Shown here: piece by piece, positions 1 to 64,000 of the stretch
How the letters are laid out: every line of letters begins with the position of its first letter
Numbering within the stretch: the stretch's first letter is position 1
Source: Bacteroidetes bacterium MedPE-SWsnd-G2
GTDB taxonomy: Bacteria; Bacteroidota; Bacteroidia; Flavobacteriales; Flavobacteriaceae
Assembly (NCBI GenBank): GCA_001874335.1
Contig: MPDE01000002.1
Coordinates: 248,001 to 312,000, forward strand
DNA length: 64,000 bases
Direction: 5' to 3'
Notes under the pieces: generated by a model
The model's input: the letters and a program-made list of their open reading frames with translations, nothing else
What the model was told of the DNA's origin: nothing
Databases searched by the model: none
Translations under genes and position numbers: made by a program

Positions 1-728
1 CATTAGGTCAAGGTGCTTTAGATGCTTTAGTTGGGATTATTGGCGGTCTTTTTGGAGGATGGATATTTACTATAAATTATGAATCCATTGCTCCCTATTT
101 TGGAACTAACTACGGTCCTATTTCATTATATTCTCTTTTAGAAGGGAAACCAATAGTCTTTTATGCGTTGACTATTTTATTTGGTTGTTCTCTCATGTAC
201 ATTGCTTTTAAATTGGATGACCTTGAAGGCAGGAAAAATAAAAAATGGTTAATTACCGGGTTGGCATTTGCTCTTATAAATGGTATTATGCTACTTAATG
301 TTGTATTTTCAAGACCTATTGGTGCTTCAACTGCATATCCGTATTTAGCAGATATCATTTCAAACGACGTAAATAACACTTATTTCAAAATGATTTCTGG
401 TCCCGGTAGCTGGGAGTTAATGTTTTTAGTCGGCGCTTTTTTTGCAGGACTTTTACCTGCCCTATATAACAAATCTTATAGACTCAGTTTCATCCAAGAA
501 AGATGGCAACACTATTTTGGATCTAACCTTTGGAAACGATTAATATGGGCATTTTTAGGTGGGTTTTTATTGATATTTGGTGCTCGGGTTGCAGGAGGCT
601 GTGCAAGTGGCCATATACTTTCTGGTGTCATGCAAATGGGTATTGGTAGTTTGGTTTTTGCACTTTTTACCTTTATAGCCTTTATCATTACCGGAAAGTA
701 TTTTTACAAATCAAGTTTCGGAAAGTAA
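1..728 (+). CDS. YeeE/YedE family membrane transporter, 5' end missing
   Basis: The reading frame is open from base 3 through the stop at 728, so the gene begins upstream of the window and only about the last 241 codons are present. The product is a multi-pass inner-membrane protein rich in Gly and aromatic residues. The segment GARVAGGCASGHILSG near the C-terminus is the conserved Gly-Ala-Arg...Gly-Gly-Cys...Ser-Gly-His signature of the YeeE/YedE (sulfur transport, TsuA-like) family, whose Cys is thought to relay thiosulfate-type sulfur. An internal ATG at 168 should not be taken as the start, because coding continues upstream. The sulfur-compound role is inferred from the family; the substrate is not visible here. 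Confidence 0.85.
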   Translation, partial: LGQGALDALVGIIGGLFGGWIFTINYESIAPYFGTNYGPISLYSLLEGKPIVFYALTILFGCSLMYIAFKLDDLEGRKNKKWLITGLAFALINGIMLLNVVFSRPIGASTAYPYLADIISNDVNNTYFKMISGPGSWELMFLVGAFFAGLLPALYNKSYRLSFIQERWQHYFGSNLWKRLIWAFLGGFLLIFGARVAGGCASGHILSGVMQMGIGSLVFALFTFIAFIITGKYFYKSSFGK

Positions 729-756
729 TCCTATACAAAACGATTAAAACTACGTC

Positions 757-2175
757 ATGAATATACTGTTAACCGGAGCCACAGGTTATATTGGCAAAAG
801 ATTACTCCCCTTACTAATTAAAGAGGGGCATAATGTTATTTGCTGTGTACGTGACAAATCACGATTTAACCCACCAACCTCACTACAATCCAAACTCACA
901 GTACTTGAAATAGACTTACTTGATAAATCTTCCTTAGAAAAAATACCTACTGACATTGATGTTGCTTTTTATTTGGTGCATTCTATGTCTGCTTCAGATA
1001 ATTATTCTGATTTAGAAACACAATGCGCCACTAATTTCCAATCCAGATTGTCTCTCACCAAAGTAAAGCAAGTTATTTACCTGAGCGGAATTACAAATGA
1101 AACAGTACTTTCAAAACACCTAACGTCTCGACAAACAGTTGAAAACCAATTGCAAAAAGGCAGCTACAACCTAACTACTTTTAGGGCGGGTATTATTGTA
1201 GGTTCAGGCAGCGCTTCTTTTGAAATTATTAGAGATTTGGTTGAAAAACTGCCCATAATGATTACGCCTAAATGGTTGAATACAAAATGTCAACCTATAG
1301 GGATTTCAGATGTGTTACTCATTTTGACATCCGCAATAAACCACCCCAAAACCTTTAATCAAAATTTTGACATTGGATGTAATGATATCCTAACGTATAA
1401 GCAAATGTTATTACAATTTGCGGAAGTTAGAAACCTAAAACGACGCATTTTTATCGTTCCCGTTATGACTCCTAAACTTTCATCATATTGGTTGTATTTC
1501 GTAACATCTACCTCATATAATCTCGCAAGATCACTTGTAGAAAGTATGAAGGTTGAAGTAATATGTAGGAATCACGATATCATGAACATTCTAAAAATCA
1601 CTCCCATATCATACAAAGAAGCCATTAAAAAGGCATTTACAAAAATTGAAAATAATGATATCGTTTCAAGTTGGAAGGATTCTTATTCTAGTAGTGACAC
1701 CAGCGTGAATATTACCGAATTTATAAATGTCCCATCATTTGGGTGCTTCAAGGATAAACGCAAAAAACATATTAGCGATTTAGAACAAACAAAGTCAAAA
1801 ATTTGGCGCATTGGTGGTAAAACGGGGTGGTATTATGGTAATGCACTTTGGCGAATGAGAGGATTAATAGATAAAGTTTTTGGTGGTGTAGGACTTAGAA
1901 GAGGAAGAACCAACGTCGACACCATAGCTGTTGGGGATGCACTCGATTTTTGGCGTGTAATATATGCCGACAAGACTGAAGGCAGGCTATTACTATTTGC
2001 TGAAATGAAACTTCCGGGAGAAGCTTGGTTAGAATTTAAAGTAGAAGATCAATCGTTAATCCAAACCGCCACATTTAGACCTTTAGGTTTGGCTGGAAGA
2101 TTGTATTGGTATGCGGTACTTCCTTTTCATGGTTTAATATTTAACGGACTTATTACTGCATTAACAAAAGACTAA
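757..2175 (+). CDS. SDR-type NAD(P)-binding protein with C-terminal DUF2867
   Basis: The 472-residue protein opens with a Rossmann dinucleotide-binding motif (GATGYIGKRLLP, about residues 7-18) typical of atypical short-chain dehydrogenase/NAD(P)H-binding proteins. The last 150 residues (from about WRIGGKTGWYYGN) match the DUF2867 domain, including the closing pattern TFRPLGLAGRLYWYAVLPFH. The same fold combination is known from YbjT-like proteins of unknown substrate. There is no signal peptide, so it is probably cytoplasmic, possibly membrane-associated through the hydrophobic tail. It follows the YeeE gene by 28 bases. The family call is strong; no reaction can be assigned. Confidence 0.8.
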   Translation: MNILLTGATGYIGKRLLPLLIKEGHNVICCVRDKSRFNPPTSLQSKLTVLEIDLLDKSSLEKIPTDIDVAFYLVHSMSASDNYSDLETQCATNFQSRLSLTKVKQVIYLSGITNETVLSKHLTSRQTVENQLQKGSYNLTTFRAGIIVGSGSASFEIIRDLVEKLPIMITPKWLNTKCQPIGISDVLLILTSAINHPKTFNQNFDIGCNDILTYKQMLLQFAEVRNLKRRIFIVPVMTPKLSSYWLYFVTSTSYNLARSLVESMKVEVICRNHDIMNILKITPISYKEAIKKAFTKIENNDIVSSWKDSYSSSDTSVNITEFINVPSFGCFKDKRKKHISDLEQTKSKIWRIGGKTGWYYGNALWRMRGLIDKVFGGVGLRRGRTNVDTIAVGDALDFWRVIYADKTEGRLLLFAEMKLPGEAWLEFKVEDQSLIQTATFRPLGLAGRLYWYAVLPFHGLIFNGLITALTKD

Positions 2176-2233
2176 ACTAAAACACTATTTGTCAGTAATT
2201 TGCGTTTTACAAAAAAAACCAACCTGATCATTT

Positions 2234-3883
2234 ATGCGATACTTAGTCATTCTGTATATTTTCATTTTAAGCATAACTTCAAATGCTCAAACTTTCAGAA
2301 TTCAATCCATCGACTCTATTCTAAATTCTTACGGAATTCAAGGCTTTAGTCCGGGGTTTACGGTGGGTATTGTTCATGAAGATAACCTCCTTTATCATGG
2401 ATATAGAGGCTATATGAATCTGGAATACAATTTACCTTTTAACGATTCAACCGTTATAAGTTTGGCTTCAGTAACAAAACAATTCACTTCCGCGTGTATC
2501 GCTATATTGGAAAAGCGAGGAAAATTATCTATTGAAGATGATGTTAGAACGTATATCCCAGAATTAAAAGATTATGGATCTATAATAAAAATAAAACACC
2601 TGTTAAATCACACAAGCGGTATACGTAATCATAACGTATTATTAAATCTAATGGGTTTTGATTATAACCATGAAGGCTATACCAACAAAAGTATCCAAAA
2701 GTTAATGTTTCAACAAGAAGGCGTAAACAACAAGCCTGGTGAAAAAATGTTGTACTCCAATACCAATTATGTTTTACTCGCATTAATTATAGAACGAGTA
2801 TCCAATGAGTCCTTACCAGAATTCGCAAAATCTAATTTGTTTGAGCCGTTACAAATGAATTCTACATTTTATAAAAGTAATTTAAATGCCATAATAAAAA
2901 ACAGGTCTTATCCTTATTATTACCATAATGGCTCGCATTACCAGAGGAAGTCTTTAACACATTGCATTGGAGCCGGAGGCATAAAAACCACTATAAGGGA
3001 TATGGAAAAATGGGCTCAAGTATATTTAGACAATACACATAAACTTCATTATTTAGGCCTTTTTACAACCCAAACTGAAACACTCAACAACAACGAACAA
3101 ATGACTCACGGCAAAGGTATGTTTACGTCTAATTATAACGGGCTAAAAACCTATAATCATAACGGTAGAGATATTGGAATGCGATCACAATTTTTGATAA
3201 TACCTGATTTAAATCTCGCCATATTTGTATATTCTAATACAGATGAAATTAATGCAGTAGATCTGTCTTATAGCCTACTAAATCTGTGGATACCTGAACA
3301 ATCTAAATCCGAAGTACCAAAGAACGCACAAACATTCAGCAGTAAAAACCTAATAAAATTTACTGGAGATTTCCAAGAATTAAACAGTGATTTAAGAATG
3401 AAAATGTTTGTTGAAAATGACACTTTAAAAGCTTTAAGTAGTTTTGGTCGTAACCCTATTCCATTAATTCGTGAGTCTAAAACCTCATTTTCAAGAAAAA
3501 ACAATCCTTCAGTGAAATACGAGTATATATTGCATAATCAAACGGCAGAACTATTAAATGTAGATTTTGGAGGCGCTCAGTTTTATTTTGAAAAAGTTAC
3601 TCTTAGCGGCAACCCAAATTCAAACGTTTCTGATTTTGTTGGCAGTTATTATTCAAAAGAACTGAATGTTACATATGACCTAAAAGTTGAAGACAATAAA
3701 TTAGTATTGAATTACCCAAACTCTAATAACATAATCTTAAATGAAGGAGAACAAGATGTTTTTGGTTCTAATCGCAGAACGAAATATGAATTTATTAGAA
3801 ATAACAAAGGACAAGTCAATCGGTTTTTGGTCTCCTCTGAAGGGACGGTAAAAGATATTTTATTTCATAAAATTTTGAGATAA
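2234..3883 (+). CDS. Exported serine hydrolase, beta-lactamase class C/PBP4* fold
   Basis: A Sec signal peptide covers about residues 1-19 and ends in Ser-Asn-Ala-Gln. The catalytic set of the beta-lactamase class C/serine hydrolase superfamily is present: S79-x-x-K82 (SVTK), Y174-S-N176, and H309-N-G311 in the position of the KTG motif. The 549-residue length leaves a C-terminal region of about 190 residues after the hydrolase domain, common in Bacteroidota members. Likely a periplasmic peptidase or esterase acting on D-amino-acid peptides or small esters; a true antibiotic-resistance role is not implied. It stands alone between unrelated genes. Confidence 0.85.
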   Translation: MRYLVILYIFILSITSNAQTFRIQSIDSILNSYGIQGFSPGFTVGIVHEDNLLYHGYRGYMNLEYNLPFNDSTVISLASVTKQFTSACIAILEKRGKLSIEDDVRTYIPELKDYGSIIKIKHLLNHTSGIRNHNVLLNLMGFDYNHEGYTNKSIQKLMFQQEGVNNKPGEKMLYSNTNYVLLALIIERVSNESLPEFAKSNLFEPLQMNSTFYKSNLNAIIKNRSYPYYYHNGSHYQRKSLTHCIGAGGIKTTIRDMEKWAQVYLDNTHKLHYLGLFTTQTETLNNNEQMTHGKGMFTSNYNGLKTYNHNGRDIGMRSQFLIIPDLNLAIFVYSNTDEINAVDLSYSLLNLWIPEQSKSEVPKNAQTFSSKNLIKFTGDFQELNSDLRMKMFVENDTLKALSSFGRNPIPLIRESKTSFSRKNNPSVKYEYILHNQTAELLNVDFGGAQFYFEKVTLSGNPNSNVSDFVGSYYSKELNVTYDLKVEDNKLVLNYPNSNNIILNEGEQDVFGSNRRTKYEFIRNNKGQVNRFLVSSEGTVKDILFHKILR

Positions 3884-3962
3884 GTTAAAACAACATTTAC
3901 TACGAATATTAAATTATTTAATACTTTAGTTCAAACTAATCCTCGTCAAAGTCAACATACCA

Positions 3963-4487
3963 ATGAATTATAAAATTGAAGATGCTTTAGCCATTCTAAA
4001 AAGAACTCCTAAAGTCTTAAAACAACTTTTAAGCGGTTTACCAAATCAATGGTTACATTCTAATGAAGGCGAGAAAACTTGGAGTCCGTATGATGTTACT
4101 GGGCATCTGGTTCATGGCGAAAAAACAGATTGGCTAACACGAATTAACATTATCCTATCAGATTCAGAAGAGAAAACGTTTCAAACTTTTGACAGATTTG
4201 CTCAGTTTAATGAAGATCAAAACAAACCAATTGAAAACTTATTAGCTCAATTCTCAGAATTAAGGACAGAAAATTTAGAGCAATTACTTCACTTAAACAT
4301 TACCCCCGATCAATTGCAATTGCAAGGGATACACCCGCAACTAGGGCCGGTTACATTAGAACAATTATTATCTACTTGGGTCGCTCATGATCTTGGACAT
4401 ATTGCCCAAATTACGCGAGTAATGGCAAAACAATATGAAAATGAAGTAGGACCTTGGAAAGCCTATTTAGGGGTTTTAAATCGATAA
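3963..4487 (+). CDS. DinB family protein (putative metal-dependent hydrolase)
   Basis: A 174-residue helical protein with the DinB/DUF664 metal-binding pattern. One histidine lies in the GHLVHGEK segment of the first half, and two lie in the late motif WVAHDLGHIAQITR, giving the usual His triad. DinB-fold enzymes include bacillithiol- and mycothiol-dependent transferases, which would fit with the bacillithiol gene bshB1 at 28.2-28.9 kb. That link is an inference and the substrate is unknown. The stop is followed six bases later by the acetyltransferase start, so the two genes are probably co-transcribed. Confidence 0.75.
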   Translation: MNYKIEDALAILKRTPKVLKQLLSGLPNQWLHSNEGEKTWSPYDVTGHLVHGEKTDWLTRINIILSDSEEKTFQTFDRFAQFNEDQNKPIENLLAQFSELRTENLEQLLHLNITPDQLQLQGIHPQLGPVTLEQLLSTWVAHDLGHIAQITRVMAKQYENEVGPWKAYLGVLNR

Positions 4488-4493
4488 CTATAA

Positions 4494-4988
4494 ATGATAG
4501 AAATAAAACTAGTACACCAATTACCAGAATTAAACTTAGTTGAAACACTAGCTAAAGAAATCTGGACTGAGCACTATACTCCCATTATTGGAAGAGCTCA
4601 AGTAGCATATATGCTAAACAAATTTCAATCTGTAGAAACCATGTCTAATCAAATAGATGAAGGCTACCAATACTACGCTATTTTGCATGACGACAAAATG
4701 AAAGGCTACTTCTCTATTCAAAAAAGAGAACACAAGTTATTTCTAAGCAAACTCTATGTTTTAAAATCTCAACGCGGACTTGGATTAGGAAAAGCAGCTA
4801 TTCAATATATTACCAAACAAGCCCCTCAATTAGACTGTGATTGCATTGCCTTAACCGTAAATAGATTTAATAAAAAATCTATTAAAGCTTACGAGAAAAT
4901 GGGATTCACAAATATAGGAGAAGTGGTTATGGATATTGGTGAAGGCTATATTATGGATGATTACATTCTTGAAAAGAAAATAAACTAG
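4494..4988 (+). CDS. GNAT family N-acetyltransferase
   Basis: A 164-residue protein with the GNAT acetyl-CoA-binding motif A. The stretch LYVLKSQRGLGLGKAAIQYI gives the R-G-x-G-x-G/A pyrophosphate loop, followed by the beta-5/alpha-4 segment LTVNRFNKKSIKAYEKMGF, where the Asn and the Tyr are typical. The acceptor cannot be predicted; a small amine or an N-terminal amino group is possible. It lies six bases after the DinB gene in the same direction. Confidence 0.85.
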   Translation: MIEIKLVHQLPELNLVETLAKEIWTEHYTPIIGRAQVAYMLNKFQSVETMSNQIDEGYQYYAILHDDKMKGYFSIQKREHKLFLSKLYVLKSQRGLGLGKAAIQYITKQAPQLDCDCIALTVNRFNKKSIKAYEKMGFTNIGEVVMDIGEGYIMDDYILEKKIN

Positions 4989-5030
4989 TAATCAATCATT
5001 TTAGTATCTTTTACATCCTAATCCAAAAAC

Positions 5031-6215
5031 ATGAAATTATTCCACTTTAAAGACTTGAAATTGAATAGATGGAATTTTGTATCTCAACACCTTTTTCTTC
5101 TTTTTCTTTTATTAGGCGCTTCGTCCTGTCAACAGAAAGCGAACAGCCAAGTTAAGAAGGAAACAGTGCCAGTAAAGCAACAATCATCACCTATACCCTA
5201 TTCCCTGGTAGACTCATCTACAATTATTTTGGATTATGATATGCCAATTGAAAATGTAAATCCAACTGACATTCCAAATAACCTTCTTGTGCCTTTATTT
5301 TATGAAGGTCAATTGTGTCATTGGATTCGTGAAATTTATCAAGATAAAAGGGGTGATTTATGGTTTGGCACCAACCATTACGGCGTAATTAGATATCAGG
5401 ACAACACATTAACATACATCTCTGAAAAAGAGGGTTTAGGTGGTAATAGATTAAATGCTATAACAGAAGATCAAAACGGGAATACTTGGTTTGGTGTATC
5501 TGGTGGATTAACTGCTTTTAACGGCAAAACATTTAAAACCTATACCTCTACAGATGGCTTGCTAAATAATGAAGTTTGGAGTTTATGTTTAGATTCTAAG
5601 GGTATACTTTGGATTGGGACTATTGATGGACTTTGTACGTTTGACGGTAAATCATTTTCAAAAGTTGAATTACCATTAGCTCCAATTGATAACCCTAACC
5701 CTATTCTGTCGGACAAACGAATCAATAGTATTTATGAAGATAACCAAGGGGTAATATGGGTTGGTACTGATGGGTATGGTATTTGCAAAATTGAGAATGA
5801 TTCTATCACATATTTAAATACAACTCATGGATTGCCGGACAATAACATCACTGGGTTTTTGGAGGATCATGGAGGAAATATGTGGATTGGCACGATGCAT
5901 GGCGGAATCAGCAGATACAATGGTAAAGAATTTAAAAACTTCACAGCAGACGGCCTAATTCAAGGTGTAGAAATATCAGGTTTATACCAAGACAAAAACA
6001 ATGCAATTTGGTTTAGTGCTGAACATCAAGGCGTGTACAAATACAATGGCAAAGAATTCACTAATTATTATAAAGACAATGGATTATTTTCTGGAGGAAT
6101 TATTTCCATTTATCAAGATGAGCAAAACAGATTTTGGTTTGGTGGATGGAAAGGGCTTTTTAGATTTCAAAACCAAAAATTTGAAGCAGTCACCAAAAAA
6201 GGACCTTGGCGGTAA
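5031..6215 (+). CDS. Beta-propeller lipoprotein with regulator-propeller repeats
   Basis: The N-terminus is a lipoprotein signal with lipobox LLLGASSC, making C33 the likely lipidated residue. The rest is built from at least six repeats of about 40 residues with the pattern I-x-x-I-x-x-D-x-x-G-x-x-W-x-G-T (for example IREIYQDKRGDLWFGT, ITEDQNGNTWFGV, GFLEDHGGNMWIGT). These are the two-component-regulator propeller (Reg_prop) repeats that form the sensor part of Bacteroidota hybrid two-component proteins. Here there is no transmembrane segment, kinase or DNA-binding domain after the propeller. A free-standing ligand-binding or adhesion lipoprotein is the best reading. Confidence 0.8.
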   Translation: MKLFHFKDLKLNRWNFVSQHLFLLFLLLGASSCQQKANSQVKKETVPVKQQSSPIPYSLVDSSTIILDYDMPIENVNPTDIPNNLLVPLFYEGQLCHWIREIYQDKRGDLWFGTNHYGVIRYQDNTLTYISEKEGLGGNRLNAITEDQNGNTWFGVSGGLTAFNGKTFKTYTSTDGLLNNEVWSLCLDSKGILWIGTIDGLCTFDGKSFSKVELPLAPIDNPNPILSDKRINSIYEDNQGVIWVGTDGYGICKIENDSITYLNTTHGLPDNNITGFLEDHGGNMWIGTMHGGISRYNGKEFKNFTADGLIQGVEISGLYQDKNNAIWFSAEHQGVYKYNGKEFTNYYKDNGLFSGGIISIYQDEQNRFWFGGWKGLFRFQNQKFEAVTKKGPWR

Positions 6216-6242
6216 ATTCTAATCTACAAAATTAGTTAACAA

Positions 6243-6977
6243 ATGGAGCATGAAAATATCAACGCCAAAAACAAAGCCATTTGGGATACCAACGCTTCAG
6301 ACTGGGACCAGGCTATGGGAGAATTTGGTAATGACTGGCACAACCAACTTATAGCTCCAATTACAGAAAACCTTCTCAATTTAAAATCTGGAGATCAACT
6401 TTTAGATATTGGTTGTGGAAATGGGATATTTGCACGACGAATGGCTGATAAAACCGTAAATGTTTTGGCCTGTGATTTTTCCAGTAAACTGCTAAAAAAG
6501 GCACGCTCATATACCACCAATAATATTACTTATCAAGAGTTAGATATCACAAATCTAAATCAACTAAAATCATTAAAAGGGAAAACCTATAATGGTATTG
6601 CTGCAAATATGGTATTAATGGATTTACCCCATATAGAGCCTATATTCTCGCAAATTAGCCAACTGTTGACCCCTGATGGAAGCTTTGTATTGTCTATCCA
6701 ACATCCAAGCTTTAATTCAGAATTCACTACTGTTAAAAAGGATTCAATTCAAATTTCAGATTATAATACCATAAGCACATCAAAGGGTGAAGCCATTAAA
6801 AATCAAACTGAAAAGCAATATTATTTTCATAGACCTTTGAGTTATTATATCAACATGGGTTCAACATATAATTTAGTTACCGTAGAATGTCAAGAGCCAA
6901 CATTTACTGATTCAAGCAAAAAAATATATTCTAAAATACCTCCTATTATTATTCTTAAAATGAAAATCAATAAATAA
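6243..6977 (+). CDS. Class I SAM-dependent methyltransferase
   Basis: A 244-residue cytoplasmic protein with SAM-binding motif I LLDIGCGNGIFARRM at about residues 55-69. An acidic residue follows beta-2 (VLACDFSSKLL), and a post-I segment reads ANMVLMDLPHIEP. This is the Methyltransf_11/25 arrangement. The C-terminal third is smaller and shows no feature that fixes the substrate. It begins 27 bases after the propeller lipoprotein gene. Confidence 0.85.
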   Translation: MEHENINAKNKAIWDTNASDWDQAMGEFGNDWHNQLIAPITENLLNLKSGDQLLDIGCGNGIFARRMADKTVNVLACDFSSKLLKKARSYTTNNITYQELDITNLNQLKSLKGKTYNGIAANMVLMDLPHIEPIFSQISQLLTPDGSFVLSIQHPSFNSEFTTVKKDSIQISDYNTISTSKGEAIKNQTEKQYYFHRPLSYYINMGSTYNLVTVECQEPTFTDSSKKIYSKIPPIIILKMKINK

Positions 6978-7038
6978 GAATTAATAAAACTCATTCAAAC
7001 GGCCCTTATACGTGTTTAAAGTCATAGTTGGCTCAATC

Positions 7039-7073
7039 TTGCTTTATTTTAAATCCCTTCCTATATAGATTTG
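7039..7073 (+). promoter_or_regulatory. Possible Bacteroidota sigma-70 promoter
   Basis: A perfect -7 element TAGATTTG (7066-7073, consensus TAnnTTTG) lies 18 bases before the ATG at 7092. A TTG at 7039-7041 could be the -33 element, but the spacer of 24 is a little long. It would drive the carboxypeptidase-regulatory/transglutaminase pair. Confidence 0.4.
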
Positions 7074-7091
7074 AAATAAACAATAGATATT

Positions 7092-7550
7092 ATGAACACA
7101 CAATTACAACCTCATGCATGGAGCTTAAATCCATCACAAATTAATTTTCAATTTTCAGTTTTAAACTTGTCCTTTAGGCTAATGGCATTTATTATGTTTC
7201 TAGCCCTTTCATCCTCAAGCCTAAATGCACAAACCAAATCTGACACCACCATTCAAGATGTCTCAGTACAGGGCGTAGTAAATTCTGAAGAAGGTCCATT
7301 GGCAGAAGTAAGCATCTTAAAAAAAGGAACTACAGAAGGTACCATTACTGACAAAAACGGAAAGTATCGTTTTCCATCGCCTTTAAAAGTGGGTGATGTA
7401 TTAATCTATAGCTATTTAGGTTATGTGACTCAAGAAGTGAGTATTGACAGCAATTCGTCTGTACTAAATATTGAATTGCCTTTGGAAATAGCTGAAATTT
7501 TATGCGCACCTGCAACAACAACTTTATATAAATCTAAACGTAGAAACTAG
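7092..7550 (+). CDS. Exported protein with a carboxypeptidase-regulatory-like domain
   Basis: A 152-residue protein. After an unusually long N-terminal region (about 30 residues before the hydrophobic segment) comes a Sec-like signal ending SSSLNAQ, then one CarboxypepD_reg-like beta-sandwich. Its landmarks are VQGVVNSEEGPLAEVSI, the turn TDKNGKYRF and the strand IYSYLGYVTQEV. In Bacteroidota this domain normally opens SusC/TonB-dependent receptors, but here it stands alone and the protein ends soon after it. The start could be at an internal Met (about residue 32 or 36), which would give a conventional signal peptide. It is followed after three bases by the transglutaminase-like gene. Confidence 0.7.
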   Translation: MNTQLQPHAWSLNPSQINFQFSVLNLSFRLMAFIMFLALSSSSLNAQTKSDTTIQDVSVQGVVNSEEGPLAEVSILKKGTTEGTITDKNGKYRFPSPLKVGDVLIYSYLGYVTQEVSIDSNSSVLNIELPLEIAEILCAPATTTLYKSKRRN

Positions 7551-7553
7551 ACT

Positions 7554-8576
7554 ATGAGATGCCTTTTACTTTTAATTTTCTGTATCACAACCCAAGCTCA
7601 GACTTCCGATTTTAAATCCATTGATTTTAGATTGGCCGATAGCATAGCAGCAGAATACAAGGTAAAAGGCATTAATAATCTCCCGCTATTAACTCAAAAT
7701 CTAACAATAAACTTAAATACTGATGTAGAAAAGTTTAGAGCTATTTACACTTGGGTATGCTCCAATATTTCTAATGATTACAATCTGTCATTTAGAAATA
7801 ATAGAAGACGAAATAAATATGTTCAAGATGAAGATAACTTGACCCAATGGAACAAGGAATTCAATGCCAAAGTGTTCAAAACCCTTAAACGAAAACATAA
7901 AACCCTATGCACAGGTTATGCTTATTTAATTAAAAGCATGGCTATTTTAGCAAATATTGAATGTAAAATCATTAATGGATATGGCAAAAACAGCCAAACA
8001 GGTTCAAAAGATTTAAGAAGCCCAAACCATTCATGGAATGCTGTAAAACTCAATAACAAATGGTATTTATGTGATCCTACTTGGTCTGCGATAAAAGGAA
8101 CAGGTCTTTCATCATCCCAATCAAAACAACGCATTGAAGCGTATTTTTTAGCTGACCCTAAGCTGTTTTCTTTAAACCACTTTCCAGTGGAAGAAAAATG
8201 GTTTTTATTAGATTCAAACAAACCAAATTTCGATTCATTTTCAAACGCACCTATTTTATACAGCAAGGCATTTAACAGTTTCTCATCTCATGATTTTCCA
8301 AAATCATTAATTACAAATTTGGTCAAAAATGAAACTGTTCAATTCAAATATTCAATGCATAGTGTAATAGACAAGGATGACATTAAATTACTAATCATAG
8401 ATGGGAACTCTGATTTACTATTTTCTCCAGAATCAATAACAATTGAAAACAAACAACTTATATTTCAATACCAATTTAAGTATTCTGGTTTTTATGATGT
8501 GCATTTACTTATAGATAACGAAGCAGCTGCTTCCTATTCTTTTAACGTATCATCAACTGATATCGTTTCTAAATAG
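7554..8576 (+). CDS. Exported transglutaminase-like (papain fold) protein
   Basis: A signal peptide (MRCLLLLIFCITTQAQ) is followed by a transglutaminase-core domain with the catalytic triad visible as C119 (TLCTGYAY), H159 (SPNHSWNAV) and D174 (YLCDPTW). The DPTW ending is characteristic of the bacterial transglutaminase/protease superfamily that also includes the Kyphoscoliosis-type peptidases. About 150 residues without an obvious domain follow. Expected in the periplasm or at the surface, acting as a peptidase or amide-transfer enzyme. It lies three bases after the preceding secreted protein and is likely co-transcribed with it. Confidence 0.8.
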   Translation: MRCLLLLIFCITTQAQTSDFKSIDFRLADSIAAEYKVKGINNLPLLTQNLTINLNTDVEKFRAIYTWVCSNISNDYNLSFRNNRRRNKYVQDEDNLTQWNKEFNAKVFKTLKRKHKTLCTGYAYLIKSMAILANIECKIINGYGKNSQTGSKDLRSPNHSWNAVKLNNKWYLCDPTWSAIKGTGLSSSQSKQRIEAYFLADPKLFSLNHFPVEEKWFLLDSNKPNFDSFSNAPILYSKAFNSFSSHDFPKSLITNLVKNETVQFKYSMHSVIDKDDIKLLIIDGNSDLLFSPESITIENKQLIFQYQFKYSGFYDVHLLIDNEAAASYSFNVSSTDIVSK

Positions 8577-8640
8577 AGAATGCTATTACCTTTGTTAAGG
8601 CTTTTCTTTTCCTTAAATTGACCCTTCAATTATCCCCAGA

Positions 8641-9978
8641 ATGAATCCAAAATTTAAACCCATCATTTCCTATAAGTGCTCTGCATTTTTGGTCTTGTTT
8701 ATAATTACAAATTGCATTTATTCTCAGGACTCCATAAGGCTTAATTTAGTTCATAAAGGTCCTTTTTCAACTTATAATTTCATAAATCAAAGTGATAGCG
8801 CTTTTGTAAAAATCGGGCATGAAAACGGAATCCCCGACAGTCCTTTTTTTGAATTAAAACCAGGCCTCAAGGACAACAATTACTTGGTTTTTGTAAATGA
8901 TTCACTTGCATTGGTTGATGAAGTAAAAAGTCATAAAAAACATGGCACTTGGCTTAGATACAACTCAGGGAAAATAGTAAAAAGGCAACATTTCAAAAAT
9001 GACACAATTTGGTCAGAACAGACTTTTCATCCTAACGGACTTCTTAAATCTAATTTCAAATTGTACCCAAAATACAACGAAGTCAATTTCAAATCTTTTT
9101 ATCCTTCAGGAAGTCTAAAACAATCAAGTAAAACCAATGGCGGTACCAATTATGTTAGACATCAGTATTATGAAAATGGTAAAATAAAATCAAGAGAGAT
9201 TATAAACAGTGGTAGCGTATGCATCCAAAATTTGTTTGATCAAACTGCCAAGTTAACAACCACAAAAATCATTACTCCATACCTAAATAAAACTAAGGAA
9301 TACCAGAACAACAGTGACAATGATAGCCTAATTAGCTACCATTTTAAAAATGGAAAATTCAACTTGCAGTACAGCAAAGGCAACTTAAAACAATGGAAAT
9401 TTATTCCAACTGGAAATGCCATTGAAGTTTCAGAGTATGTCATGCATTACTCCCGTAATAAACTCTCTGACATGATAAAGGAGTCTCGATTGGTCAAGGA
9501 TGAGGATGTAAACTTTGATGGGTATAAGGATAAAATTATTATTCCCAAATTAGGTTCTGGTGCCAACCAGCCATTTTCTATTTTTCTTTATAATCCAATA
9601 TCTCAATCCTTCGAATATTCGAAAACGCTGTCGGGAAGTTCACTCTCTGATAACGGACCTGATTTGGATAGTGAAAAGAAAACAGCAACATACACAGGCT
9701 CTTCAGGTGGCGGTATTTATGGCATGGAAATTATTTATTTTAATTCCTATGGTCAGATTAAGTTTAGCGATTTGTATCATAATGAAGAGTTAGGCAACTA
9801 CACCTATAGAAATGGCATAAATCACGGAAGCTATAGCTTTAATTACAAAAGAATTCAGGACATTGAAATTATTGACGAACATCAATTTATAACCGATTTA
9901 CCTCTTAATGGTAATGAATCTATTTACATTCCATTTTTTGACTGGGTAGCACTTCAAATTGACGCAAATAATCGCTAA
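8641..9978 (+). CDS. Exported MORN-like/YwqK-type repeat protein with XAC2610-like region
   Basis: A 445-residue protein with an N-terminal hydrophobic export signal. Its middle carries MORN_2/YwqK-type repeats (HGTWLRYNSGKIVKRQHF, FHPNGLLKSNFK, FYPSGSLKQSS, YYENGKIKSREI). The C-terminal part (VNFDGYKDKIIIP to YNEELGNYT) resembles the XAC2610/FG-GAP-like domain, with an Asp-rich calcium-type loop D-x-N-x-D-G-x-x-D. YwqK-type proteins are sometimes annotated as antitoxins, but there is no toxin partner here, so that label should not be used. Function unknown. Confidence 0.6.
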   Translation: MNPKFKPIISYKCSAFLVLFIITNCIYSQDSIRLNLVHKGPFSTYNFINQSDSAFVKIGHENGIPDSPFFELKPGLKDNNYLVFVNDSLALVDEVKSHKKHGTWLRYNSGKIVKRQHFKNDTIWSEQTFHPNGLLKSNFKLYPKYNEVNFKSFYPSGSLKQSSKTNGGTNYVRHQYYENGKIKSREIINSGSVCIQNLFDQTAKLTTTKIITPYLNKTKEYQNNSDNDSLISYHFKNGKFNLQYSKGNLKQWKFIPTGNAIEVSEYVMHYSRNKLSDMIKESRLVKDEDVNFDGYKDKIIIPKLGSGANQPFSIFLYNPISQSFEYSKTLSGSSLSDNGPDLDSEKKTATYTGSSGGGIYGMEIIYFNSYGQIKFSDLYHNEELGNYTYRNGINHGSYSFNYKRIQDIEIIDEHQFITDLPLNGNESIYIPFFDWVALQIDANNR

Positions 9979-10015
9979 ATTTAGTTTTCGTAGAAACTAA
10001 GACCAATCACTTTAA

Positions 10016-10510
10016 ATGCATATTCATTTTTCTGAAAAACAAAGATTCAACCAATGGTGGCTTATACTCCTTTTCATTGGCCTTGCGCTTATTCCTTTAG
10101 TGGGAGTTTATAAACAACTCATCTTAGGGCAACCCTTTGGTGACAAACCAATGTCTGATTCTGGGCTAATTATTTATGCTGTTTTAACCTTTTTATTTAT
10201 ACTCGGTTTTCAAGCTTTAACACTTAAAACCAAAATAACATCCAGAAGTATTGCGTTCCAGTTTTACCCTTTTGTAAAAAAAGAAATAAGTTGGAATGAA
10301 GTAAAATCGGCCAAACTTATTAATTATGGCTTTGTTGGTGGTTGGGGCATTAGATTATGGACCAAGTATGGAACAGTTTACAATGTAAAAGGCACAAAGG
10401 GATTAGCCATTGAATTAAATAACGGTAAAAAATTAGTTATTGGAACTCAAAAGTCTGATACGCTACAATTTGTTTTAAAGAAAATAGATCAATTCAACAC
10501 TAGAGAATGA
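10016..10510 (+). CDS. Small membrane protein with PH-like cytoplasmic tail
   Basis: The 164-residue protein has two transmembrane helices near the N-terminus (about residues 14-33 and 49-69). A soluble beta-rich region follows (KITSRSIAFQFYPFVKKEISWNEVKSAKL...). The pattern of a strand, a W-x-E/D-V and a final nucleotide-like YGTVYNVKGTKG resembles bacterial PH-like (DUF304-type) membrane proteins, but the match is by eye only. Its last four bases overlap the start of the VOC gene (ATGA), which suggests translational coupling. Confidence 0.55.
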   Translation: MHIHFSEKQRFNQWWLILLFIGLALIPLVGVYKQLILGQPFGDKPMSDSGLIIYAVLTFLFILGFQALTLKTKITSRSIAFQFYPFVKKEISWNEVKSAKLINYGFVGGWGIRLWTKYGTVYNVKGTKGLAIELNNGKKLVIGTQKSDTLQFVLKKIDQFNTRE

Positions 10511-10935
10511 TACCAAAAATTGACCACATTCAGATTACTGTAAAAGATTTAAAAAAAGCCGAGGCTTTTTACGATCTACTTATGCCTATTTTAGGTTTTG
10601 ACTTGGATAAAAAATCTAAAGGTACAGTAGAAGCTCACGATTTTGAAGTTATAGAATATATTCATAAAGAAATTACAATTGGGTTTAATTCGCCTAGAAC
10701 AGCCTTTGCAAACGACGATATTCACAGGAGAAAACCTGGTGCATTACATCACCTTGCGTTTAAGGCTGAATCCTGTGAAGCCGTTAATCAAGTGTATTCA
10801 AAAATCTGTAATATTGGAGCCCATATTGTAAATCCACCACAATTTTATCCTCAACATGGTGCATTTTACTATGCTTTATTCTTTAAAGATTTAGACGGAA
10901 TTAAATTAGAAGTGGTTTATGAAAAAGAATTGTGA
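10507..10935 (+). CDS. VOC family (glyoxalase/bleomycin-resistance fold) protein
   Basis: A 142-residue single VOC module pair. The first beta-alpha-beta unit opens IDHIQITVKDLKKAEAFYDLLMPILGF. The second contains HHLAFKAES and ends in LDGIKLEVVYE, where the closing Glu is a usual metal ligand together with His in the HI and HHLA strands. Probably a dioxygenase-, lyase- or resistance-type enzyme; the substrate is not predictable. It overlaps the upstream membrane-protein gene by four bases. Confidence 0.85.
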   Translation: MIPKIDHIQITVKDLKKAEAFYDLLMPILGFDLDKKSKGTVEAHDFEVIEYIHKEITIGFNSPRTAFANDDIHRRKPGALHHLAFKAESCEAVNQVYSKICNIGAHIVNPPQFYPQHGAFYYALFFKDLDGIKLEVVYEKEL

Positions 10936-10967
10936 TTCTCATATATATAAATTACAACCATCACCTA

Positions 10968-10997
10968 TTGCAAATTAATGGTGAAGTTTTATCTTTA
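10968..10997 (+). promoter_or_regulatory. Promoter of the haloperoxidase-fusion gene
   Basis: TTG at 10968-10970, a 19-base spacer and TATCTTTA at 10990-10997 match the Bacteroidota sigma-70 pattern (TTG, 17-23 bases, TAnnTTTG) except for the last base. The start codon at 11017 lies 19 bases downstream. Confidence 0.5.
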
Positions 10998-11016
10998 AAA
11001 AAAAAATTAACCAACC

Positions 11017-14000
11017 ATGTCTATCACTAAAAAATCGCTAATTCTAAGCCTTTTTTTCCTACTTATACTTCAGTTAGATGCCTCTTTAACTGCACAAACT
11101 TTTACTAATATTCAATCGGTTTCGGGAATTGAAACTTCACACAATAATGGTATTGCTGTGGCCGATTTTGACAATGATAACGATCTTGATGTATTTGTTG
11201 TAGCTAAGGCAAAGGACAGCCCTGATAATCCACAATCTCTAAGCAAACTCTACAAAAATAATAACAATGGTACCTTTACAGATGTTACAGCATCTTCCGG
11301 CCTAGTTAACCTATTGCCTGAGGCAGAAAATCCTTCCGAATCATTTTTAGGTTTAGACGGCTTTAAACATGGCGTGTCTTGGGGTGATTATGATAATGAT
11401 GGCTATCCCGATTTGTTTTTAACGCACTCCTATAAAGTACAACTCTTTAGAAATTTAGGTGATGGTACTTTCGAAGAAGTTACGGTCGATGCTGGATTTG
11501 GAGAAAACAACAGCTGTCGCAACACTGGAGCCACATGGTTCGATTATAATAACGATGGCTTTTTAGATATTTACATTAATGACTGGGATGAATGTCCAAC
11601 TAACAGTTTGTATCAAAACAATACCGATGGTACATTTACTAATGTCACTGAAAGCACAGCAATTGGAACACCAGATATGGCGAGTTATACCGCTTTTCCG
11701 TTTGACTTTAACTCGGATGGATTTATGGATCTGCTTGTGACCAACGATTTTAGCGATCCTAATGATGTACTGATAAATCAAAATGCTGAAATGTTCTCTG
11801 AAGAAGGTTCTATTTATGGGTTTTCAACTGGAGCTGATGATATGGGAGTAGCCATTTCAGATTTTAATGGTGACGGTAATTTTGATTTTTTTATAACAGC
11901 AATTGATAAAAACTTTTTATATCAAAACAACGGTGACAACAGTTTTACAGATGAAGCTCAAATTCACGGATTAGACAATACATTGTGGTCTTGGGGTGCT
12001 AGATTTGCCGATTTTGATTTAGACTCAGATGAAGACTTAGTAGTTGTAAATGGCTATGTCTTTGAAGAAAGATCTACTGAAAAAAATTTTTACTTTAAAA
12101 ATCTTTTTCAGGAAGGACAAAACACCTTTGAAGATATCTCAGGAACCTTAGGCATAGACCTTTCTACCATTAGTGTTGAAGTTATCGATGTTGATTATGA
12201 TAACGATGGAGATTTAGATTTGATAATTACTAATTCAAATAGTCCCGTTATTTTTTACGAAAACAAACTTCTTAATTTTGATGAAGATCCATCGCATTCA
12301 TGGTTGAAAGTAAAATTAGAAGGTACCACTTCTAACAGAGATGCAATTGGTGCAATATTAGTACTTGAAACAAGTATAGGTGTACTTAAACGGTATTATT
12401 CTGGGGTAGGGTTTTTATCTCAAAGTCTTCAACCAGTTCATTTTGGAATAAACCAAGATGCCGAAGTAAATTCTTTAACCATTAAATGGCCCTCTGGCTT
12501 AACCGAAGTGATTTCAGACATTACCGCTAATACCACAATTAAGGTAATAGAAGGCAATGGTTCTGAAACACTGTCAATTTTACCAAGTCAAAAAATATAT
12601 GGTTGTTTAGACCCAACCTCCTGCTCCTATAATCCAGAAGCAACGGTTAGTGATGGTAGCTGTACTTATTTAGAGGCCAATACCATCCAAGGGGATTCAC
12701 AAGTCGCATTTTTATCAAACTCGATTTATACCTATCCTTTATCTGAAGATGCTGTTGCCAACTGGCAGGTTTCAAATGGAGAAATCATAGAAGGCCAAGG
12801 GACCAATACGGTTACTATTAAATGGCAATTGGAAGAATCAGGAACTATAAGTGTACGTGAAAACAATGGCACATGTTATAGTTTACCCCAAGATTTACAA
12901 GTGACTATTACAGGCGAAAATTTGCCTGAAAACATATCTGTAGCACGACTTTGGAACGAAGCGCTATTGGATGCTATTAGATCCGATTATGCTAGACCAA
13001 CTGTGCATGCAAGAAATTTGTTCCATACCAGTATTGCGTTATATGACGCCTGGGCATTCTACGATGACAAGGCGCAAACCTATCTTATTGGTAATACATT
13101 AAATGAATATACTAACGCCTTAGAAACCGATTTTATTCCTTCTGAATCTATTGAAGAGAGCCGAAAAAAGGCCATGAGTTTTGCGGCATACCGTATTCTT
13201 TCTCACAGATTTCAAAACAGCCCGAATGCTGAACGCACCTTAGAAAAGTTAGATTTTTTAATGAATCAATTAGGGTATGATACAAGCTATACGCCTACCC
13301 TTTACCAATATGGTAATGCTGCAGCATTAGGAAATTACATCGCGGCTTCTGTCTTAGCTTACGGTGATTTAGACCAATCAAGAGAAGCAACTGCATATGA
13401 CAATGCTTTTTATGAAGCCGTAAATATGCCTTTAGCACCAACTATTTCTGGAAATCCAACAATTACAAATGTTAACAGATGGCAGCCTTTAAGCCTTGAT
13501 ACCTTTATTGACCAAAGTGGAAACCTCATAGAAGGTAGTACGCCTGAGTTTTTAAGTCCGGAATGGGGTGCTGTTTGGGGATTTGCCTTAGAAGACACCA
13601 ATAAATCTGTTTTTCAAAGAGACGGCAATAACTATCAAGTTTTTCATGATCCAGGACAACCACCTCTTCTTGGTGATGAATTCTCTCTAGAGTCTAATGA
13701 AGCTTATAAATGGGGATTTTCTTTGGTTTCAATTTGGGGTGCACATTTAGATCCTTCAGACAACGTTATGTGGGATATTTCACCAGCATCTCTTGGTAAT
13801 ATTAACCCGGTAAATTTCCCGACAAACTATTCCGATTATCCTTCATTTTACAATTTGATAAATGGTGGTGACATCAGTTCGGGTAGAGCATTAAATCCGA
13901 GTACTAATCAAGCTTATGAAACTCAACTTGTACCCCGTGGAGATTATGCTCGAGTATTGGCAGAGTTTTGGGCAGATGGTCCAGATTCTGAAACACCTCC

Positions 14001-15042
14001 TGGACACTGGTTTACACTACTAAATTATATTAATGACAATCCTTTACTTGAAAAACGCCTCAATGGAAATGGCGCTATATTACCAACTTTAGAATGGGAT
14101 GTGAAATCGTATTTTATTTTGGGAGGCACCATGCATGATGCTGCTATCTCTGCTTGGGGAATCAAAGGATGGTATGATTATTTGAGACCTATTTCTGCAA
14201 TTAGATATATGGCAGACCTTGGCCAAAGTAGCGACGCCGAACTACCTAGTTATCATCCTCAAGGAATAACATTACTTCCTGGCTATATTGAATTAGTAAC
14301 TGAAAATGATCCTCTTGTTGGAATGAACGGTCAACACCTTAATAAAATTAAGGTATATAGTTGGAAAGGTCCGGACTATATTGAAGACCCAGAAACAGAT
14401 TTGGCGGGTGTAGATTGGATATTGGCAGAAAATTGGTGGCCTTACCAACGACCTTCATTTGTAACACCTCCTTTCGCTGGATATGTCTCAGGTCATTCAA
14501 CCTATTCTCGGGCAGCTGCAGAAGCATTGACACTGCTAACAGGGGATGAGTATTTCCCTGGTGGAATGGGAGAATTTGTAGCCAAGAAAAATGAGTTTTT
14601 AGTTTTTGAAGAAGGGCCTTCAACAGATATACATTTACAATGGGCTACCTACAGAGATGCTTCCGATCAATGCAGTTTATCACGAATTTGGGGTGGAATT
14701 CACCCTCCTGCCGATGATATCCCAGGTCGCCTCATTGGAGAACAAATAGGCGTGAATGCCTATAATTTTGCTGTACCTTACTTTAACTCTGACCCTGTCT
14801 TAGAAACAGAAAACAGTACTATGTATCCTAATCCTGTGGGTGATTTTAAGGTTAACGTATCAAACTCTAATGCATTAGAAGAATTTGCGCTTTACGATAT
14901 AAGCGGACGTTTTATAACAGCCTTATACCATGATTTTAATGAGTTATCAGGCATTTCGAATATTGAATTGCCGCAAACTTTAAACACTGGAATTTACATT
15001 TTAAAATCTTCTGAAGACGCATTCCTTTTATCTATTAAATAA
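11017..15042 (+). CDS. Secreted FG-GAP/ASPIC-UnbV protein fused to a vanadium-haloperoxidase domain, T9SS tail
   Basis: The 1341-residue protein has these parts in order. A signal peptide covers about 1-27. At least seven FG-GAP/VCBS calcium loops span about 45-410 (DFDNDNDLDVF, DYDNDGYPDLF, DFNGDGNFDFF, DYDNDGDLDLII). An ASPIC/UnbV domain lies at about 440-520 (DAIGAILVLET, VNSLTIKWPSGLTEVI). A Cys-rich linker repeat follows at 529-550 (GCLDPTSCSYNPEA), then an immunoglobulin-like segment. From about 645 to 1260 there is a vanadium-dependent haloperoxidase/PAP2-type domain with every vanadate ligand in place: K1050, R1057, S1158-G1159-H1160, R1223 and H1229. A type IX secretion type A sorting domain runs from about 1270 to the end (MYPNPVGDF...LNTGIYILK). 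Expected at the cell surface or released, either as a halide-oxidising enzyme or as an acid phosphatase of the same fold; the two cannot be separated by sequence reading. It has its own promoter. Confidence 0.85.
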   Translation: MSITKKSLILSLFFLLILQLDASLTAQTFTNIQSVSGIETSHNNGIAVADFDNDNDLDVFVVAKAKDSPDNPQSLSKLYKNNNNGTFTDVTASSGLVNLLPEAENPSESFLGLDGFKHGVSWGDYDNDGYPDLFLTHSYKVQLFRNLGDGTFEEVTVDAGFGENNSCRNTGATWFDYNNDGFLDIYINDWDECPTNSLYQNNTDGTFTNVTESTAIGTPDMASYTAFPFDFNSDGFMDLLVTNDFSDPNDVLINQNAEMFSEEGSIYGFSTGADDMGVAISDFNGDGNFDFFITAIDKNFLYQNNGDNSFTDEAQIHGLDNTLWSWGARFADFDLDSDEDLVVVNGYVFEERSTEKNFYFKNLFQEGQNTFEDISGTLGIDLSTISVEVIDVDYDNDGDLDLIITNSNSPVIFYENKLLNFDEDPSHSWLKVKLEGTTSNRDAIGAILVLETSIGVLKRYYSGVGFLSQSLQPVHFGINQDAEVNSLTIKWPSGLTEVISDITANTTIKVIEGNGSETLSILPSQKIYGCLDPTSCSYNPEATVSDGSCTYLEANTIQGDSQVAFLSNSIYTYPLSEDAVANWQVSNGEIIEGQGTNTVTIKWQLEESGTISVRENNGTCYSLPQDLQVTITGENLPENISVARLWNEALLDAIRSDYARPTVHARNLFHTSIALYDAWAFYDDKAQTYLIGNTLNEYTNALETDFIPSESIEESRKKAMSFAAYRILSHRFQNSPNAERTLEKLDFLMNQLGYDTSYTPTLYQYGNAAALGNYIAASVLAYGDLDQSREATAYDNAFYEAVNMPLAPTISGNPTITNVNRWQPLSLDTFIDQSGNLIEGSTPEFLSPEWGAVWGFALEDTNKSVFQRDGNNYQVFHDPGQPPLLGDEFSLESNEAYKWGFSLVSIWGAHLDPSDNVMWDISPASLGNINPVNFPTNYSDYPSFYNLINGGDISSGRALNPSTNQAYETQLVPRGDYARVLAEFWADGPDSETPPGHWFTLLNYINDNPLLEKRLNGNGAILPTLEWDVKSYFILGGTMHDAAISAWGIKGWYDYLRPISAIRYMADLGQSSDAELPSYHPQGITLLPGYIELVTENDPLVGMNGQHLNKIKVYSWKGPDYIEDPETDLAGVDWILAENWWPYQRPSFVTPPFAGYVSGHSTYSRAAAEALTLLTGDEYFPGGMGEFVAKKNEFLVFEEGPSTDIHLQWATYRDASDQCSLSRIWGGIHPPADDIPGRLIGEQIGVNAYNFAVPYFNSDPVLETENSTMYPNPVGDFKVNVSNSNALEEFALYDISGRFITALYHDFNELSGISNIELPQTLNTGIYILKSSEDAFLLSIK

Positions 15043-15051
15043 AAATATCTA

Positions 15052-17451
15052 TTACTTAGCAAAGACTTGCAGTACTTCAAAGTTCTTTTCAACTACAAAA
15101 GTTGCAACACCATCTATTGTTTCAATTGGAATTTCTATGATTTGACCATCAATTTCTACATGAGCAATGTCAAATGGTAATGCATAAAAATTAAGTTGAA
15201 ACGTTTCATATGGTGTACTGTAATTCCCTTCTTTATGTTGACTAATGGTTATACCATTCTTTTTACCTTTAAATTTAAATGTACGCTCACTATATCTGCC
15301 TTTCATATAATCATAACCGTTTTGGGCATCTTCATACAAATGTGATACTTCGGAACCTTTTAAGAAACAAATGTCTAATTTTACCTCTTTTATTTCTTTC
15401 TCACCAACATATTGCTGAACCGGATAATTTGGAATTATTGCCCCTGCTTTCACAAATATTGGTATTTGATCTATATCGGCATCTACCCAAATTTCTTTAC
15501 CTCCTTCAACAAGTTGCTTGTTCCAATAATTAATCCAAGTGCCTTTAGGAATATACATTCGTCTTCCCTTAGAGTTGGCTTCCAAAATAGGGCATACTAA
15601 AATATGATCACCAAACAAAAACTCGTCTGCTCTATAATAGGTCTGTGAATCTGATTGATCATACATCATAAGAGGTTTAATCATTGGCGTCCCCTTATCA
15701 TGATATTTCCAGAACATCGTGTAGAGATATGGCAATAGTTTATACCTCAACTCAATAAATTCCCTCGCAATATTTGTGACATTTTCGTCAAATGACCAAG
15801 GTTCTTGATCTCCATGATCTCCACTTGAATGCGTACGAAAAAAAGGATGAAATACAGCTAATTGTATCCATCTGGTAAACAACTCGCCATTAGGTTGCTC
15901 AGCAAACCCACCAATATCAGAACCTACAAAAGAATAGCCAGAGACACTCATGCGCTGCACTTGTTGATTTGCAATCCATAAATGTTCCCAGGTTGCAATA
16001 TTATCTCCTGTCCAAGTAGAAGAATAGCGTTGCGTTCCGGCATAAGCTGCTCTTGTAATTACAAAAGGACGCTTTGGATAAGTAAATTCCTTAACACCAT
16101 TGTAGGTCGCTCTAACCATTTGCATCCCATAAATATTATGGGCTTTTCTATGACTACAAGCATTGCCATCAAAATCATGTCGGACGTCTAAAGGAAATGT
16201 TTTAGAAGGCACTTCCATTACAGCAGGTTCATTCATATCATTCCAAACGCCCGCAATTCCAACATCTTCAATCATTTCTTTATAGAGTGTCCCCCACCAT
16301 TTTCTAACCTTTGGATTAGTGTAATCAGGAAAATTACAATCTCCTGGCCAAACTTTTCCAACCATTAATGGGCCATCAGCTCTTTTACAGAAATAGTCGT
16401 TGTCTAATGCTTCCTTATAAATAGAATAATCTGGGTCTACTTTTATACCTGGATCAATCATCGCAACTGTATTGAATCCCATATCCCTTAATTCACCTAC
16501 CATCCGTTTTGGATCTGGAAAATGGTTATCATCCCAAGTAAAACACCTAAAGCCATCCATATAATCGATATCTAAATAAATAGCGTCACACGGAATTTTT
16601 AAATCTCTAAATTTTTGAGCTACATCCATCACCTTTTTTTCAGGATAGTAACTCCATTTACATTGGTGATAACCTAATGCCCAAAGTGGTGGCATTTCTG
16701 GTTTCCCTGTTAAATCGGTGTAAGACGTTACGACTTGCTCCATTTCTGGTCCATAGAAAAAGTAATAATTCATTTCTCCTCCTTCTGCCCAAAAGCTTGT
16801 AATATTTCTTCTTTCATGACAAAAATCAAAATGCATTTTGAAGGTATTATCAAAGAAAACACCGTAAGTAATATCATTATGAAGGCCAATGTAAAAAGGA
16901 ATTGCCTTATAAAGAGGATCCCTTTCTGTATCAAATGCATATTGGTCTGTTACCCAATTTTCAAATCGTTTACCCTTTAAGTTGAAATGAACGGGTTTAT
17001 CTCCTAAACCGTAAAAACTTTCCGTTTTTTGAGCATGCTTAGTCATTTTTACAATATCTCCTCCCCAATCATAATTAAATTCCCAATGAAAACCAGATTC
17101 ATCTTGATTAAGAAGTTTCATATTTATATCATAAATAGATTTTCTTAAATCAGATTTATTAATCTGAAGAATCAACTTAGTTGTCTTAATTTCAAAATAG
17201 GTATCAAACTCTATATAATCCAAAAAATTATAACCTGTTACGGCAGTTTTAGACAGGGCATATGAAAAGTCATTTTGAAATGTACCATTTGTAGCATATC
17301 GAAACCTAAATACACTATCTCTTACCACAGTTATTTCTAAGGCCACATTATTTATGGTTGTGATAAGAAACTTGTCCTTAAATTTTTTAAAACTTGATAT
17401 CGAAGATGGAAATTGATTTCCCTTTTGCTCTAATTCTGTATTAGTAATCAT
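15052..17451 (-). CDS. Glycoside hydrolase family 31 alpha-glucosidase
   Basis: The 799-residue cytoplasmic protein (no signal peptide) has the full GH31 layout: N-terminal beta-sandwich, TIM barrel, distal beta domains. The catalytic nucleophile is D405 in WNDMNEPAV and the acid/base is D483 in STWTGDN, the usual spacing of about 78. Substrate-site motifs YHQCKWSYYP, IYLDIDYMDG and FRTHSSGDHGDQEPW support an alpha-1,4-glucosidase acting on maltooligosaccharides. It is the last gene of the glgE-maltokinase-glgB run, 64 bases after glgB, and would release glucose from the glucan or maltose pool. Intracellular location fits with internal storage glucan rather than environmental starch. Confidence 0.9.
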   Translation of the reverse strand: MITNTELEQKGNQFPSSISSFKKFKDKFLITTINNVALEITVVRDSVFRFRYATNGTFQNDFSYALSKTAVTGYNFLDYIEFDTYFEIKTTKLILQINKSDLRKSIYDINMKLLNQDESGFHWEFNYDWGGDIVKMTKHAQKTESFYGLGDKPVHFNLKGKRFENWVTDQYAFDTERDPLYKAIPFYIGLHNDITYGVFFDNTFKMHFDFCHERRNITSFWAEGGEMNYYFFYGPEMEQVVTSYTDLTGKPEMPPLWALGYHQCKWSYYPEKKVMDVAQKFRDLKIPCDAIYLDIDYMDGFRCFTWDDNHFPDPKRMVGELRDMGFNTVAMIDPGIKVDPDYSIYKEALDNDYFCKRADGPLMVGKVWPGDCNFPDYTNPKVRKWWGTLYKEMIEDVGIAGVWNDMNEPAVMEVPSKTFPLDVRHDFDGNACSHRKAHNIYGMQMVRATYNGVKEFTYPKRPFVITRAAYAGTQRYSSTWTGDNIATWEHLWIANQQVQRMSVSGYSFVGSDIGGFAEQPNGELFTRWIQLAVFHPFFRTHSSGDHGDQEPWSFDENVTNIAREFIELRYKLLPYLYTMFWKYHDKGTPMIKPLMMYDQSDSQTYYRADEFLFGDHILVCPILEANSKGRRMYIPKGTWINYWNKQLVEGGKEIWVDADIDQIPIFVKAGAIIPNYPVQQYVGEKEIKEVKLDICFLKGSEVSHLYEDAQNGYDYMKGRYSERTFKFKGKKNGITISQHKEGNYSTPYETFQLNFYALPFDIAHVEIDGQIIEIPIETIDGVATFVVEKNFEVLQVFAK

Positions 17452-17515
17452 GAATTGACAGTGTTATCCTTTACAATTTGTAACGGAATTAATTGAAATT
17501 TAAATGGTTTTTGTT

Positions 17516-19423
17516 TTATGCTTTTTTAAGTACTAATACGCCTAAAGGGGGAAGATTTAATACAATCGAAGCATCCCTATCGTGGCTTTCAATCTCTTGA
17601 GATTTCACTTTTAAATCTTCAGAAACACCAGAGCCATTAAACGCTCTTGAGTCAGAATTGAAAACAGCTTTATAAGTTCCTGGTTTTGAAACACCAATTC
17701 TATAATTTTCTCTCACCACTGGGGTCATGTTACAAACAACCAAAAGTTGATTTTTTATATCGTGCCCATGTCTTAAAAATACTAAAACAGAATTTTCGGC
17801 ATCTCCATAATCTACCCATTCAAACCCTTGACTTGAAAACTGTTTTTCATGTAATGCCGGTTCTTCTTTGTAAAGGGTATTTAAAGCAGTCATTGTGTTT
17901 TTTATTCCTTTATGAACATCATATTGCAATAAATCCCAATCCAGACTACCTTGAAAATCCCATTCAGATGATTGTCCAAATTCTCCTCCCATAAATACCA
18001 GATTAGAACCTGGGTGAGTAAACATATAACTATACAACAACCTCAAATTAGCAAACCTCTGCCATTCATCTCCAGGCATTCGTCCTAAAATAGATTGCTT
18101 ACCATAAACCACTTCGTCATGACTAAGCGGAAGCATGAAACGTTCTGAAAACGCATATGTCATACTTAAGGTGATATCGTTTTGATGGTGTTTTCTGTAA
18201 ACAGATTCCTTTTTAAAATATTCTAAAGTATCATGCATCCATCCCATCATCCATTTCATCCCAAAACCAAGTCCGTCATTCTCAACTGCTCGAGTTACGC
18301 CAGGAAAAGAAGTAGATTCTTCGGCTATAGTTTGAACATCAGGATAACTAGAATACACTTCTTGATTTAAATCTTTTAAAAATGAAATAACTTCAAGGTT
18401 TTCTCTCCCACCAAATTGATTTGGTTCCCATTCTCCATCTTCTCTAGAATAATCTAAATACAACATTGAGGCCACCGCATCTACCCTTAAACCATCGGCA
18501 TGAAATTGATCTAACCAAAAAATAGCATTACTTATTAAAAAAGCTCTAACTTCATTACGACCGTAATTAAAAATTAAACTTTTCCAATCTGGATGATATC
18601 CTCGCCTTCTATCAGGATGTTCATAAAGATGCGTACCATCAAAATTACCCAATCCGTGTGCGTCTTCAGGGAAATGCGAAGGTACCCAATCCAAAATTAC
18701 ACCTATATCATTTTGATGCAATTGATCTATTAAACATTTTAAATCATCCGGGTTCCCAAATCTACTTGTAGGTGCAAAATAACCTGTTAATTGATATCCC
18801 CAAGAAGGATCGTAAGGGTATTCCATTACAGGCATAAATTCTACATGTGTAAAATTTAATTCTTTAACATAGGCCACCAGTTCTATGGCTAACTCTTGAT
18901 AGGTTAAACTTCTATCTTCTTCTATTTTTCGTTTCCATGATCCTAAATGCACTTCATAGACAGAATACGGTTTATCCAAACCATTTTTATCTTTTCTATA
19001 CCCCATCCAATCGGTATCTTTCCACTTATAATCATCTTCCCAAACTACAGATGCTGTGTGAGGTGGATGCTCACATAAACGTGCAAACGGATCTGCCTTT
19101 TCGGTTTTGGCATCATGATGATTGGAGTGAATTTTGTACTTATAGGTATCCCCTACTTTTACTCCAGGAATGAAACCTTCCCAAATACCTGAGCCATCCC
19201 ATCTTACATTTAAAGGATGTTGCCCTTCTACCCAATAATTAAAATCAGAAATTACGGATACAGCTTTAGCAGATGGCGCCCAAACGGCAAAATAAACGCC
19301 TTTTACACCATCAACTTCTAAAACATGAGACCCTAATTTCTCATATAACCTATAATGTTTTCCTGCCTTAAATAAGTTTATATCAAACTCACTAAACAAG
19401 CTGTATACCTGAACTTTTTCCAT
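17516..19423 (-). CDS. glgB: 1,4-alpha-glucan branching enzyme (GH13)
   Basis: A 635-residue GlgB. It has an N-terminal CBM48 domain (about residues 15-110, GVYFAVWAPSAKAVSVISDFN), a GH13 barrel with nucleophile D315 (LRVDAVASM), acid/base E368 (IAEESTSFPG) and the third acidic residue in LSHDEVV, and a C-terminal all-beta domain. The 53-residue gap between nucleophile and acid/base is normal for GlgB. It introduces alpha-1,6 branches into the glucan made by GlgE. The start lies one base after the maltokinase stop, so the genes are clearly in one transcript. The protein is shorter than the enterobacterial enzyme because it lacks the extra N-terminal domain. Confidence 0.95.
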   Translation of the reverse strand: MEKVQVYSLFSEFDINLFKAGKHYRLYEKLGSHVLEVDGVKGVYFAVWAPSAKAVSVISDFNYWVEGQHPLNVRWDGSGIWEGFIPGVKVGDTYKYKIHSNHHDAKTEKADPFARLCEHPPHTASVVWEDDYKWKDTDWMGYRKDKNGLDKPYSVYEVHLGSWKRKIEEDRSLTYQELAIELVAYVKELNFTHVEFMPVMEYPYDPSWGYQLTGYFAPTSRFGNPDDLKCLIDQLHQNDIGVILDWVPSHFPEDAHGLGNFDGTHLYEHPDRRRGYHPDWKSLIFNYGRNEVRAFLISNAIFWLDQFHADGLRVDAVASMLYLDYSREDGEWEPNQFGGRENLEVISFLKDLNQEVYSSYPDVQTIAEESTSFPGVTRAVENDGLGFGMKWMMGWMHDTLEYFKKESVYRKHHQNDITLSMTYAFSERFMLPLSHDEVVYGKQSILGRMPGDEWQRFANLRLLYSYMFTHPGSNLVFMGGEFGQSSEWDFQGSLDWDLLQYDVHKGIKNTMTALNTLYKEEPALHEKQFSSQGFEWVDYGDAENSVLVFLRHGHDIKNQLLVVCNMTPVVRENYRIGVSKPGTYKAVFNSDSRAFNGSGVSEDLKVKSQEIESHDRDASIVLNLPPLGVLVLKKA

Positions 19424-19424
19424 A

Positions 19425-21080
19425 TTATAATTGTTCCTTCATTAATGAGTCTATTCCTTGTAGTGGTATTAATGCCCAATCTGGTCGCGCATTCATTTCA
19501 TATCCTAATTCATAAACTGCCTTTTCAAGCAATAAATATTTTAATAAAAATACACGTTCTTGGTCATATCCTATATTAATATTTGCCTTTTGAATATAAT
19601 TGGTGTATGTCATTAAAAATACACCACAAAAAAAGCGATATAGTTTTTCTCCAACACCAAATAATTCATCCTGAGTATAAGGATAGTTGTCTTTATTGGT
19701 AAGTATATTAGAATAAATAGCGTAATGAAAAGATCTAAATAATCCAGCAACATCTTTAAGAGGTGGTTGTTTAACTTTTCTATCTCTAATAGTACTTTCG
19801 GGCTCACCTTCAAAATCCAAAATAAAATAATCGTCTTTATGCACTAGAATTTGTCCTAAATGATAATCTCCGTGAACTCTTAAGCGTTCACCTTTTAGTT
19901 TAGTCCAATTGAAGCTCATAAACCGTCGTCTAATTTCTCCTTTATTTTCAAGAAATTTTTCTGCTAATTCTAAGGATAACCCTTCTAATTTATGAAGGTT
20001 ATTTTCCACCATGTTCAACCTATCTTGAAATTGGTAAATTAATTTATTTTTAAGCCATACATCATAATCTGCATTAAATCGTTGTGGTTCAAAAGCAGTT
20101 TCTTCAAACTCTGAACCCAAGGCGCTGTGCATTTCTGCCGTACGTCGTGCTAATTGTTGTAATTGAAGAAACACTCTCAATCCTGCGATATCTATAATTT
20201 CTGGAGGGACATCCTGAATCCCTAAACGTAGTAAAAAAGGCGTATCAGGGACTTTTTTTAAATCTATTTGCTTTAGCTCTAAATTTTGAAAAATTTTATC
20301 TAAATCATCAACCATTACACTCCATGCTTCGCCTTCATTTGGAACCATTTCTTGCATTAGTGCAATGGTTACCGTATTTCCTGTTTCTTCCAAAACATTT
20401 ATACTACCTTGATATCTTGGGACATTAGAGAAATTGGCTTTATCTGATAAAAACCTTGAAATTTCATAATCCGGATTTCTGTCTGAAAACAATCGTCTGA
20501 AGAATTTTATAACACAATGATCATTGATAATTATAGACGTATTACTTTGTTCTTTACCCATGAGCCTAGAACTCACATACTCGGTATCCTTAAACGAATT
20601 ACCTTTGTGATATTGTACGCCAATATTAGGTGAATTATCACTTTGAATTATACGTTCGAAAACTAATTTCCTAAAAGCTTCAATGTGCACCGCATCTACC
20701 AAATATCCTTTTACACCATTTAAAGTGATATTCATTAGTACATCTTCACGTGCAAATTCTTCATCAGTAACAAATGCTAAAGGAATAAAGTAATGTTGAA
20801 AAAAAGCTTCTTTAAAATTAATCTCTAATATTAACCCATAATAAAGTTCAGCATTCTGCTCAATTTTAAAATCATGAGATAACTCGATATACTTTAGCGT
20901 GCTTGATTTACCCGCATACCAACGTTGATCCTTAATATACTTTTCTAGTATATCCCTCAAAAACAATTTTAAAAATGCTTTATTTTCTAACAAAGATTCC
21001 CATGACGAATCAAACTCCATTTGAAAATCATTTTTTACTTGAATTGAACTATTTGAAGATTCTACTTCCTTTTCTTCCAT
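19425..21080 (-). CDS. mak: Maltokinase (ATP:maltose 1-phosphotransferase)
   Basis: A 551-residue aminoglycoside-phosphotransferase-fold kinase. The opening KYIKDQRWYAGKS is the maltokinase N-terminal cap motif. The catalytic loop HGDYHLGQIL contains D405, and the metal-binding DFEGEP contains D422. It makes alpha-maltose 1-phosphate, the substrate of GlgE. In many bacteria it is fused to or paired with trehalose synthase TreS, but no TreS domain is present in this protein or in the window. Its ATG overlaps the glgE stop codon by one base (TAATG), which points to tight translational coupling. The symbol follows the family name. Confidence 0.88.
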   Translation of the reverse strand: MEEKEVESSNSSIQVKNDFQMEFDSSWESLLENKAFLKLFLRDILEKYIKDQRWYAGKSSTLKYIELSHDFKIEQNAELYYGLILEINFKEAFFQHYFIPLAFVTDEEFAREDVLMNITLNGVKGYLVDAVHIEAFRKLVFERIIQSDNSPNIGVQYHKGNSFKDTEYVSSRLMGKEQSNTSIIINDHCVIKFFRRLFSDRNPDYEISRFLSDKANFSNVPRYQGSINVLEETGNTVTIALMQEMVPNEGEAWSVMVDDLDKIFQNLELKQIDLKKVPDTPFLLRLGIQDVPPEIIDIAGLRVFLQLQQLARRTAEMHSALGSEFEETAFEPQRFNADYDVWLKNKLIYQFQDRLNMVENNLHKLEGLSLELAEKFLENKGEIRRRFMSFNWTKLKGERLRVHGDYHLGQILVHKDDYFILDFEGEPESTIRDRKVKQPPLKDVAGLFRSFHYAIYSNILTNKDNYPYTQDELFGVGEKLYRFFCGVFLMTYTNYIQKANINIGYDQERVFLLKYLLLEKAVYELGYEMNARPDWALIPLQGIDSLMKEQL

Positions 21081-23020
21081 TACTTGTTAATTTTAAATAA
21101 ATGAAATGGCATACTCGGATCTAATTCTACAAAACACCACTCTTTATCCCATATATAATTACTTCCGCTTATTAAATCATTCATACCAATCGGGTGCCCT
21201 TCCGGCACCCCTAATTTATGCAATGGCATTTGCACCCAACCTTTTTGAGCATAATACGGATCTATGTTCACCACCATTAAAGTCTCATCCTCATGCAAAT
21301 CATCGTATTTGTAGTACGCCAATAACTTATCATTTTCAAGATTCAAAAACTTGATATTATTAGTTTGTTGAAGAGACCTATGAGATTTTCTAATGTCGTT
21401 GATCCTAGAAATCATAATGGTTAACTTATTCTCTATATCCCAATTCCAGTCCTTCAATTGAAATTTTTCTGAATCTAAATATTCTTCTTTTCCTTCTAAT
21501 GCTGCTCCATTTAAGTGTTCATAAATTGGACCGTAAAGCCCAGTATTAGAACTTAATGTTGCCGCTAAAAAATACCTAAACAAATAAGTGGCTTCGTTCC
21601 CACTTTGCAAGGCCCAAGGATTTATATCTGGAGTATTAGGCCAAAAATTTGGCCTGAAATAATACTTCTGATCTGTTGTTGTAAGCTCGTTCATATATTG
21701 AATGAGCTCATCTTTGCTATTTCTCCATGTAAAATAGCTATAGGATTGTGTATAGCCTTGTTTTGCCAGTTGATGCATTATTTTTGGTCGAGAAAATGCC
21801 TCTGCTAAAAATATCATATCAGGATGTTTAGCTTTAATCTGCTCAATCATCCAACCCCAAAAATAAAAGGGCTTGGTATGTGGATTATCAACCCTAAAAA
21901 TCTTAATATCACATTCTTCTATCCAGAACAATGCGGTATCTAACATTTCTTGCCATAGGTTTTTCCAATCGGCAGACTCATAATATATGGGTAGAATGTC
22001 TTGATATTTTTTTGGAGGATTCTCGGCATATTGTACTGTTCCATCGGGACGCCATTTAAACCATTCTGGATGATCCTTAACCCATGGGTGATCCGGCGCC
22101 GCTTGCAGTGCAAAGTCTATAGCTATTTCAATACCTAATTCTTTTGCTTTTTGCACTAGTGCTTTAAAGTCATCCAAACTTCCTAATTCTGGATGTATGG
22201 CCTTATGACCACCAAATTTTGATCCGATCCCCCAAGGTGAACCAACATCACCCTCAAAAGCATGAGTTGTATTATTTTTTCCTTTTCTATTTACTTCTCC
22301 AATCGGATGAACAGGTGGAAAATACAATACATCAAACCCCATTTTGGCTACCCTTGGCAGCAAGCGCTCGCAATCTTTAAATGTGCCATGAACTCCTGGT
22401 TCTGATGAAGCCGAACGTGGGAAAAACTCATACCAGGTGCTAAATCTTGCTTTTTCTCGGTCTACATATACCTTGAATAAAACAGAACTGTTTAATAAAA
22501 ATTTTTCCGGATATTTTGTAAAGATTGCTTTTAACTCGTCAGATTGGGCTGATCTCGTTGCAGCTGTATAACGCTCTTCATCTTTAAATTCATCTATCAG
22601 ATAATTGAGGTAATCTTGTTCTTCTGGCAATGCTTTATCCCTAACACGCATCACATATTCAACGCCCTCAAGGAGTTCTGACTTCACATGTTGATTATCA
22701 TCAATTTTTCTACCAATACCATATTGCCAATTTAGCGCATAATCAACCCAACCAACAATTTTATACTCATATCCGCCTTGTTTGTCAACCTTAAAACGAC
22801 CAATCCAATGGTCATTACCAGTGTGAAGTAAGCGTTGTTCTTGCCATTCTGATGCTTCAGAGCTTTTATACATTACAGAAGCAGCCAACACATCATGACC
22901 ATCTGAAAAAATTGAAGCACTAACAGGAATTATTTCTCCCACTACTGCTTTTATTTGATGAATTCCACCATCCAATTGTGGTTTAACATCTTCTATAATA
23001 ACCCGTTGTTGACTATACAT
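21080..23020 (-). CDS. glgE: Alpha-1,4-glucan:maltose-1-phosphate maltosyltransferase (GH13_3)
   Basis: A 646-residue GlgE. An N-terminal beta-sandwich and helical segment are followed by the GH13 barrel with nucleophile D378 in FRVDNPHTKP and acid/base E407 in LAEAFSRP, both diagnostic GlgE variants of the GH13 motifs. YFPPVHPIGEVNRKGKNN and the INPWALQSGN region also fit. It extends linear glucan by transferring maltosyl units from maltose 1-phosphate. First gene of the run with maltokinase, glgB and a GH31 glucosidase. A perfect palindrome and a TATCTTTA element lie within 40 bases upstream. Confidence 0.95.
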   Translation of the reverse strand: MYSQQRVIIEDVKPQLDGGIHQIKAVVGEIIPVSASIFSDGHDVLAASVMYKSSEASEWQEQRLLHTGNDHWIGRFKVDKQGGYEYKIVGWVDYALNWQYGIGRKIDDNQHVKSELLEGVEYVMRVRDKALPEEQDYLNYLIDEFKDEERYTAATRSAQSDELKAIFTKYPEKFLLNSSVLFKVYVDREKARFSTWYEFFPRSASSEPGVHGTFKDCERLLPRVAKMGFDVLYFPPVHPIGEVNRKGKNNTTHAFEGDVGSPWGIGSKFGGHKAIHPELGSLDDFKALVQKAKELGIEIAIDFALQAAPDHPWVKDHPEWFKWRPDGTVQYAENPPKKYQDILPIYYESADWKNLWQEMLDTALFWIEECDIKIFRVDNPHTKPFYFWGWMIEQIKAKHPDMIFLAEAFSRPKIMHQLAKQGYTQSYSYFTWRNSKDELIQYMNELTTTDQKYYFRPNFWPNTPDINPWALQSGNEATYLFRYFLAATLSSNTGLYGPIYEHLNGAALEGKEEYLDSEKFQLKDWNWDIENKLTIMISRINDIRKSHRSLQQTNNIKFLNLENDKLLAYYKYDDLHEDETLMVVNIDPYYAQKGWVQMPLHKLGVPEGHPIGMNDLISGSNYIWDKEWCFVELDPSMPFHLFKINK

Positions 23021-23031
23021 AAAACTCTACG

Positions 23032-23056
23032 CTTTAAGGTTTTAACCTTAAAGATA
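23032..23056 (-). promoter_or_regulatory. Palindromic operator overlapping a likely -7 element before glgE
   Basis: CTTTAAGGTT (23032-23041) and AACCTTAAAG (23044-23053) form a perfect 10-bp inverted repeat around TT. On the minus strand TATCTTTA (23056 to 23049) resembles the Bacteroidota -7 element and shares five bases with the repeat. The repeat lies 12-33 bases upstream of the glgE ATG. A clean TTG -33 element at the right distance was not found. A repressor site or a leader hairpin are both possible. Confidence 0.5.
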
Positions 23057-23123
23057 ACATTTACAACTTTAATTTCCATAAATAATTTTTAGGATGTCTA
23101 AAATGGATCCTCAAGCGTATAAA

Positions 23124-23966
23124 TCAGCCATCATAAGGTATGATCAACATTGGAAGTTTAGCATTAAAAGCAAATTTCTCAACATTATGAGTGTTAAATA
23201 AACGTTCTAAAAAACTATGTTTTCTGCTCATCATACATAACAAATCGGTATTAAATTCATCACAATAATTAAGGACAGAATTTAAAACATCATCACCTTT
23301 TAGGGTTACAAACTTGTGTTCAATATTTGAAAAATAAGCATCTAAATATGCTCTATTATTTCGTTGTTCTCCAGTTAAAGTTTCGTCTTCATTTACGTGT
23401 AACACCTTAACTGAGTAATTGTAATGTTCGCATAATTCTACTAAAATCCCTAAATCGTCTGGTTTATAATGGGATAAATAATTTGAGATAAAGACTACTT
23501 CTTGAATTCCAGTAAATTTATAGGCTTCAGGAATTACCAATACAGGGCAATTAGCGCGTTGCATCACTCGAACTGAGTTACTGCCAAAAATTATACTTTC
23601 AGCATTAGTTTTACCTTTTGTCCCCATGACAATTAAATCAATATGTTTTGTTTTAATCATCTGATTTATGGCATCAATAAAATTATCGTAATCAACGCAA
23701 CTATGATAACCATGTAATACATTGTCATATTGTAGTTTTAATTCAGAAACAATGCCTTCAACTCTAGTTTTTGAGGCATTAATCAAGGAATTATAAATAG
23801 TCGTGGAAGGTTGCATTGTCATTAAATCATCCGACACAAAGGAGGACGCTTTCTGCACATTTAAAATATAAAACTCACATTCTTCAAATTGAAATTGTTT
23901 AACCGCAAAGTGAATAGCATTAATTGAGTTTTCAGAAAAATCGGTGGGTAATAAAACTCTTTTCAT
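23124..23966 (-). CDS. Tandem universal stress protein (UspA x2)
   Basis: A 280-residue protein with two UspA domains. The first runs from VLLPTDFSENSINAI to the nucleotide-type motif VMGTKGKTNAESIIFGSNSVRVM. The second begins about residue 155 and is degenerate in its G-x2-G-x9-G loop, ending PMLIIPYDG. Such tandem proteins are common near metabolic and stress genes in Bacteroidota. It lies 103 bases upstream of glgE in the same direction. It could share regulation with glucan storage, but the intervening palindrome suggests a separate glgE promoter. Confidence 0.85.
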   Translation of the reverse strand: MKRVLLPTDFSENSINAIHFAVKQFQFEECEFYILNVQKASSFVSDDLMTMQPSTTIYNSLINASKTRVEGIVSELKLQYDNVLHGYHSCVDYDNFIDAINQMIKTKHIDLIVMGTKGKTNAESIIFGSNSVRVMQRANCPVLVIPEAYKFTGIQEVVFISNYLSHYKPDDLGILVELCEHYNYSVKVLHVNEDETLTGEQRNNRAYLDAYFSNIEHKFVTLKGDDVLNSVLNYCDEFNTDLLCMMSRKHSFLERLFNTHNVEKFAFNAKLPMLIIPYDG

Positions 23967-24118
23967 GACCTAATAATTTTGGTTTACCTCAAGTTAATAA
24001 TTAGTATTGAAAAAAATTATGACAATTATCAGCATTCCAGTATTTTATCAAACATCAAAACCAATAGATTGTAATTTTGGCATAATAAATGTATGTTTAC
24101 TGCAAAAGCCACTTAAAT

Positions 24119-24895
24119 ATGAAACAGCTATTTAGCGTTATCTTATTACTAGTAACCTGCTATACTTTTTCCCAAAACACAACCATAGCTTCTGGAGAGA
24201 AATTAAAATTTTCTGCAACCTATAATATGTCAGGACTATTAACCGAATTAGCTGAAGTCACTATGGAAACCAGCTCGGTAAAAACAAGTAAAACCACTTT
24301 ATTAAGATTAAAATGTACTGCTGCTACTTATAGTCAGTGGGATGGTTTTTTTAAAATCAGGGATTTATACGAAAGTTATGTTAGTCCAAAATACTTGACG
24401 CCTTACTTATATAAAAGAGATATAAATGAAGGCGGATATTATAAGTTTATGCAATATAAATTTAGCCATAAAAAAGGGAGCGTTTCCAGCCTCAAAAAGA
24501 AAAGAAATAGCAAAGGTGAAATCTACAAGAAAGAAAAAACCATACCCATCTCCAAGAATGTGAAGGATATAGTTACTACCATTTATCATCTGAGAAATTT
24601 AAGTTTGGATCAAGCAAAAGTTGGTGACAGCCAAACCTTTAAGGTCCTTTTTGATAATATTGAATATAGTTTAACCATTAGTATGATGGGCAAAGAAACT
24701 ATCTCAACCGCTATTGGAAGTAAGGAATGTTATAAATTAGGCTTAAGCATTAACAATAGTGATGTGCTAAAAGGATCGACCAATTTGCTTTGGTTAACCG
24801 CCGATAAGAATAAAATACCTGTCTATGCCAAGTTTAAAATTGCAGTAGGCAACGGCGAATTAAAAATAAAATCAGCAACAGGATTAAAATATTAA
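24119..24895 (+). CDS. Exported DUF3108 domain protein
   Basis: I place the start at 24119 (MKQLFSVILLLVTCYTFSQN), which gives a clean Sec signal peptide; an in-frame ATG at 24089 would put ten unlikely residues in front. The body (about 20-258) matches DUF3108, a beta-rich periplasmic domain, with GEKLKFSATYNMSGLL at its opening and repeated strands. A TAATTTTG -7-like element lies at 24072-24079 without a clear -33 partner. One base separates its stop from the next ATG. Function unknown. Confidence 0.8.
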   Translation: MKQLFSVILLLVTCYTFSQNTTIASGEKLKFSATYNMSGLLTELAEVTMETSSVKTSKTTLLRLKCTAATYSQWDGFFKIRDLYESYVSPKYLTPYLYKRDINEGGYYKFMQYKFSHKKGSVSSLKKKRNSKGEIYKKEKTIPISKNVKDIVTTIYHLRNLSLDQAKVGDSQTFKVLFDNIEYSLTISMMGKETISTAIGSKECYKLGLSINNSDVLKGSTNLLWLTADKNKIPVYAKFKIAVGNGELKIKSATGLKY

Positions 24896-24896
24896 A

Positions 24897-25229
24897 ATGA
24901 GAAAAACACTTATAATACTAGGCTTAATTTGCGCGACTCTTTGCGTAGTACTATCTGTATTACCATTATATAAACTTAGTTTTATACCTGCGGTATTAGC
25001 CTTAGGATTTGGAGCTGCGGCCATCTATTTTTCAAACAAACATCATAAATCAAAAAAAACAATTCACCTTGTCTTTTTACTGTCTATAATAGGTATGTCT
25101 GTGAGTATATTTAAAACTGTTACAGAAACATCTGAAATTGGAGATACCGAAGTTTTGAATAAAAAAGTTCAAGAATCTGAAGAAGATTCCAAAGAAATTT
25201 TAGAAGAATTAGATATTGAAATTGAATAA
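24897..25229 (+). CDS. Small membrane protein, unknown function
   Basis: A 110-residue protein with about three hydrophobic helices (residues 5-20, 26-45, 56-75) and an acidic C-terminal tail rich in Glu (QESEEDSKEILEELDIEIE). It sits one base after the DUF3108 gene and three bases before an M28 peptidase lipoprotein, so it is probably in that operon. No family recognised. Confidence 0.6.
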   Translation: MRKTLIILGLICATLCVVLSVLPLYKLSFIPAVLALGFGAAAIYFSNKHHKSKKTIHLVFLLSIIGMSVSIFKTVTETSEIGDTEVLNKKVQESEEDSKEILEELDIEIE

Positions 25230-25232
25230 CTT

Positions 25233-26273
25233 ATGAAAACTAAAGTATCACACATCTTTCTGTTAGGAGCAGCAGTGCTAACGTTTTTTAATTGCTCTTC
25301 AGAGCAAGACAAGAAAAAAGCACACTTCAAAGAGATAACTGCTTTTGAACAAAAGGAAAAACTCAAATCGTTTGCAGAATCAATTACTGTAAATGATTTA
25401 AAAACACACGTGTATACCTTAGCAGACGATAGTTTAATGGGACGTAAAACGGGTACCATAGAACATCTTAAAGCATGTCAATATATCTCTGATTATTACA
25501 CGGCAAATAATATTGAAACCTTCCCTGGATTGGACAATCATTTTCAAATTATTGAAGATAAATATATCCCAAACGTTACTACAAACACACAAAATGTAAT
25601 AGGCTATATTGAAGGCGAGGTACATCCTGACGAGGTTTTGGTAATTTCTGCACATTCAGACCATCTTGGAAGTAGCGATGCTATGATTTACAATGGTGCA
25701 GATGACAATGCCTCTGGTACGGCGGCAATTATGGAAATTGCTCAAGCCTTTAAAACAGCAGAGCAACAAGGTTTTAAACCCAAACGTAGTATTTTATTTT
25801 TACACCTTACTGCCGAAGAATTAGGACTTCATGGGTCAAGATATTTTACTCAGAATCCGATATTGCCGTTAAAAAATATGGTCGCCAACATTAATATTGA
25901 TATGGTTGGACGCGTAGACTCTACACATATCAATAATCCAAACTACATTTATGTTATAGGTGCAGATCGTTTAAGTAGTGAACTTCATGTTATCAATGAA
26001 GTAGCAAATGAAACCTTTACAAATTTAGAATTAGATTACACTTACAACGATGAAGATGACCCTAATAGATATTATTATAGGTCAGATCATTTTAATTTTG
26101 CCGTACGTAATATCCCTTCTGTCTTTTTCTTTAATGGCACGCATCCGGACTACCACCAACAAACAGATACAGCAGATAAAATCAACTACAAAGCACTTTC
26201 AGAAAGAAGTAAATTAATCTTCTATACCTCTTGGTATATTGCAAATTCTCAGAAAAGATTATCGGTAGATTAA
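25233..26273 (+). CDS. M28 family zinc peptidase, lipoprotein
   Basis: A 346-residue lipoprotein with lipobox-like LTFFNC (C21). The M28 two-zinc site is complete: H141-x-D143 (AHSDH), D157/D158 (GADDNASG), E195-E196 (TAEELG), D223 (NIDMVGR) and H286 (YRSDHFNF). An aminopeptidase acting in the periplasm or at the outer membrane is the likely role. It is closely similar over its catalytic half to the next gene, which suggests a tandem duplication. Cotranscribed with the two upstream genes by spacing. Confidence 0.9.
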   Translation: MKTKVSHIFLLGAAVLTFFNCSSEQDKKKAHFKEITAFEQKEKLKSFAESITVNDLKTHVYTLADDSLMGRKTGTIEHLKACQYISDYYTANNIETFPGLDNHFQIIEDKYIPNVTTNTQNVIGYIEGEVHPDEVLVISAHSDHLGSSDAMIYNGADDNASGTAAIMEIAQAFKTAEQQGFKPKRSILFLHLTAEELGLHGSRYFTQNPILPLKNMVANINIDMVGRVDSTHINNPNYIYVIGADRLSSELHVINEVANETFTNLELDYTYNDEDDPNRYYYRSDHFNFAVRNIPSVFFFNGTHPDYHQQTDTADKINYKALSERSKLIFYTSWYIANSQKRLSVD

Positions 26274-26374
26274 GCGATTTCTAAAATGTTAACGAAATGT
26301 TAAACACCTACTATAAAAAATAGGTGCTCATTTCATTTTGTAATATAGCGACTCATTATATAATAATACAGTCG

Positions 26375-27955
26375 ATGAAAAAATCACTTCTTTTAGCTGG
26401 TGTCGCATTCGCATTTATTGGGTGTGGAGCCTCCCAAGACACAACTACAACAAAATCAAATACTTCTAAAGCAACTGCAGATCCAGTAACTTATGCACAA
26501 ACAATTACTGAAGATGAGCTTAGAGATTTACTATTTACTTACGCCTCAGATGAATTTCAAGGTCGTGAAACTGGAGAACCCGGACAAAAAATGGCGGTAG
26601 ACTATTTACGTACACAATACATGAATATGGGTGTGCCTTCTCCACTTCAAAATGATGATTACTTTCAAGAAGTACCGCTTGAAAACGCCAAATCCCCTGA
26701 CGTTTCTTTGTCTGTTAATGATCAACCCTTCGATTTATACACAGATTTTATATCAACAACTACCGTAAAAGACCAAAAATTAGATTTAAAAGAATATGCA
26801 TACGCTGCTTACGGTATAGAAGATGGAAATTATAATGACTATGCAAATTTAGATGTAAAAGGAAAATTTGTAGTTATTAAAAATGGGGAACCAAAAAATA
26901 GTGATGGTACTTATGTGACTACAAACGCAAAGGAGTCTACTAAATGGTCTGGAGGTCGTCAAAGCTTACGATTTAAAAGAGATTTAGCCATAGAAAAAGG
27001 CGCTAAGGGAGTTATTATAATGGACCAAGAATTATTTGTTAGGTATTCAAAATATTATCAAAGTAGAGCTGCTTCAGGTAAAGGAAGTTTAAGTTTAGTT
27101 GAAAACAATGAAAATGAAATGTCATTATTAATTGGTACGAAATTAGGGAATAGCTTAGTGTCGGATATTTTAAATAATGATAAACCTCAAATGTTTGAAT
27201 CACATATTTCAATTAATATTAGAAATAAATCGGAATTATTAGAATCTGAAAACGTTGTTGCCTTTATTAAAGGTAGCGAGCTTCCAAACGAAATATTAGT
27301 TATCTCTGCTCACTTGGATCATGAAGGAATTAAAGATGGAGAAATATACAATGGAGCTGATGATGATGGTTCTGGAACGGTTGCCCTTTTAGAAATCGCT
27401 GAAGCTTTTAAAATGGCCCAAAAAGATGGTAATGGACCAAAACGTTCTATATTATTTTTACACGTTACGGGTGAAGAAAAAGGTTTATTAGGTTCAAGAT
27501 ACTATTCAGATTTTGATCCAATTTTCCCTTTAGAAAACACTGTTGCCAATTTAAATATTGATATGATAGGACGAATAGATCCAAATAGAAAAGGAGATAG
27601 AAACTATGTGTATTTAATAGGAGCTGACAAACTAAGTACTGAGCTTCATGAAATTTCTGAAGCCATGAATTCTAAATACACTAATATTGAATTAGATTAT
27701 AAATTTAATGACGAAAACGATCCTAACAGATTTTATTACCGATCTGATCATTACAATTTTGCAAAAAACAATATTCCTGTAATTTTTTATTTTAATGGTA
27801 CACATGATGACTACCATAAACCAAGTGACACTCCAGATAAGATTAATTACGATCTGTTAGAAAACCGAACAAAATTAGTATTTCACACGGCATGGGAGTT
27901 AGCAAATAGAGCTGATAGAATTACAGTTGATAAAGCACAAGCAGTTAAAAAATAA
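26375..27955 (+). CDS. M28 family zinc peptidase with PA-type insert, lipoprotein
   Basis: I choose the ATG at 26375, giving MKKSLLLAGVAFAFIGCG with lipobox C17; an in-frame ATG at 26324 would add 17 residues before the signal. The 526-residue protein has an M28 fold split by a protease-associated (PA) domain (about residues 125-290, KGKFVVIKNGEPKNSDG...GAKGVIIMDQ). The zinc ligands follow in SAHLDHEG, GADDDGSG, TGEEKGLLG, NIDMIGR and YRSDHYNF. Its catalytic half is paralogous to the upstream peptidase. A strong hairpin terminator follows at 27974. Confidence 0.9.
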   Translation: MKKSLLLAGVAFAFIGCGASQDTTTTKSNTSKATADPVTYAQTITEDELRDLLFTYASDEFQGRETGEPGQKMAVDYLRTQYMNMGVPSPLQNDDYFQEVPLENAKSPDVSLSVNDQPFDLYTDFISTTTVKDQKLDLKEYAYAAYGIEDGNYNDYANLDVKGKFVVIKNGEPKNSDGTYVTTNAKESTKWSGGRQSLRFKRDLAIEKGAKGVIIMDQELFVRYSKYYQSRAASGKGSLSLVENNENEMSLLIGTKLGNSLVSDILNNDKPQMFESHISINIRNKSELLESENVVAFIKGSELPNEILVISAHLDHEGIKDGEIYNGADDDGSGTVALLEIAEAFKMAQKDGNGPKRSILFLHVTGEEKGLLGSRYYSDFDPIFPLENTVANLNIDMIGRIDPNRKGDRNYVYLIGADKLSTELHEISEAMNSKYTNIELDYKFNDENDPNRFYYRSDHYNFAKNNIPVIFYFNGTHDDYHKPSDTPDKINYDLLENRTKLVFHTAWELANRADRITVDKAQAVKK

Positions 27956-27973
27956 ACCAAAATTAACGTACAA

Positions 27974-28005
27974 AAAAAGCCTTTCAAATACTTGAAAGGC
28001 TTTTT
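27974..28005. terminator. Bidirectional intrinsic terminator
   Basis: A perfect 14-bp inverted repeat (AAAAAGCCTTTCAA, loop ATAC, TTGAAAGGCTTTTT) has A and T tracts at its ends, so it works on both strands. It ends the M28 peptidase transcript (plus) and the tRNA-His transcript (minus), whose 3' end is eight bases away. Confidence 0.9.
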
Positions 28006-28012
28006 AGTTTTG

Positions 28013-28087
28013 GGTGGAAGACCGGATTCGAACCGGCGACCCTCGGTACCACAAACCGATGCTCTAACCAACTGAGCTACAACCACC
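28013..28087 (-). tRNA. tRNA-His (GTG)
   Basis: A cloverleaf on the minus strand with anticodon GTG at 28052-28050 in the loop TTGTGGT between stems TCGGT and ACCGA. The T-loop is TTCGAAT. The histidine-specific extra G(-1) (28087) faces discriminator C73 (28013). CCA is not encoded. Pairing acceptor bases 1-7 (GTGGTTG) with 66-72 (CTTCCAC) leaves U-U oppositions at 5-68 and 6-67, which is odd; the rest pairs well. Confidence 0.93.
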
Positions 28088-28113
28088 ATGTAACTGCTTT
28101 TTTAATGCGTGTG

Positions 28114-28143
28114 CAAATGTAAAAGTTTTAGCAAATATAGCAA
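28114..28143 (-). promoter_or_regulatory. Promoter of tRNA-His
   Basis: On the minus strand a TTG (28143-28141), 19-base spacer and TACATTTG (28121-28114) match the Bacteroidota sigma-70 consensus exactly. The tRNA begins 26 bases downstream. Confidence 0.75.
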
Positions 28144-28156
28144 AGGTTTTTTTAAT

Positions 28157-28879
28157 TTATTTTAAATTAAATAAGCTGACAACAGCGGCTACACGTTCAA
28201 CGGTAAAACCTTCGGCATGCTCTACTCCAACCAAGCGACCTAAATCTCTTGCTCGATAATCTACACTATCTGTAAAATTTTTACTTGATATTGGAGTTGT
28301 AGGCTCCTGACTATCAGGATCAAAAAATTGAGTTTTATAAGCCAGAACTGCCTTCATTTTTACGTTTAAAAACCCAGAAATATCAACAACAACGTCTGGT
28401 TCCAAATTTTTCCATTGAATATAATGGTAAACAAACTTTGGCCTCCAAGGTTCTTGAAAGCCATCGGTATCTTCACATTTCGTGTCTATTTTTAACAATC
28501 CGCTTAAAAAACAGGAATCACTCACGAGTCTACTCCCCTTTCCATGATCAATATGCCTGTCGTCAATAGCGTTACATAATACCATCTCAGGACGATATTT
28601 TCTTATCATTTTTATTAACTCAATCTGATGGTATTTATCATTAATGAAAAAACCATCGGCAAACTCCATATTTGTACGCATTGACAAACCTAAAATTTTT
28701 GCAGCATCATCAGCTTCAACATCCCTAGTTTCGGCCGTACCACGAGTGCCTAATTCTCCTCGAGTTAAATCGATTACGCCAACTTTTTTACCGTTAGCTA
28801 TTTCCTTGGCTATCGTTCCTCCACAACCTAATTCTATGTCATCAGGGTGGGCACCAATTGCTAGTATATCTAATTTCAT
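28157..28879 (-). CDS. bshB1: Bacillithiol biosynthesis deacetylase BshB1
   Basis: A 240-residue LmbE/PIG-L deacetylase. It carries the zinc motif A-H11-P-D13-D14 (AIGAHPDDIELGCGG) and the BshB1-specific block DLTRGELGTRGTAETRDVEA. Later motifs HIDHGKGS and DISGFLNVKMKAVLAYKTQF also fit. It removes acetyl from GlcNAc-malate in bacillithiol synthesis, a low-molecular-weight thiol found in Bacillota and many Bacteroidota. The start gives the normal N-terminus MKLDILAIG. Confidence 0.93.
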   Translation of the reverse strand: MKLDILAIGAHPDDIELGCGGTIAKEIANGKKVGVIDLTRGELGTRGTAETRDVEADDAAKILGLSMRTNMEFADGFFINDKYHQIELIKMIRKYRPEMVLCNAIDDRHIDHGKGSRLVSDSCFLSGLLKIDTKCEDTDGFQEPWRPKFVYHYIQWKNLEPDVVVDISGFLNVKMKAVLAYKTQFFDPDSQEPTTPISSKNFTDSVDYRARDLGRLVGVEHAEGFTVERVAAVVSLFNLK

Positions 28880-28921
28880 GTAATTTTAAGTTTTGATAGT
28901 TTCAAAATTAGCCAATTTATT

Positions 28922-29809
28922 CTAAAGCGAATTAAAGACTATGCTCTCATCTGTATAACTCCAAATTAATACTTGAAGTTTTTTATGGCCATGCTCCATT
29001 TTAATGGTTGCATATTTTTTACAACCTGCCTTTTTTAATTTGACTTTAAACCCGCGTACCAAATCTTTATCAGAAACCAAACAACTATACCATTTTACTT
29101 GAGTTTTATAATTACTGCTTTCTAATATATAGCGTTCAATAAACTTCCTTTCACCTCCTTTAATCCATAATTCATTATGAACCCCCGAAAAATTTCTTTT
29201 AAAATCCTCATTATCCTTTCCTAATCCTCTTAATTTCTTTTCGGTAGCTTTTTGAGCTTGTTCTTCGGATTCAAAGAATGGTGGATTACACATAGACAGT
29301 GTAAATGATGAGTCCTCTTTTAAAACATGTTCTAAAATTCTAAATGAATTAGGCTGATGAATTACCGCAATGGATTCTGACATACCATTCTGATCAATAA
29401 TTTGTTGCGCATTTTCAATTGAAGTTTTAGAAACCTCTGATCCTAAAAAGCTCCAATTAAAAAGACTATTTCCTAATAATGGATACACCAATGTTGCGCC
29501 TGTTCCTATATCTAAAACTTTAATATCCCCTTTTTCATTTTTAGAATTAAGCCAGTCATTTAAGTACAAAAGATAATCTGCCCTTCCTGGAATTGCAGGA
29601 CACAAATTATGATCACTAAAATTCCAAAAATCAATATTGTAATCTACTCTTAACAACGCTCTATTAAGTTCTTTGACCGCTTTAGGGTTACCAAAGTCAA
29701 TAGAAGAAATACCGTCTTTTCGTTTTACGACATATTGTTGTAATTGAGGATGCCCCAATGCCAATGCCTCTATATTATAGCCGTTTAAATGTTTATTATT
29801 AGAATGCAA
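28922..29809 (-). CDS. rlmF: 23S rRNA (adenine-1618-N6)-methyltransferase RlmF
   Basis: A 295-residue protein with the RlmF signature: GYNIEALALGHPQLQQYV near the N-terminus, SAM motif VLDIGTGATLVYPLLG, the catalytic N6-adenine motif CNPPFFES, and the KRNFSGVHNELWIKGGERKFI block. It methylates A1618 of 23S rRNA. Transcribed in the same direction as bshB1, with 42 bases between them. Confidence 0.92.
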   Translation of the reverse strand: MHSNNKHLNGYNIEALALGHPQLQQYVVKRKDGISSIDFGNPKAVKELNRALLRVDYNIDFWNFSDHNLCPAIPGRADYLLYLNDWLNSKNEKGDIKVLDIGTGATLVYPLLGNSLFNWSFLGSEVSKTSIENAQQIIDQNGMSESIAVIHQPNSFRILEHVLKEDSSFTLSMCNPPFFESEEQAQKATEKKLRGLGKDNEDFKRNFSGVHNELWIKGGERKFIERYILESSNYKTQVKWYSCLVSDKDLVRGFKVKLKKAGCKKYATIKMEHGHKKLQVLIWSYTDESIVFNSL

Positions 29810-30131
29810 AATATTTTACGTTTTAGAAATTAAGTAAAGATTAATGTTCTGCAAGATATCTGATTTTAAATCTTTGACTCCATAAAAAACCCTTTTTAAA
29901 TTATAATTAAGAATGGTTTTAGTGCTAATTACTTTTCATAAACTCTGAGCTAAAATTTTAAAGAGAAAACCTATTACTCTATTTTTTTGATTAATAAACC
30001 CACATGACCTAAACATAAAACCACGAAAAAACCAACACTTTAACAACCTTATAACAAACGATTTATAAAACAATTAACTTTCATTTCAATCTTTAGATGC
30101 TTAATTTTGCACCTTATAAAATACGTATATT
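29810..30131. other. 322-bp intergenic region between divergent rlmF and SLC13 gene
   Basis: Very AT-rich and without a convincing ORF or RNA. It must hold the divergent promoters of rlmF and the SLC13 permease. A perfect -7 element TAATTTTG lies at 30102-30109, 22 bases before the permease ATG, but no TTG is found at the expected distance. Nothing else was recognised. Confidence 0.5.
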
Positions 30132-31976
30132 ATGACTACAATGTTTATAATACTTGCCATTACAATTGTATTATTTATATGGGGAAAATACTCACCAGAT
30201 TTAATTGCTGTGTTCTCTATGTTAGCCTTGTTTTCATTAGGAATTCTAACCTCCAAAGAAACTTTAAGCGGATTTAGTAATCCGACGGTTGTCATGATTG
30301 CCGCCTTGTTTGTTATAGGTGAAGGGCTTTCTAGAACAGGATGGACCGCTTTAGCAGGACAGAAGTTTATTGAACTTGCTGGAAGTAGCGTTAAAAAGCT
30401 TTTGGTTATTGTGACTTTTGGAGCTGGCGCGCTTTCTGGATTTGTGAGTAACACTGGAACGGTAGCTACACTTTTACCGGTTACGATTTCATCGGCATGG
30501 AATATTGGTGCATTTCCCTCTAAAATCTTAATGCCTGTTGCTTTTGGCTCTAACACTGGTGGGCTGTTAACCTTAACTGGTACGCCTCCAAATATTATTG
30601 TTAGTAATACTTTGGCAGAATCTGGATTTGAGGGTTTTTCATTTTTTGAATTCGGATTAATAGGCTTACCTCTTCTTATTATTGCAATATTATATTTTAG
30701 ATATGTTGGATACAAACTTTTACCCAGCAACAAAACTAACAACAGACCAGTAAATATTGATTCGACTTTACACAAATGGATTGAGGCTTATCAGGTTCAG
30801 GATGATTATTATAGATTAAGGGTTCGAGGCGCTTCTAATTTAATAGGTAAAACCTTAAGAGAAGCTGGATTTGAATCCACTTATAACCTTTCTGTAATAC
30901 GAATGCATTCTCATCATGAAGAATCTATAACGCATAGAGTTGTTGATGATTTTATAGAGTTTCCAGAATTAAGCACGGTCATTTCTAAAAATGATGTTAT
31001 TACCTTTAAAGGTGACACAGAAAACATTAATAAAGTCATGATTAAATATAGGCTTGCTCTTCTTCCTTTAGAAGCTGCTCCAGATGAATTACGTCACAAC
31101 TTAATCAACCAAGAGGTTGGAATGGTAGAGGTAATTGTTACTCCTAAATCTGTTTTGGTAGGCAGACGTATTAAAACAGGTGACTATTTTAAACGTTTCG
31201 GAATTCAAGTTTTGGCGGTTTCAAGAGACAACACACCTTTACAAGAAAGAGACATAAAAATACAGGCTGGTGATGCCTTTTTATTAAGAGGAACTTGGAA
31301 GTCTATTGAGTCCTTAAAAAATCTTCATGAAAATATTGTTATGTGCGGAAGCCCAGAAGGACTTGCCAAAAACGTAGATAATTTAACACCTAAGTCTTAT
31401 ATCGCTCTTGGCTCTTTAGTACTAATGATTGCATTACTTGTGTTTAAGGTGGTACCTGGGTCAATTGCCGCGCTAATTTCTGCTGCATTGGTAATAGTTA
31501 CAGGCTGTGTGCCAATATCAAGAGCTTATAAATCTATTAGTTGGACGAGTGTAATTATGATTGCAGCTATGATACCAATGGGTTTAGCACTACAAAAAAC
31601 TGGAGCTGCACAGTTAATTGCAGATAACCTTGTTAGTACATTAGGTAGTATTGGTCCTGTTACATTATTGGCTGGTGTGTTTTTATTAACAACTGCATTT
31701 AGTCAAATTATTAATAATTCGGCAACAGCTGTTTTAATGGCACCTATTGCTCTAATAGCTGCGCAACAACTAAATATATCACCAGAGCCATTTATGATTG
31801 TAGTAGCCATTAGTGCTTCAACTGCATTCCTTACTCCGGTGGGAACAACAACAAATGCAATGGTAATGACTGCTGGAGGTTATAAATTTATGGACTACTT
31901 TAAAGTGGGCTTACCATTATTACTCATCTTTTTACTAGTTACCTTATTATTAGTACCAGTTATTTGGCCATTCTAA
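30132..31976 (+). CDS. SLC13/DASS-type permease with two TrkA-C domains
   Basis: A 614-residue transporter with about 11-12 membrane helices split by a cytoplasmic insert. The first half carries SGFVSNTGTVATLLPV and TGTPPNIIVSNTL, the DASS/CitT-type hairpin motifs. Residues about 215-375 form two TrkA-C (RCK_C) domains (RVRGASNLIGKTLREAG, VIVTPKSVLVGRRI). The second half repeats the transport motifs (INNSATAVLMAPIALIA, TPVGTTTNAMV). Family members move sulfate, dicarboxylates or other anions with sodium; the ion here cannot be fixed. It ends in a hairpin shared with the convergent MATE gene. Confidence 0.9.
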   Translation: MTTMFIILAITIVLFIWGKYSPDLIAVFSMLALFSLGILTSKETLSGFSNPTVVMIAALFVIGEGLSRTGWTALAGQKFIELAGSSVKKLLVIVTFGAGALSGFVSNTGTVATLLPVTISSAWNIGAFPSKILMPVAFGSNTGGLLTLTGTPPNIIVSNTLAESGFEGFSFFEFGLIGLPLLIIAILYFRYVGYKLLPSNKTNNRPVNIDSTLHKWIEAYQVQDDYYRLRVRGASNLIGKTLREAGFESTYNLSVIRMHSHHEESITHRVVDDFIEFPELSTVISKNDVITFKGDTENINKVMIKYRLALLPLEAAPDELRHNLINQEVGMVEVIVTPKSVLVGRRIKTGDYFKRFGIQVLAVSRDNTPLQERDIKIQAGDAFLLRGTWKSIESLKNLHENIVMCGSPEGLAKNVDNLTPKSYIALGSLVLMIALLVFKVVPGSIAALISAALVIVTGCVPISRAYKSISWTSVIMIAAMIPMGLALQKTGAAQLIADNLVSTLGSIGPVTLLAGVFLLTTAFSQIINNSATAVLMAPIALIAAQQLNISPEPFMIVVAISASTAFLTPVGTTTNAMVMTAGGYKFMDYFKVGLPLLLIFLLVTLLLVPVIWPF

Positions 31977-31997
31977 TACGCATATAAATTAATATCA

Positions 31998-32036
31998 AAA
32001 ATGGAAAATCACTAAACTGCTGTGGTTTTCCATTTT
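31998..32036. terminator. Bidirectional terminator overlapping the MATE 3' end
   Basis: AAAATGGAAAATCAC (31998-32012) pairs with GTGGTTTTCCATTTT (32022-32036) over 15 bp with one T-G wobble, loop of nine. The right arm is the last coding sequence of the MATE gene and the loop contains its stop codon. It would terminate the SLC13 transcript and, in the other direction, the MATE transcript. Confidence 0.7.
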
Positions 32037-33412
32037 CCTTTTTTAAACCAAATTATTCCGATAATAGCAATTAAAACCTCAGCCAATGTAATGGCCCAAA
32101 ATACACCTGCAGGCCCGAATTCAAAAGTAAAAGACATGAGATAAGCAAAGGGCAATTGAAACACCCAAAAGCAAAAGAAGTTAATATAAGTTGGCGTTTT
32201 CGTATCTCCTGCGCCATTAAAAGCTTGAACCATAACCATACCATAGCCATAAAAAATATAGCCAGCTGCTATCACCTTAAGACAGAGACTACCTTGAGCA
32301 ACCACTTCTGGAGTTGTATTAAATAAGGAAATTATTTCGGTAGCAAAAAGAAGATATATTATAGAAATCACCCCCATAAACACTGCACTATACCGTCCAG
32401 TTATCCAAACCGATTTTTCTGCTCTATCAGGACTCTTGGCCCCTAAGTTTTGTCCTACCAAGGTCGCAGCAGCATTACTTAGTCCCCAAGCCGGCATTAA
32501 AGTAAATAACATCACACGAATAGCAATGGTATAGCCTGCTAAAACCTCACTACCAAACTCACTCATTATACGCATAAGAAACACCCAACTTAAAGTGCCT
32601 ATTAAAAATTGACCGATACCTCCTAACGATACCTTAACAAGGTTAAATATGATATCAAATCGAAGTTTTAATTTATTCCAGCTCAACCTGATTCTAGAAG
32701 AGCCATAAAACAAAATGTACAACTGAAAACTAACTGCAAAACCTCTCCCAATGGTCGTAGCTATAGCTGCACCTTCGACACCATAAGCTGGTACTGGCCC
32801 AAAACCAAAAATAAAAATGGGATCAAGAATGATGTTCAAACCATTGGATATTATTAAAGCCCACATGGCTATTGAAGCATCACCCGCACCTCTAAAAATT
32901 GCATTAATTAGAAACAGAAGCATTATTGTAATATTACCTCCTAATAAAATTTGTGTATACCTGTAACCTTCTTCAATTAAATCTGGCTCAGCTCCCATAA
33001 GTGCGAGAATATCTTTCGGAAAAAAAATACCAATTAAACTAATGATTACAGCGATAATTATTCCTAAAAAAATGGCTTGAACTGCGGTATTAGATGCCGC
33101 TGCTAAATTCTCCTCTCCTACTCGCCTGGCAATAATGGCTGTGGCTGCCATGCTTAAACCAATGGCTACAGCATAAACTAAAGTCACAACCGATTCTGTT
33201 AACCCTATTGTGGCAACGGCATTTACACTCACCTTTGAGACATATAAAATATCTACAATTGCGAAAATGGACTCCATGCACATTTCTAAAATCATAGGAA
33301 TGGCAAGCATAAAAATTGCCCTTTTTATACTTCCTGTAGTAAAACGTTGCTCTTTACCAGAAACTGCACTTTTAAAAAGTGTAAAAAAAGAATTGAGTTT
33401 TTTAGTAACCAC
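32012..33412 (-). CDS. MATE family efflux transporter
   Basis: A 466-residue protein with 12 predicted membrane helices in two homologous halves. It shows MATE landmarks: RAIFMLAIPMILEMCMESIF at the start, GADPDLIEEGYRYTQILLGG-like loop, NAIFRGAGDASIAMWA, and in the second half AWGLSNAAATLVGQNLGAKSPDRAE. It exports cationic compounds or metabolites using sodium or protons. The glutathione peroxidase gene ends seven bases upstream of its start, so the two are likely co-transcribed. Confidence 0.9.
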   Translation of the reverse strand: MVTKKLNSFFTLFKSAVSGKEQRFTTGSIKRAIFMLAIPMILEMCMESIFAIVDILYVSKVSVNAVATIGLTESVVTLVYAVAIGLSMAATAIIARRVGEENLAAASNTAVQAIFLGIIIAVIISLIGIFFPKDILALMGAEPDLIEEGYRYTQILLGGNITIMLLFLINAIFRGAGDASIAMWALIISNGLNIILDPIFIFGFGPVPAYGVEGAAIATTIGRGFAVSFQLYILFYGSSRIRLSWNKLKLRFDIIFNLVKVSLGGIGQFLIGTLSWVFLMRIMSEFGSEVLAGYTIAIRVMLFTLMPAWGLSNAAATLVGQNLGAKSPDRAEKSVWITGRYSAVFMGVISIIYLLFATEIISLFNTTPEVVAQGSLCLKVIAAGYIFYGYGMVMVQAFNGAGDTKTPTYINFFCFWVFQLPFAYLMSFTFEFGPAGVFWAITLAEVLIAIIGIIWFKKGKWKTTAV

Positions 33413-33419
33413 AGGTTTA

Positions 33420-33992
33420 TTAACCTTTAATCCAATTCACTATTTCTGGATCTGAAGGTAAGGTTCGAGGAGAAATCACTTTAGCCAAATGCCCATTTTC
33501 ATCTATCAAGTATTTTTGGAAATTCCAACTCACCTCAGAATCTTGAAGTCCGTTTTGAGATTTTTGAGTTAAAAACTGATATACTTCATGCATATCGTCT
33601 CCTTTTACAGAAATTTTACTCATCATTGGAAACTTCACTCCATAATTTTGCTCACAAAACTGTGCAATTTGCTTATTTGTACCAGGCTCTTGAGCGCCAA
33701 AATTGTTTGCAGGAAACCCTACAATTGTAAATCCAGAATCTTTATAAGATTCAAATAACGCTTGCAATCCTTCATACTGCGGCGTTAATCCACATTCACT
33801 TGCAGTGTTAACAATCATTATTTTCTTTCCTTTTAAATCACTAAAATCGAAAGAATTTCCATTTAAATCTTTCACTTTAAACTTATAAATAGAATCCATA
33901 AATTCGTTGGTTGTAGTGTTAGTATCTTCGTTAAATTGATTGAAACAAAACAAAGTGGTTATTGATAAGATAATTGTAGCTATATATTTCAT
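33420..33992 (-). CDS. Glutathione peroxidase family protein, exported, with altered active site
   Basis: The 190-residue protein has a hydrophobic N-terminus (MKYIATIILSITTLFC), probably an export signal, then a thioredoxin-fold Gpx domain. The peroxidatic Cys is C67 (NTASECGLTPQY) and the tryptophan motif WNFQKYLID is present. The usual FPCNQFGxQEP is changed to FPANNFGAQEPG, so the Gln of the catalytic tetrad is Asn and the adjacent Cys is Ala. A likely resolving Cys is in FCEQNYGVKFPM. Probably a thioredoxin-dependent thiol peroxidase. Seven bases before the MATE gene. Confidence 0.88.
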   Translation of the reverse strand: MKYIATIILSITTLFCFNQFNEDTNTTTNEFMDSIYKFKVKDLNGNSFDFSDLKGKKIMIVNTASECGLTPQYEGLQALFESYKDSGFTIVGFPANNFGAQEPGTNKQIAQFCEQNYGVKFPMMSKISVKGDDMHEVYQFLTQKSQNGLQDSEVSWNFQKYLIDENGHLAKVISPRTLPSDPEIVNWIKG

Positions 33993-34060
33993 AGGAGGTT
34001 TTTTATTAAAAAATTACGTTCTTAGGTTAAGTTGCAAATCTATCAAAAGCAAAGTAATAC

Positions 34061-34171
34061 TTAGTCGTTTTTAGACGCTTTGTTATAGGCCCAAACCATT
34101 GCTATAGCCCAAAGTAAAACACAGGTGATAACAATTACCGAAAACCAAAAAACTATATCATTTGCTTCCAT
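34061..34171 (-). CDS. 36-residue single-pass membrane protein
   Basis: A short ORF on the minus strand from ATG at 34171 to TAA at 34061. It encodes an N-terminal acidic patch, one strongly hydrophobic helix (IVFWFSVIVITCVLLWAIAM), and a short basic tail ending in KASKND, so the tail is expected in the cytoplasm. It overlaps the upstream 64-residue membrane-protein gene by 14 bases in another frame, the kind of overlap seen in translationally coupled pairs. No family recognised. Confidence 0.6.
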   Translation of the reverse strand: MEANDIVFWFSVIVITCVLLWAIAMVWAYNKASKND

Positions 34172-34352
34172 CTCTCACTTGCTTTAAAAAAATCATTACT
34201 AATAATAAGGTAGGAGCCCAAAGCCCCACAAATATGCCGTGCATTTCTTGTCCATCAAGAAACAACCATTCAGCCACAATAATAATCACAAAACAGAGTA
34301 AAAGCATTGCCGAAAACCCTGGTCCTAATTTTTTATAAAAACTCATTTTCAA
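34158..34352 (-). CDS. 64-residue two-helix membrane protein
   Basis: A small protein with two hydrophobic helices (about residues 13-31 and 40-57) separated by a short polar loop with DGQEMHG, and a basic end (QVRDGSK). The start may be the Met at residue 1 or 3. It overlaps the next tiny membrane-protein gene by 14 bases. Small pairs like this are often subunits of transporters or oxidases, but no partner is adjacent. No family recognised. Confidence 0.6.
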   Translation of the reverse strand: MKMSFYKKLGPGFSAMLLLCFVIIIVAEWLFLDGQEMHGIFVGLWAPTLLLVMIFLKQVRDGSK

Positions 34353-34450
34353 TAATTTAATAGTGTAATTTAAAAAATATAAATTACTATTTTGGTAATT
34401 ATAGAAACAACGCTTAAAATTCTTTCAATCCTAGAGAAGAACTAAAATCT

Positions 34451-35701
34451 ATGTTTAAAAATTTAAAGATTTCAATTTTATTAATTTGTCTATTAGGATG
34501 CAAGGCCATTCCACCCCTTACAAAAGGACCTGACACCTCCAATAGATCTAACAAAATTGTTGTTTGCATGGATGGCACAAATAATACTACTAAAGACAAC
34601 ACCAATATTTACAAATTATATAATCTTGTGACGCCAAAGAAAAACGTTTCGTCTTTTTATACGGTGGGCGTTGGTGCTGGTCCTGATTTCAAGTTTTTAG
34701 GATTAGCATTTGGGTTTGGTTTAGAATATGATGTGATAGAAGCCTATCAATATATTTGCAACAATTATTCACCTGATGAAAAAACCGAAGTTTTTATTTT
34801 CGGATTTAGTAGAGGTGCCTATACAGCAAAAGTACTAACCAACTTAATTTACACTGCAGGTATTAGAGATTTATCTCAATTAAGCGCTAAGCAACAACGT
34901 AAGTTTATAAAACAACTATACAAAGCTTACTTAGGACCTAAACCGATGGATATTATCGAAATAGACACAGATGTTGTGGTTCTCAAGTGGGAGCGTCGAT
35001 TACGCATTTCCATACCTAAAAGATCTTATAATAACATTGAAGTGTTGGGGCTTTTTGATACCGTTGAAGCTTTGGACAAACCCAACTTTGAAGAAATAAT
35101 CTGTAGTCCAAATTGGGATCACCTTGAACAATTTAAAAATGTAAACCATGTGTTACATGCTGCATCATTAGATGATAATCGAGCCGATTTATTTACTCCG
35201 AGCTTAGCCAGTTGTCCTGATATTCTTTTGGAAGATCATCAAGACCTAAATAAAACCGTGAATGAAGTCTGGTTTTCTGGAGCACATTCAGACATTGGTG
35301 GAGGCTATCAGGATCATACTGAAATAAATACTATAAGCTTAAATTGGTTTTTGAAGCATCTCAAATCTTACAACTTATTCAAATCAAATAACTTTGACAA
35401 GGCAAGCTACGATGCACCAATTCATGATGCTCAATTGGGATATAAGAGATTATATGATCGAAAAAACAGATCTATAGTTGATTATTATAATCAAACTAAA
35501 GCCTATAATAACGGAAGGCTGAAATTACATGAATCTGTTATACACCGAATGGAGCGTGGACAAATACCCAATTTTAAACTTAGCGCATTAGATAGCATAC
35601 ATTGGTTTGACAAAGCCCCTTTTAACAAGTGCTTTGAGAAACGTGATAGTCTTAGGATTTATAAGCCTGAAACCTGCGAGGTACTCGAAATAGTAAATTA
35701 A
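34451..35701 (+). CDS. DUF2235 alpha/beta-hydrolase lipoprotein
   Basis: A 416-residue protein with lipobox LLGC (C17). The DUF2235 domain opens IVVCMDGTNNTTKDNTNIYKL and contains the nucleophile elbow G-F-S120-R-G-A, followed by a later GAHSDIGGGY with Asp and a His-containing end. DUF2235 proteins include Tle1-type phospholipases delivered by type VI secretion. Here it is a lipoprotein with no secretion genes nearby, so an envelope esterase/lipase is more likely. It converges on the cytochrome c assembly gene with a four-base gap. Confidence 0.8.
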   Translation: MFKNLKISILLICLLGCKAIPPLTKGPDTSNRSNKIVVCMDGTNNTTKDNTNIYKLYNLVTPKKNVSSFYTVGVGAGPDFKFLGLAFGFGLEYDVIEAYQYICNNYSPDEKTEVFIFGFSRGAYTAKVLTNLIYTAGIRDLSQLSAKQQRKFIKQLYKAYLGPKPMDIIEIDTDVVVLKWERRLRISIPKRSYNNIEVLGLFDTVEALDKPNFEEIICSPNWDHLEQFKNVNHVLHAASLDDNRADLFTPSLASCPDILLEDHQDLNKTVNEVWFSGAHSDIGGGYQDHTEINTISLNWFLKHLKSYNLFKSNNFDKASYDAPIHDAQLGYKRLYDRKNRSIVDYYNQTKAYNNGRLKLHESVIHRMERGQIPNFKLSALDSIHWFDKAPFNKCFEKRDSLRIYKPETCEVLEIVN

Positions 35702-35705
35702 TTGT

Positions 35706-38700
35706 TTATTTCTTGTAGTATTTTAAATGCTTACGGTACGCTAATACCCCAACAAGAGCTACTATAGCACAAGCATAACCAATAAATTTAAGACTTACTA
35801 TTTGATCTCCACTCGCGTAAGAATGCAGTCCCGCTAAATAGAAATTCACACCAAAATAGGTCATCATTATACTTGAGAATGCAATAATCGATGCCAGGTT
35901 AAAGCCAAAACGACCTCTTAAGCCAGGAACTAATCTCATGTGAATTACAAAGGCGTAAACCATAATACTAATTAAGGCCCAAGTTTCTTTTGGATCCCAA
36001 CCCCAGTATCGTCCCCAACTTTCATTAGCCCACATTCCTCCTAAAAAGTTACCAATAGTCAGCATGACTAAGCCCACGGTTAAGGCCATTTCATTGATAA
36101 TTGTTAACTCCTTAATGTTTACTAACATTTTAGACTTATTCTCTTTATTGGTAAAAATCATTAGTAACAATGCAACCAAGCCTAAAATCATACCTAAAGT
36201 AAATGGTCCGTAACTTCCAACAATTACAGCTACGTGAATCATTAACCAATAACTATCTAAAACTGGCTGTAGATTTGCAATTGCAGGATCCATCCAATTC
36301 CAATGTGCTACCATTAAAATTATAGAAGTTACAAATGCTGTTGAAGCTAAAGTTAAATCACTTTTTCTTCCGAAGGCTAAACCAAAAAACATTGTTGCCC
36401 AGGCTACATAAATCATAGATTCATAAGCATCACTCCAAGGTGCATGACCAGAAATATACCAACGTGCAATCAGACCTGCTGTATGCATAAAGAACAACAC
36501 TATAATCAATCCTTTAAACAATGTAATGGTTGTATTTAACGCTTTGATATTGTCTTTAAAGATTTGAACAATGAGCAATAAGAGCATTATTGTACCTGCG
36601 TACATATACCAACTAAATAGCTTTTTAAAGATATCGTACTTGTTGTATAACACTTCAGTATTAATCTTCTCATCACTAAGCATTACGCTCGCGCCCATCT
36701 TTTGTTGAGACTTTTTTATGCCTTCTAGCAAACTATTAGCTTTGGAGTAATCTCCAGATTGCTTAGCGTTATTTAAAGTAAACAGATAAGCGTTAAATCC
36801 ACTATTTATAAAATTGGCATAAAGCGAATCTTTTATAGCGGTTCTATAACCATCTTCCCTAAATTCTATTGAAGAAATCCACTTGTTGTTATCATCTTCA
36901 GGAACTGGAAAAATTCTCAATGCGCGACCTTCGATAGCATTATACAGTAAATTTACACGCTGATCCGTTTCCTTGAATTCCTTTTGAAATCCGTTGGGTA
37001 TTTGAGCTTTATAAGCTTCTTCTAAATAAGGTGCCAATTTGTATCCTCCCCGATCATTAAAGAAATCGACTAAAGCCACATACTTTTGCGATTTATCAAC
37101 GCCTATTAATCGTCTTATAGAATCTCCCTTTTTAGGTTTCAAATAAATAACAGGAACGTTATACCAAAGCATTGGACTCTCATGAATCGATAGAAACACT
37201 TGATTAGCATCTAAGCCTTCATAGCTATCCGCTTTAGACAACTTTCTCAGCATTTCTGACGCATAGGTATTAACCGGCATCATTCTACCGCCCATGTCTT
37301 GCACAACCATTCTACCAAACTTATCGGCATGATCCTTTGGTGTGACATTAGTTCTTAAAACCGAATCTATTTGAGTTTTAGTTGGTTTATCATGCGCATG
37401 CCCGTCATCTGCAGAATGTTGAGCAAACCCTTCTGCACCTAACATCATAAACAAAGCAATCACAGCAGCTTTAGCCTTTGCAGATTTTAGTTTATCTAAG
37501 CTCTTTTTTAGTTTTCCAAAACGAGAATGCTTGCTGAATAAAATAGCCATTAATCCAAAGTATAACATTAGATAACCTAAATAGGTAATCCATGTGCCCC
37601 AAAAGTCATGATTTACAGATAGGATAGTGCCCTTTTCATCTGGATCAAAACTTGATTGGAAAAACTTGTATCCTCTGTGATCCAAAATATTATTCATATA
37701 AATGCGATAATCAAATTCTCCTTCTTTTGGGTCTATAACTGTTACCTCTGAAGCGAATGCCGAATAACTATTTTCAGTACCTGGATATCTATCTGCTATA
37801 AAATCATTCAGTTTTATTTGAAATGGTAACTCAAGTACCTTTGCTCCAAACTTCATGGCAACATCTAATCCACCAACATTTACTTGTTCAAATGCGTTGT
37901 TTGTTCCTTTACCTCCTAATAGATTTACGGTTTTAGATTCGCCGTTAGCTGAAATTTTTACAACAACACCGTCATCTCCTCCTTTAAGCATTTGCGATTT
38001 TTCTACAACGTCAAAATCACCCTTAATAACAGGTTTAGGAAATACCATTTGCATGTTCCCTATAATATATCTTGATCTTAGATAAAGTGGTTGTAAACTA
38101 TCTTTAACCAGAACCCCAGTTGCTCTGGTTGCCATGGTCATATATTCTCCTTCAAATGGAGAATTGATAAAAATCCCTTCATCTGTGTCATAAATATTAA
38201 TAGCACCTTCAACTTCTTTGTTTAAGGACACCAAAATATTATGGATACTCTGTACCTCTCCTTTTTTAAGGAAATGGTTGTGAGGTTGTCCTCCACCGGC
38301 TTCAACAATTTTTAAATAAGACTCCCCATCATCACTGGGAACCACATCTAACTCTGCATTAGACACAAATTTCTGTAATTCTATTTGTACTGGTATGGTA
38401 TCGTAAGTCGCGCTTGTAGAAAATTCATTATCCAAACGAGGTGAGAAATCAACGTCATTTTGAATTGCTAATCGTTGCGGCACTCCGTCAATTTCGTAGT
38501 TACCGTCAATATAGGTTGTGAGATATGTTTTTTGAGATAAGAATTGATTTTCGGTAGCGCCTTCTCTAATCGCCATCATACCTTCATAACCAATGTATCT
38601 GGTAACAAAAGCTCCAATTATTATAAAAATGAAGGAAACATGTAAAGTTAAAGTTGCCCAATTTTCCTTTTTCTGAAGATTATAGCGTTTAATATTACCA

Positions 38701-38897
38701 ATAAAATTTATCAAGAAAATAACCATAATGGTTTCAAACCACCAGGTATTATATACCAAAGTTCTAGAGTATGCAGTTGGCGATGTTTCTTGGCCTGCAT
38801 CCATAAAAGTACCTGTTATCATGGCTGCAGCAAAAGCCACAAACAAAATAGAGGTTAAACGTGTAGAAAAGAGAAAATTAACCAGTTTATTAATCAT
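35706..38897 (-). CDS. Fused ResB-CcsA cytochrome c assembly protein
   Basis: The 1063-residue membrane protein joins a ResB-type N-terminal half (helices at about 10-30, 50-70, 80-100, then a large periplasmic domain of about 350 residues) to a CcsA-type C-terminal half. The CcsA half has the haem-handling WWD motif WGWDPKETW at about residues 965-973 and the His-bearing flanks typical of system II. A periplasmic His/Asp-rich linker (AHDKPTK) joins them. It attaches haem to apocytochromes c in the periplasm. The fusion arrangement is common in Bacteroidota and Epsilonproteobacteria. On the minus strand a TAAATTTG -7-like element lies at 38932-38925. Confidence 0.92.
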   Translation of the reverse strand: MINKLVNFLFSTRLTSILFVAFAAAMITGTFMDAGQETSPTAYSRTLVYNTWWFETIMVIFLINFIGNIKRYNLQKKENWATLTLHVSFIFIIIGAFVTRYIGYEGMMAIREGATENQFLSQKTYLTTYIDGNYEIDGVPQRLAIQNDVDFSPRLDNEFSTSATYDTIPVQIELQKFVSNAELDVVPSDDGESYLKIVEAGGGQPHNHFLKKGEVQSIHNILVSLNKEVEGAINIYDTDEGIFINSPFEGEYMTMATRATGVLVKDSLQPLYLRSRYIIGNMQMVFPKPVIKGDFDVVEKSQMLKGGDDGVVVKISANGESKTVNLLGGKGTNNAFEQVNVGGLDVAMKFGAKVLELPFQIKLNDFIADRYPGTENSYSAFASEVTVIDPKEGEFDYRIYMNNILDHRGYKFFQSSFDPDEKGTILSVNHDFWGTWITYLGYLMLYFGLMAILFSKHSRFGKLKKSLDKLKSAKAKAAVIALFMMLGAEGFAQHSADDGHAHDKPTKTQIDSVLRTNVTPKDHADKFGRMVVQDMGGRMMPVNTYASEMLRKLSKADSYEGLDANQVFLSIHESPMLWYNVPVIYLKPKKGDSIRRLIGVDKSQKYVALVDFFNDRGGYKLAPYLEEAYKAQIPNGFQKEFKETDQRVNLLYNAIEGRALRIFPVPEDDNNKWISSIEFREDGYRTAIKDSLYANFINSGFNAYLFTLNNAKQSGDYSKANSLLEGIKKSQQKMGASVMLSDEKINTEVLYNKYDIFKKLFSWYMYAGTIMLLLLIVQIFKDNIKALNTTITLFKGLIIVLFFMHTAGLIARWYISGHAPWSDAYESMIYVAWATMFFGLAFGRKSDLTLASTAFVTSIILMVAHWNWMDPAIANLQPVLDSYWLMIHVAVIVGSYGPFTLGMILGLVALLLMIFTNKENKSKMLVNIKELTIINEMALTVGLVMLTIGNFLGGMWANESWGRYWGWDPKETWALISIMVYAFVIHMRLVPGLRGRFGFNLASIIAFSSIMMTYFGVNFYLAGLHSYASGDQIVSLKFIGYACAIVALVGVLAYRKHLKYYKK

Positions 38898-38989
38898 AGT
38901 GTGGGACTGTAAATTTTATTGCCGCAAATTTAATGTATTTGTTGTTCTTATGGTATAAAACGATAATAAAAGTAGCTATTTAACGCATT

Positions 38990-39382
38990 TTAACCCTTTG
39001 ACCTAGATTCAAACATTTTTAAAAATAAAAATGTACTCATTTTACGAGCTCTATTTTTTGCCATGTTGGCATGCTCACCCACAAATAAATCGTCAATGGT
39101 CTTAAACCATAAATTTAACCACAGTCCAAAGTGTTTTTCTGTAATTGTATGATTTACTGCTTTATCCAAATTTACATGAGCTTCTAAAGGGTTGCCGAAA
39201 TATTTGGATTTTAAAAACAAACTGGAGTCCCAAAAGGAAACCAGTTTTTCTAAATGCGATTCCCAATCTTTAATCGTTTCATTAAAAAAAGGCCCTAAAA
39301 CAGCATCATTTCTCACTTGTTCATAAAAGGTGTGAACCAATTCTGAAACATCTTCTCTACTTTCAATATCCTTTAACTCCAT
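38990..39382 (-). CDS. Group III truncated haemoglobin
   Basis: The protein has the group III truncated globin layout: LVHTFYEQVRNDAVLGPFF (helix A/B), FWDSSLFLKSKYFGNPLEAHVNL with the proximal region, and the distal FGLWLNLWFKTIDDLF. I prefer the ATG at 39382 because a perfect TATCTTTG -7 element on the minus strand (39396-39389) lies between it and the in-frame ATG at 39400. The resulting mRNA would be nearly leaderless. Use of 39400 would add six residues. Probable role in oxygen or nitric oxide chemistry. Confidence 0.85.
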   Translation of the reverse strand: MELKDIESREDVSELVHTFYEQVRNDAVLGPFFNETIKDWESHLEKLVSFWDSSLFLKSKYFGNPLEAHVNLDKAVNHTITEKHFGLWLNLWFKTIDDLFVGEHANMAKNRARKMSTFLFLKMFESRSKG

Positions 39383-39443
39383 ATCTTTCAAAGATAGCAT
39401 ATATCTGTTTTTTTATCATTCAAGACTTGCTTATTTTAGCGGA

Positions 39444-40211
39444 ATGATAACTTGCAATATTATTGGCGCAGGAAATGTTGCCAACCACCTCTATAAAACT
39501 TTTAAAAAATCTGATGGCATACAGATTAATCAATGGTATGCGAGAAATGCGTCTAAAATTGAATTGTTTAAAACCGAAGTTGAGATAATTACAGATATTA
39601 ACAACCTTCGTCCTGCCGACGTTACCATACTAGCGGTAAATGATGATGTAATAAATGAAGTTTCTCAATCCATTCCTTTTGAAAACCATTTGGTTGTACA
39701 TACTTCTGGAGCCGCCGTTATCTATGATTTAGACAAAAAACACAAACGCGGCGTTTTTTATCCGTTACAAACATTTACAGCCGGTGCAGATTTAAATTTT
39801 GAAGATGTGCCAATTTGTTTAGAAGTCATCCATAAAAGCAACCTTCCAGTTTTAACTGAGTTGGCAAATTGTATTGGAAGCCCAAATTACCGAGTTAACC
39901 CAGACCAAAGAAAAGTATTGCATCTAGCTGCTGTATTTGTGAACAATTTTACAAATCAGTTATATAGACTTGGGCATGAGATTACGGAATCTGAAGGTGT
40001 GGAATTTGAAATTTTAAAGCCTTTAATTACCGAGACCGCAAATAAAATTGCATCAATGTCTCCTTATATGGCGCAAACCGGACCAGCAGTAAGGAACGAC
40101 AAAAAAACAATAAAAAAGCACCTAAAATTGCTAAATAGTGAGCATCACAAAGAAGTCTATAATTTGCTCACAAAATCAATAAAAAAGACACATGGATTCA
40201 AGAAGTTATAA
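39444..40211 (+). CDS. Rossmann-fold DUF2520 protein
   Basis: A 255-residue protein with an N-terminal NADP-type Rossmann segment (IIGAGNVANHLYKTFKK) and the C-terminal DUF2520 helical domain (HLAAVFVNNFTNQLYRLGHEI, TGPAVRNDKKTIKKHL). This matches the ProC/F420-dependent oxidoreductase-like superfamily of unknown substrate. Its last 20 bases overlap the kdsC start. It heads a six-gene plus-strand run (DUF2520, kdsC, UbiA, maf, lipoprotein, MscS). Confidence 0.85.
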   Translation: MITCNIIGAGNVANHLYKTFKKSDGIQINQWYARNASKIELFKTEVEIITDINNLRPADVTILAVNDDVINEVSQSIPFENHLVVHTSGAAVIYDLDKKHKRGVFYPLQTFTAGADLNFEDVPICLEVIHKSNLPVLTELANCIGSPNYRVNPDQRKVLHLAAVFVNNFTNQLYRLGHEITESEGVEFEILKPLITETANKIASMSPYMAQTGPAVRNDKKTIKKHLKLLNSEHHKEVYNLLTKSIKKTHGFKKL

Positions 40212-40722
40212 AGAAATTTTAGAAGATATTACGACGTTTATTTTTGATGTAGATGGCGTTTTAACCGACGGAACAATTACCCTTACATCTGACGGAGAAA
40301 TGTTAAGAACCATGCATACCAAAGATGGATTTGCAATGAAAACAGCCTTAGATAAAGGCTATAATATTTGCATTATTTCTGGTGGCACAAACGAAGGGGT
40401 TAGAGTGAGATTAAGAGGCCTAGGGATAACCGATATTTATTTAGGTGCCCACAACAAAATAGAGCAATTAGATGAATATTTAGACATTTATAATATTAGC
40501 TTAGATCAAGTGCTTTATATGGGTGATGATATTCCAGATTTACCTGTTTTAAAACGTGTTGGTTTGCCAACTTGTCCTCAAGATGCGGTGCCTGAAATTA
40601 AAGAAGCTTCTAAATACATTTCTCCTGTTAATGGCGGAAAAGGATGTGTGAGAGATGTCATAGAACAAACTTTGAAAGTTCAAGGTCAATGGAATTCTTC
40701 ATTTGATGCTAAATACGATTAA
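40192..40722 (+). CDS. kdsC: 3-deoxy-D-manno-octulosonate 8-phosphate phosphatase (KdsC-type HAD)
   Basis: The 176-residue protein is the cap-less KdsC type of HAD phosphatase: nucleophile D19 and acid D21 in FIFDVDGVLTDGT, Thr/Ser motif in IISGGTNEG, and the closing MGDDIPDLPVL. It releases phosphate from Kdo-8-P for lipopolysaccharide core synthesis, which fits a Gram-negative envelope. It overlaps the upstream DUF2520 gene by 20 bases. A related HAD enzyme of similar fold cannot be wholly excluded. Confidence 0.88.
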   Translation: MDSRSYKEILEDITTFIFDVDGVLTDGTITLTSDGEMLRTMHTKDGFAMKTALDKGYNICIISGGTNEGVRVRLRGLGITDIYLGAHNKIEQLDEYLDIYNISLDQVLYMGDDIPDLPVLKRVGLPTCPQDAVPEIKEASKYISPVNGGKGCVRDVIEQTLKVQGQWNSSFDAKYD

Positions 40723-40746
40723 TTAATTCCCCATTATAAAATTACT

Positions 40747-41658
40747 ATGGCTTTACTTAACCTCATAAGGTATAAAAACCTACTTATAATTGCTGCCGTT
40801 CAAATTCTTATCAAATACTTTCTTTTCGAACCTTTCGGAATAACTGTAATGCTAAATGGCTTTGGACTTTTCTTGCTTATATTATCAACGATTTGTTTGG
40901 CTGCTGCAGGTTACATTATTAACGATGTTTATGATGTTGAAACCGATTTGATAAACAAACCAAACAAGGTTATTGTTGGTAAAGCTATTTCTGAAAAGCA
41001 AGCCAATCGCTTATTTGTGCTTTTCAATATTATAGGCGTTGCCGTAGGGTTTTATTTGTCTCACCTGGTTGGAAAAAGTAATTTCTTTAGATTATTTGTT
41101 ATTATTTCGGCCACTTTATATGTGTATGCCTCGTATTTGAAACAATTGCCTTTCGTTGGTAATGTTGTAATTTCAATCCTAGTTGGCTTAAGTGTTTTAA
41201 TTGTACCTATATTCGATTTAATTCCGGCTATTACTTCTGCTAACAGAGAAACACAAATCACTTTATTCGAAATTGTTTTAGACTACGCCATTTTTGCTTT
41301 TTTAATCAACCTAATTAGAGAAATGGTGAAAGATTTAGAAGATGTAGATGGAGATTATAAAGCCGGAATGAACACCCTACCAATTGCTATTGGAAGAGAA
41401 CGTGCTACCAAACTTGCATTTATAGTTTCATTACTACCCGTATTTGCAGTTGTGTATTATATGTTAACCTATTTGTACAAACATAATATTGCAATCATAT
41501 ATTTTCTACTTTTTGTAATTGCCCCACTATTATATTCCTCAATCAAATTATTTACAGCTTCACAAAAATCGCATTACAGTCATATTAGTAAAATATTAAA
41601 AATTGCAATGATTTTTGGCATGGGTTCTATGATATTGTATAAATACATCTTACTTTAG
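40747..41658 (+). CDS. UbiA-family prenyltransferase, GGGP-synthase-pathway type
   Basis: The 303-residue membrane protein has about eight helices. Its two Asp-rich prenyl-diphosphate motifs are N59-D60-x-x-D63-x-x-x-D67 (NDVYDVETD) and D196-x-x-D199-x-D201-x-D203 (DLEDVDGD). Among UbiA proteins, the short form and motif spacing resemble the digeranylgeranylglyceryl-phosphate synthase-like group found in archaea and in Bacteroidota. The exact acceptor is not shown by the sequence. It ends three bases before maf. Confidence 0.8.
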   Translation: MALLNLIRYKNLLIIAAVQILIKYFLFEPFGITVMLNGFGLFLLILSTICLAAAGYIINDVYDVETDLINKPNKVIVGKAISEKQANRLFVLFNIIGVAVGFYLSHLVGKSNFFRLFVIISATLYVYASYLKQLPFVGNVVISILVGLSVLIVPIFDLIPAITSANRETQITLFEIVLDYAIFAFLINLIREMVKDLEDVDGDYKAGMNTLPIAIGRERATKLAFIVSLLPVFAVVYYMLTYLYKHNIAIIYFLLFVIAPLLYSSIKLFTASQKSHYSHISKILKIAMIFGMGSMILYKYILL

Positions 41659-41661
41659 AAC

Positions 41662-42249
41662 ATGCTAAAAAACCTAACTTCAGACTATAATATAATCTTG
41701 GCTTCTGGTTCACCAAGACGACAACAATTTTTCAAAGAGTTAGGATTAGATTTTTCAATTGTATTAAAACCCGTAAAGGAAGAATACCCAAAACGTTTAA
41801 GACATTTTGAAATTAGTGATTATCTATCACAACTTAAAGCCTTGCCGTTTAAAGATGAATTAGAAGATAATTCTATTTTAATTACAAGTGATACTATCGT
41901 TTGGCATAATAAAAAAGCATTAGGAAAACCTAAATCCGAAATCGACGCATTTAATATGTTATCGTCTTTAAGCGGAACAAGTCATGAAGTGATTACGTCG
42001 GTTTGCTTTACAACCAAAACACTTCAAAAAACGGTGAATGCAACAACAAAAGTGACATTCAAAAATTTAACAGAAGAAGAAATAAGGTATTACATTTCGG
42101 AATATCAACCTTTTGACAAAGCTGGCGCTTATGGCATTCAAGAATGGATTGGTCAAATTGCAGTAACCAAAATTGAAGGTTCTTATTTTAATGTCATGGG
42201 GCTACCTACTCATCTTGTTTACAAAACGTTAAAAGGCTTAATTTCTTAA
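41662..42249 (+). CDS. maf: Maf family nucleoside triphosphate pyrophosphatase
   Basis: A 195-residue Maf/YhdE-type protein: ILASGSPRRQQFFKELGLDF at the start, ITSDTIVWHNKKALGKPKS, and the SSLSGTSHEVITSV and KAGAYGIQEWIGQIAVTKIEGSYFNVMGLP blocks. The family hydrolyses dTTP/UTP or modified nucleotides, and deletion or overproduction affects septation in some bacteria. Located in the envelope-related run after the UbiA gene. Confidence 0.92.
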   Translation: MLKNLTSDYNIILASGSPRRQQFFKELGLDFSIVLKPVKEEYPKRLRHFEISDYLSQLKALPFKDELEDNSILITSDTIVWHNKKALGKPKSEIDAFNMLSSLSGTSHEVITSVCFTTKTLQKTVNATTKVTFKNLTEEEIRYYISEYQPFDKAGAYGIQEWIGQIAVTKIEGSYFNVMGLPTHLVYKTLKGLIS

Positions 42250-42286
42250 AGGCATAGTTGTATCTTACAGTTAAATGTAAGAATCT

Positions 42287-43228
42287 ATGAAAAAAGCATT
42301 TAAGTTAGAACTCATTATTTGGTGCATCATCCTCCTTTTTGTGCTCATTTCTTGCAAAAACAAAACTACTGTAGACACAGCTATTGTAGAACCTCTAAAC
42401 GTTGATTTAAAAGAAACCGCTTTAGTACAACGAACGCTTTCAAGTGAATTTAAAAACTACTGGTATCAAGGTAAAGCAGAAATTTCATCCTTTAAACTTG
42501 AGCAAGCACGTTATGGTGAAATTAGAGAAGGCGAGGCTGTAATGGTATTTGTAACCGAAAGTTTTTTAAAAGACAAACAAGTCAAAGCAGATGGTGCTCA
42601 CCCGACCAACGAACCCGTTTTAAAACTAAATTCTACTAAAAACTTTAATACAGGTATTTATCCGTATTCCATTATGGAGAGTACATTTTACCCACTAAAA
42701 ACGAATAAACATGCCTTAAAAATTAGTTGTTCTGTTCAAGAATGGTGCGGACAAGTTTACACGCAATTAAACAATAGAGATACTTTTGAAGTAGCCCTTC
42801 ACTCCTATTTTGAATCTGAAGGAGATAAACAATTTGAACTTGAAAAAACACATCTTGAAAATGAAATTTGGACAGCGCTTCGCATAGACCCAAAAAGCCT
42901 GCCTACAGGTGAATTACTTATGATTCCCAATATTTCATACAGTCGATTAAAACATATTGACATTAAATCTTACCAAGCCATTGCTTCTTTAAATAATAAC
43001 TCTTACACCATTCAATATCCTGAATTAAACCGAACACTTTCTATTGAATTTAGTACAGAAGCACCTTTTCATATCTTAGGATGGGAAGAAACTTTTATTA
43101 GCGGATTTGGAGCAAGCGCTCAAGAATTAACCACAAAAGCCACGTTAATAAAACGCATTAACTCTGATTATTGGAATAAAAACCATAATTCTGATTTGCA
43201 TCTAAGAAACGAACTTCAATTAAATTAA
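42287..43228 (+). CDS. Lipoprotein of unknown function next to maf
   Basis: A 313-residue protein with a lipoprotein signal (LLFVLISC, C23). The mature part has no family I can name; it contains KISCSVQEWCGQVYTQ, with two Cys eight residues apart. It has no Maf motifs and should not be named as Maf despite its position. It lies 37 bases after maf in the same run. Confidence 0.6.
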   Translation: MKKAFKLELIIWCIILLFVLISCKNKTTVDTAIVEPLNVDLKETALVQRTLSSEFKNYWYQGKAEISSFKLEQARYGEIREGEAVMVFVTESFLKDKQVKADGAHPTNEPVLKLNSTKNFNTGIYPYSIMESTFYPLKTNKHALKISCSVQEWCGQVYTQLNNRDTFEVALHSYFESEGDKQFELEKTHLENEIWTALRIDPKSLPTGELLMIPNISYSRLKHIDIKSYQAIASLNNNSYTIQYPELNRTLSIEFSTEAPFHILGWEETFISGFGASAQELTTKATLIKRINSDYWNKNHNSDLHLRNELQLN

Positions 43229-43272
43229 AAGCTTATAATTTTCTGTTGTATATTAGTTTAAATGAATAGTTT

Positions 43273-43803
43273 ATGGAACTCTCTTTAATGCAATCTCCTG
43301 CCATACAATCTTTAATATTAGTAATTGTATTTTTAGTCATTCGGTTTATTGTTGCAAAACTAATCAGTAAAATAGGAAATCAAAAAGGCATTTATATTGG
43401 CCGTACTCAAATCATAACCCGTTATATTAGTTTTTTTATTTTCGGGATTGCCTTACTTATTGAACTCTATATTTTAGGAGCCAATTTTCAAAATCTAATA
43501 GTTGTATTCTCTTCGATATTTGCAGTAATAGGTATTGGCTTATTTGCTGTTTGGTCCATATTAAGCAATATCACAGCAGGTGTACTCATGTTTTTCTCCT
43601 TTCCGTATAAGATTGGTGATAAAATTGAAATACATGATAAAGATTTTCCAATAATTGGAATCATTGAAGACATAAGGGCTTTTCAACTTCTTTTACGATT
43701 AGAAAACGGAAACTTAGTGACTTACCCAAATAATTTAGTCATGCAAAAGGCTATTACTTTAGTTAAAAAAGATGCTATCATTTCTGAAGACCAAAAAGAT
43801 TAA
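43273..43803 (+). CDS. MscS-type mechanosensitive channel, short form
   Basis: The 176-residue protein has three membrane helices followed by one MscS beta domain. The pore-lining helix lies in LIVVFSSIFAVIGIGLFAVWSILSNITAGV, and the beta domain has FSFPYKIGDKIEIHD, GIIEDIRAFQLLLR and the closing YPNNLVMQKAIT. The large C-terminal cytoplasmic vestibule of E. coli MscS is missing, as in many small homologues. It protects against osmotic down-shock. Last gene of the envelope run by spacing. Confidence 0.85.
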   Translation: MELSLMQSPAIQSLILVIVFLVIRFIVAKLISKIGNQKGIYIGRTQIITRYISFFIFGIALLIELYILGANFQNLIVVFSSIFAVIGIGLFAVWSILSNITAGVLMFFSFPYKIGDKIEIHDKDFPIIGIIEDIRAFQLLLRLENGNLVTYPNNLVMQKAITLVKKDAIISEDQKD

Positions 43804-43858
43804 ATTGCACTAAGCGTTAAAGAAACATTAAAAGACCGAGTATAAAAAGTAACTTTTC

Positions 43859-43866
43859 TATATTTG
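43859..43866 (+). promoter_or_regulatory. -7 promoter element before the PIG-L gene
   Basis: A perfect TATATTTG lies 23 bases upstream of the ATG at 43890. No TTG at 17-23 bases upstream was found, so only the -7 part is supported. Confidence 0.4.
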
Positions 43867-43889
43867 GTAGCTATCAACCTTACTTAACT

Positions 43890-46418
43890 ATGAAAAAAAA
43901 GATAGTTGCATTAGTCACTATTTTATGGACATTTAGCGCCATTCAGGCACAAGCTCCAGTGAAACCATCGACTTCAGAAATCTTTGAATCGGTTCAAAAA
44001 CTTAACTTTTTAGGCTCCGTACTTTACCTTGCTGCTCATCCAGACGATGAAAACACAAGACTTATTTCGTATATGTCAAACCAAGTTAAAGCGCGAACCG
44101 CATATTTATCTCTTACAAGAGGTGATGGCGGTCAAAATTTAATTGGCCCAGAATTAAGAGAACTTTTAGGCGTTATCAGAACTCAAGAATTATTAGCTGC
44201 TCGACGAGTTGATGGAGGCGAACAACGCTTTACCAGAGCAAACGACTTTGGTTATTCTAAACACCCTGAAGAAACTTTAGAAATCTGGGACAAAGAAGCC
44301 GTATTAGGTGATGTTGTTTGGGCCATTCGTCAATTTCAACCAGATATTATCATAAACAGATTTAACCACCGTACACCAGGTACAACTCACGGTCATCATA
44401 CGAGCTCAGCAATGTTAAGTATGGAAGCTTTTGATTTGGTCAATGATAAATCTGCATATCCACAGCAATTAGAACACGTAAATACATGGAAACCAAAACG
44501 CTTGTTTTTTAATACCGGTTGGTGGTTTTATGGTAGTAGAGAAAATTTTAATAAGGCAGATAAAAGCAATATGCTTTCAGTAGATATTGGGGTTTACTAC
44601 CCTTTAAAAGGCATGTCTAACAACGAAGTTGCTGCATTAGCAAGCAGTCAGCATTTATGTCAAGGCTTCGGGAGACTTTCTCAACGTGGCTCACAATCTG
44701 AATATTTAGAATTTTTAAAAGGGGATTTTCCTGAAGATAAAGACAATCTGTTTGCTGGAATCGACACCAGTTGGAACAGATTAAAAGGAGGTGATAAAAT
44801 TGGTGAAATACTAAATCAAGTAGAAGCTAATTTTAATTTTAGAAATCCTGAAGTTCACTTAACAGATTTAGTAACTGCTTTAGACCTCATTAATAAATTA
44901 GACGATGAACATTGGAAAACCATTAAAAGAGCCGAAATATCTAAAATTATTGAAGCATGTGCAGGTCTTTATTTAGAAGCCACTGCTAACATCCCAACAG
45001 CCTCTCCTAATCAAGATATCGAAATTTCTATAGAAGCATTAAATAGAAGTTCGGCTCAAATCGAATTAATTTCTTTTACCAATTCATTAAATACTGAACG
45101 CACAGAAGTAAATTTAGTTTTAGACGAGAACAACAAAGAGACCTTAATTTCAAATGCAACGATTCCTTTAAACACCAAATACACAGCGCCGTATTGGCTG
45201 AATAAAAAAGGAAGTCTGGGAATGTATAAAGTCAACAATCCTTTAATTATTGGCAACCCCGAAACAGATAGAGCCGCAACAATACAATTAAACCTGTCTA
45301 TTAACGGAATGCCTTTCGCTATAAACAAAGATGTGGTATACCGCTATTCAAAACCAGATAAAGGCGAATTATACAGACCATTTGAAGTGTTACCTGAGGC
45401 CACAGCTAAAATTGAAGAAAAGGTTATCATTTTTGAAAACGATCAAGAAAAATCTATTGTAGTTCAGGTTAAAGCCGGTAGAAACGACTTAAAAGGTAGC
45501 GTAAAATTAGCTTACCCTAATGGTTGGAATGTTTACCCAGAACAACAAGACGTAAATATTAAAAATCAAGGGGATACTCAGGCCATTACGTTTAAAGTAA
45601 TTCCACCTAAATCTCAAAGTGAAGGGTTAATCACCCCAATAGTAGAGATTGGAAAAAACAGTTATACGCGTTCATTAACCGAAATTAATTACGAGCACAT
45701 ACCTTACCAATCTGTTCTACTCCCAAGTGAAAGTAAAATTGTTAGACTTAATATTGCTAAAAAAGGCGAAAACATAGGTTACATTGTTGGTGCAGGAGAC
45801 GCTGTTCCTGAAAGTTTAAAGCAAATTGGATATAATGTTGTAATTATTAACCCTGATGACATAACTTCGGAATTACTAGAACGTTTTGATGCCATAGTTG
45901 TTGGAATTAGAGCATATAATACTGTAGATGAATTAAAGTTTAAACAAGAATTATTGTTCGACTTTGTAGAAAAAGGTGGTAACATGATTGTACAATACAA
46001 CACGAGTCACAGGTTAAAGACCAATCAAATTGCACCTTACAAACTCAAACTTTCAAGAGATCGAGTTACCGAAGAAGATGCCAAGGTGACTTTAATTAAT
46101 AAGGAGCACCCCTTGTTAAATTACCCAAATAAAATTACCGAATCAGATTTTGAAGGTTGGACACAAGAAAGAGGCTTGTATTTTCCAAATGAATGGGGAG
46201 ACGAGTTTACCCCTCTTATTTCTATGAACGACAAGGGAGAAGAAAAAAAAGAAGGAAGTTTATTAGTTGCGCAACATGGTAAAGGGCATTATATATACAC
46301 AGGTTTGAGCTTTTTTAGAGAATTTCCTGCAGGAGTTGCTGGTGCTTATAGGCTATTTGCAAATATGCTATCTATCGGAAAAGACAATATAAACCTTCAA
46401 GAACAACTAAACGACTAA
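43890..46418 (+). CDS. Exported PIG-L/LmbE family deacetylase, large form
   Basis: An 842-residue protein with a signal peptide (ALVTILWTFSAIQAQ). The PIG-L zinc motif is A-H50-P-D52-D53-E54 (YLAAHPDDENTR), followed by LSLTRGDGGQNLIGPELRELLGVIRTQELLAARRVDGGEQRF, split here only in description, and NRFNHRTPGTTHGHH with further His ligands. The second half (about 350-842) consists of beta-sandwich and a class I glutamine-amidotransferase-like/ThuA-type fold (VVVGIRAYNTVDEL, GGNMIVQYNTSH). Substrate likely an N-acetylated sugar or glycoconjugate in the periplasm. It is followed by a microprotein and a sodium:solute symporter. Confidence 0.85.
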   Translation: MKKKIVALVTILWTFSAIQAQAPVKPSTSEIFESVQKLNFLGSVLYLAAHPDDENTRLISYMSNQVKARTAYLSLTRGDGGQNLIGPELRELLGVIRTQELLAARRVDGGEQRFTRANDFGYSKHPEETLEIWDKEAVLGDVVWAIRQFQPDIIINRFNHRTPGTTHGHHTSSAMLSMEAFDLVNDKSAYPQQLEHVNTWKPKRLFFNTGWWFYGSRENFNKADKSNMLSVDIGVYYPLKGMSNNEVAALASSQHLCQGFGRLSQRGSQSEYLEFLKGDFPEDKDNLFAGIDTSWNRLKGGDKIGEILNQVEANFNFRNPEVHLTDLVTALDLINKLDDEHWKTIKRAEISKIIEACAGLYLEATANIPTASPNQDIEISIEALNRSSAQIELISFTNSLNTERTEVNLVLDENNKETLISNATIPLNTKYTAPYWLNKKGSLGMYKVNNPLIIGNPETDRAATIQLNLSINGMPFAINKDVVYRYSKPDKGELYRPFEVLPEATAKIEEKVIIFENDQEKSIVVQVKAGRNDLKGSVKLAYPNGWNVYPEQQDVNIKNQGDTQAITFKVIPPKSQSEGLITPIVEIGKNSYTRSLTEINYEHIPYQSVLLPSESKIVRLNIAKKGENIGYIVGAGDAVPESLKQIGYNVVIINPDDITSELLERFDAIVVGIRAYNTVDELKFKQELLFDFVEKGGNMIVQYNTSHRLKTNQIAPYKLKLSRDRVTEEDAKVTLINKEHPLLNYPNKITESDFEGWTQERGLYFPNEWGDEFTPLISMNDKGEEKKEGSLLVAQHGKGHYIYTGLSFFREFPAGVAGAYRLFANMLSIGKDNINLQEQLND

Positions 46419-46425
46419 TTAACCT

Positions 46426-46536
46426 ATGGAAAACAATACTACTCCCAAACAACCTTGGCTCAAATCCTACACTATCGTATTGGTCGCCAATGCCCTATAT
46501 ATTCTATTGTTTTACATTATAATGCAAGCCTACTAA
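46426..46536 (+). CDS. 36-residue single-pass membrane microprotein
   Basis: A short ORF (ATG 46426, TAA 46534-46536) between the PIG-L gene (stop eight bases before) and the symporter (start three bases after). It encodes a polar N-terminus (MENNTTPKQPWLKS) and one hydrophobic helix (YTIVLVANALYILLFYIIMQ). The very tight spacing makes it a likely real gene translated with the symporter, possibly a small symporter subunit. This size class exists for several sodium:solute symporters, but I recognise no exact family. Confidence 0.65.
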   Translation: MENNTTPKQPWLKSYTIVLVANALYILLFYIIMQAY

Positions 46537-46539
46537 CTT

Positions 46540-48216
46540 ATGGAATTATTAGACTGGTCAGTATTAATTGCTACCCTATTAACAATTGTTGGATACGGTA
46601 CATGGAAAAATAAGAATAGTAATAATGTACAAGATTACATAAAAGGCGGAAATCAATCTAAATGGTGGACCATTGGGCTATCTGTAATGGCAACACAAGC
46701 TAGTGCAATTACCTTTTTGTCAACACCTGGGCAAGCCTTTAATGATGGGATGGGTTTTGTTCAATTTTATTTTGGTGTGCCTATAGCCATGGTTATTATT
46801 TGCATGGTTTTTATTCCGCTTTACCACAGACTAAAAGTGTACACCGCTTATGAGTTTCTTGAAAATAGATTTGACTTAAAAACCAGAAGTTTAGCAGCTA
46901 TTTTATTTTTAATACAACGAGGACTTGCGGCTGGAATAACAATTTACGCTCCGGCAATTATTTTATCTACAATTTTAGACTGGGACCTAAATACTTTAAA
47001 TATTATAATCGGAATTCTAGTCATTATTTATACTGTTACTGGAGGAACTAAAGCGGTTAGTATGACTCAAAAGCATCAAATGGCAGTAATATTTACAGGT
47101 ATGTTTGTTGCCTTCTTTTTAATCATTAGTTATCTGCCAGAGAACATAAACTTTAATAACGCTTTAGAAATTGCCGGCATTAGTGGCAAAATGGAAATTC
47201 TTGACTTTTCTTTTAATTTAGAAAACAGGTACACCATTTGGAGCGGATTAATTGGAGGTACATTTTTAGCGTTATCTTATTTCGGTACAGATCAAAGTCA
47301 AGTACAACGTTATTTATCTGGCAAATCTGTAAAGGAAATGCAATTAGGCCTAATTTTTAATGGGTTATTGAAAGTACCAATGCAATTCTTTATTCTTTTA
47401 GTAGGAGTCATGGTATTTGTGTTTTATCAATTTAATCCATCGCCATTAAACTTTAATACAGAAGCCCAAACGGAAGTATTAAACTCAGAATACAAATCCC
47501 AATACAACGCTTTAATCTCTGAACAAGCTGTTGTATTTAAAGCGAAACAAGATGCCGTAAACTCCTATATTTCATCTAAAACTGATGCCAACAAAACCAA
47601 GGTAATGGCTTTAAACACGGCAGAACAGGAGTTAAGGGCAAAAGCCAAATTATTAATTGACAAAGCAAATGAGAATAGCATTAATAAATTAGAATCAAAC
47701 GATAAAGATTACGTCTTTATACACTTTATCATTAACAACCTTCCTCGTGGATTAATTGGACTACTATTAGCTGTTATTCTTAGTGCCGCGATGTCTAGTA
47801 CCGCGAGTGAATTAAATGCATTAGCTTCAACTACAGCATTAGATTTATACAAAAGAAATTTTGCCATAAACAAATCTGATACGCATTACGTAAATGCTAC
47901 AAAATGGTTTACGTTTGGATGGGGTGTATTAGCTATAATAATAGCTTGTGTTGCCTACTTGGCAGATAATTTAATTCAACTTGTAAACATTATAGGTTCT
48001 ATCTTTTATGGTAATGTATTAGGTATATTCCTTTTAGCTTTCTTCGTGAAATTTGTTAAAGGTAACGCTGTATTTACCGCCGCTTTAATAACACAAGTTA
48101 TTGTGATATTTGGATGGTGGCATGACTGGATGCCTTACTTATGGCTTAACTTATTTGGCTGTATTTTGGTCATGTTAATTGCAATATTAATTCAAAAATT
48201 AAATTCTAAGACATAA
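46540..48216 (+). CDS. Sodium:solute symporter (SSS/SLC5 family)
   Basis: A 558-residue protein with about 13 membrane helices. Family motifs include WTIGLSVMATQASAITFLSTPGQAF (helix 1/2, here quoted in part), GGTKAVSMTQKHQM, YFGTDQSQVQRYLS and RGLIGLLLAVILSAAMSSTASELNALAS, the second sodium site. Between helices, residues about 306-391 form an Ala/Lys/Glu-rich, coiled-coil-like insert (AQTEVLNSEYKSQYNALIS... ELRAKAKLLIDKANEN) not present in most SSS members. Solute unknown; neighbours suggest a product of the PIG-L deacetylase. Start is three bases after the microprotein. Confidence 0.88.
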   Translation: MELLDWSVLIATLLTIVGYGTWKNKNSNNVQDYIKGGNQSKWWTIGLSVMATQASAITFLSTPGQAFNDGMGFVQFYFGVPIAMVIICMVFIPLYHRLKVYTAYEFLENRFDLKTRSLAAILFLIQRGLAAGITIYAPAIILSTILDWDLNTLNIIIGILVIIYTVTGGTKAVSMTQKHQMAVIFTGMFVAFFLIISYLPENINFNNALEIAGISGKMEILDFSFNLENRYTIWSGLIGGTFLALSYFGTDQSQVQRYLSGKSVKEMQLGLIFNGLLKVPMQFFILLVGVMVFVFYQFNPSPLNFNTEAQTEVLNSEYKSQYNALISEQAVVFKAKQDAVNSYISSKTDANKTKVMALNTAEQELRAKAKLLIDKANENSINKLESNDKDYVFIHFIINNLPRGLIGLLLAVILSAAMSSTASELNALASTTALDLYKRNFAINKSDTHYVNATKWFTFGWGVLAIIIACVAYLADNLIQLVNIIGSIFYGNVLGIFLLAFFVKFVKGNAVFTAALITQVIVIFGWWHDWMPYLWLNLFGCILVMLIAILIQKLNSKT

Positions 48217-48244
48217 AAAAAGGCTTCCAAATGGAAGCCTTTTT
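48217..48244. terminator. Bidirectional intrinsic terminator
   Basis: AAAAAGGCTTCC, loop AAAT, GGAAGCCTTTTT: a perfect 12-bp stem, with A and T tracts. It lies between the symporter stop and the convergent DUF2911 gene and serves both. Confidence 0.9.
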
Positions 48245-48262
48245 AATTTAATTATTTGGAGT

Positions 48263-49114
48263 TTACATTCCGCCCCATTCTTTTAAAGAATCTTTATTCA
48301 TTTTTACATAATCAGCATTTCCAGCCGCTTCTGCACCTGCCAAAGATTTTTTAGCAGCTTCAATAGCTCCTGCTTTATCTCCACCCGCAGCATGAATTAA
48401 AGACTGTTGTCTCATATACCAAAATCTTGGATTATCGCTTGTCATTTCAACCGCTTTATCAATCCACATCATAGCTTTTTTCATGTCCATTTTCTCTTGT
48501 AAGTAGTACACTGCCGCCGAGTAGTAATCTCCAGCTTTAGGATCACCTTTCATAGTTTCATCTATACTTGCCGAAACCTTCATAGCTGTAGGTACAGTAA
48601 AAGGCATTCCAACATATACATTTTCCCAAATCATACCAATTACAGCAGAATTGTTAGAGATATCATCTACACTCACTGTAAACGATTCTACAGACATAGG
48701 CATTGCGTATACTTCTGCTCCTACTTTAGCAACTACTTTACTGTCATCCCATTTTTCAGGAGTTCCCCAGTTAGAAGCGTCGGCATAAACTAAAATATCC
48801 CAAGATTTTTCATTTGGAATAGTAAAAATGGCATAAGTACCCGCTTTTACATTTGAATCTCCAATTTTAACGTCATCGCTAAAAGTTACTTTCGTATTGG
48901 CATTAGCTCCAGTTCTCCACATTTTTCCGTAAGGCACTAAGTCTCCAAAAATTTTACGACCTCTAACTGCAGGACGAGAATATTCGATAGTTACATCTGT
49001 AAGACCTACTTTTTGTTCCATTTTAGAAAGTGGACTAGGTTGTGGCGTTTTTACTTGTGCATTTGCTGAGAATCCAAAAAAAGTCACCAAAGCGATTAGT
49101 AATAATTTTTTCAT
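48263..49114 (-). CDS. Exported DUF2911 protein with C-terminal TPR-like region
   Basis: A 283-residue protein with a signal peptide (LLLIALVTFFGFSANAQ). Residues about 30-180 match DUF2911 (VTIEYSRPAVRGRKIFG, PYGKMWRTGANANTKVTFS, AGTYAIFTIP), a beta-sandwich domain common in Bacteroidota. Residues about 195-283 look like tetratricopeptide-type helical pairs (YYLQEKMDMKKAMMWIDKAVE, AGGDKAGAIEAAKKSLAGAEAAG). Periplasmic; function unknown. Confidence 0.88.
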   Translation of the reverse strand: MKKLLLIALVTFFGFSANAQVKTPQPSPLSKMEQKVGLTDVTIEYSRPAVRGRKIFGDLVPYGKMWRTGANANTKVTFSDDVKIGDSNVKAGTYAIFTIPNEKSWDILVYADASNWGTPEKWDDSKVVAKVGAEVYAMPMSVESFTVSVDDISNNSAVIGMIWENVYVGMPFTVPTAMKVSASIDETMKGDPKAGDYYSAAVYYLQEKMDMKKAMMWIDKAVEMTSDNPRFWYMRQQSLIHAAGGDKAGAIEAAKKSLAGAEAAGNADYVKMNKDSLKEWGGM

Positions 49115-49493
49115 GTTAATAGTTTTAATTAGATTTTTGAATGTTAAAATTACACAATCATGGCAACTTGCTCTGTTAACAAAACCTTAATTTCAGCTTA
49201 GAGATAAATCTACGAAATCGTTTGAAGATTAAATTTTACATAAATTTCACATTGTTTTTTTTAGAATCTTCTTTTTTTTTGTAATTTAATCTGAGAATAA
49301 CATATTACTAACCAGTCAATTACATGATTTCGCTTCGTAAATTCTTGAGACCAACAGTAATAAATTATTAAAATAATTTTAAAAGCATTTTGGATTTCGC
49401 TTTAATAGCTTATATTCGCCGCCGTTTTTATTCATATTTAGTATAAATAAAGAATTACGGTATGAAATGCTAAAAACCGTTTAAAGAATTATT
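49115..49493. other. 379-bp intergenic region, divergent promoters
   Basis: AT-rich, with two long T-tracts near 49255-49280. It holds the promoter of the DUF2911 gene (only a TAATTTTA-like -7 seen on the minus strand) and that of the small gene at 49494. No RNA gene or ORF above 20 codons is convincing. Confidence 0.5.
49390..49418 (+). promoter_or_regulatory. Promoter of the 73-residue protein gene
   Basis: TTG at 49390-49392, an 18-base spacer and TATATTCG at 49411-49418. This matches the Bacteroidota consensus except for one T to C change in the -7 element. The ATG is 75 bases downstream, so the mRNA would have a leader of about 70 bases. Confidence 0.55.
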
Positions 49494-49715
49494 ATGGAAG
49501 TATTAGAAAGAGCATCAGAATTTGAACAAAGAAGACACGTATTCAAAACTACAAGCGAAAGAATTTCAGCCTCAAGAGAAGTTAAGAGTTTAATCCTAGG
49601 GATTAACGAACTATATAAAGAAAGTAAAGACGCTGCGTTAATGGATACTATGAAACGATTAACCGTTATAAAAAGAAAAATTGAAAAGCGATTAAACGGT
49701 GTACCAACCGTTTAA
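49494..49715 (+). CDS. Small charged helical protein, unknown function
   Basis: A 73-residue protein, almost wholly helical and highly charged (EVLERASEFEQRRHVFKTT... MKRLTVIKRKIEKRLNG), without membrane segments or Cys. A monocistronic position with its own promoter and a long leader, plus normal codon use, make it a real gene. No family recognised. It may be a small DNA- or ribosome-associated factor, but this is only a guess from charge. Confidence 0.65.
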   Translation: MEVLERASEFEQRRHVFKTTSERISASREVKSLILGINELYKESKDAALMDTMKRLTVIKRKIEKRLNGVPTV

Positions 49716-49793
49716 AAATTTGTTATTTCACAAAAAATTTATTTAGAGTAAACATTAGGTTTACTCTTTTTTTTGCTTTTAACTTAAAATTAT

Positions 49794-49857
49794 TGTTTAA
49801 CATTTAATTAAAAAAATTAAACATTGTATATTTGATTAAATAACAATCAATACAATG
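49794..49857 (+). promoter_or_regulatory. Operator-like nested inverted repeats around the -7 element of the gpx-tspO-photolyase operon
   Basis: A perfect -7 element TATATTTG lies at 49827-49834. Around it are four inverted repeats. TGTTTAA (49794-49800) pairs with TTAAACA (49817-49823). TTTAATT (49803-49809) pairs with AATTAAA (49815-49821). TTGATT (49832-49837) pairs with AATCAA (49845-49850). CATTGTAT (49822-49829) pairs with ATACAATG (49850-49857), the last including the start codon. No TTG at the standard -33 distance is present, which fits an activator- or repressor-controlled promoter. Confidence 0.5.
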
Positions 49858-50379
49858 TTAGCAAGATTATTAAATCTTAAACCATTTAAGCTCAAGGAAC
49901 CAAACGCATCACTATATGACATTGGGTTAACCACCACTAGGGGAGAACATTTAGATCTCAATCAATTTAAAAATAAGTACCTATTAATTGTAAACGTCGC
50001 ATCAAAATGCGGATTTACAAAACAGTACACCGATTTGCAAAAGTTAGCCGAAGCTTATAAAAACAAATTGGTAATATTAGCTTGTCCCTGCAATCAATTT
50101 GCCAACCAAGAACCTGGTAGCAATGCAGACATTGCTAATTTCTGCTCCATTAACTACAACATTTCCTTCCCTATTACTGAAAAACTAAATGTTAAAGGAT
50201 CAAATAAACATTCTTTATATAAATGGTTAACAGAAAAAGAACTAAATGGAAATTTCAACTCCTCTGTTAAATGGAATTTCCAAAAATATTTAATAAATCC
50301 AAAAGGACAACTTTTAGATGTATTTTACTCCACAACTAAACCAACAAGTAAAAAAATAACCTCTCATATAAATGGATAA
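49855..50379 (+). CDS. Glutathione peroxidase family thiol peroxidase
   Basis: A 174-residue Gpx without a signal peptide. It has peroxidatic C52 (NVASKCGFTKQY), the intact tetrad motif CPCNQFANQEPG with its Gln, and WNFQKYLINP. The likely resolving Cys is in FCSINYNISFPI. It reduces hydroperoxides, probably with thioredoxin. It is a paralogue of the exported Gpx at 33.4 kb but cytoplasmic and with normal active-site residues. First gene of a four-gene operon; its last eight bases overlap tspO. Confidence 0.9.
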   Translation: MLARLLNLKPFKLKEPNASLYDIGLTTTRGEHLDLNQFKNKYLLIVNVASKCGFTKQYTDLQKLAEAYKNKLVILACPCNQFANQEPGSNADIANFCSINYNISFPITEKLNVKGSNKHSLYKWLTEKELNGNFNSSVKWNFQKYLINPKGQLLDVFYSTTKPTSKKITSHING

Positions 50380-50833
50380 AATCAAACTCTTTTTTATTTT
50401 TCTAATTATAAATTTAGGAAGCCTTGCCATTGGCAGTTGGTTAATGAATGATGGACCAACATCAGAATGGTATATGAATTTATACCAAGCCCCTTGGACA
50501 CCACCATCTTGGGTATTTGGAACCGCTTGGACGATTATAATGATCTGTTTTTCTATCTATTTAACTTATCTCTTACCAAAGCTAAATTTTAGAAGATTTA
50601 AGATGTTGTACGGCGCACAAATTATTTTAAATGTGAGTTGGAATTACATTTTTTTCAATCAACATTTGGTATTTCTCGGTTTAATTAATCTTATTTTATT
50701 AATCTCCCTTATCGCCTATTTATACATGGCTTATAAACCTCATTTAAAATCTAAAAGTAATTTCATACTGCCCTATTTTCTATGGTTATGCGTTGCCATA
50801 TCGTTAAACCTATACATTTTTGTACATAATTAA
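50372..50833 (+). CDS. tspO: TspO/MBR family (tryptophan-rich sensory) protein
   Basis: A 153-residue five-helix membrane protein. Its Trp-rich loop YQAPWTPPSWVFGTAWTIIM and the ILNVSWNYIFFNQH helix are diagnostic of TspO. The family binds and degrades porphyrins in the presence of light and is linked to photo-oxidative stress in bacteria. It overlaps gpx by eight bases and is followed two bases later by the SRPBCC gene. Placement beside a photolyase strengthens the light-stress reading. Confidence 0.93.
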   Translation: MDKIKLFFIFLIINLGSLAIGSWLMNDGPTSEWYMNLYQAPWTPPSWVFGTAWTIIMICFSIYLTYLLPKLNFRRFKMLYGAQIILNVSWNYIFFNQHLVFLGLINLILLISLIAYLYMAYKPHLKSKSNFILPYFLWLCVAISLNLYIFVHN

Positions 50834-50835
50834 AT

Positions 50836-51300
50836 TTGAGACTATATACCTTAAAATATAAACAGAAACTCCCAATTAGCAAGGAAGAAGCTTGGCAATT
50901 TTTATCAAATCCAGCAAACTTAAAATTAATTACTCCTAAGTATATGGGTTTTGATATCGTTTCTGGAGCAGACAAACCTATGTACCCTGGCCAAATTATT
51001 CAATATGTGGTTACAACAATAATGGGCATCAAAACAAAGTGGGTTACAGAAATCACACACTCGAAATTTGAAGAATATTTTGTTGATGAACAACGATTTG
51101 GCCCATATTCCTTTTGGCATCATAAACATTTTATAAAGCCTATTGAAGGTGGTGTGGAAATGGAAGATATTATTGATTATAAATTACCAATGGGTATACT
51201 TGGAGAACTGGTTCAACCCTATTTAGTCAAACCTAAATTAAAAGAGATTTTTGAATACAGACAAAGCGCTTTAATTGAAAAGTTTGGAATATTTAAATGA
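50836..51300 (+). CDS. SRPBCC (polyketide-cyclase-like) protein, TTG start
   Basis: A 154-residue START/SRPBCC-fold protein (LPISKEEAWQFLSNPANLKLITPKYMGF; PFSFWHHKHFIKP-like strand; MEDIIDYKLPMGILG). There is no ATG between the upstream in-frame stop (50827-50829) and residue 1; the start is therefore TTG at 50836, two bases after the tspO stop. It ends overlapping the photolyase start by four bases (ATGA). In many bacteria this small protein travels with photolyase/cryptochrome genes; its ligand is unknown. Confidence 0.85.
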   Translation: MRLYTLKYKQKLPISKEEAWQFLSNPANLKLITPKYMGFDIVSGADKPMYPGQIIQYVVTTIMGIKTKWVTEITHSKFEEYFVDEQRFGPYSFWHHKHFIKPIEGGVEMEDIIDYKLPMGILGELVQPYLVKPKLKEIFEYRQSALIEKFGIFK

Positions 51301-52601
51301 ATCCAACTATCACAATATTTTGGTTTAGACGAGACTTGAGGTTAAATGACAATCATGGCCTCTGGCAGGCACTAAAGGAAAAGAAAAGGGTGCTGCCCAT
51401 ATTTATATTTGACACAACTATTTTAGATCAATTACCTAAAAAAGACAGGAGAATATCGTTTATAATGAAGCATTTAACTTCAATGAATGAGACATTGAAA
51501 TCAAATTACAATTCTGGTATTTCAATTTTCCATGGTGACCCTTTAGAAATTTTTAAGCAACTATCCACTACTTACCAGTTAGAAGATGTCTATTGCAATC
51601 TAGACTATGAACCTTATGGTATTGAAAGAGATAGTCTCATTAAAATGTTTCTAAACGAATCTAACATAAATTTTAACTCATTTAAGGACCATCTAATTCA
51701 TGACCCCACTAATATATTAAAATCAGACCAAACACCTTATGTGGTTTATACTCCATTCTCTAAACTTTGGATTAGTAAATATGCAGCTATAAAGGATGAT
51801 AACTTTCCTTCGGAGACGAAATTGGAGTACTTAATTTCTAAAGACAACAACAAAATACCAACACTAAATTCAATTGGGTTTGAACGTGCATCAACCTCAA
51901 TACAGGACTTTAACTTAACCGATTTGTTTATTGACAATTATGAAGCTAACAGAGACTTTCCTTATTTAGATTCCTCTTCAAAATTAGGTCCGCATTTACG
52001 TTTTGGTACTGTTAGCGTTCGGGAGATAGCAAAAAAAGCCTACAATCGAAATAATCGTATATTTTTAAAAGCTCTAATTTGGAGAGAATTTTTTATTCAT
52101 ATTCTATATCATTTTCCACACAGTATTACAAAAGCATTCAAACCAAAATATGATGCCATTAGATGGAGAAATGACCCTCAAGAATTTGAAGCTTGGTGTA
52201 ACGGAGAAACGGGGTATCCATTAGTTGATGCTGGTATGAGAGAGCTTAATGCAACTGGGTATATGCACAACAGAGTTCGTATGGTAGCTGCAAGTTTTTT
52301 ATGCAAACATTTACTTATTGATTGGCGCTGGGGAGAAGCTTACTTTGCTCATAAATTAAATGATTTTGAATTAGCAAGCAATGTTGGTAATTGGCAATGG
52401 GTTGCTGGTACCGGGGTTGATGCCGCGCCTTATTTTAGAATTTTCAACCCGATTATGCAACTTCAAAAATTTGACAAGCAACATCAATATATCTCCAAAT
52501 GGGTTAACGACTTTTCAACGGAACACTATCCAGAACCGATTGTAGATCATAAAACAGCCCGTTTAAGATGCTTAGAAACTTATAAAAATGCTATAGCATA
52601 A
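51297..52601 (+). CDS. Deoxyribodipyrimidine photolyase / cryptochrome family
   Basis: A 434-residue protein of the photolyase family. The N-terminal alpha/beta antenna domain opens IFWFRRDLRLNDNHGLWQAL. The FAD-binding domain has WREFFIHILYHFP, WCNGETGYPLVDAGMREL, GYMHNRVRMVAASFLCKHLLIDWRWG and the closing FELASNVGNWQWVAGTGVDAAPYFRIFNP, all standard class I CPD photolyase motifs. It repairs cyclobutane pyrimidine dimers with blue light. Last gene of the operon; a hairpin follows at 52605. Confidence 0.93.
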   Translation: MNPTITIFWFRRDLRLNDNHGLWQALKEKKRVLPIFIFDTTILDQLPKKDRRISFIMKHLTSMNETLKSNYNSGISIFHGDPLEIFKQLSTTYQLEDVYCNLDYEPYGIERDSLIKMFLNESNINFNSFKDHLIHDPTNILKSDQTPYVVYTPFSKLWISKYAAIKDDNFPSETKLEYLISKDNNKIPTLNSIGFERASTSIQDFNLTDLFIDNYEANRDFPYLDSSSKLGPHLRFGTVSVREIAKKAYNRNNRIFLKALIWREFFIHILYHFPHSITKAFKPKYDAIRWRNDPQEFEAWCNGETGYPLVDAGMRELNATGYMHNRVRMVAASFLCKHLLIDWRWGEAYFAHKLNDFELASNVGNWQWVAGTGVDAAPYFRIFNPIMQLQKFDKQHQYISKWVNDFSTEHYPEPIVDHKTARLRCLETYKNAIA

Positions 52602-52604
52602 AAA

Positions 52605-52625
52605 AGAGCTTCAAAATGAAGCTCT
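52605..52625. terminator. Hairpin between convergent photolyase and murA
   Basis: AGAGCTTCA, loop AAA, TGAAGCTCT: a perfect 9-bp stem with an A-run on the left (a T-run for the minus strand) but no clear T-run on the right. It most likely ends murA transcription, with weaker effect on the photolyase operon. Confidence 0.65.
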
Positions 52626-52632
52626 ATATAAT

Positions 52633-53943
52633 TTAATCCAATCTTACAATATTTGCTCCAATGGCTCGAAGTCTTTCGTCGATATTCTCATATCCTCTAT
52701 CAATTTGTTCGATATTGTGAATTGTTGATTTTCCTTTTGCAGATAAAGCTGCTATCAATAATGAAATACCAGCTCTAATATCTGGTGATGTCATTGTAGT
52801 TGCTTTTAATTGAGATTTAAAATCGTGACCTATTACACTTGCTCGGTGTGGATCACATAAAATAATTTTTGCCCCCATGTCAATTAATTTATCCACGAAA
52901 AACAATCTACTCTCAAACATTTTTTGATGCACTAAAACACTTCCTCTTGCTTGGGTAGCAATTACTAAAATTATACTTAACAAGTCTGGAGTAAAACCAG
53001 GCCATGGGGCATCAGAAATAGTTAAAATTGATCCATCTATATAATTTTGAATTTCATAACCGTCTTTATGCTCGGGAATAAAGATATCATCACCTCTGCG
53101 TTCTACCGTTATTCCTAACTTTCTAAACACATCTGGTATTTGACCTAAATCATCCCAACTTACATTAGTAATTGTCAATTCACTTTTAGTCATAGCAGCA
53201 AGACCAATCCAACTTCCAATTTCTATCATATCAGGAAGCATTCTATGATCTGTTCCGCCTAATGCATCAACACCTTCAATAGACAACATATTTGATCCAA
53301 CACCAGAAATCTTTGCTCCCATTCTATTTAGCATGTTGCAAAGTTGCTGTAAATATGGCTCGCAAGCTGCATTGTAAATAGTTGTTGTACCTTCTGCTAA
53401 CACTGCAGCCATTACAATATTTGCCGTTCCTGTTACAGAAGCTTCGTCTAAAAGCATGTATGCACCTTTTAGTTTATCTGCTTCTACACCATAAAAATGG
53501 TCTTCTCTATTATATCTAAATTGAGCGCCTAATTTAATAAAGCCTTCAAAATGGGTATCTAATCGTCGTCTTCCAATTTTATCACCTCCAGGTTTAGGAA
53601 TATAACCTTTACCAAATCGTGCCAAAAGTGGTCCTACAATCATAATAGAACCTCTTAAACCTTTACCATCTTCTTTAAATTCTTCAGATTCAAGATACTT
53701 CATATTAACCACATCGGCTTGAAAAGAATAAGATCCGGGACCTAAACGTGTCACCTTTACTCCCAACTTCATTAGAAGGGCAATTAATTTATTGACATCT
53801 ACAATGTCAGGGATATTATTAATTGTAACTTTTTCAGGCGTTAATAAAACTGCACATAAAATTTGTAATGCTTCATTTTTAGCCCCTTGAGGTTGAATGC
53901 TTCCTTTTAATTTAAGTCCGCCTTCTATGATAAATGTACCCAT
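52633..53943 (-). CDS. murA: UDP-N-acetylglucosamine 1-carboxyvinyltransferase, Cys-to-Asp active site
   Basis: A 436-residue EPSP-synthase-fold enzyme: GAKNEALQILCAVLL at the start with the catalytic Lys-Asn, the RGSIMIVGPLLARFG strand, and the C-terminal RAGISLLIAALSAKGKS. It makes the first committed step of peptidoglycan synthesis. The loop that normally reads PGGCxIG reads PGGDKIG here, so D121 replaces the Cys targeted by fosfomycin. Six bases after the DUF4290 stop, so the two are co-transcribed. Confidence 0.93.
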   Translation of the reverse strand: MGTFIIEGGLKLKGSIQPQGAKNEALQILCAVLLTPEKVTINNIPDIVDVNKLIALLMKLGVKVTRLGPGSYSFQADVVNMKYLESEEFKEDGKGLRGSIMIVGPLLARFGKGYIPKPGGDKIGRRRLDTHFEGFIKLGAQFRYNREDHFYGVEADKLKGAYMLLDEASVTGTANIVMAAVLAEGTTTIYNAACEPYLQQLCNMLNRMGAKISGVGSNMLSIEGVDALGGTDHRMLPDMIEIGSWIGLAAMTKSELTITNVSWDDLGQIPDVFRKLGITVERRGDDIFIPEHKDGYEIQNYIDGSILTISDAPWPGFTPDLLSIILVIATQARGSVLVHQKMFESRLFFVDKLIDMGAKIILCDPHRASVIGHDFKSQLKATTMTSPDIRAGISLLIAALSAKGKSTIHNIEQIDRGYENIDERLRAIGANIVRLD

Positions 53944-53948
53944 ACGGT

Positions 53949-54596
53949 TTAATAGCGTTTTCTGTTGCGATTAGAATTATTTGATTTTTTATAGGGTTGC
54001 TTTTTGTTTGAGCTGTATTTCTTCTTGCTTTTCATCAAACTACCAGCATCAGTCAAATCTTCAGAACTTCCTTTTAAATTAATTTTACCATTAGACAATT
54101 CATATAAATGATTAAAAATCACGTAATCTTCTACGGTATCTTTATTCCAGTTAAGGAAACATTTTTTCATATGATTTGCAATAGTATAAACTAAGGCTTC
54201 TTTCATTTCACCTTCTTCCCATGTATTAGCAACGTCAATCATGGTTTTAATATTGTTACCATAAAAACGATACTTCGGAAAATTTTGTGGATATTCTAAA
54301 GGTTCTGGGCGCGCTTGCAATAATTCCTTAGATGGCATATCGTAAGGACAATCAACATCCAATTCAAAATTGGCCATTATAAATAGCTGATCCCATAATT
54401 TATGTTGAAAATCTGGCACATCTCTTAAATGAGGTTGGATATTTCCCATTACAGAAATAATAGCCTTTGCGCTTTTGTTTCTTTCTTCCTTTGTTTCGCG
54501 AGATTTAGCATAGTTTATCATTTTTTGCAAATGTCTTCCATACTCAGGAATAATTAAATGCTCACGCTCTGTATTGTATTCTAAATTATCAATCAA
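53949..54596 (-). CDS. DUF4290 domain protein, probable TTG start
   Basis: The conserved family N-terminus is NLEYNTEREHLIIPEYGRHLQKM. I place the start at the TTG at 54596, giving LIDNLEYNTE. The in-frame ATG at 54653 would prefix a Cys/Ser/Lys-rich stretch (QPSSETSCCKKKYLH) not expected of the family. The body is helical (about 200 residues); its C-terminus is strongly basic (KKKYSSNKKQPYKKSNNSNRNRK). Lies six bases before murA. Function unknown; a nucleic-acid-binding tail is possible. Confidence 0.75.
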   Translation of the reverse strand: MIDNLEYNTEREHLIIPEYGRHLQKMINYAKSRETKEERNKSAKAIISVMGNIQPHLRDVPDFQHKLWDQLFIMANFELDVDCPYDMPSKELLQARPEPLEYPQNFPKYRFYGNNIKTMIDVANTWEEGEMKEALVYTIANHMKKCFLNWNKDTVEDYVIFNHLYELSNGKINLKGSSEDLTDAGSLMKSKKKYSSNKKQPYKKSNNSNRNRKRY

Positions 54597-54683
54597 AATA
54601 TAAATGTGTAGATATTTTTTTTTGCAGCACGAAGTTTCACTGCTTGGCTGCAAAATACAAAAAAATATATAAGAAAATTTATT

Positions 54684-54977
54684 TTAAAGAGAAATTACGC
54701 CTTCAATTTCATTAGCAACTTCTTTATATTTTTCTATAACTGCATCTGGGTTTTTCATTCTTACATTTATAGAAACACTTGTGTATTTACCGTTTTTAGA
54801 AGCCGTTGTAGTTATTACAGCTCCCATGTTGTTAAAAAGGCCTTCCATTTTATCAATTTTAGCAGTATCGGTTTTCACAATAAACTTATACAAATACTCT
54901 GATGGCCAAAGTGCAGTCTCGGTTAGCTGTACTTTTAATTTTTTATAAAATTCTTCAGATTTTTGGTCTTTACTCAT
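54684..54977 (-). CDS. DUF493 (YbeD-like) protein
   Basis: A 97-residue protein with the DUF493 ACT-like fold: FYKKLKVQLTETALWPSEYLYKFIV, ASKNGKYTSVSINVRM and the final NEIEGVISL. I use the ATG at 54977 (MSKDQKSEEFY). The in-frame ATG at 55004 lies upstream of a TATCTTTA -7-like element on the minus strand (55001-54994), so it would probably not be transcribed. Small regulatory-type domain of unknown role; relatives modulate lipoic-acid or other enzymes. Confidence 0.82.
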   Translation of the reverse strand: MSKDQKSEEFYKKLKVQLTETALWPSEYLYKFIVKTDTAKIDKMEGLFNNMGAVITTTASKNGKYTSVSINVRMKNPDAVIEKYKEVANEIEGVISL

Positions 54978-55066
54978 GCTCAAATTTTTGCTGTAAAGAT
55001 ACATTTTAGTTTACATTTTTTATTTAATATATTAATTCCGAATTTTGCAGTTAAAGTTTCCCTGTT

Positions 55067-55606
55067 TTGAATACAAAAAAAGTTGTTATTACCGGTGGTC
55101 CTGGTACGGGTAAGTCTTCTATTATTAATGAATTAATGAGTAGAGGGTTTGATTGTTTTGAAGAAATTTCAAGACAAGTAACCTTGGATGCAAGAAAAAA
55201 TGGAGTGGACCAATTATTTTTAACGCAACCACTTTTGTTTAGTGAACTATTGTTAGAAGGACGTCTAAACCAATTTAAAGCTGCAAACAGCACAGAATCT
55301 GACCTGGTGTTTTTGGACCGAGGCATTCCTGATGTTTTGGCATATATGGATTATGCCGATAGTTCTTTCCCAAAATCGTTTACTCAAACCTGTAAAAATA
55401 ACAGTTATGATAAGGTGTTTATTGCTGCACCTTGGGAAGATATTTTTGAAAGTGATAGCGAACGCTATGAATCTTTTGATCAGGCAAAGAAAATACACAG
55501 CCAATTAATTAACACTTATAAATATTACAATTACGAACTTATTGATATTCCTTTTGGAAGTATTTCTAATCGTACCGATTTTATTTTGGATGTGCTAAAT
55601 CAATAA
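55067..55606 (+). CDS. AAA-type ATP/GTP-binding protein, TTG start
   Basis: A 179-residue P-loop protein (AAA_28-like). Walker A is GGPGTGKS at residues 10-17, and a Walker-B-like acidic pair follows in LVFLDRGIPDV. The start is TTG at 55067 (TTG AAT ACA AAA AAA); no ATG lies closer upstream. It is followed two bases later by recQ. Related proteins are nucleotide kinases or ATPases of unknown role; a function cannot be assigned. Confidence 0.78.
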   Translation: MNTKKVVITGGPGTGKSSIINELMSRGFDCFEEISRQVTLDARKNGVDQLFLTQPLLFSELLLEGRLNQFKAANSTESDLVFLDRGIPDVLAYMDYADSSFPKSFTQTCKNNSYDKVFIAAPWEDIFESDSERYESFDQAKKIHSQLINTYKYYNYELIDIPFGSISNRTDFILDVLNQ

Positions 55607-55608
55607 TA

Positions 55609-57507
55609 ATGGAGCATCCCATTACAATTTTAGAGCGTTACTGGCAATTTACGTCTTTTAGACCGATGCAAGAATCAATAATTGAATCTGTATTGAACAA
55701 TGAAGACACCTTAGCGCTTTTACCTACTGGAGGAGGAAAATCTATTTGTTTCCAAATTCCTGCATTGGCAAAAGATGGGATTTGCATTGTAATATCACCG
55801 TTGGTCGCTTTAATGAAAGACCAAGTAAATAGCCTTATGCAAAAAGGTATTAAAGCCATGGCTTTAACAAGTGGTCTTAAATACAACGAATTAGATAACA
55901 TGCTTGATAATTGCATTTATGGCAATTACAAATTTCTTTATTTGTCACCAGAGCGCTTACAACAGGATATCGTACAAGCTCGAATAAAACGAATGAACGT
56001 TAACCTAATTGCTGTAGATGAAGCTCATTGTATTTCGCAATGGGGTAGCGATTTTAGACCAGCCTATAAAAACATTAAACTTTTAAGAGATTTACACCCA
56101 AGTGTAAATATTGTTGCACTAACTGCTACCGCAAAGCCTGAAGTGATAGAAGAAATTTTATCAGATTTAGATACTTTAAATCCTAAGGTGTTTAGAGGTT
56201 CATTTGCTCGACCTAACATTTCATATATTGTAATGCATGCTGAAGACAAGCATTACAAAATTGATCAAATTTTAAAACGCTACTCTGGGCCCTCAATTAT
56301 TTATGTACGAAGCAGAAAAGCTTCTGTCGAAATTAGCGATTTCCTAATTTCAAAAGGATATGAAAGTACATTTTACCACGGCGGTATAACCAATAAAGAA
56401 AAGCAAGATAGACTTTACCAATGGACTCATAATCAAAAACCAATAATGGTAGCAACTACAGCCTTTGGAATGGGAATTGACAAAGCCGATGTACAAACCA
56501 TAATACATGTAAATCTACCTGAAAGTCTAGAAAGTTATTATCAAGAAGCAGGAAGAGCTGGAAGAAACAATGAAGAAGCATATGCTATAATTTTAAAAGA
56601 CAATAGTGATGAAAACCGCTTAAAAAGTCAATTTTTAAGCGCACTTCCAGATGTTTCTTATATCAAAATGATATATAGAAAATTATGTAACTACTTTCAA
56701 ATTTCCTATGGAGAAGGACAGGATTTATCATTTCAGTTTAATTTTAATGATTTCTGTAAAACCTATAACCTCCAATCTTTAGTAACCTTCAATGCTCTTC
56801 AACGCTTAGATAGAACAAGCGTAATTAGCTTATCACAGCAGTTTAATTATCAAACTAAAGTTCAATTTTTAATTGAAAGTCAAGCGCTAAACACTTATGT
56901 GCAAACACGACAACACCTTTCATTACTTATAAAGGCGCTTTTAAGAACCTACGGCGGAATTTTTGAACATCTTTTAAAAATAAACATCATCTTACTGGCA
57001 GATAAGACCAGGTTGGATGAAACCGAAGTCATTTCGCAGCTTCGTCAATTAGAGGCTGATGGTATAATTGAATTTAAACATTCTAACACCGATTCAGAAT
57101 TAACATTTATTGCTCCAAGAGAAGACGATAGCACCATTAATAGAATATCTAAAACGATTACACAGCTAAATACTTTAAAAACAAATCAAATAGAGTCTGT
57201 TATAAAGTATATTAATAATGATACTAAGTGTAAAAGTTTACAACTACAACACTACTTTGGAGAAGATACTAAAACTGAATGTGGAAAATGTTCGGTATGT
57301 CGGTCAAATGAAAAAACAAGCAAAGCTTCTTCAGTAGATATAAAATCACAAATTATCAACCTGCTAAAAGAACAACCTCTTAATAGTAGGCTCATCTTAG
57401 AACAGGTAAATTGTTCAGAAGATCAACTTATTGAAATATTAAAAGAAATGATGGGATTGCAGCAAATAAAACTTACTGCATCTAATGCATTTACTTTAAC
57501 AAAATAA
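55609..57507 (+). CDS. recQ: RecQ family ATP-dependent DNA helicase
   Basis: A 632-residue superfamily 2 helicase. It shows Walker A G-G-G-K-S (residues 41-45), DEAH (137-140), motif III LTATAKPEV, motif V TTAFGMGIDKADVQ and motif VI YYQEAGRAGRNN. The zinc region has CxxCxxC-type cysteines (ECGKCSVCRS) with an upstream Cys. The C-terminal part resembles a winged helix rather than a full HRDC domain. It unwinds recombination and replication intermediates. Two bases after the ATPase gene. Confidence 0.93.
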   Translation: MEHPITILERYWQFTSFRPMQESIIESVLNNEDTLALLPTGGGKSICFQIPALAKDGICIVISPLVALMKDQVNSLMQKGIKAMALTSGLKYNELDNMLDNCIYGNYKFLYLSPERLQQDIVQARIKRMNVNLIAVDEAHCISQWGSDFRPAYKNIKLLRDLHPSVNIVALTATAKPEVIEEILSDLDTLNPKVFRGSFARPNISYIVMHAEDKHYKIDQILKRYSGPSIIYVRSRKASVEISDFLISKGYESTFYHGGITNKEKQDRLYQWTHNQKPIMVATTAFGMGIDKADVQTIIHVNLPESLESYYQEAGRAGRNNEEAYAIILKDNSDENRLKSQFLSALPDVSYIKMIYRKLCNYFQISYGEGQDLSFQFNFNDFCKTYNLQSLVTFNALQRLDRTSVISLSQQFNYQTKVQFLIESQALNTYVQTRQHLSLLIKALLRTYGGIFEHLLKINIILLADKTRLDETEVISQLRQLEADGIIEFKHSNTDSELTFIAPREDDSTINRISKTITQLNTLKTNQIESVIKYINNDTKCKSLQLQHYFGEDTKTECGKCSVCRSNEKTSKASSVDIKSQIINLLKEQPLNSRLILEQVNCSEDQLIEILKEMMGLQQIKLTASNAFTLTK

Positions 57508-57526
57508 AATTACAGAATAGCATAAT

Positions 57527-58474
57527 ATGAAAAGTTTAAGAATAGTATTTATGGGTACTCCTGATTTTGCAGTTCATGCCTTAGATCAGTTAATCCAAAA
57601 CAATTATAATATAGTTGGAGTTATTACAGCACCCGATAAACCAGCTGGACGAGGTAGAAAATTAAATCAATCTGCAGTAAAAAAATACGCCGACCAACAT
57701 AATTTAAACTTATTACAACCTACTAATTTAAAAGATGAAGATTTTTTAAAAACGCTAAAACAATTAAATGCCGATTTACAAATAATCGTTGCTTTTAGGA
57801 TGCTTCCTAAGGTGGTTTGGGACATGCCAAAACACGGTACTTTTAATCTACACGCTTCTTTGTTACCACAATATAGAGGAGCCGCACCTATTCATTGGAG
57901 CATCATTAACGGTGAAACAAAAACTGGAGTGACTACTTTTTTCATTGATGAGAAAATTGACACAGGAGCCATTATATTAAAAGAGGAAACTAATATAGGT
58001 GCAACAGAAACTGTAGGCGAGTTGCATGACAGACTAATGCAAATTGGTGCTGAACTTATTATTAAAACCGTAGACCTAATTGAAGAAGGTAAGGTAAACC
58101 CAGTAATTCAACCTTCAGACACACCAATTAGAACTGCCTACAAGCTAAATCCGGATAATTGCAGAATAGATTGGACAGATGGCTTAGATAATATATTTAA
58201 TAAAATTAGAGGTCTTAATCCCTTTCCTGCTGCTTGGACAGAATTGCATAATAATGATACGGTTATTAAAGTAAAAATATTTGCGATTGAAAAATTGGCT
58301 GTGGAACATAATATTGAAAAAGGTAAATTAGTAATTGAGGATAAAAAGATGAAAATTGCGGTCACTAATGGCTTTATTATCATAAATGAATTGCAATTGG
58401 CTGGAAAAAGAAAAATGGATGTAAAATCTCTATTAAATGGTTACCAGTTCTCAAACAATGCAAAACTTCTGTAA
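57527..58474 (+). CDS. fmt: Methionyl-tRNA formyltransferase
   Basis: A 315-residue formyltransferase with the 10-formyl-THF-binding catalytic set N107, H109 (GTFNLHASLLPQYRGAAP) and D145 (FIDEKIDTGAII), and a C-terminal OB-like domain starting near residue 205. It formylates initiator Met-tRNA. Nineteen bases after recQ in the same direction. A 190-base gap with the HU promoter follows. Confidence 0.95.
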   Translation: MKSLRIVFMGTPDFAVHALDQLIQNNYNIVGVITAPDKPAGRGRKLNQSAVKKYADQHNLNLLQPTNLKDEDFLKTLKQLNADLQIIVAFRMLPKVVWDMPKHGTFNLHASLLPQYRGAAPIHWSIINGETKTGVTTFFIDEKIDTGAIILKEETNIGATETVGELHDRLMQIGAELIIKTVDLIEEGKVNPVIQPSDTPIRTAYKLNPDNCRIDWTDGLDNIFNKIRGLNPFPAAWTELHNNDTVIKVKIFAIEKLAVEHNIEKGKLVIEDKKMKIAVTNGFIIINELQLAGKRKMDVKSLLNGYQFSNNAKLL

Positions 58475-58578
58475 ACCCCTATTATCAGTGATATTGATAA
58501 AAAACTACAAAAATCAAGTCCCTTTATTAACAAATAGGTAAAGTTATTAACAAATCCCCCTATTTCCCTTGCTATTAC

Positions 58579-58608
58579 TTGCATAGGAAGATAATCCGTA
58601 TAAATTTG
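58579..58608 (+). promoter_or_regulatory. Promoter of the HU gene
   Basis: TTG at 58579-58581, a 19-base spacer and TAAATTTG at 58601-58608: a full match to the Bacteroidota sigma-70 consensus. A transcript starting about 58615 would have a 50-base leader before the ATG at 58665. Confidence 0.75.
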
Positions 58609-58664
58609 TAAGAGGATTTAACAAAAGTTTAACCCAACTATTTAATAATTAAAAACTTATTTTT

Positions 58665-58937
58665 ATGAACAAAACAGATTTAATCAATGGAATGGCAGAA
58701 AATGCTGGAATCACTAAGGCAGCTGCTAAAAAAGCATTAGATTCATTATTAATTGATATCGAAGGATCTTTACAAAAAGGTAACCGCGTATCTTTAGTAG
58801 GATTTGGTTCTTGGTCAGTTTCTAAAAGAGCTGCAAGAGAAGGAAGAAATCCTCAAACTGGAAAAACAATCAAAATTAAAGCTAAAAACGTAGTAAAGTT
58901 TAAAGCTGGTTCTGATTTAAATGGAGCTATCAACTAA
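58665..58937 (+). CDS. HU family DNA-binding protein
   Basis: A 90-residue histone-like protein. It shows MNKTDLINGMAENAGITKAAAKKALDS, the dimer core VSLVGFGSWSVSKRAAREGRNPQTGK with the DNA-intercalating Pro arm, and KNVVKFKAGSDL. Codon use looks optimised (highly expressed). Its own consensus promoter and a strong terminator make it a single-gene unit. Confidence 0.95.
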   Translation: MNKTDLINGMAENAGITKAAAKKALDSLLIDIEGSLQKGNRVSLVGFGSWSVSKRAAREGRNPQTGKTIKIKAKNVVKFKAGSDLNGAIN

Positions 58938-58956
58938 ACGTTGTACACATAAATGT

Positions 58957-58983
58957 AAAACCCACCAATTTGGTGGGTTTTTT
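58957..58983 (+). terminator. Intrinsic terminator of the HU gene
   Basis: AAAACCCACCA, loop ATT, TGGTGGGTTTT followed by more T: an 11-bp GC-containing stem with U-tract, 20 bases after the HU stop. Confidence 0.9.
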
Positions 58984-59070
58984 ATTTGCATAAAATAACC
59001 AACAAACAACATCTAATAATTGGAAATCCGGAAATAAAAATCTATATTTAATTACAATATAAGTAAGCCT

Positions 59071-59631
59071 ATGATTATTTCCCAACCAAAAAAAGGACAC
59101 TTATTAATATCAGAACCTTCCATAATGGGAGATTTGTCCTTTAACCGTTCTGTAATTTTACTCAGTGATCATACTGCTGAGGGATCAATAGGTTTTATTC
59201 TCAACAAACCTTTAGAATACAAATTAAAAGATTTGGTTCCAGAAAGCAATAGCGACTTTCAAGTCTATAATGGAGGACCAGTCGAACAAGACAATCTTTA
59301 TTTTATCCACAAAGTCCCCGAGATGATTCCTGGAAGTATAGAGATTTCATTAGGCATTTATTGGGGAGGAGATTTTGATACAGTACTTGAACTTATGCAA
59401 TCAAATAAAATTGATCAATCTCAAATACTATTCTTTTTAGGGTATTCTGGATGGGAACCAAACCAGCTCGTAGACGAACTTGAAAACAACTCGTGGGTAA
59501 TCTCCGAAAACAAATATCAGCATGAGTTAATTTCAAAATGTAGTGACTCATTTTGGAAAGAAAATATGTTGAATTTAGGTGGTGAATATAGTATTTGGTC
59601 AAATGCGCCTGAAGATCCTACTTTTAACTAG
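59071..59631 (+). CDS. YqgE/AlgH family protein (UPF0301)
   Basis: A 186-residue protein with the family blocks LLISEPSIMGDLSFNRSVILLSDH, GSIGFILNKPLEY, YNGGPVEQDNLYFIH and FFLGYSGWEPNQLVDELENNSW. Function unknown; AlgH in Pseudomonas is linked to alginate and quorum control, not transferable here. Its last eight bases overlap the convergent aminotransferase gene, so there is no room for a terminator between them. Confidence 0.92.
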   Translation: MIISQPKKGHLLISEPSIMGDLSFNRSVILLSDHTAEGSIGFILNKPLEYKLKDLVPESNSDFQVYNGGPVEQDNLYFIHKVPEMIPGSIEISLGIYWGGDFDTVLELMQSNKIDQSQILFFLGYSGWEPNQLVDELENNSWVISENKYQHELISKCSDSFWKENMLNLGGEYSIWSNAPEDPTFN

Positions 59632-60472
59632 ACAACCTTACTCTTACATTTAATTTATCCAACAAGGTTTTAGACACTTCTGTATTAAACTGTTTTTTCC
59701 TGTAATTAGTAATAGGCTGAATTCCTTTAATTACATTAGTCACGAAACACTCATCGGCTTTTTGAATTTCAAATGGGGAAATAGATTCTTCAACCAATTC
59801 CATGCCTTCCCATTTACCAATAATATCAATAATTTGTTTACGCATAACGCCTTTTAAACAACCATCTGTTAAAGGTGGTGTTTTAATCACATTTCCTTTT
59901 ACCAAAAAGAAATTTCCGCTAATGCTCTCAACTACCATTTTGTTGGTATTAAGCAATAGGCAACTATCCCAATTATTTTCTTTGGCATAAATCCCTGAGA
60001 TAACATTTATGGCTTTGTTATTAGATTTCATACCTGATAACAAATTGGGAGCGATAAAAAAGTCTTTGTAAAGATCTACCCTAAATGGAGTATCATAAAT
60101 TTGATACAATTCTTGATCAGCATTTTCCACTTGGATGATAAAATTCACATCGTTAGTTTCCGGACTATACTTCCCTCCTATTTTACGATCTACGGTAAGT
60201 CTAACTCGCGCCGGACTCTTCATTAAACCATTAACTTTAATTGTAGACTCCATTTGTTCTTGAAGGTATTCCATAGTAAAACTCATAGGAATTTCCATCC
60301 TCAAAATACGCATAGAAGCCATTAGTCTAAAATAGTGATCCTCCCAAAACAGCAGTTTCCCATTATTAGATTTTATAGTTTCAAATAGAGCATCTCCATA
60401 TTGATATCCTCTATTATTCACATCTAAGCTTGCCGCATTTGGCAAGACCAATTTTCCGTTAATATTAACCAT
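59624..60472 (-). CDS. Class IV PLP-dependent aminotransferase
   Basis: A 282-residue fold-type IV enzyme. It shows NNRGYQYGDALFETIKSNNGKLLFWEDHYFRL (N-terminal hallmark, quoted in pieces in family descriptions), the Schiff-base Lys region GMKSNNKAINVISGIYAKENNWD, and ESISGNFFLVKGNVIKTPPL with KGVMR. Family members are branched-chain or D-amino-acid aminotransferases or aminodeoxychorismate lyase; the last or a D-amino-acid enzyme is more likely from length. The ATG directly follows the U-tract of a terminator-like hairpin. Confidence 0.88.
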   Translation of the reverse strand: MVNINGKLVLPNAASLDVNNRGYQYGDALFETIKSNNGKLLFWEDHYFRLMASMRILRMEIPMSFTMEYLQEQMESTIKVNGLMKSPARVRLTVDRKIGGKYSPETNDVNFIIQVENADQELYQIYDTPFRVDLYKDFFIAPNLLSGMKSNNKAINVISGIYAKENNWDSCLLLNTNKMVVESISGNFFLVKGNVIKTPPLTDGCLKGVMRKQIIDIIGKWEGMELVEESISPFEIQKADECFVTNVIKGIQPITNYRKKQFNTEVSKTLLDKLNVRVRLSS

Positions 60473-60506
60473 AAAAAAAGTCCCAATTAAAATTGGGACA
60501 AATATA
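60473..60506 (-). terminator. Terminator-like hairpin with U-tract abutting the aminotransferase ATG
   Basis: On the minus strand GTCCCAATT and AATTGGGAC (60499-60480) form a perfect hairpin followed by a run of seven T directly before the ATG at 60472. A TATATTTG element (60506-60499) overlaps the left arm. The hairpin ends the START-domain gene (stop at 60526) and may also attenuate the aminotransferase. Confidence 0.7.
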
Positions 60507-60525
60507 ATTTAAATTTCTGCTTCTA

Positions 60526-60918
60526 TTAAGCCGAACCTAAAACTTGTTTCAAACTTGAGATTTGATTATCCCAAAGCATTTTTGCTTCTTCAACCTCATC
60601 TTCATCTGCAAAATCGGTAACGATAATAGACACATCTTTAGTGATCTCATCCACCTGAATTTTTATTTCAAAATAAGTAGACTCTCCATCCTCTTCTGCT
60701 TCCATCCATCTAAACTTAATACGTTCACCAGACTTTTTTGTAAGCAACTTTGCCTTTTCTTCACTACCGTCCCAAATAAAGGTAAAAAACTCACCACGAG
60801 AATTTACGTTATCCGCAAACCACTCTGATAAACCAGAAGGTGTTGAAATGTATTGAAATAGTAATTGAGGAGAGGCGTGTATTGGAAATTCCAATTCAAA
60901 CTTTAACTTGTCTTCCAT
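60526..60918 (-). CDS. START-like domain protein
   Basis: A 130-residue SRPBCC/START_2 protein typical of Bacteroidota: KFELEFPIHASPQLLFQYISTPSGLSEWFADNVNSRGE, FIWDGSEEKAKLLTK and TDFADEDEVEEAKMLWDNQISSLKQ. The strongly acidic second half and the ending LKQVLGS are usual. Ligand and role unknown. Transcribed away from tRNA-Met. Confidence 0.88.
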   Translation of the reverse strand: MEDKLKFELEFPIHASPQLLFQYISTPSGLSEWFADNVNSRGEFFTFIWDGSEEKAKLLTKKSGERIKFRWMEAEEDGESTYFEIKIQVDEITKDVSIIVTDFADEDEVEEAKMLWDNQISSLKQVLGSA

Positions 60919-61006
60919 ATAATTCTTAATCTTATGTTGCCAATATATACATTAATATGTAACTGAAAAAACTTATTTTAAAAAATATAATTTAAGTCAA
61001 ATATGT

Positions 61007-61036
61007 TTGCGGAGATTAAATTTGTTTTTATATTTG
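61007..61036 (+). promoter_or_regulatory. Promoter of tRNA-Met
   Basis: TTG at 61007-61009, a 19-base spacer and TATATTTG at 61029-61036, a full consensus match. The tRNA begins 15 bases downstream of the -7 element. The bases after the -7 element (CACC) are like those after the tRNA-His -7 element. Confidence 0.85.
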
Positions 61037-61050
61037 CACCCGCAAAGAAT

Positions 61051-61124
61051 GGCGAGGTAGCTCAGTTGGTTAGAGCGTTGGATTCATAACCCAGAGGTCA
61101 CGAGTTCAAATCTCGTTCTCGCTA
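61051..61124 (+). tRNA. tRNA-Met (CAT)
   Basis: A 74-base cloverleaf. The acceptor GGCGAGG pairs with TCTCGCT (G-U closing pair), the anticodon CAT is at 61085-61087 in loop TTCATAA, the T-loop is TTCAAAT, discriminator A73; CCA is not encoded. C11-G24 and a paired position 1-72 argue against an initiator tRNA. An A31-C39 mismatch is present in the anticodon stem. A tRNA-Ile with lysidine-modified CAT is a less likely alternative. Confidence 0.92.
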
Positions 61125-61146
61125 CAAGAATAATAAGTTCGAAATC

Positions 61147-61177
61147 AACGGTTTAGTTCACTCTAAACCGTTTTTTT
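61147..61177 (+). terminator. Terminator after tRNA-Met, U-tract ending at the integrase ATG
   Basis: AACGGTTTAG (61147-61156), loop of six, CTAAACCGTT (61163-61172), then T to 61177: a 10-bp perfect stem. The next base starts the integrase ATG. Confidence 0.88.
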
Positions 61178-62542
61178 ATGCTTACATTAAATGAGTACTT
61201 GACATTTGAACACAAAAGTGAACACAGATTTGAACACACTTTAAATTTCAATTTGAAAAAAGATCCAGACTTTTCTATCCCCAAAATTTACGATGCTAAC
61301 GGCGATATTAGTAAAAGGTGGTATGTTTATTTTAGATATCTAAATCCCCATACTGGAAAAAAGGTTAGACAAAAAAATATCTACGGTATAGCCAATAAAT
61401 TAAAGACAAAGGAAGATCGAATGTATGTACTTTTACATTACAGAAGAGAACTTCTCAAATTACTCACAGAAGGATACAATCCTTATGTTGATAATACCTC
61501 TTTGTTTTTAAAGCAAATAGCTGACAAAAACTCTCAAGCTAATAAAGTTCAGGTTGAACAAATTAAGGAACAAAATCAACCTATAGTTGAAATAAAGAAA
61601 GAGCCTCAAAAGCCCAAATCTAAAAGGGTTAAGAGGGATTCCATTCTCATCACCTCTGCTTTTAATAAAGCGCTTAGAATAAAGAGTAAAACCATGAGTA
61701 GCAAAACTACTCAAGATTACAAATACAAGATTAAAAAATTCAATACTTGGTTAACAGAAAATCATCCTGAAGTTGAAGAAGTACAGCATCTAACCTTAGA
61801 CTTAGTTAATGATTTTTTAGATTTCATTGAAGATAATCACACCAAACGGTATAGAAATAATTTCAGAACTGATTTAGGAAGTCTAATGCAACTTTTAGCT
61901 GATCGTGAAATAATTAAGCGAAATTTTATGCAAAGCATAAAAACACTTAAAACAAAACCACAACGACATGCCAGATACTCAAAGGAGCAATTAAATAATA
62001 TATTTGACTACTTAGAGAAAAACGACCCTATACTTCTTCTATTTATCAAATTTGTATCCTACAATTTTGTAAGACCAGTAGAAGTTTGTCGTATAACTAT
62101 TGGAAATATAAATTTAGAAGAGAAAACCGTTAAGTACAAGGCAAAAAATAGTCCTTTAAAAACTAAACGAATACCAGATCTACTTTTCAATGATTTACCT
62201 GATCTTTCAGATAAATCAGAAAATATGTTCTTATTTACTCCCGATATTATTGGTGGGTTTTGGGAAACAACCGAAAACAATAGAAGAGACTACTTTTCAA
62301 AACGATTTAAAAAAGTAAAACGACATTTTGGTTTAGATCAAGATTATACTATTTATAGTTTTAGACATACATTTATCACAAATGCTTATAGAAAATTAGA
62401 AGAGTCTAATTCGCCATATGAAGCGGTAAATAAATTAATGCAAATCACAGGTCACAAATCTAGAGCGGCTCTTGAAAAATATTTAAGAGATGTTGATGCT
62501 GCCTTGCCTAATGATTATTCAGATTTATTGAAAGATGAATAA
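61178..62542 (+). CDS. Tyrosine recombinase (phage-type integrase)
   Basis: A 454-residue integrase: an N-terminal Arm-binding-like region (about 1-110), a charged linker, a SAM-like core-binding domain (about 160-265) and the catalytic domain (about 265-445). The catalytic set is R299 (NFVRPVEVCRI), R396 in the box YSFRHTF (where the first His of HxxR is Tyr, as often in Bacteroidota), H426 (TGHKS) and nucleophile Y435 (KYLRD). It lies right after tRNA-Met and points away from it, the usual arrangement of an element integrated in a tRNA 3' end. No earlier ATG fits; the start at the terminator edge may in truth be elsewhere (non-ATG). Confidence 0.88.
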   Translation: MLTLNEYLTFEHKSEHRFEHTLNFNLKKDPDFSIPKIYDANGDISKRWYVYFRYLNPHTGKKVRQKNIYGIANKLKTKEDRMYVLLHYRRELLKLLTEGYNPYVDNTSLFLKQIADKNSQANKVQVEQIKEQNQPIVEIKKEPQKPKSKRVKRDSILITSAFNKALRIKSKTMSSKTTQDYKYKIKKFNTWLTENHPEVEEVQHLTLDLVNDFLDFIEDNHTKRYRNNFRTDLGSLMQLLADREIIKRNFMQSIKTLKTKPQRHARYSKEQLNNIFDYLEKNDPILLLFIKFVSYNFVRPVEVCRITIGNINLEEKTVKYKAKNSPLKTKRIPDLLFNDLPDLSDKSENMFLFTPDIIGGFWETTENNRRDYFSKRFKKVKRHFGLDQDYTIYSFRHTFITNAYRKLEESNSPYEAVNKLMQITGHKSRAALEKYLRDVDAALPNDYSDLLKDE

Positions 62543-63278
62543 AAGCACTAAAAAAATATTTGAAAAATTAAATAAACGGACAGTCCAACCGTATATATTT
62601 TATATTCCTTTTGATCTATTACCAGAGGAACAAAAATCCAATTTTCGAAACAACCCGCCTTTATTAAAATCTACAAATACATTTATAACTATTGATAAGA
62701 AATTCAATATAAAAGAGGGAGGTAGTTCAACTGGCGAAATTGATATTACTCAAAAACAATCATTCTTAAATAATCAAATAATTACCCTTCTCGAACTGAA
62801 AGCAAATAATGACAAAGAAGTCTTTAATTTTATAATTGAGAAGTATGCTAAAACAGTAGAAAGTCTTTATTCAATTTCTTATTGGTTATTAGAACATTTC
62901 GACCTCACCTTTAAATCTGAAAATGACAAGAAGAAAAAAAAGCTTTTCGAAATTCAATTAGATTGTTTTGAAATCCACTTTTTAGAGTTAAAAAATAGAT
63001 TTAATCAACTACAAAGTAATAAACAAACACCTAAAAAATTTAACCCATTTTTAAATCAAGAGTTTCAGAATCTAATTGGTAATCCTACTAATCAAATACT
63101 AAATTCAATTTCAAAAAAATTAATTTCTGAACCTCAGGAGCAGCAGGAGGTTTCTACTCCTTTAAAACGGCCAAAACGGGATAAACATATCAATGCCCAA
63201 CAAGCAAGAGATTACCTTTTGGATCATGTTTTTGGGATTAATTCTCAAGAAATACTGAGTCAAAACAACAAATTTTGA
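62535..63278 (+). CDS. Integrase-linked protein of unknown family
   Basis: A 247-residue hydrophilic protein, overlapping the integrase stop by eight bases, so it is translated with it. The sequence is Lys-, Asn- and Gln-rich with predicted helices (KKKKLFEIQLDCFEIHFLELKNRFNQL) and a basic segment TPLKRPKRDKHINAQQARDYLLD near the C-terminus, suggesting nucleic-acid contact. No known motif. Position argues for a role in the element's mobility or regulation. Confidence 0.6.
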   Translation: MNKSTKKIFEKLNKRTVQPYIFYIPFDLLPEEQKSNFRNNPPLLKSTNTFITIDKKFNIKEGGSSTGEIDITQKQSFLNNQIITLLELKANNDKEVFNFIIEKYAKTVESLYSISYWLLEHFDLTFKSENDKKKKKLFEIQLDCFEIHFLELKNRFNQLQSNKQTPKKFNPFLNQEFQNLIGNPTNQILNSISKKLISEPQEQQEVSTPLKRPKRDKHINAQQARDYLLDHVFGINSQEILSQNNKF

Positions 63279-63284
63279 TATTTT

Positions 63285-63312
63285 AGCGTAAATTAAACGT
63301 TTAATTTACGCT
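63285..63312. promoter_or_regulatory. Perfect 28-bp palindrome before the zinc-ribbon gene
   Basis: AGCGTAAATTAAAC (63285-63298) and its exact reverse complement (63299-63312) meet without a spacer. It lies seven bases after the stop of the unknown gene and ends one base before the next ATG. It could be an operator, a protein-binding site of the element, or a terminator-like hairpin (no T-run follows). Confidence 0.7.
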
Positions 63313-63313
63313 T

Positions 63314-63778
63314 ATGGAAACAAGACATTATATTTGTGACTATTGTCAAAAAGAATATTTACCAAGACGTAGGGGTATACAAAAGTATTGTAGTAATAGC
63401 TGCCGCTCTCGGGGGTATCAAATAAAATCTAAATCTACAAGTTCAAATCTACCGGTAAAGAAAGAAACTGAATCACTAGTTGCCAAATCTACATCTGAAA
63501 AGAAAGCTCCTGCAATAAAAGTTGACTCTATGTCTTCAGCCGGTGTTGGTAATTCAACAACTGGAACGGTAATAGGAAATGCTGCTTATGAATTAGGGAA
63601 AGCAATATTTACACCTGAAGTAAATAAACCTGCAACAAAAGGTGATCTTAATAAAATAGCCCAACTTATCTCAAATCAGTATCTTCCCATTTTGAATTTA
63701 GGACCTAATAACTTAGGCTATTTTCCCCATTACGACACAAAAACTCAAAAATTAGTTTACTTAAAAAATAGAAGTTAA
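63314..63778 (+). CDS. Small zinc-ribbon protein of the element
   Basis: A 154-residue protein opening with a zinc-binding pattern C8-x2-C11-x14-C26-x3-C30 with many Arg (CDYCQKEYLPRRR), a basic Ser/Thr-rich middle and a Gly/Ala-rich segment GVGNSTTGTVIGNAAYELG that could be a membrane or packing helix. The end holds KPATKGDLNKIAQLISNQYLPIL. The zinc part resembles short zinc ribbons in mobility and DNA-binding proteins. No named family. Its start lies directly after the 28-bp palindrome. Confidence 0.65.
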   Translation: METRHYICDYCQKEYLPRRRGIQKYCSNSCRSRGYQIKSKSTSSNLPVKKETESLVAKSTSEKKAPAIKVDSMSSAGVGNSTTGTVIGNAAYELGKAIFTPEVNKPATKGDLNKIAQLISNQYLPILNLGPNNLGYFPHYDTKTQKLVYLKNRS

Positions 63779-63860
63779 TCATCTCACTTCTCCCCTATAC
63801 TAAACAAATATGTTCAGCAACAAAAGCAAATAGATTCTTTACAAATATTTTTCTATTTCT

Positions 63861-63868
63861 TATCTTTG
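63861..63868 (+). promoter_or_regulatory. -7 promoter element near the right edge
   Basis: A perfect TATCTTTG. No TTG at the standard distance; TTTACA at 63838-63843 is the nearest -33-like sequence. It points to the partial gene at the edge with a leader of about 110 bases. Confidence 0.35.
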
Positions 63869-63979
63869 TTATTCTATTAAACTTATTAGGGAATCAAGTT
63901 CAATAACCTCTTCATTTTAATTCAATTTACACTACAAAAATAATTCGCAAGTAATAACCTTGTGCAAAAAAGTAATGTA

Positions 63980-64000
63980 ATGAAAAGATTTATTTCTCTG
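63980..64000 (+). CDS. Start of a gene cut by the window edge
   Basis: ATG followed by six sense codons (MKRFISL) to the last base. The start resembles a signal peptide or membrane N-terminus, but seven codons do not allow a call. An upstream -7 element at 63861 supports a new transcript. Confidence 0.25.

Follow-up and report, generated by a model that had tools for sequence, protein, structure and literature searches.

A single gene in the marine flavobacterium Bacteroidetes bacterium MedPE-SWsnd-G2 joins an FG-GAP propeller and an ASPIC/UnbV domain to a vanadium haloperoxidase (VHPO) domain, a new domain architecture inside a known enzyme family. VHPOs use peroxide and a halide to make a bleach-like oxidant. 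From the sequence and structural models, we predict, with a probability of about 80%, that the product is an exported vanadium-dependent haloperoxidase with a non-catalytic, calcium-stabilised propeller–ASPIC module. No description of a haloperoxidase–propeller fusion was found in the literature searched, from which many subscription papers were absent; the architecture is thus undescribed in the searchable literature yet widespread, and is far from unique to this genome.

Architecture, predicted export and distribution of the fused protein

The gene lies in a 64,000-nt stretch of assembly GCA_001874335.1 (MPDE01000002.1:248001-312000; hereafter the window). Its 1341-codon frame is unbroken, was mapped whole onto the window's own genome (3.0 Mb, 99.8% complete) and encodes, in order, a probable signal peptide, the FG-GAP propeller, ASPIC/UnbV, a linker that is rich in Cys and matches PKD weakly, the VHPO domain and a type IX secretion tail (Table 1). 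Because 38 other loci, from ~20 genera, carry the same fused frame, a chance frame, misassembly or frame artefact is ruled out as the origin of the fusion, and the original prediction that propeller, ASPIC/UnbV and vanadium-site domain share one polypeptide stands. The protein matched FG-GAP_3, UnbV_ASPIC and VCPO_2nd; Pfam PAP2, the type first named for the enzyme half, had no match in the window protein whereas the VCPO-specific model did.

Table 1. Features of the fused gene and its product
Feature	Coordinates	Strand	Residues	Basis
Whole fused gene	11017..15042, stop codon included	+	1-1341	Open frame, ATG start, 1341 aa
Sec signal peptide (probable; MSITKKSLILSLFFLLILQLDASLTAQ)	11017..11097	+	1-27	Read by eye: basic N-end, hydrophobic core, AQ end
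FG-GAP propeller	11101..12306	+	~29-430	Pfam FG-GAP_3 x5; fold match to CRTAC1 9etn
ASPIC/UnbV domain	12343..12540	+	443-508	Pfam PF07593, 52.6 bits
Linker: Cys-rich motif, weak PKD_6	12601..12879	+	529-550, 555-621	Pfam, alignment
VHPO domain, two helical bundles (DUF6851 + VCPO_2nd)	12934..14793	+	640-1259	Pfam, AlphaFold2 model, structural alignment
Predicted halide-site Trp and two vanadate ligands (W-x2-K-x6-R-P)	14155..14187	+	W1047, K1050, R1057	Invariant, 68 sequences
Predicted halide-site Phe, vanadate ligands, acid-base His (PPFAGYVSGH)	14473..14496	+	F1153, S1158-G1159-H1160	Invariant, 68 sequences
Predicted last Arg ligand and axial vanadium-binding His (SRIWGGIHPPADD)	14680..14718	+	S1222-R1223...H1229...D1233-D1234	68-sequence alignment
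Type A type IX secretion tail	14821..15039	+	1269-1341	TIGR04183

The C-terminus matched TIGR04183 over residues 1269-1330 (31.9 bits; NCBIfam cut-off 23) and the genome also encodes, at another locus, the type IX core component SprA (2782 bits), both in agreement with the type IX tail first proposed. Por_Secre_tail, the Pfam model of this tail, was found in 29 of the 31 fused proteins scanned. Judging by its two ends, a probable signal peptide and the tail, the fused protein would be taken by Sec and subsequently by type IX secretion across the outer membrane, and the tail would be removed as the protein is released or anchored at the surface.

Within 299 sampled Flavobacteriaceae genomes, about 42 contained a close match within a frame of 1250-1420 codons (fusions here being recognised by the length of the frame, with propeller sequence present in those loci that were retrieved), and other members of the family carried the same enzyme in a ~730-codon frame. 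An even draw across the phylum recovered the enzyme in 22 of 395 genomes, and just two of these, the window's own and a second from Flavobacteriaceae, had the close match of fused length; a genome from another family (G341) held long frames of a different kind. Across GTDB species, relatives of the enzyme numbered at least 582 loci, with a propeller in 38 of the best 80. FG-GAP_3, ASPIC and DUF6851 were present in all 31 fused proteins scanned and VCPO_2nd in 30. Genera with the fused form include Winogradskyella, Psychroserpens, Maribacter, Polaribacter, Algibacter, Flavivirga, Wenyingzhuangia and Tamlana; outside Flavobacteriaceae it was rare among the best relatives listed, occurring in Marinoscillum and one member of the Prolixibacteraceae. 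Tamlana nanhaiensis encodes two fused propeller–haloperoxidase genes in tandem (L085:7057-15139), and genome G227 has two nearby copies.

Upstream, a small gene (10507-10935) that reads by eye as glyoxalase/VOC-like lies 81 bases from the fused gene, which might form a unit alone or continue from the small genes upstream. The convergent genes downstream comprise a GH31 alpha-glucosidase (15052-17451), GlgB, a putative maltokinase (TreS_Cterm model, 551 aa) and GlgE; the whole (15052-23020, minus strand) looks like a GlgE-type alpha-glucan pathway, and no full trehalose synthase was found among the neighbouring genes scanned. Since GH31, GlgB and GlgE are on the opposite strand and were not found beside relatives, a role deduced from them was rejected. 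An operon with halogen or peroxide genes was likewise rejected, as no gene family was found in common between the neighbourhoods of the window and the fused relatives; among the relatives themselves, conservation of the neighbourhood is confined to certain genera.

The propeller–ASPIC module and the history of the fusion

The propeller comprises five FG-GAP_3 stretches (136 bits) and seven loops of calcium type (D-x-D/N-x-D/N), located around residues 50, 124, 176, 230, 282, 332 and 393 (six found by pattern, that at residue 50 by eye), which suggests seven blades. Between ASPIC and the marginal PKD_6 match (25.2 bits; cut-off 25) lies the motif GCxDPxSCxYNPxAxxxDGSC (12601-12666), and linker cysteines 530, 536, 549 and 620 are invariant across 31 fused proteins. 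Vertebrate CRTAC1 has a C-terminal EGF-like module; Pfam found no CRTAC1-type EGF module in the fused protein, which has the Cys-rich linker instead. Foldseek searches with the fused model placed CRTAC1 (9etn) as the top match, with GlcNAc-binding fungal lectins lower. Structure prediction of the fusion, as originally proposed, did not fix the relative orientation of the two halves: the model (1200 residues, lacking residues 1-58 and the tail) had a pTM of 0.64, and we therefore left the mutual placement of the halves uninterpreted.

In a maximum-likelihood tree of the enzyme domain (midpoint rooting, quick search), 27 fused and two unfused proteins formed one clade (SH-aLRT 99), which supports one fusion followed by two propeller losses as the simplest history. 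An essentially single origin, followed by retention in dozens of related bacteria from the sea, argues that the fusion is a real enzyme design, and loss in two lineages indicates that the propeller is inessential to the enzyme. Downstream of one unfused gene (L033) are a SprT-like gene and a guanylyltransferase, as in ~16 fused loci, fitting loss of the propeller in place. A propeller split off rather than lost was rejected for both unfused genes, L033 and L111, with no propeller gene found adjoining either (the L033 locus being short).

Other relatives carry different additions. A 1738-aa protein of Saprospiraceae (L105:7561-12780) has five FG-GAP_3 stretches followed by the same haloperoxidase domain; because it is without ASPIC, its propeller is only 26% identical to that of the window and its enzyme is distant in the tree, it is apparently an independent propeller fusion. 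In four loci, mostly of Saprospiraceae (L070, L080, L097 and L114), 3-6 C-terminal Cu-binding_MopE motifs follow the haloperoxidase and precede a type IX tail, and in a Cyclobacteriaceae protein (L077:7651-11142) LRR and Ig domains stand ahead of it. With FG-GAP, LRR/Ig and MopE fusions all among its relatives, the enzyme appears to have gained extracellular modules repeatedly. The window's genome also encodes an unfused 729-aa type IX haloperoxidase (L002:1450-3639, minus strand) on a separate branch of the tree.

The propeller had initially been suggested to tether the enzyme to glycans or algae. A propeller that acts as an adhesin, recognising algal or other glycans specifically and so bringing the enzyme to a surface, would be compatible with the exported haloperoxidase that we favour, and is the alternative that survives best, though we consider it doubtful. 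In its favour, the fold is like that of CRTAC1 and, more distantly, of fungal lectins that bind GlcNAc; it is also suggestive that extracellular modules, the independent FG-GAP fusion among them, seem to have been added to this enzyme more than once. Against it, most of the propeller positions that are invariant across the 31 fused proteins belong to calcium loops or are glycines or hydrophobics of the fold, leaving glycan or algal tethering unsupported; sequence divergence is quicker in the propeller (49% mean pairwise identity) than in the enzyme (66%), two relatives dropped the propeller and no ligand site was identified within it. This pattern of conservation fits a structural or docking module. 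More speculatively, such docking might aim hypohalite chemistry at one defined partner, whether a glycan, a host or the surface layer of the producing cell. The haloperoxidase would then be directed rather than diffusible, a solution reached twice: once in the clade with ASPIC, whose members are mainly Flavobacteriaceae, and once in the protein of Saprospiraceae.

The haloperoxidase domain and its predicted activity

Within the enzyme half, VCPO_2nd matched residues 1132-1259 (33.3 bits; Pfam cut-off 27) and DUF6851 residues 673-824 at slightly below its cut-off (24.6 bits; cut-off 27). The VHPO ligand set (K, R, S, G, R, axial H and acid-base H) is complete. All seven predicted residues, K1050, R1057, S1158-G1159-H1160, R1223 and H1229, are where they had been placed and are identical in 68 of 68 aligned sequences (for R1223, 67 and one X). 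Equally invariant are W1047 and F1153, which stand three residues ahead of K1050 and seven ahead of H1160, respectively; from this spacing we take them to be the equivalents of W350 and F397 of Curvularia chloroperoxidase. F397 of that enzyme is a suspected halide-binding residue (PMC10427571). The W-x2-K-x6-RP spacing is common to the fused protein, NapH1, NapH3, XhnO11 and the Zobellia enzyme, and the alignment of TPPFAGYVSGHS in the fused protein with TPPFPEYTSGHS in the Zobellia iodoperoxidase is gapless. The PAP2/acid phosphatase motif KX6RP-PSGH-SRX5HX3D is also present, with VSGH in place of PSGH; because VHPO and phosphatase families both have it, this core alone is not decisive.

The AlphaFold2 model of residues 640-1259, built from an alignment of 68 sequences (mean pLDDT 90.2, pTM 0.92), comprises two tandem helical bundles, and its alignment with NapH1 spans model residues 1 to 619 (Z 30.9, 434 residues, 2.5 A). 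XhnO11 (Z 30.4), NapH3 (Z 30.1), Zobellia VIPO (Z 28.1 over 391 residues) and Curvularia VCPO (Z 22.3 over 419 residues) followed, all characterised enzymes being ~20% identical to the domain by structural alignment. Acid phosphatases aligned with the C-terminal bundle only (Z 12.2 over 203 residues), and the domain, at 620 residues and with a second bundle, is larger than a single-bundle phosphatase (~200-230 residues). Given the VCPO model match, the AlphaFold2 model, the full-length fold alignment and invariant W1047 and F1153, we regard residues 640-1259 as a haloperoxidase with a complete Zobellia/Curvularia-type site; the choice of haloperoxidase over phosphatase, still a prediction, is better backed by fold comparison and VHPO-specific models than was originally claimed.

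The closeness of the Streptomyces enzymes NapH1 and NapH3 and of XhnO11 in fold, together with extensive conservation in the family outside the vanadate site, in the stretch that separates the bundles, could alternatively point to a VHPO-fold enzyme for a special organic substrate bound by the propeller. Like NapH1 or NapH3, it would perform site-selective halogenation or a non-halogenating rearrangement (the latter named for NapH3 in its PDB title). We judge this unlikely: the fused protein has the PPFxxYxSGHS signature of the Zobellia iodoperoxidase where NapH3 and XhnO11 have SGF/SGS, no biosynthetic genes were found beside the fused gene in the window, and neighbouring genes stay the same only inside certain genera. 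Less probable still is a secreted PAP2-type acid phosphatase that obtains phosphate from organic phosphate and binds vanadate as an inhibitor-like accident, since the shared K-x6-RP ... SGH ... SR-x5-H-x3-D core and the phosphatase match to the C-terminal bundle (Z ~12) are set against the presence of both bundles (390-436 residues aligned with haloperoxidases, ~200 with phosphatases), a matching VCPO-specific model where PAP2 has none, and the invariance of the residues at the Curvularia halide-site positions. The title of PDB entry 3bb0 does indicate that apo-chloroperoxidase can dephosphorylate, so a VHPO site could run phosphatase chemistry without vanadate.

In the exported haloperoxidase that we favour, vanadate would be held by K1050, R1057, S1158, G1159, R1223 and axial H1229, with H1160 as the acid-base residue. 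By homology, vanadate-bound peroxide would yield hypohalous acid extracellularly by oxidising a halide, in seawater most likely bromide or iodide, and the CRTAC1-like propeller and ASPIC, non-catalytic and calcium-stabilised, would present, position or dock the enzyme. Its likeliest use may be to consume peroxide and create a local zone of reactive halogen against competitors, or where the cell meets algae or other sources of peroxide. Haloperoxidases of marine bacteria contribute to the halogen cycle and influence the chemistry between microbes and algae. As the exported fusion is common, conserved and centred on Flavobacteriaceae, part of marine halogen chemistry may be surface-displayed.

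Comparison with known systems

The characterised haloperoxidases found in our comparison are without such an added module. Zobellia galactanivorans VIPO1 (4cit/4usz), also a marine Flavobacteriaceae enzyme, has the same two-bundle fold (Z 28, 387-391 residues), the gapless PPFxxYxSGHS match and equal W-x2-K-x6-RP spacing, but is only ~21-22% identical, and its solved chain of 458 residues has neither propeller nor linker; its iodide specificity cannot be transferred to the fused enzyme. NapH1 (3w35/3w36), NapH3 (8cxl) and XhnO11 (9l8x) are the best fold matches (Z ~30-31) and have the SRxWxGxH motif in common with the fused protein, although they are ~20% identical and not fused, and NapH3 and XhnO11 lack the SGH histidine that the fused protein keeps. 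Curvularia inaequalis VCPO (1vnc, 1idu) has the same two-bundle fold (Z 22) but is fungal, 18% identical and without propeller or type IX tail. For the other half, CRTAC1 shows the same order of FG-GAP propeller and ASPIC (phmmer 1.9e-11), but with no attached enzyme. Closest to home, the unfused paralogue in the window's genome is 53% identical over enzyme and tail and has the same ligands, but is without the propeller. Stand-alone and fused sister proteins offer a natural pair for the propeller's contribution.

Follow-up and report, generated by a model that had tools for sequence, protein, structure and literature searches.

Autorepressors with a palindromic operator at the start of their own gene are a general kind of regulator, and the Ogr/Delta zinc-finger activators of the P2/P4 phages are small zinc-binding regulators of mobile elements which act at dyad sites. 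The locus described here shares with the autorepressors one symmetric site which abuts the gene of a small, putatively DNA-binding protein and which co-varies with that protein. It differs from them in that the proposed reader, designated ZR, carries a single FCS-like zinc finger, and in that autoregulation is here inferred; no Pfam match to a helix-turn-helix or ribbon-helix-helix was found in ZR. Like the Ogr/Delta activators, ZR would be a small zinc-binding regulator of a mobile element at a dyad site, but its site is found only at its own gene, and no Pfam match to the Ogr/Delta or Com zinc-finger regulators was obtained at E values up to 1.

The cysteine arrangement of ZR (CxxC/CxxxC) resembles those of the zf-FCS (MYM-type) fingers and the zinc ribbons of phage HNH endonucleases. 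Its similarity to zf-FCS (Pfam PF06467; E 0.048, 13.9 bits) does not reach the cut-off of 22.4, the match to PHROG families of HNH endonucleases is weak (E 2.5e-5), and the ZR model aligns with the FCS finger 2w0t at a low Z of 2.9. ZR differs from the phage enzymes in having no Pfam match to the HNH nuclease domain, and from both groups in possessing a C-terminal part of its own and a tie to the palindrome. This part contains conserved GxGNAxxG, KPATKxDI and PYYD...VY motifs, the conservation of which suggests a second function. Neither ZR nor the protein encoded by the neighbouring 247-aa ORF had an NCBIfam or PADLOC match, or a Pfam match above cut-off; fold searches with both models returned nothing at Foldseek E ≤ 0.001 or VIA Z ≥ 5, and the best hit of a PDB profile search (E 0.052) was not convincing.

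As in integrative genomic islands, which carry tyrosine recombinases at tRNA genes together with defence cargo, an integrase gene lies beside tRNA-Met and variable cargo, e.g. a prokaryotic viperin, follows downstream. The difference lies in the shared core, which here comprises only the integrase, the 247-aa ORF and ZR, plus the palindrome. Among open-licence papers we found no named island family matching this element and no literature on the ZR-palindrome pair. While an operator with its own regulator is of a known kind, the zinc-finger family and its site-reading residues appear to be new.

Our preferred reading, to which we assign a probability of about three in four, is that the palindrome is a DNA operator of ZR, encoded directly downstream, and serves autoregulation. 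ZR very probably docks on it, since the site and the putative DNA-reading helix of the protein changed together across many related islands. This reading draws on site conservation, duplex-DNA symmetry, gene association and residue-to-base covariation, all of them seen by comparing sequences.

The palindrome and its host element

The window, i.e. the whole 64-kb stretch of DNA analysed, contains the features listed in Table 1. From tRNA-Met the order is integrase, 247-aa ORF, palindrome and ZR gene, so that a tyrosine recombinase stands beside a tRNA gene as in tRNA-integrating genomic islands.

Table 1. Features of the element and of the proposed operator, with positions in the window
Feature	Position	Strand	Remarks
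tRNA-Met (CAT)	61051..61125	+	Insertion site for the element type
Tyrosine recombinase (integrase) of the element	61178..62542	+	
247-aa ORF	62535..63278	+	Neighbour conserved across most elements, not all
Perfect palindrome, proposed operator	63285..63312	.	28 bp; dyad between 63298 and 63299
Specificity pair, dyad -6 and +6	63293 (T) and 63304 (A)	.	Base class tracks zinc-finger residues 33/36
ZR, 154-aa zinc-finger protein	63314..63778	+	Proposed palindrome binder and product of the putatively regulated gene
ZR codons 28-43	63395..63442	+	Predicted helix at/after the last zinc-binding cysteine; residues co-vary with the palindrome
ZR residue 33 (R)	63410-63412		
ZR residue 36 (Q)	63419-63421		

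The left arm of the palindrome (63285-63298) reads AGCGTAAATTAAAC and its exact reverse complement follows at 63299-63312, giving arms of 14 bp each with a spacer of 0; between the palindrome and the ATG of ZR there is a single T (63313). The initial annotation had recorded a 28-bp perfect, spacerless palindrome one base 5' of a zinc-ribbon ATG and had called it very unlikely by chance, and both statements are borne out. No other spacerless palindrome in the window has arms as long as 10 bp; arms of at least 14 are expected 0.001 times per window from base composition, and none of 40 first-order Markov surrogates contained one with arms of at least 12. The degenerate family pattern (≤3 mismatches) matches the window once as well (0.08 expected). 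The genome count, which the same annotation had proposed as a check, gave one place in the 3.03-Mb genome at up to 3 mismatches, and a single copy even at this tolerance rules out a scattered repeat.

Beyond the window the contig continues for 3.3 kb. A repeat of the tRNA end, which would mark the far boundary of the element, was not seen in the window's element; a tRNA-end copy with 1 mismatch is present in relative G040 (L033:15209). About 640 bases beyond the window end lies a cargo gene (L002:3639-4505) whose product is an antiviral radical SAM protein of the viperin family (NF038283, 330 bits against a cut-off of 180); the same part of the contig encodes an apparent signalling pair. A tRNA-Met gene, of one of two kinds, was found in 11 of 20 wide stretches from relatives. 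When the proteins of the named loci were clustered, only the integrase, the 247-aa ORF (for which no family match was found at a meaningful score) and ZR proved to be shared; the remaining clusters of at least 17 loci lie mostly upstream of the element, one being a second integrase type, and the genes downstream are variable. A prophage reading is without support, because searches of viral_contigs gave neither relatives for ZR or the 247-aa protein nor an exact match to the site pattern, and phage records gave no ZR relative.

Occurrence of the site beside ZR genes

Of 199 family genomes, 25 encode a relative of ZR. The comparison used the best 80 of 97 candidate loci encoding a ZR relative; as these were found through the zinc-finger pattern, very divergent fingers are under-sampled among them. 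Their record titles name Flavobacteriaceae genera, apart from a few which give a higher rank or an uncultured organism. From 60 distinct sites a symmetric 30-bp weight matrix (about 34 bits) was built, and a score >15 anywhere in a locus was called a site. By this measure 74 of the best 80 loci carry a recognisable palindrome, while the maximum for 1,872 random 150-bp stretches, scored with the first matrix, was 11.6. The site nearly always ends 1-16 bp upstream of the ZR start codon where that start is clear, and the aligned sites give the family consensus wTTWWRCGTMAAWYAAACGTTTRWTTKACGYWWAAw. Six loci (L076, L087, L094, L134, L136, L142) have no site above threshold: no ZR start was called in L076 and L142, L136 meets a contig edge, the sites of L094 and L134 are degenerate, and one arm of the L087 site seems to have lost 1 bp.

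One site per element is the rule. Off-gene matches scoring >8 numbered four in 1.73 Mb of loci (10.6 to 13.0, one overlapping a true site). L075 has a second site (24.6) near the contig end, and for this locus the higher-scoring site 3' of ZR was used rather than that at its own start; the class result is unaffected, as the two sites share the T-A class. Genome-wide, with one mismatch allowed, 27 of 299 family genomes contain the pattern CGTMAANNNAACGTTNNNTTKACG, at 33 places in all, and 5 genomes contain the reversed control pattern. A ZR gene follows 31 of the 33 places. The place in G599 is probably a chance match. A lone near-perfect palindrome in G040 (L201:6357-6380) has a partial tRNA-Met sequence about 400 bp away; neither an integrase nor a ZR gene was found near it, and it is read as a stripped or decayed element. 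Two outcomes would have told against the initial annotation, namely a site not conserved next to relatives of these genes and a repeat scattered independently of them; the counts of 74 in 80 and 31 in 33 speak against both.

Outside the family, full-length relatives of ZR were scarcely encountered. At the order level 38 of 395 genomes match, the strong matches all lying within the family and most of the others covering little beyond the zinc finger; at the phylum level 8 of 395 match. In the first set, loci L025-L027 match in part or belong to another family, and they lack the site. A ZR homologue on a Persicobacter plasmid, with 23.5% identity, is directly preceded at its start codon by the inverted repeat TACCGTTAAATAGAATAAAATTTAACGGTA, in which the CGTTAA/TTAACG outer boxes and their spacing are retained and the centre is changed.

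The integrase is present in 63, and a match to the 247-aa protein in 61, of the best 80 loci. A second element type has another integrase, other upstream ORFs and no 247-aa gene; its neighbour we take to be mnmE. It comprises L094, L101, L115, L126, L129, L135, L140, L141 and L143, and carries an extra zinc-finger gene upstream of its integrase, before which no palindrome was found. Within a third type the 247-aa gene has shrunk to a short ORF (L089, L100, L109, L122, L123 and L130; 61-67 aa where read, with the C-terminal motif retained), and in L065 and L073 ZR stands alone among other genes. The palindrome is retained at ZR in the second, third and stand-alone types, in L094 of the second type only in degenerate form. 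The site thus goes with ZR even when the integrase and the 247-aa gene differ, shrink or vanish.

Such joint movement of ZR and site between elements with different integrases would also be expected if ZR bound the palindrome as a cis site for movement or upkeep of the element (excision control, replication, partition, transfer or packaging), its position at the start codon being incidental. The rule of one site per element, and the ZR-less copy near the partial tRNA-Met, such as a stripped-down or decayed element would leave, fit this explanation too. A free-standing site, however, needs no position 1-16 bp before the ZR start, and no half-site at the integrase end changes with ZR class, and we consider the explanation unlikely. 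A half-site search near the integrase start did give raised scores (median 5.7 vs 0.8); these come largely from a hairpin which is the same in both ZR classes, and they are for that reason not taken as a second operator. The hairpin (GGTTTAG-TTCACT-CTAAACC, at 61142-61177) lies between tRNA-Met and the start of the integrase gene. Many relatives share it, loop included, and in 18 of 59 loci the best half-site match is one and the same 15-mer; the hairpin may terminate the tRNA transcript, serve as an arm site for the integrase, or do both.

Arm symmetry and covariation with the zinc finger

Across 64 distinct 36-mers and 14 positions, complementary pairs between the arms fill 718 of 896 cells, as against 640 (sd 8.7) when the right-arm bases are dealt anew, and G.T mismatches number 18 where 27 are expected. 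The arms thus change together, which was the compensatory change that the initial annotation had proposed to look for. Since the arms change together and G.U-type mismatches are depleted, the palindrome appears, from its sequence, to behave as a duplex-DNA dimer site rather than as an RNA hairpin. Perfect palindromes can also be maintained by template-switch correction, and for this reason arm covariation alone is no proof of binding.

The same annotation had offered, besides the operator, an RNA structure hiding the start region, that is, a hairpin over the start codon acting in attenuation or translational control. RNA from the window does fold better than shuffles (-14.2 kcal/mol, z -2.9). 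When the leaders of the window and five relatives were folded, however, three imperfect leaders from relatives did no better than shuffles; an RNA stem would accommodate G.T mismatches, and these are depleted, so that a stem kept with wobble tolerance across relatives, as in an RNA attenuator, was not seen; no Rfam family is found at the site; and a hairpin is at odds with the links between bases and zinc-finger helix described below. We regard this alternative as highly improbable.

Distances between sites were compared with those between proteins at 45 non-redundant loci in which every part is present. The strongest correlation with site distance is that of the ZR finger (r 0.54), followed by the ZR C-terminal part and the 247-aa protein (0.32 each) and the integrase (0.25). 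With the ZR C-terminus, the 247-aa protein and the integrase controlled for, the finger retains a partial r of 0.44 (permutation p 0.001). The corresponding values are 0.05 (p 0.21) for the 247-aa protein and 0.03 for the integrase, each controlled for ZR and for the other. Linkage does not explain the correlation, because the C-terminal part of the 247-aa protein, which is as near the site as the finger, has a partial r of 0.07. The values of 0.05 and 0.07 argue against the 247-aa protein as the binder of the palindrome and controller of ZR, as does the persistence of ZR and site where its gene is absent or reduced to 61-67 aa. Although the gene adjoins the site in most loci and a match is present in three-quarters of the best 80, this reading is disfavoured by the sequence comparison, and we give it scarcely any credence. 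A neutral repeat or chance palindrome, for which nothing was found in favour beyond the AT-rich make-up, is of negligible probability in view of the single genomic copy and the chance expectation given above, and had already been refuted by conservation of the site.

Among 9,310 pairs of site base and ZR residue, the top two join dyad position -6 with residue 33 (z 8.9) and residue 36 (z 7.7); the third-ranked pair has z 5.4. Of the 74 loci which encode a finger, 36 have H36, and every one of these carries A at -6; the 26 loci with T at -6 all lack H36. K33 occurs in 43 of 48 loci with A at this position and in 3 of 26 with T. Residue 36 is no perfect code, as 12 of 38 loci without H36 still carry A at -6, and L102 and L117 keep K33 with N at 36 and T at -6. 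The natural switch forms are AAAC with K33/H36 and AATT with R or S33/Q36. L139, in which the ORF used has no zinc-finger motif, was excluded from the residue table and the pair scan and kept in the distance tests. All 12 held-out ZR loci obey the residue-base rule; as many come from the same two broad classes, this result is supportive, not independent proof.

Site class changes six times on the tree of integrase plus 247-aa protein. For its five supported independent pairs K33 agrees in 5 and H36 in 4.67 on average, with none against; the sign test value, 0.0625, is the lowest possible for five pairs. None of eight other finger residues does as well (12, 21, 29 and 35 without consistent agreement; 16, 25, 34 and 38 with 2.1 to 3.5 of 5). 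A test on the ZR tree has only three supported independent switches. The ZR finger is modelled with pLDDT about 94 over residues 11-40, and residues 33 and 36, in the predicted helix 28-43 and three apart, would share one helix face. In comparative terms, site specificity follows the residues with which the regulator would read DNA.

Proposed mode of action and significance

On the preferred reading, i.e. an operator of ZR, two zinc fingers, or two pairs of them, would dock as a dimer on the symmetric half-sites RCGTMAAWYAA(CG) and read the outer CGT box and the central ACGT, with helix residues 33 and 36 reading dyad positions ±6, and probably also ±5. Since the site abuts the start codon, its occupancy should control ZR synthesis. 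Negative autoregulation is most likely, holding ZR low, so that ZR would probably repress rather than activate, presumably to the benefit of the element. A symmetric duplex site lies beside, and is conserved with, the gene of its proposed regulator, as in autoregulatory operators. The initial annotation had suggested an operator allowing autoregulation of the zinc-ribbon protein; site-gene association and the covariation of arms and of residues with bases give this strong comparative support, while binding and the sense of regulation are what we infer. No promoter motif at a fixed position near the site was found in 75 loci, and exact TANNTTTG, which we take to be the Bacteroidota -7 box, is present in 8 of the 75, not above control stretches (13%).

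An orphan zinc-finger family is thereby given a regulatory role which is open to test, with both its site and its specificity residues predicted, and this offers a handle on the control of defence-carrying Flavobacteriaceae islands. The natural AAAC/AATT switches are a ready series for the joint specificity change of a zinc finger and its operator. More tentatively, and with the balance of likelihood somewhat against it, ZR and palindrome may form a portable control cassette, its specificity set mainly by helix residues 33/36, which is swapped between elements with unrelated integrases and governs, besides its own gene, the maintenance of the element or its immunity; such a cassette would span widespread, undescribed defence-carrying elements of the Flavobacteriaceae, an unnamed single-zinc-finger family and a Cytophagia plasmid.

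The notion that site classes define immunity groups finds no support: of 11 pairs of co-resident elements 64% differ in class, where chance would give 46% (P 0.21), and the mean distance between their sites does not exceed chance. Two elements with ZR genes, at loci L033 and L034 of G040, lie head to tail about 29 kb apart at one tRNA-Met gene, with a tRNA-end copy between them and operators of different class.
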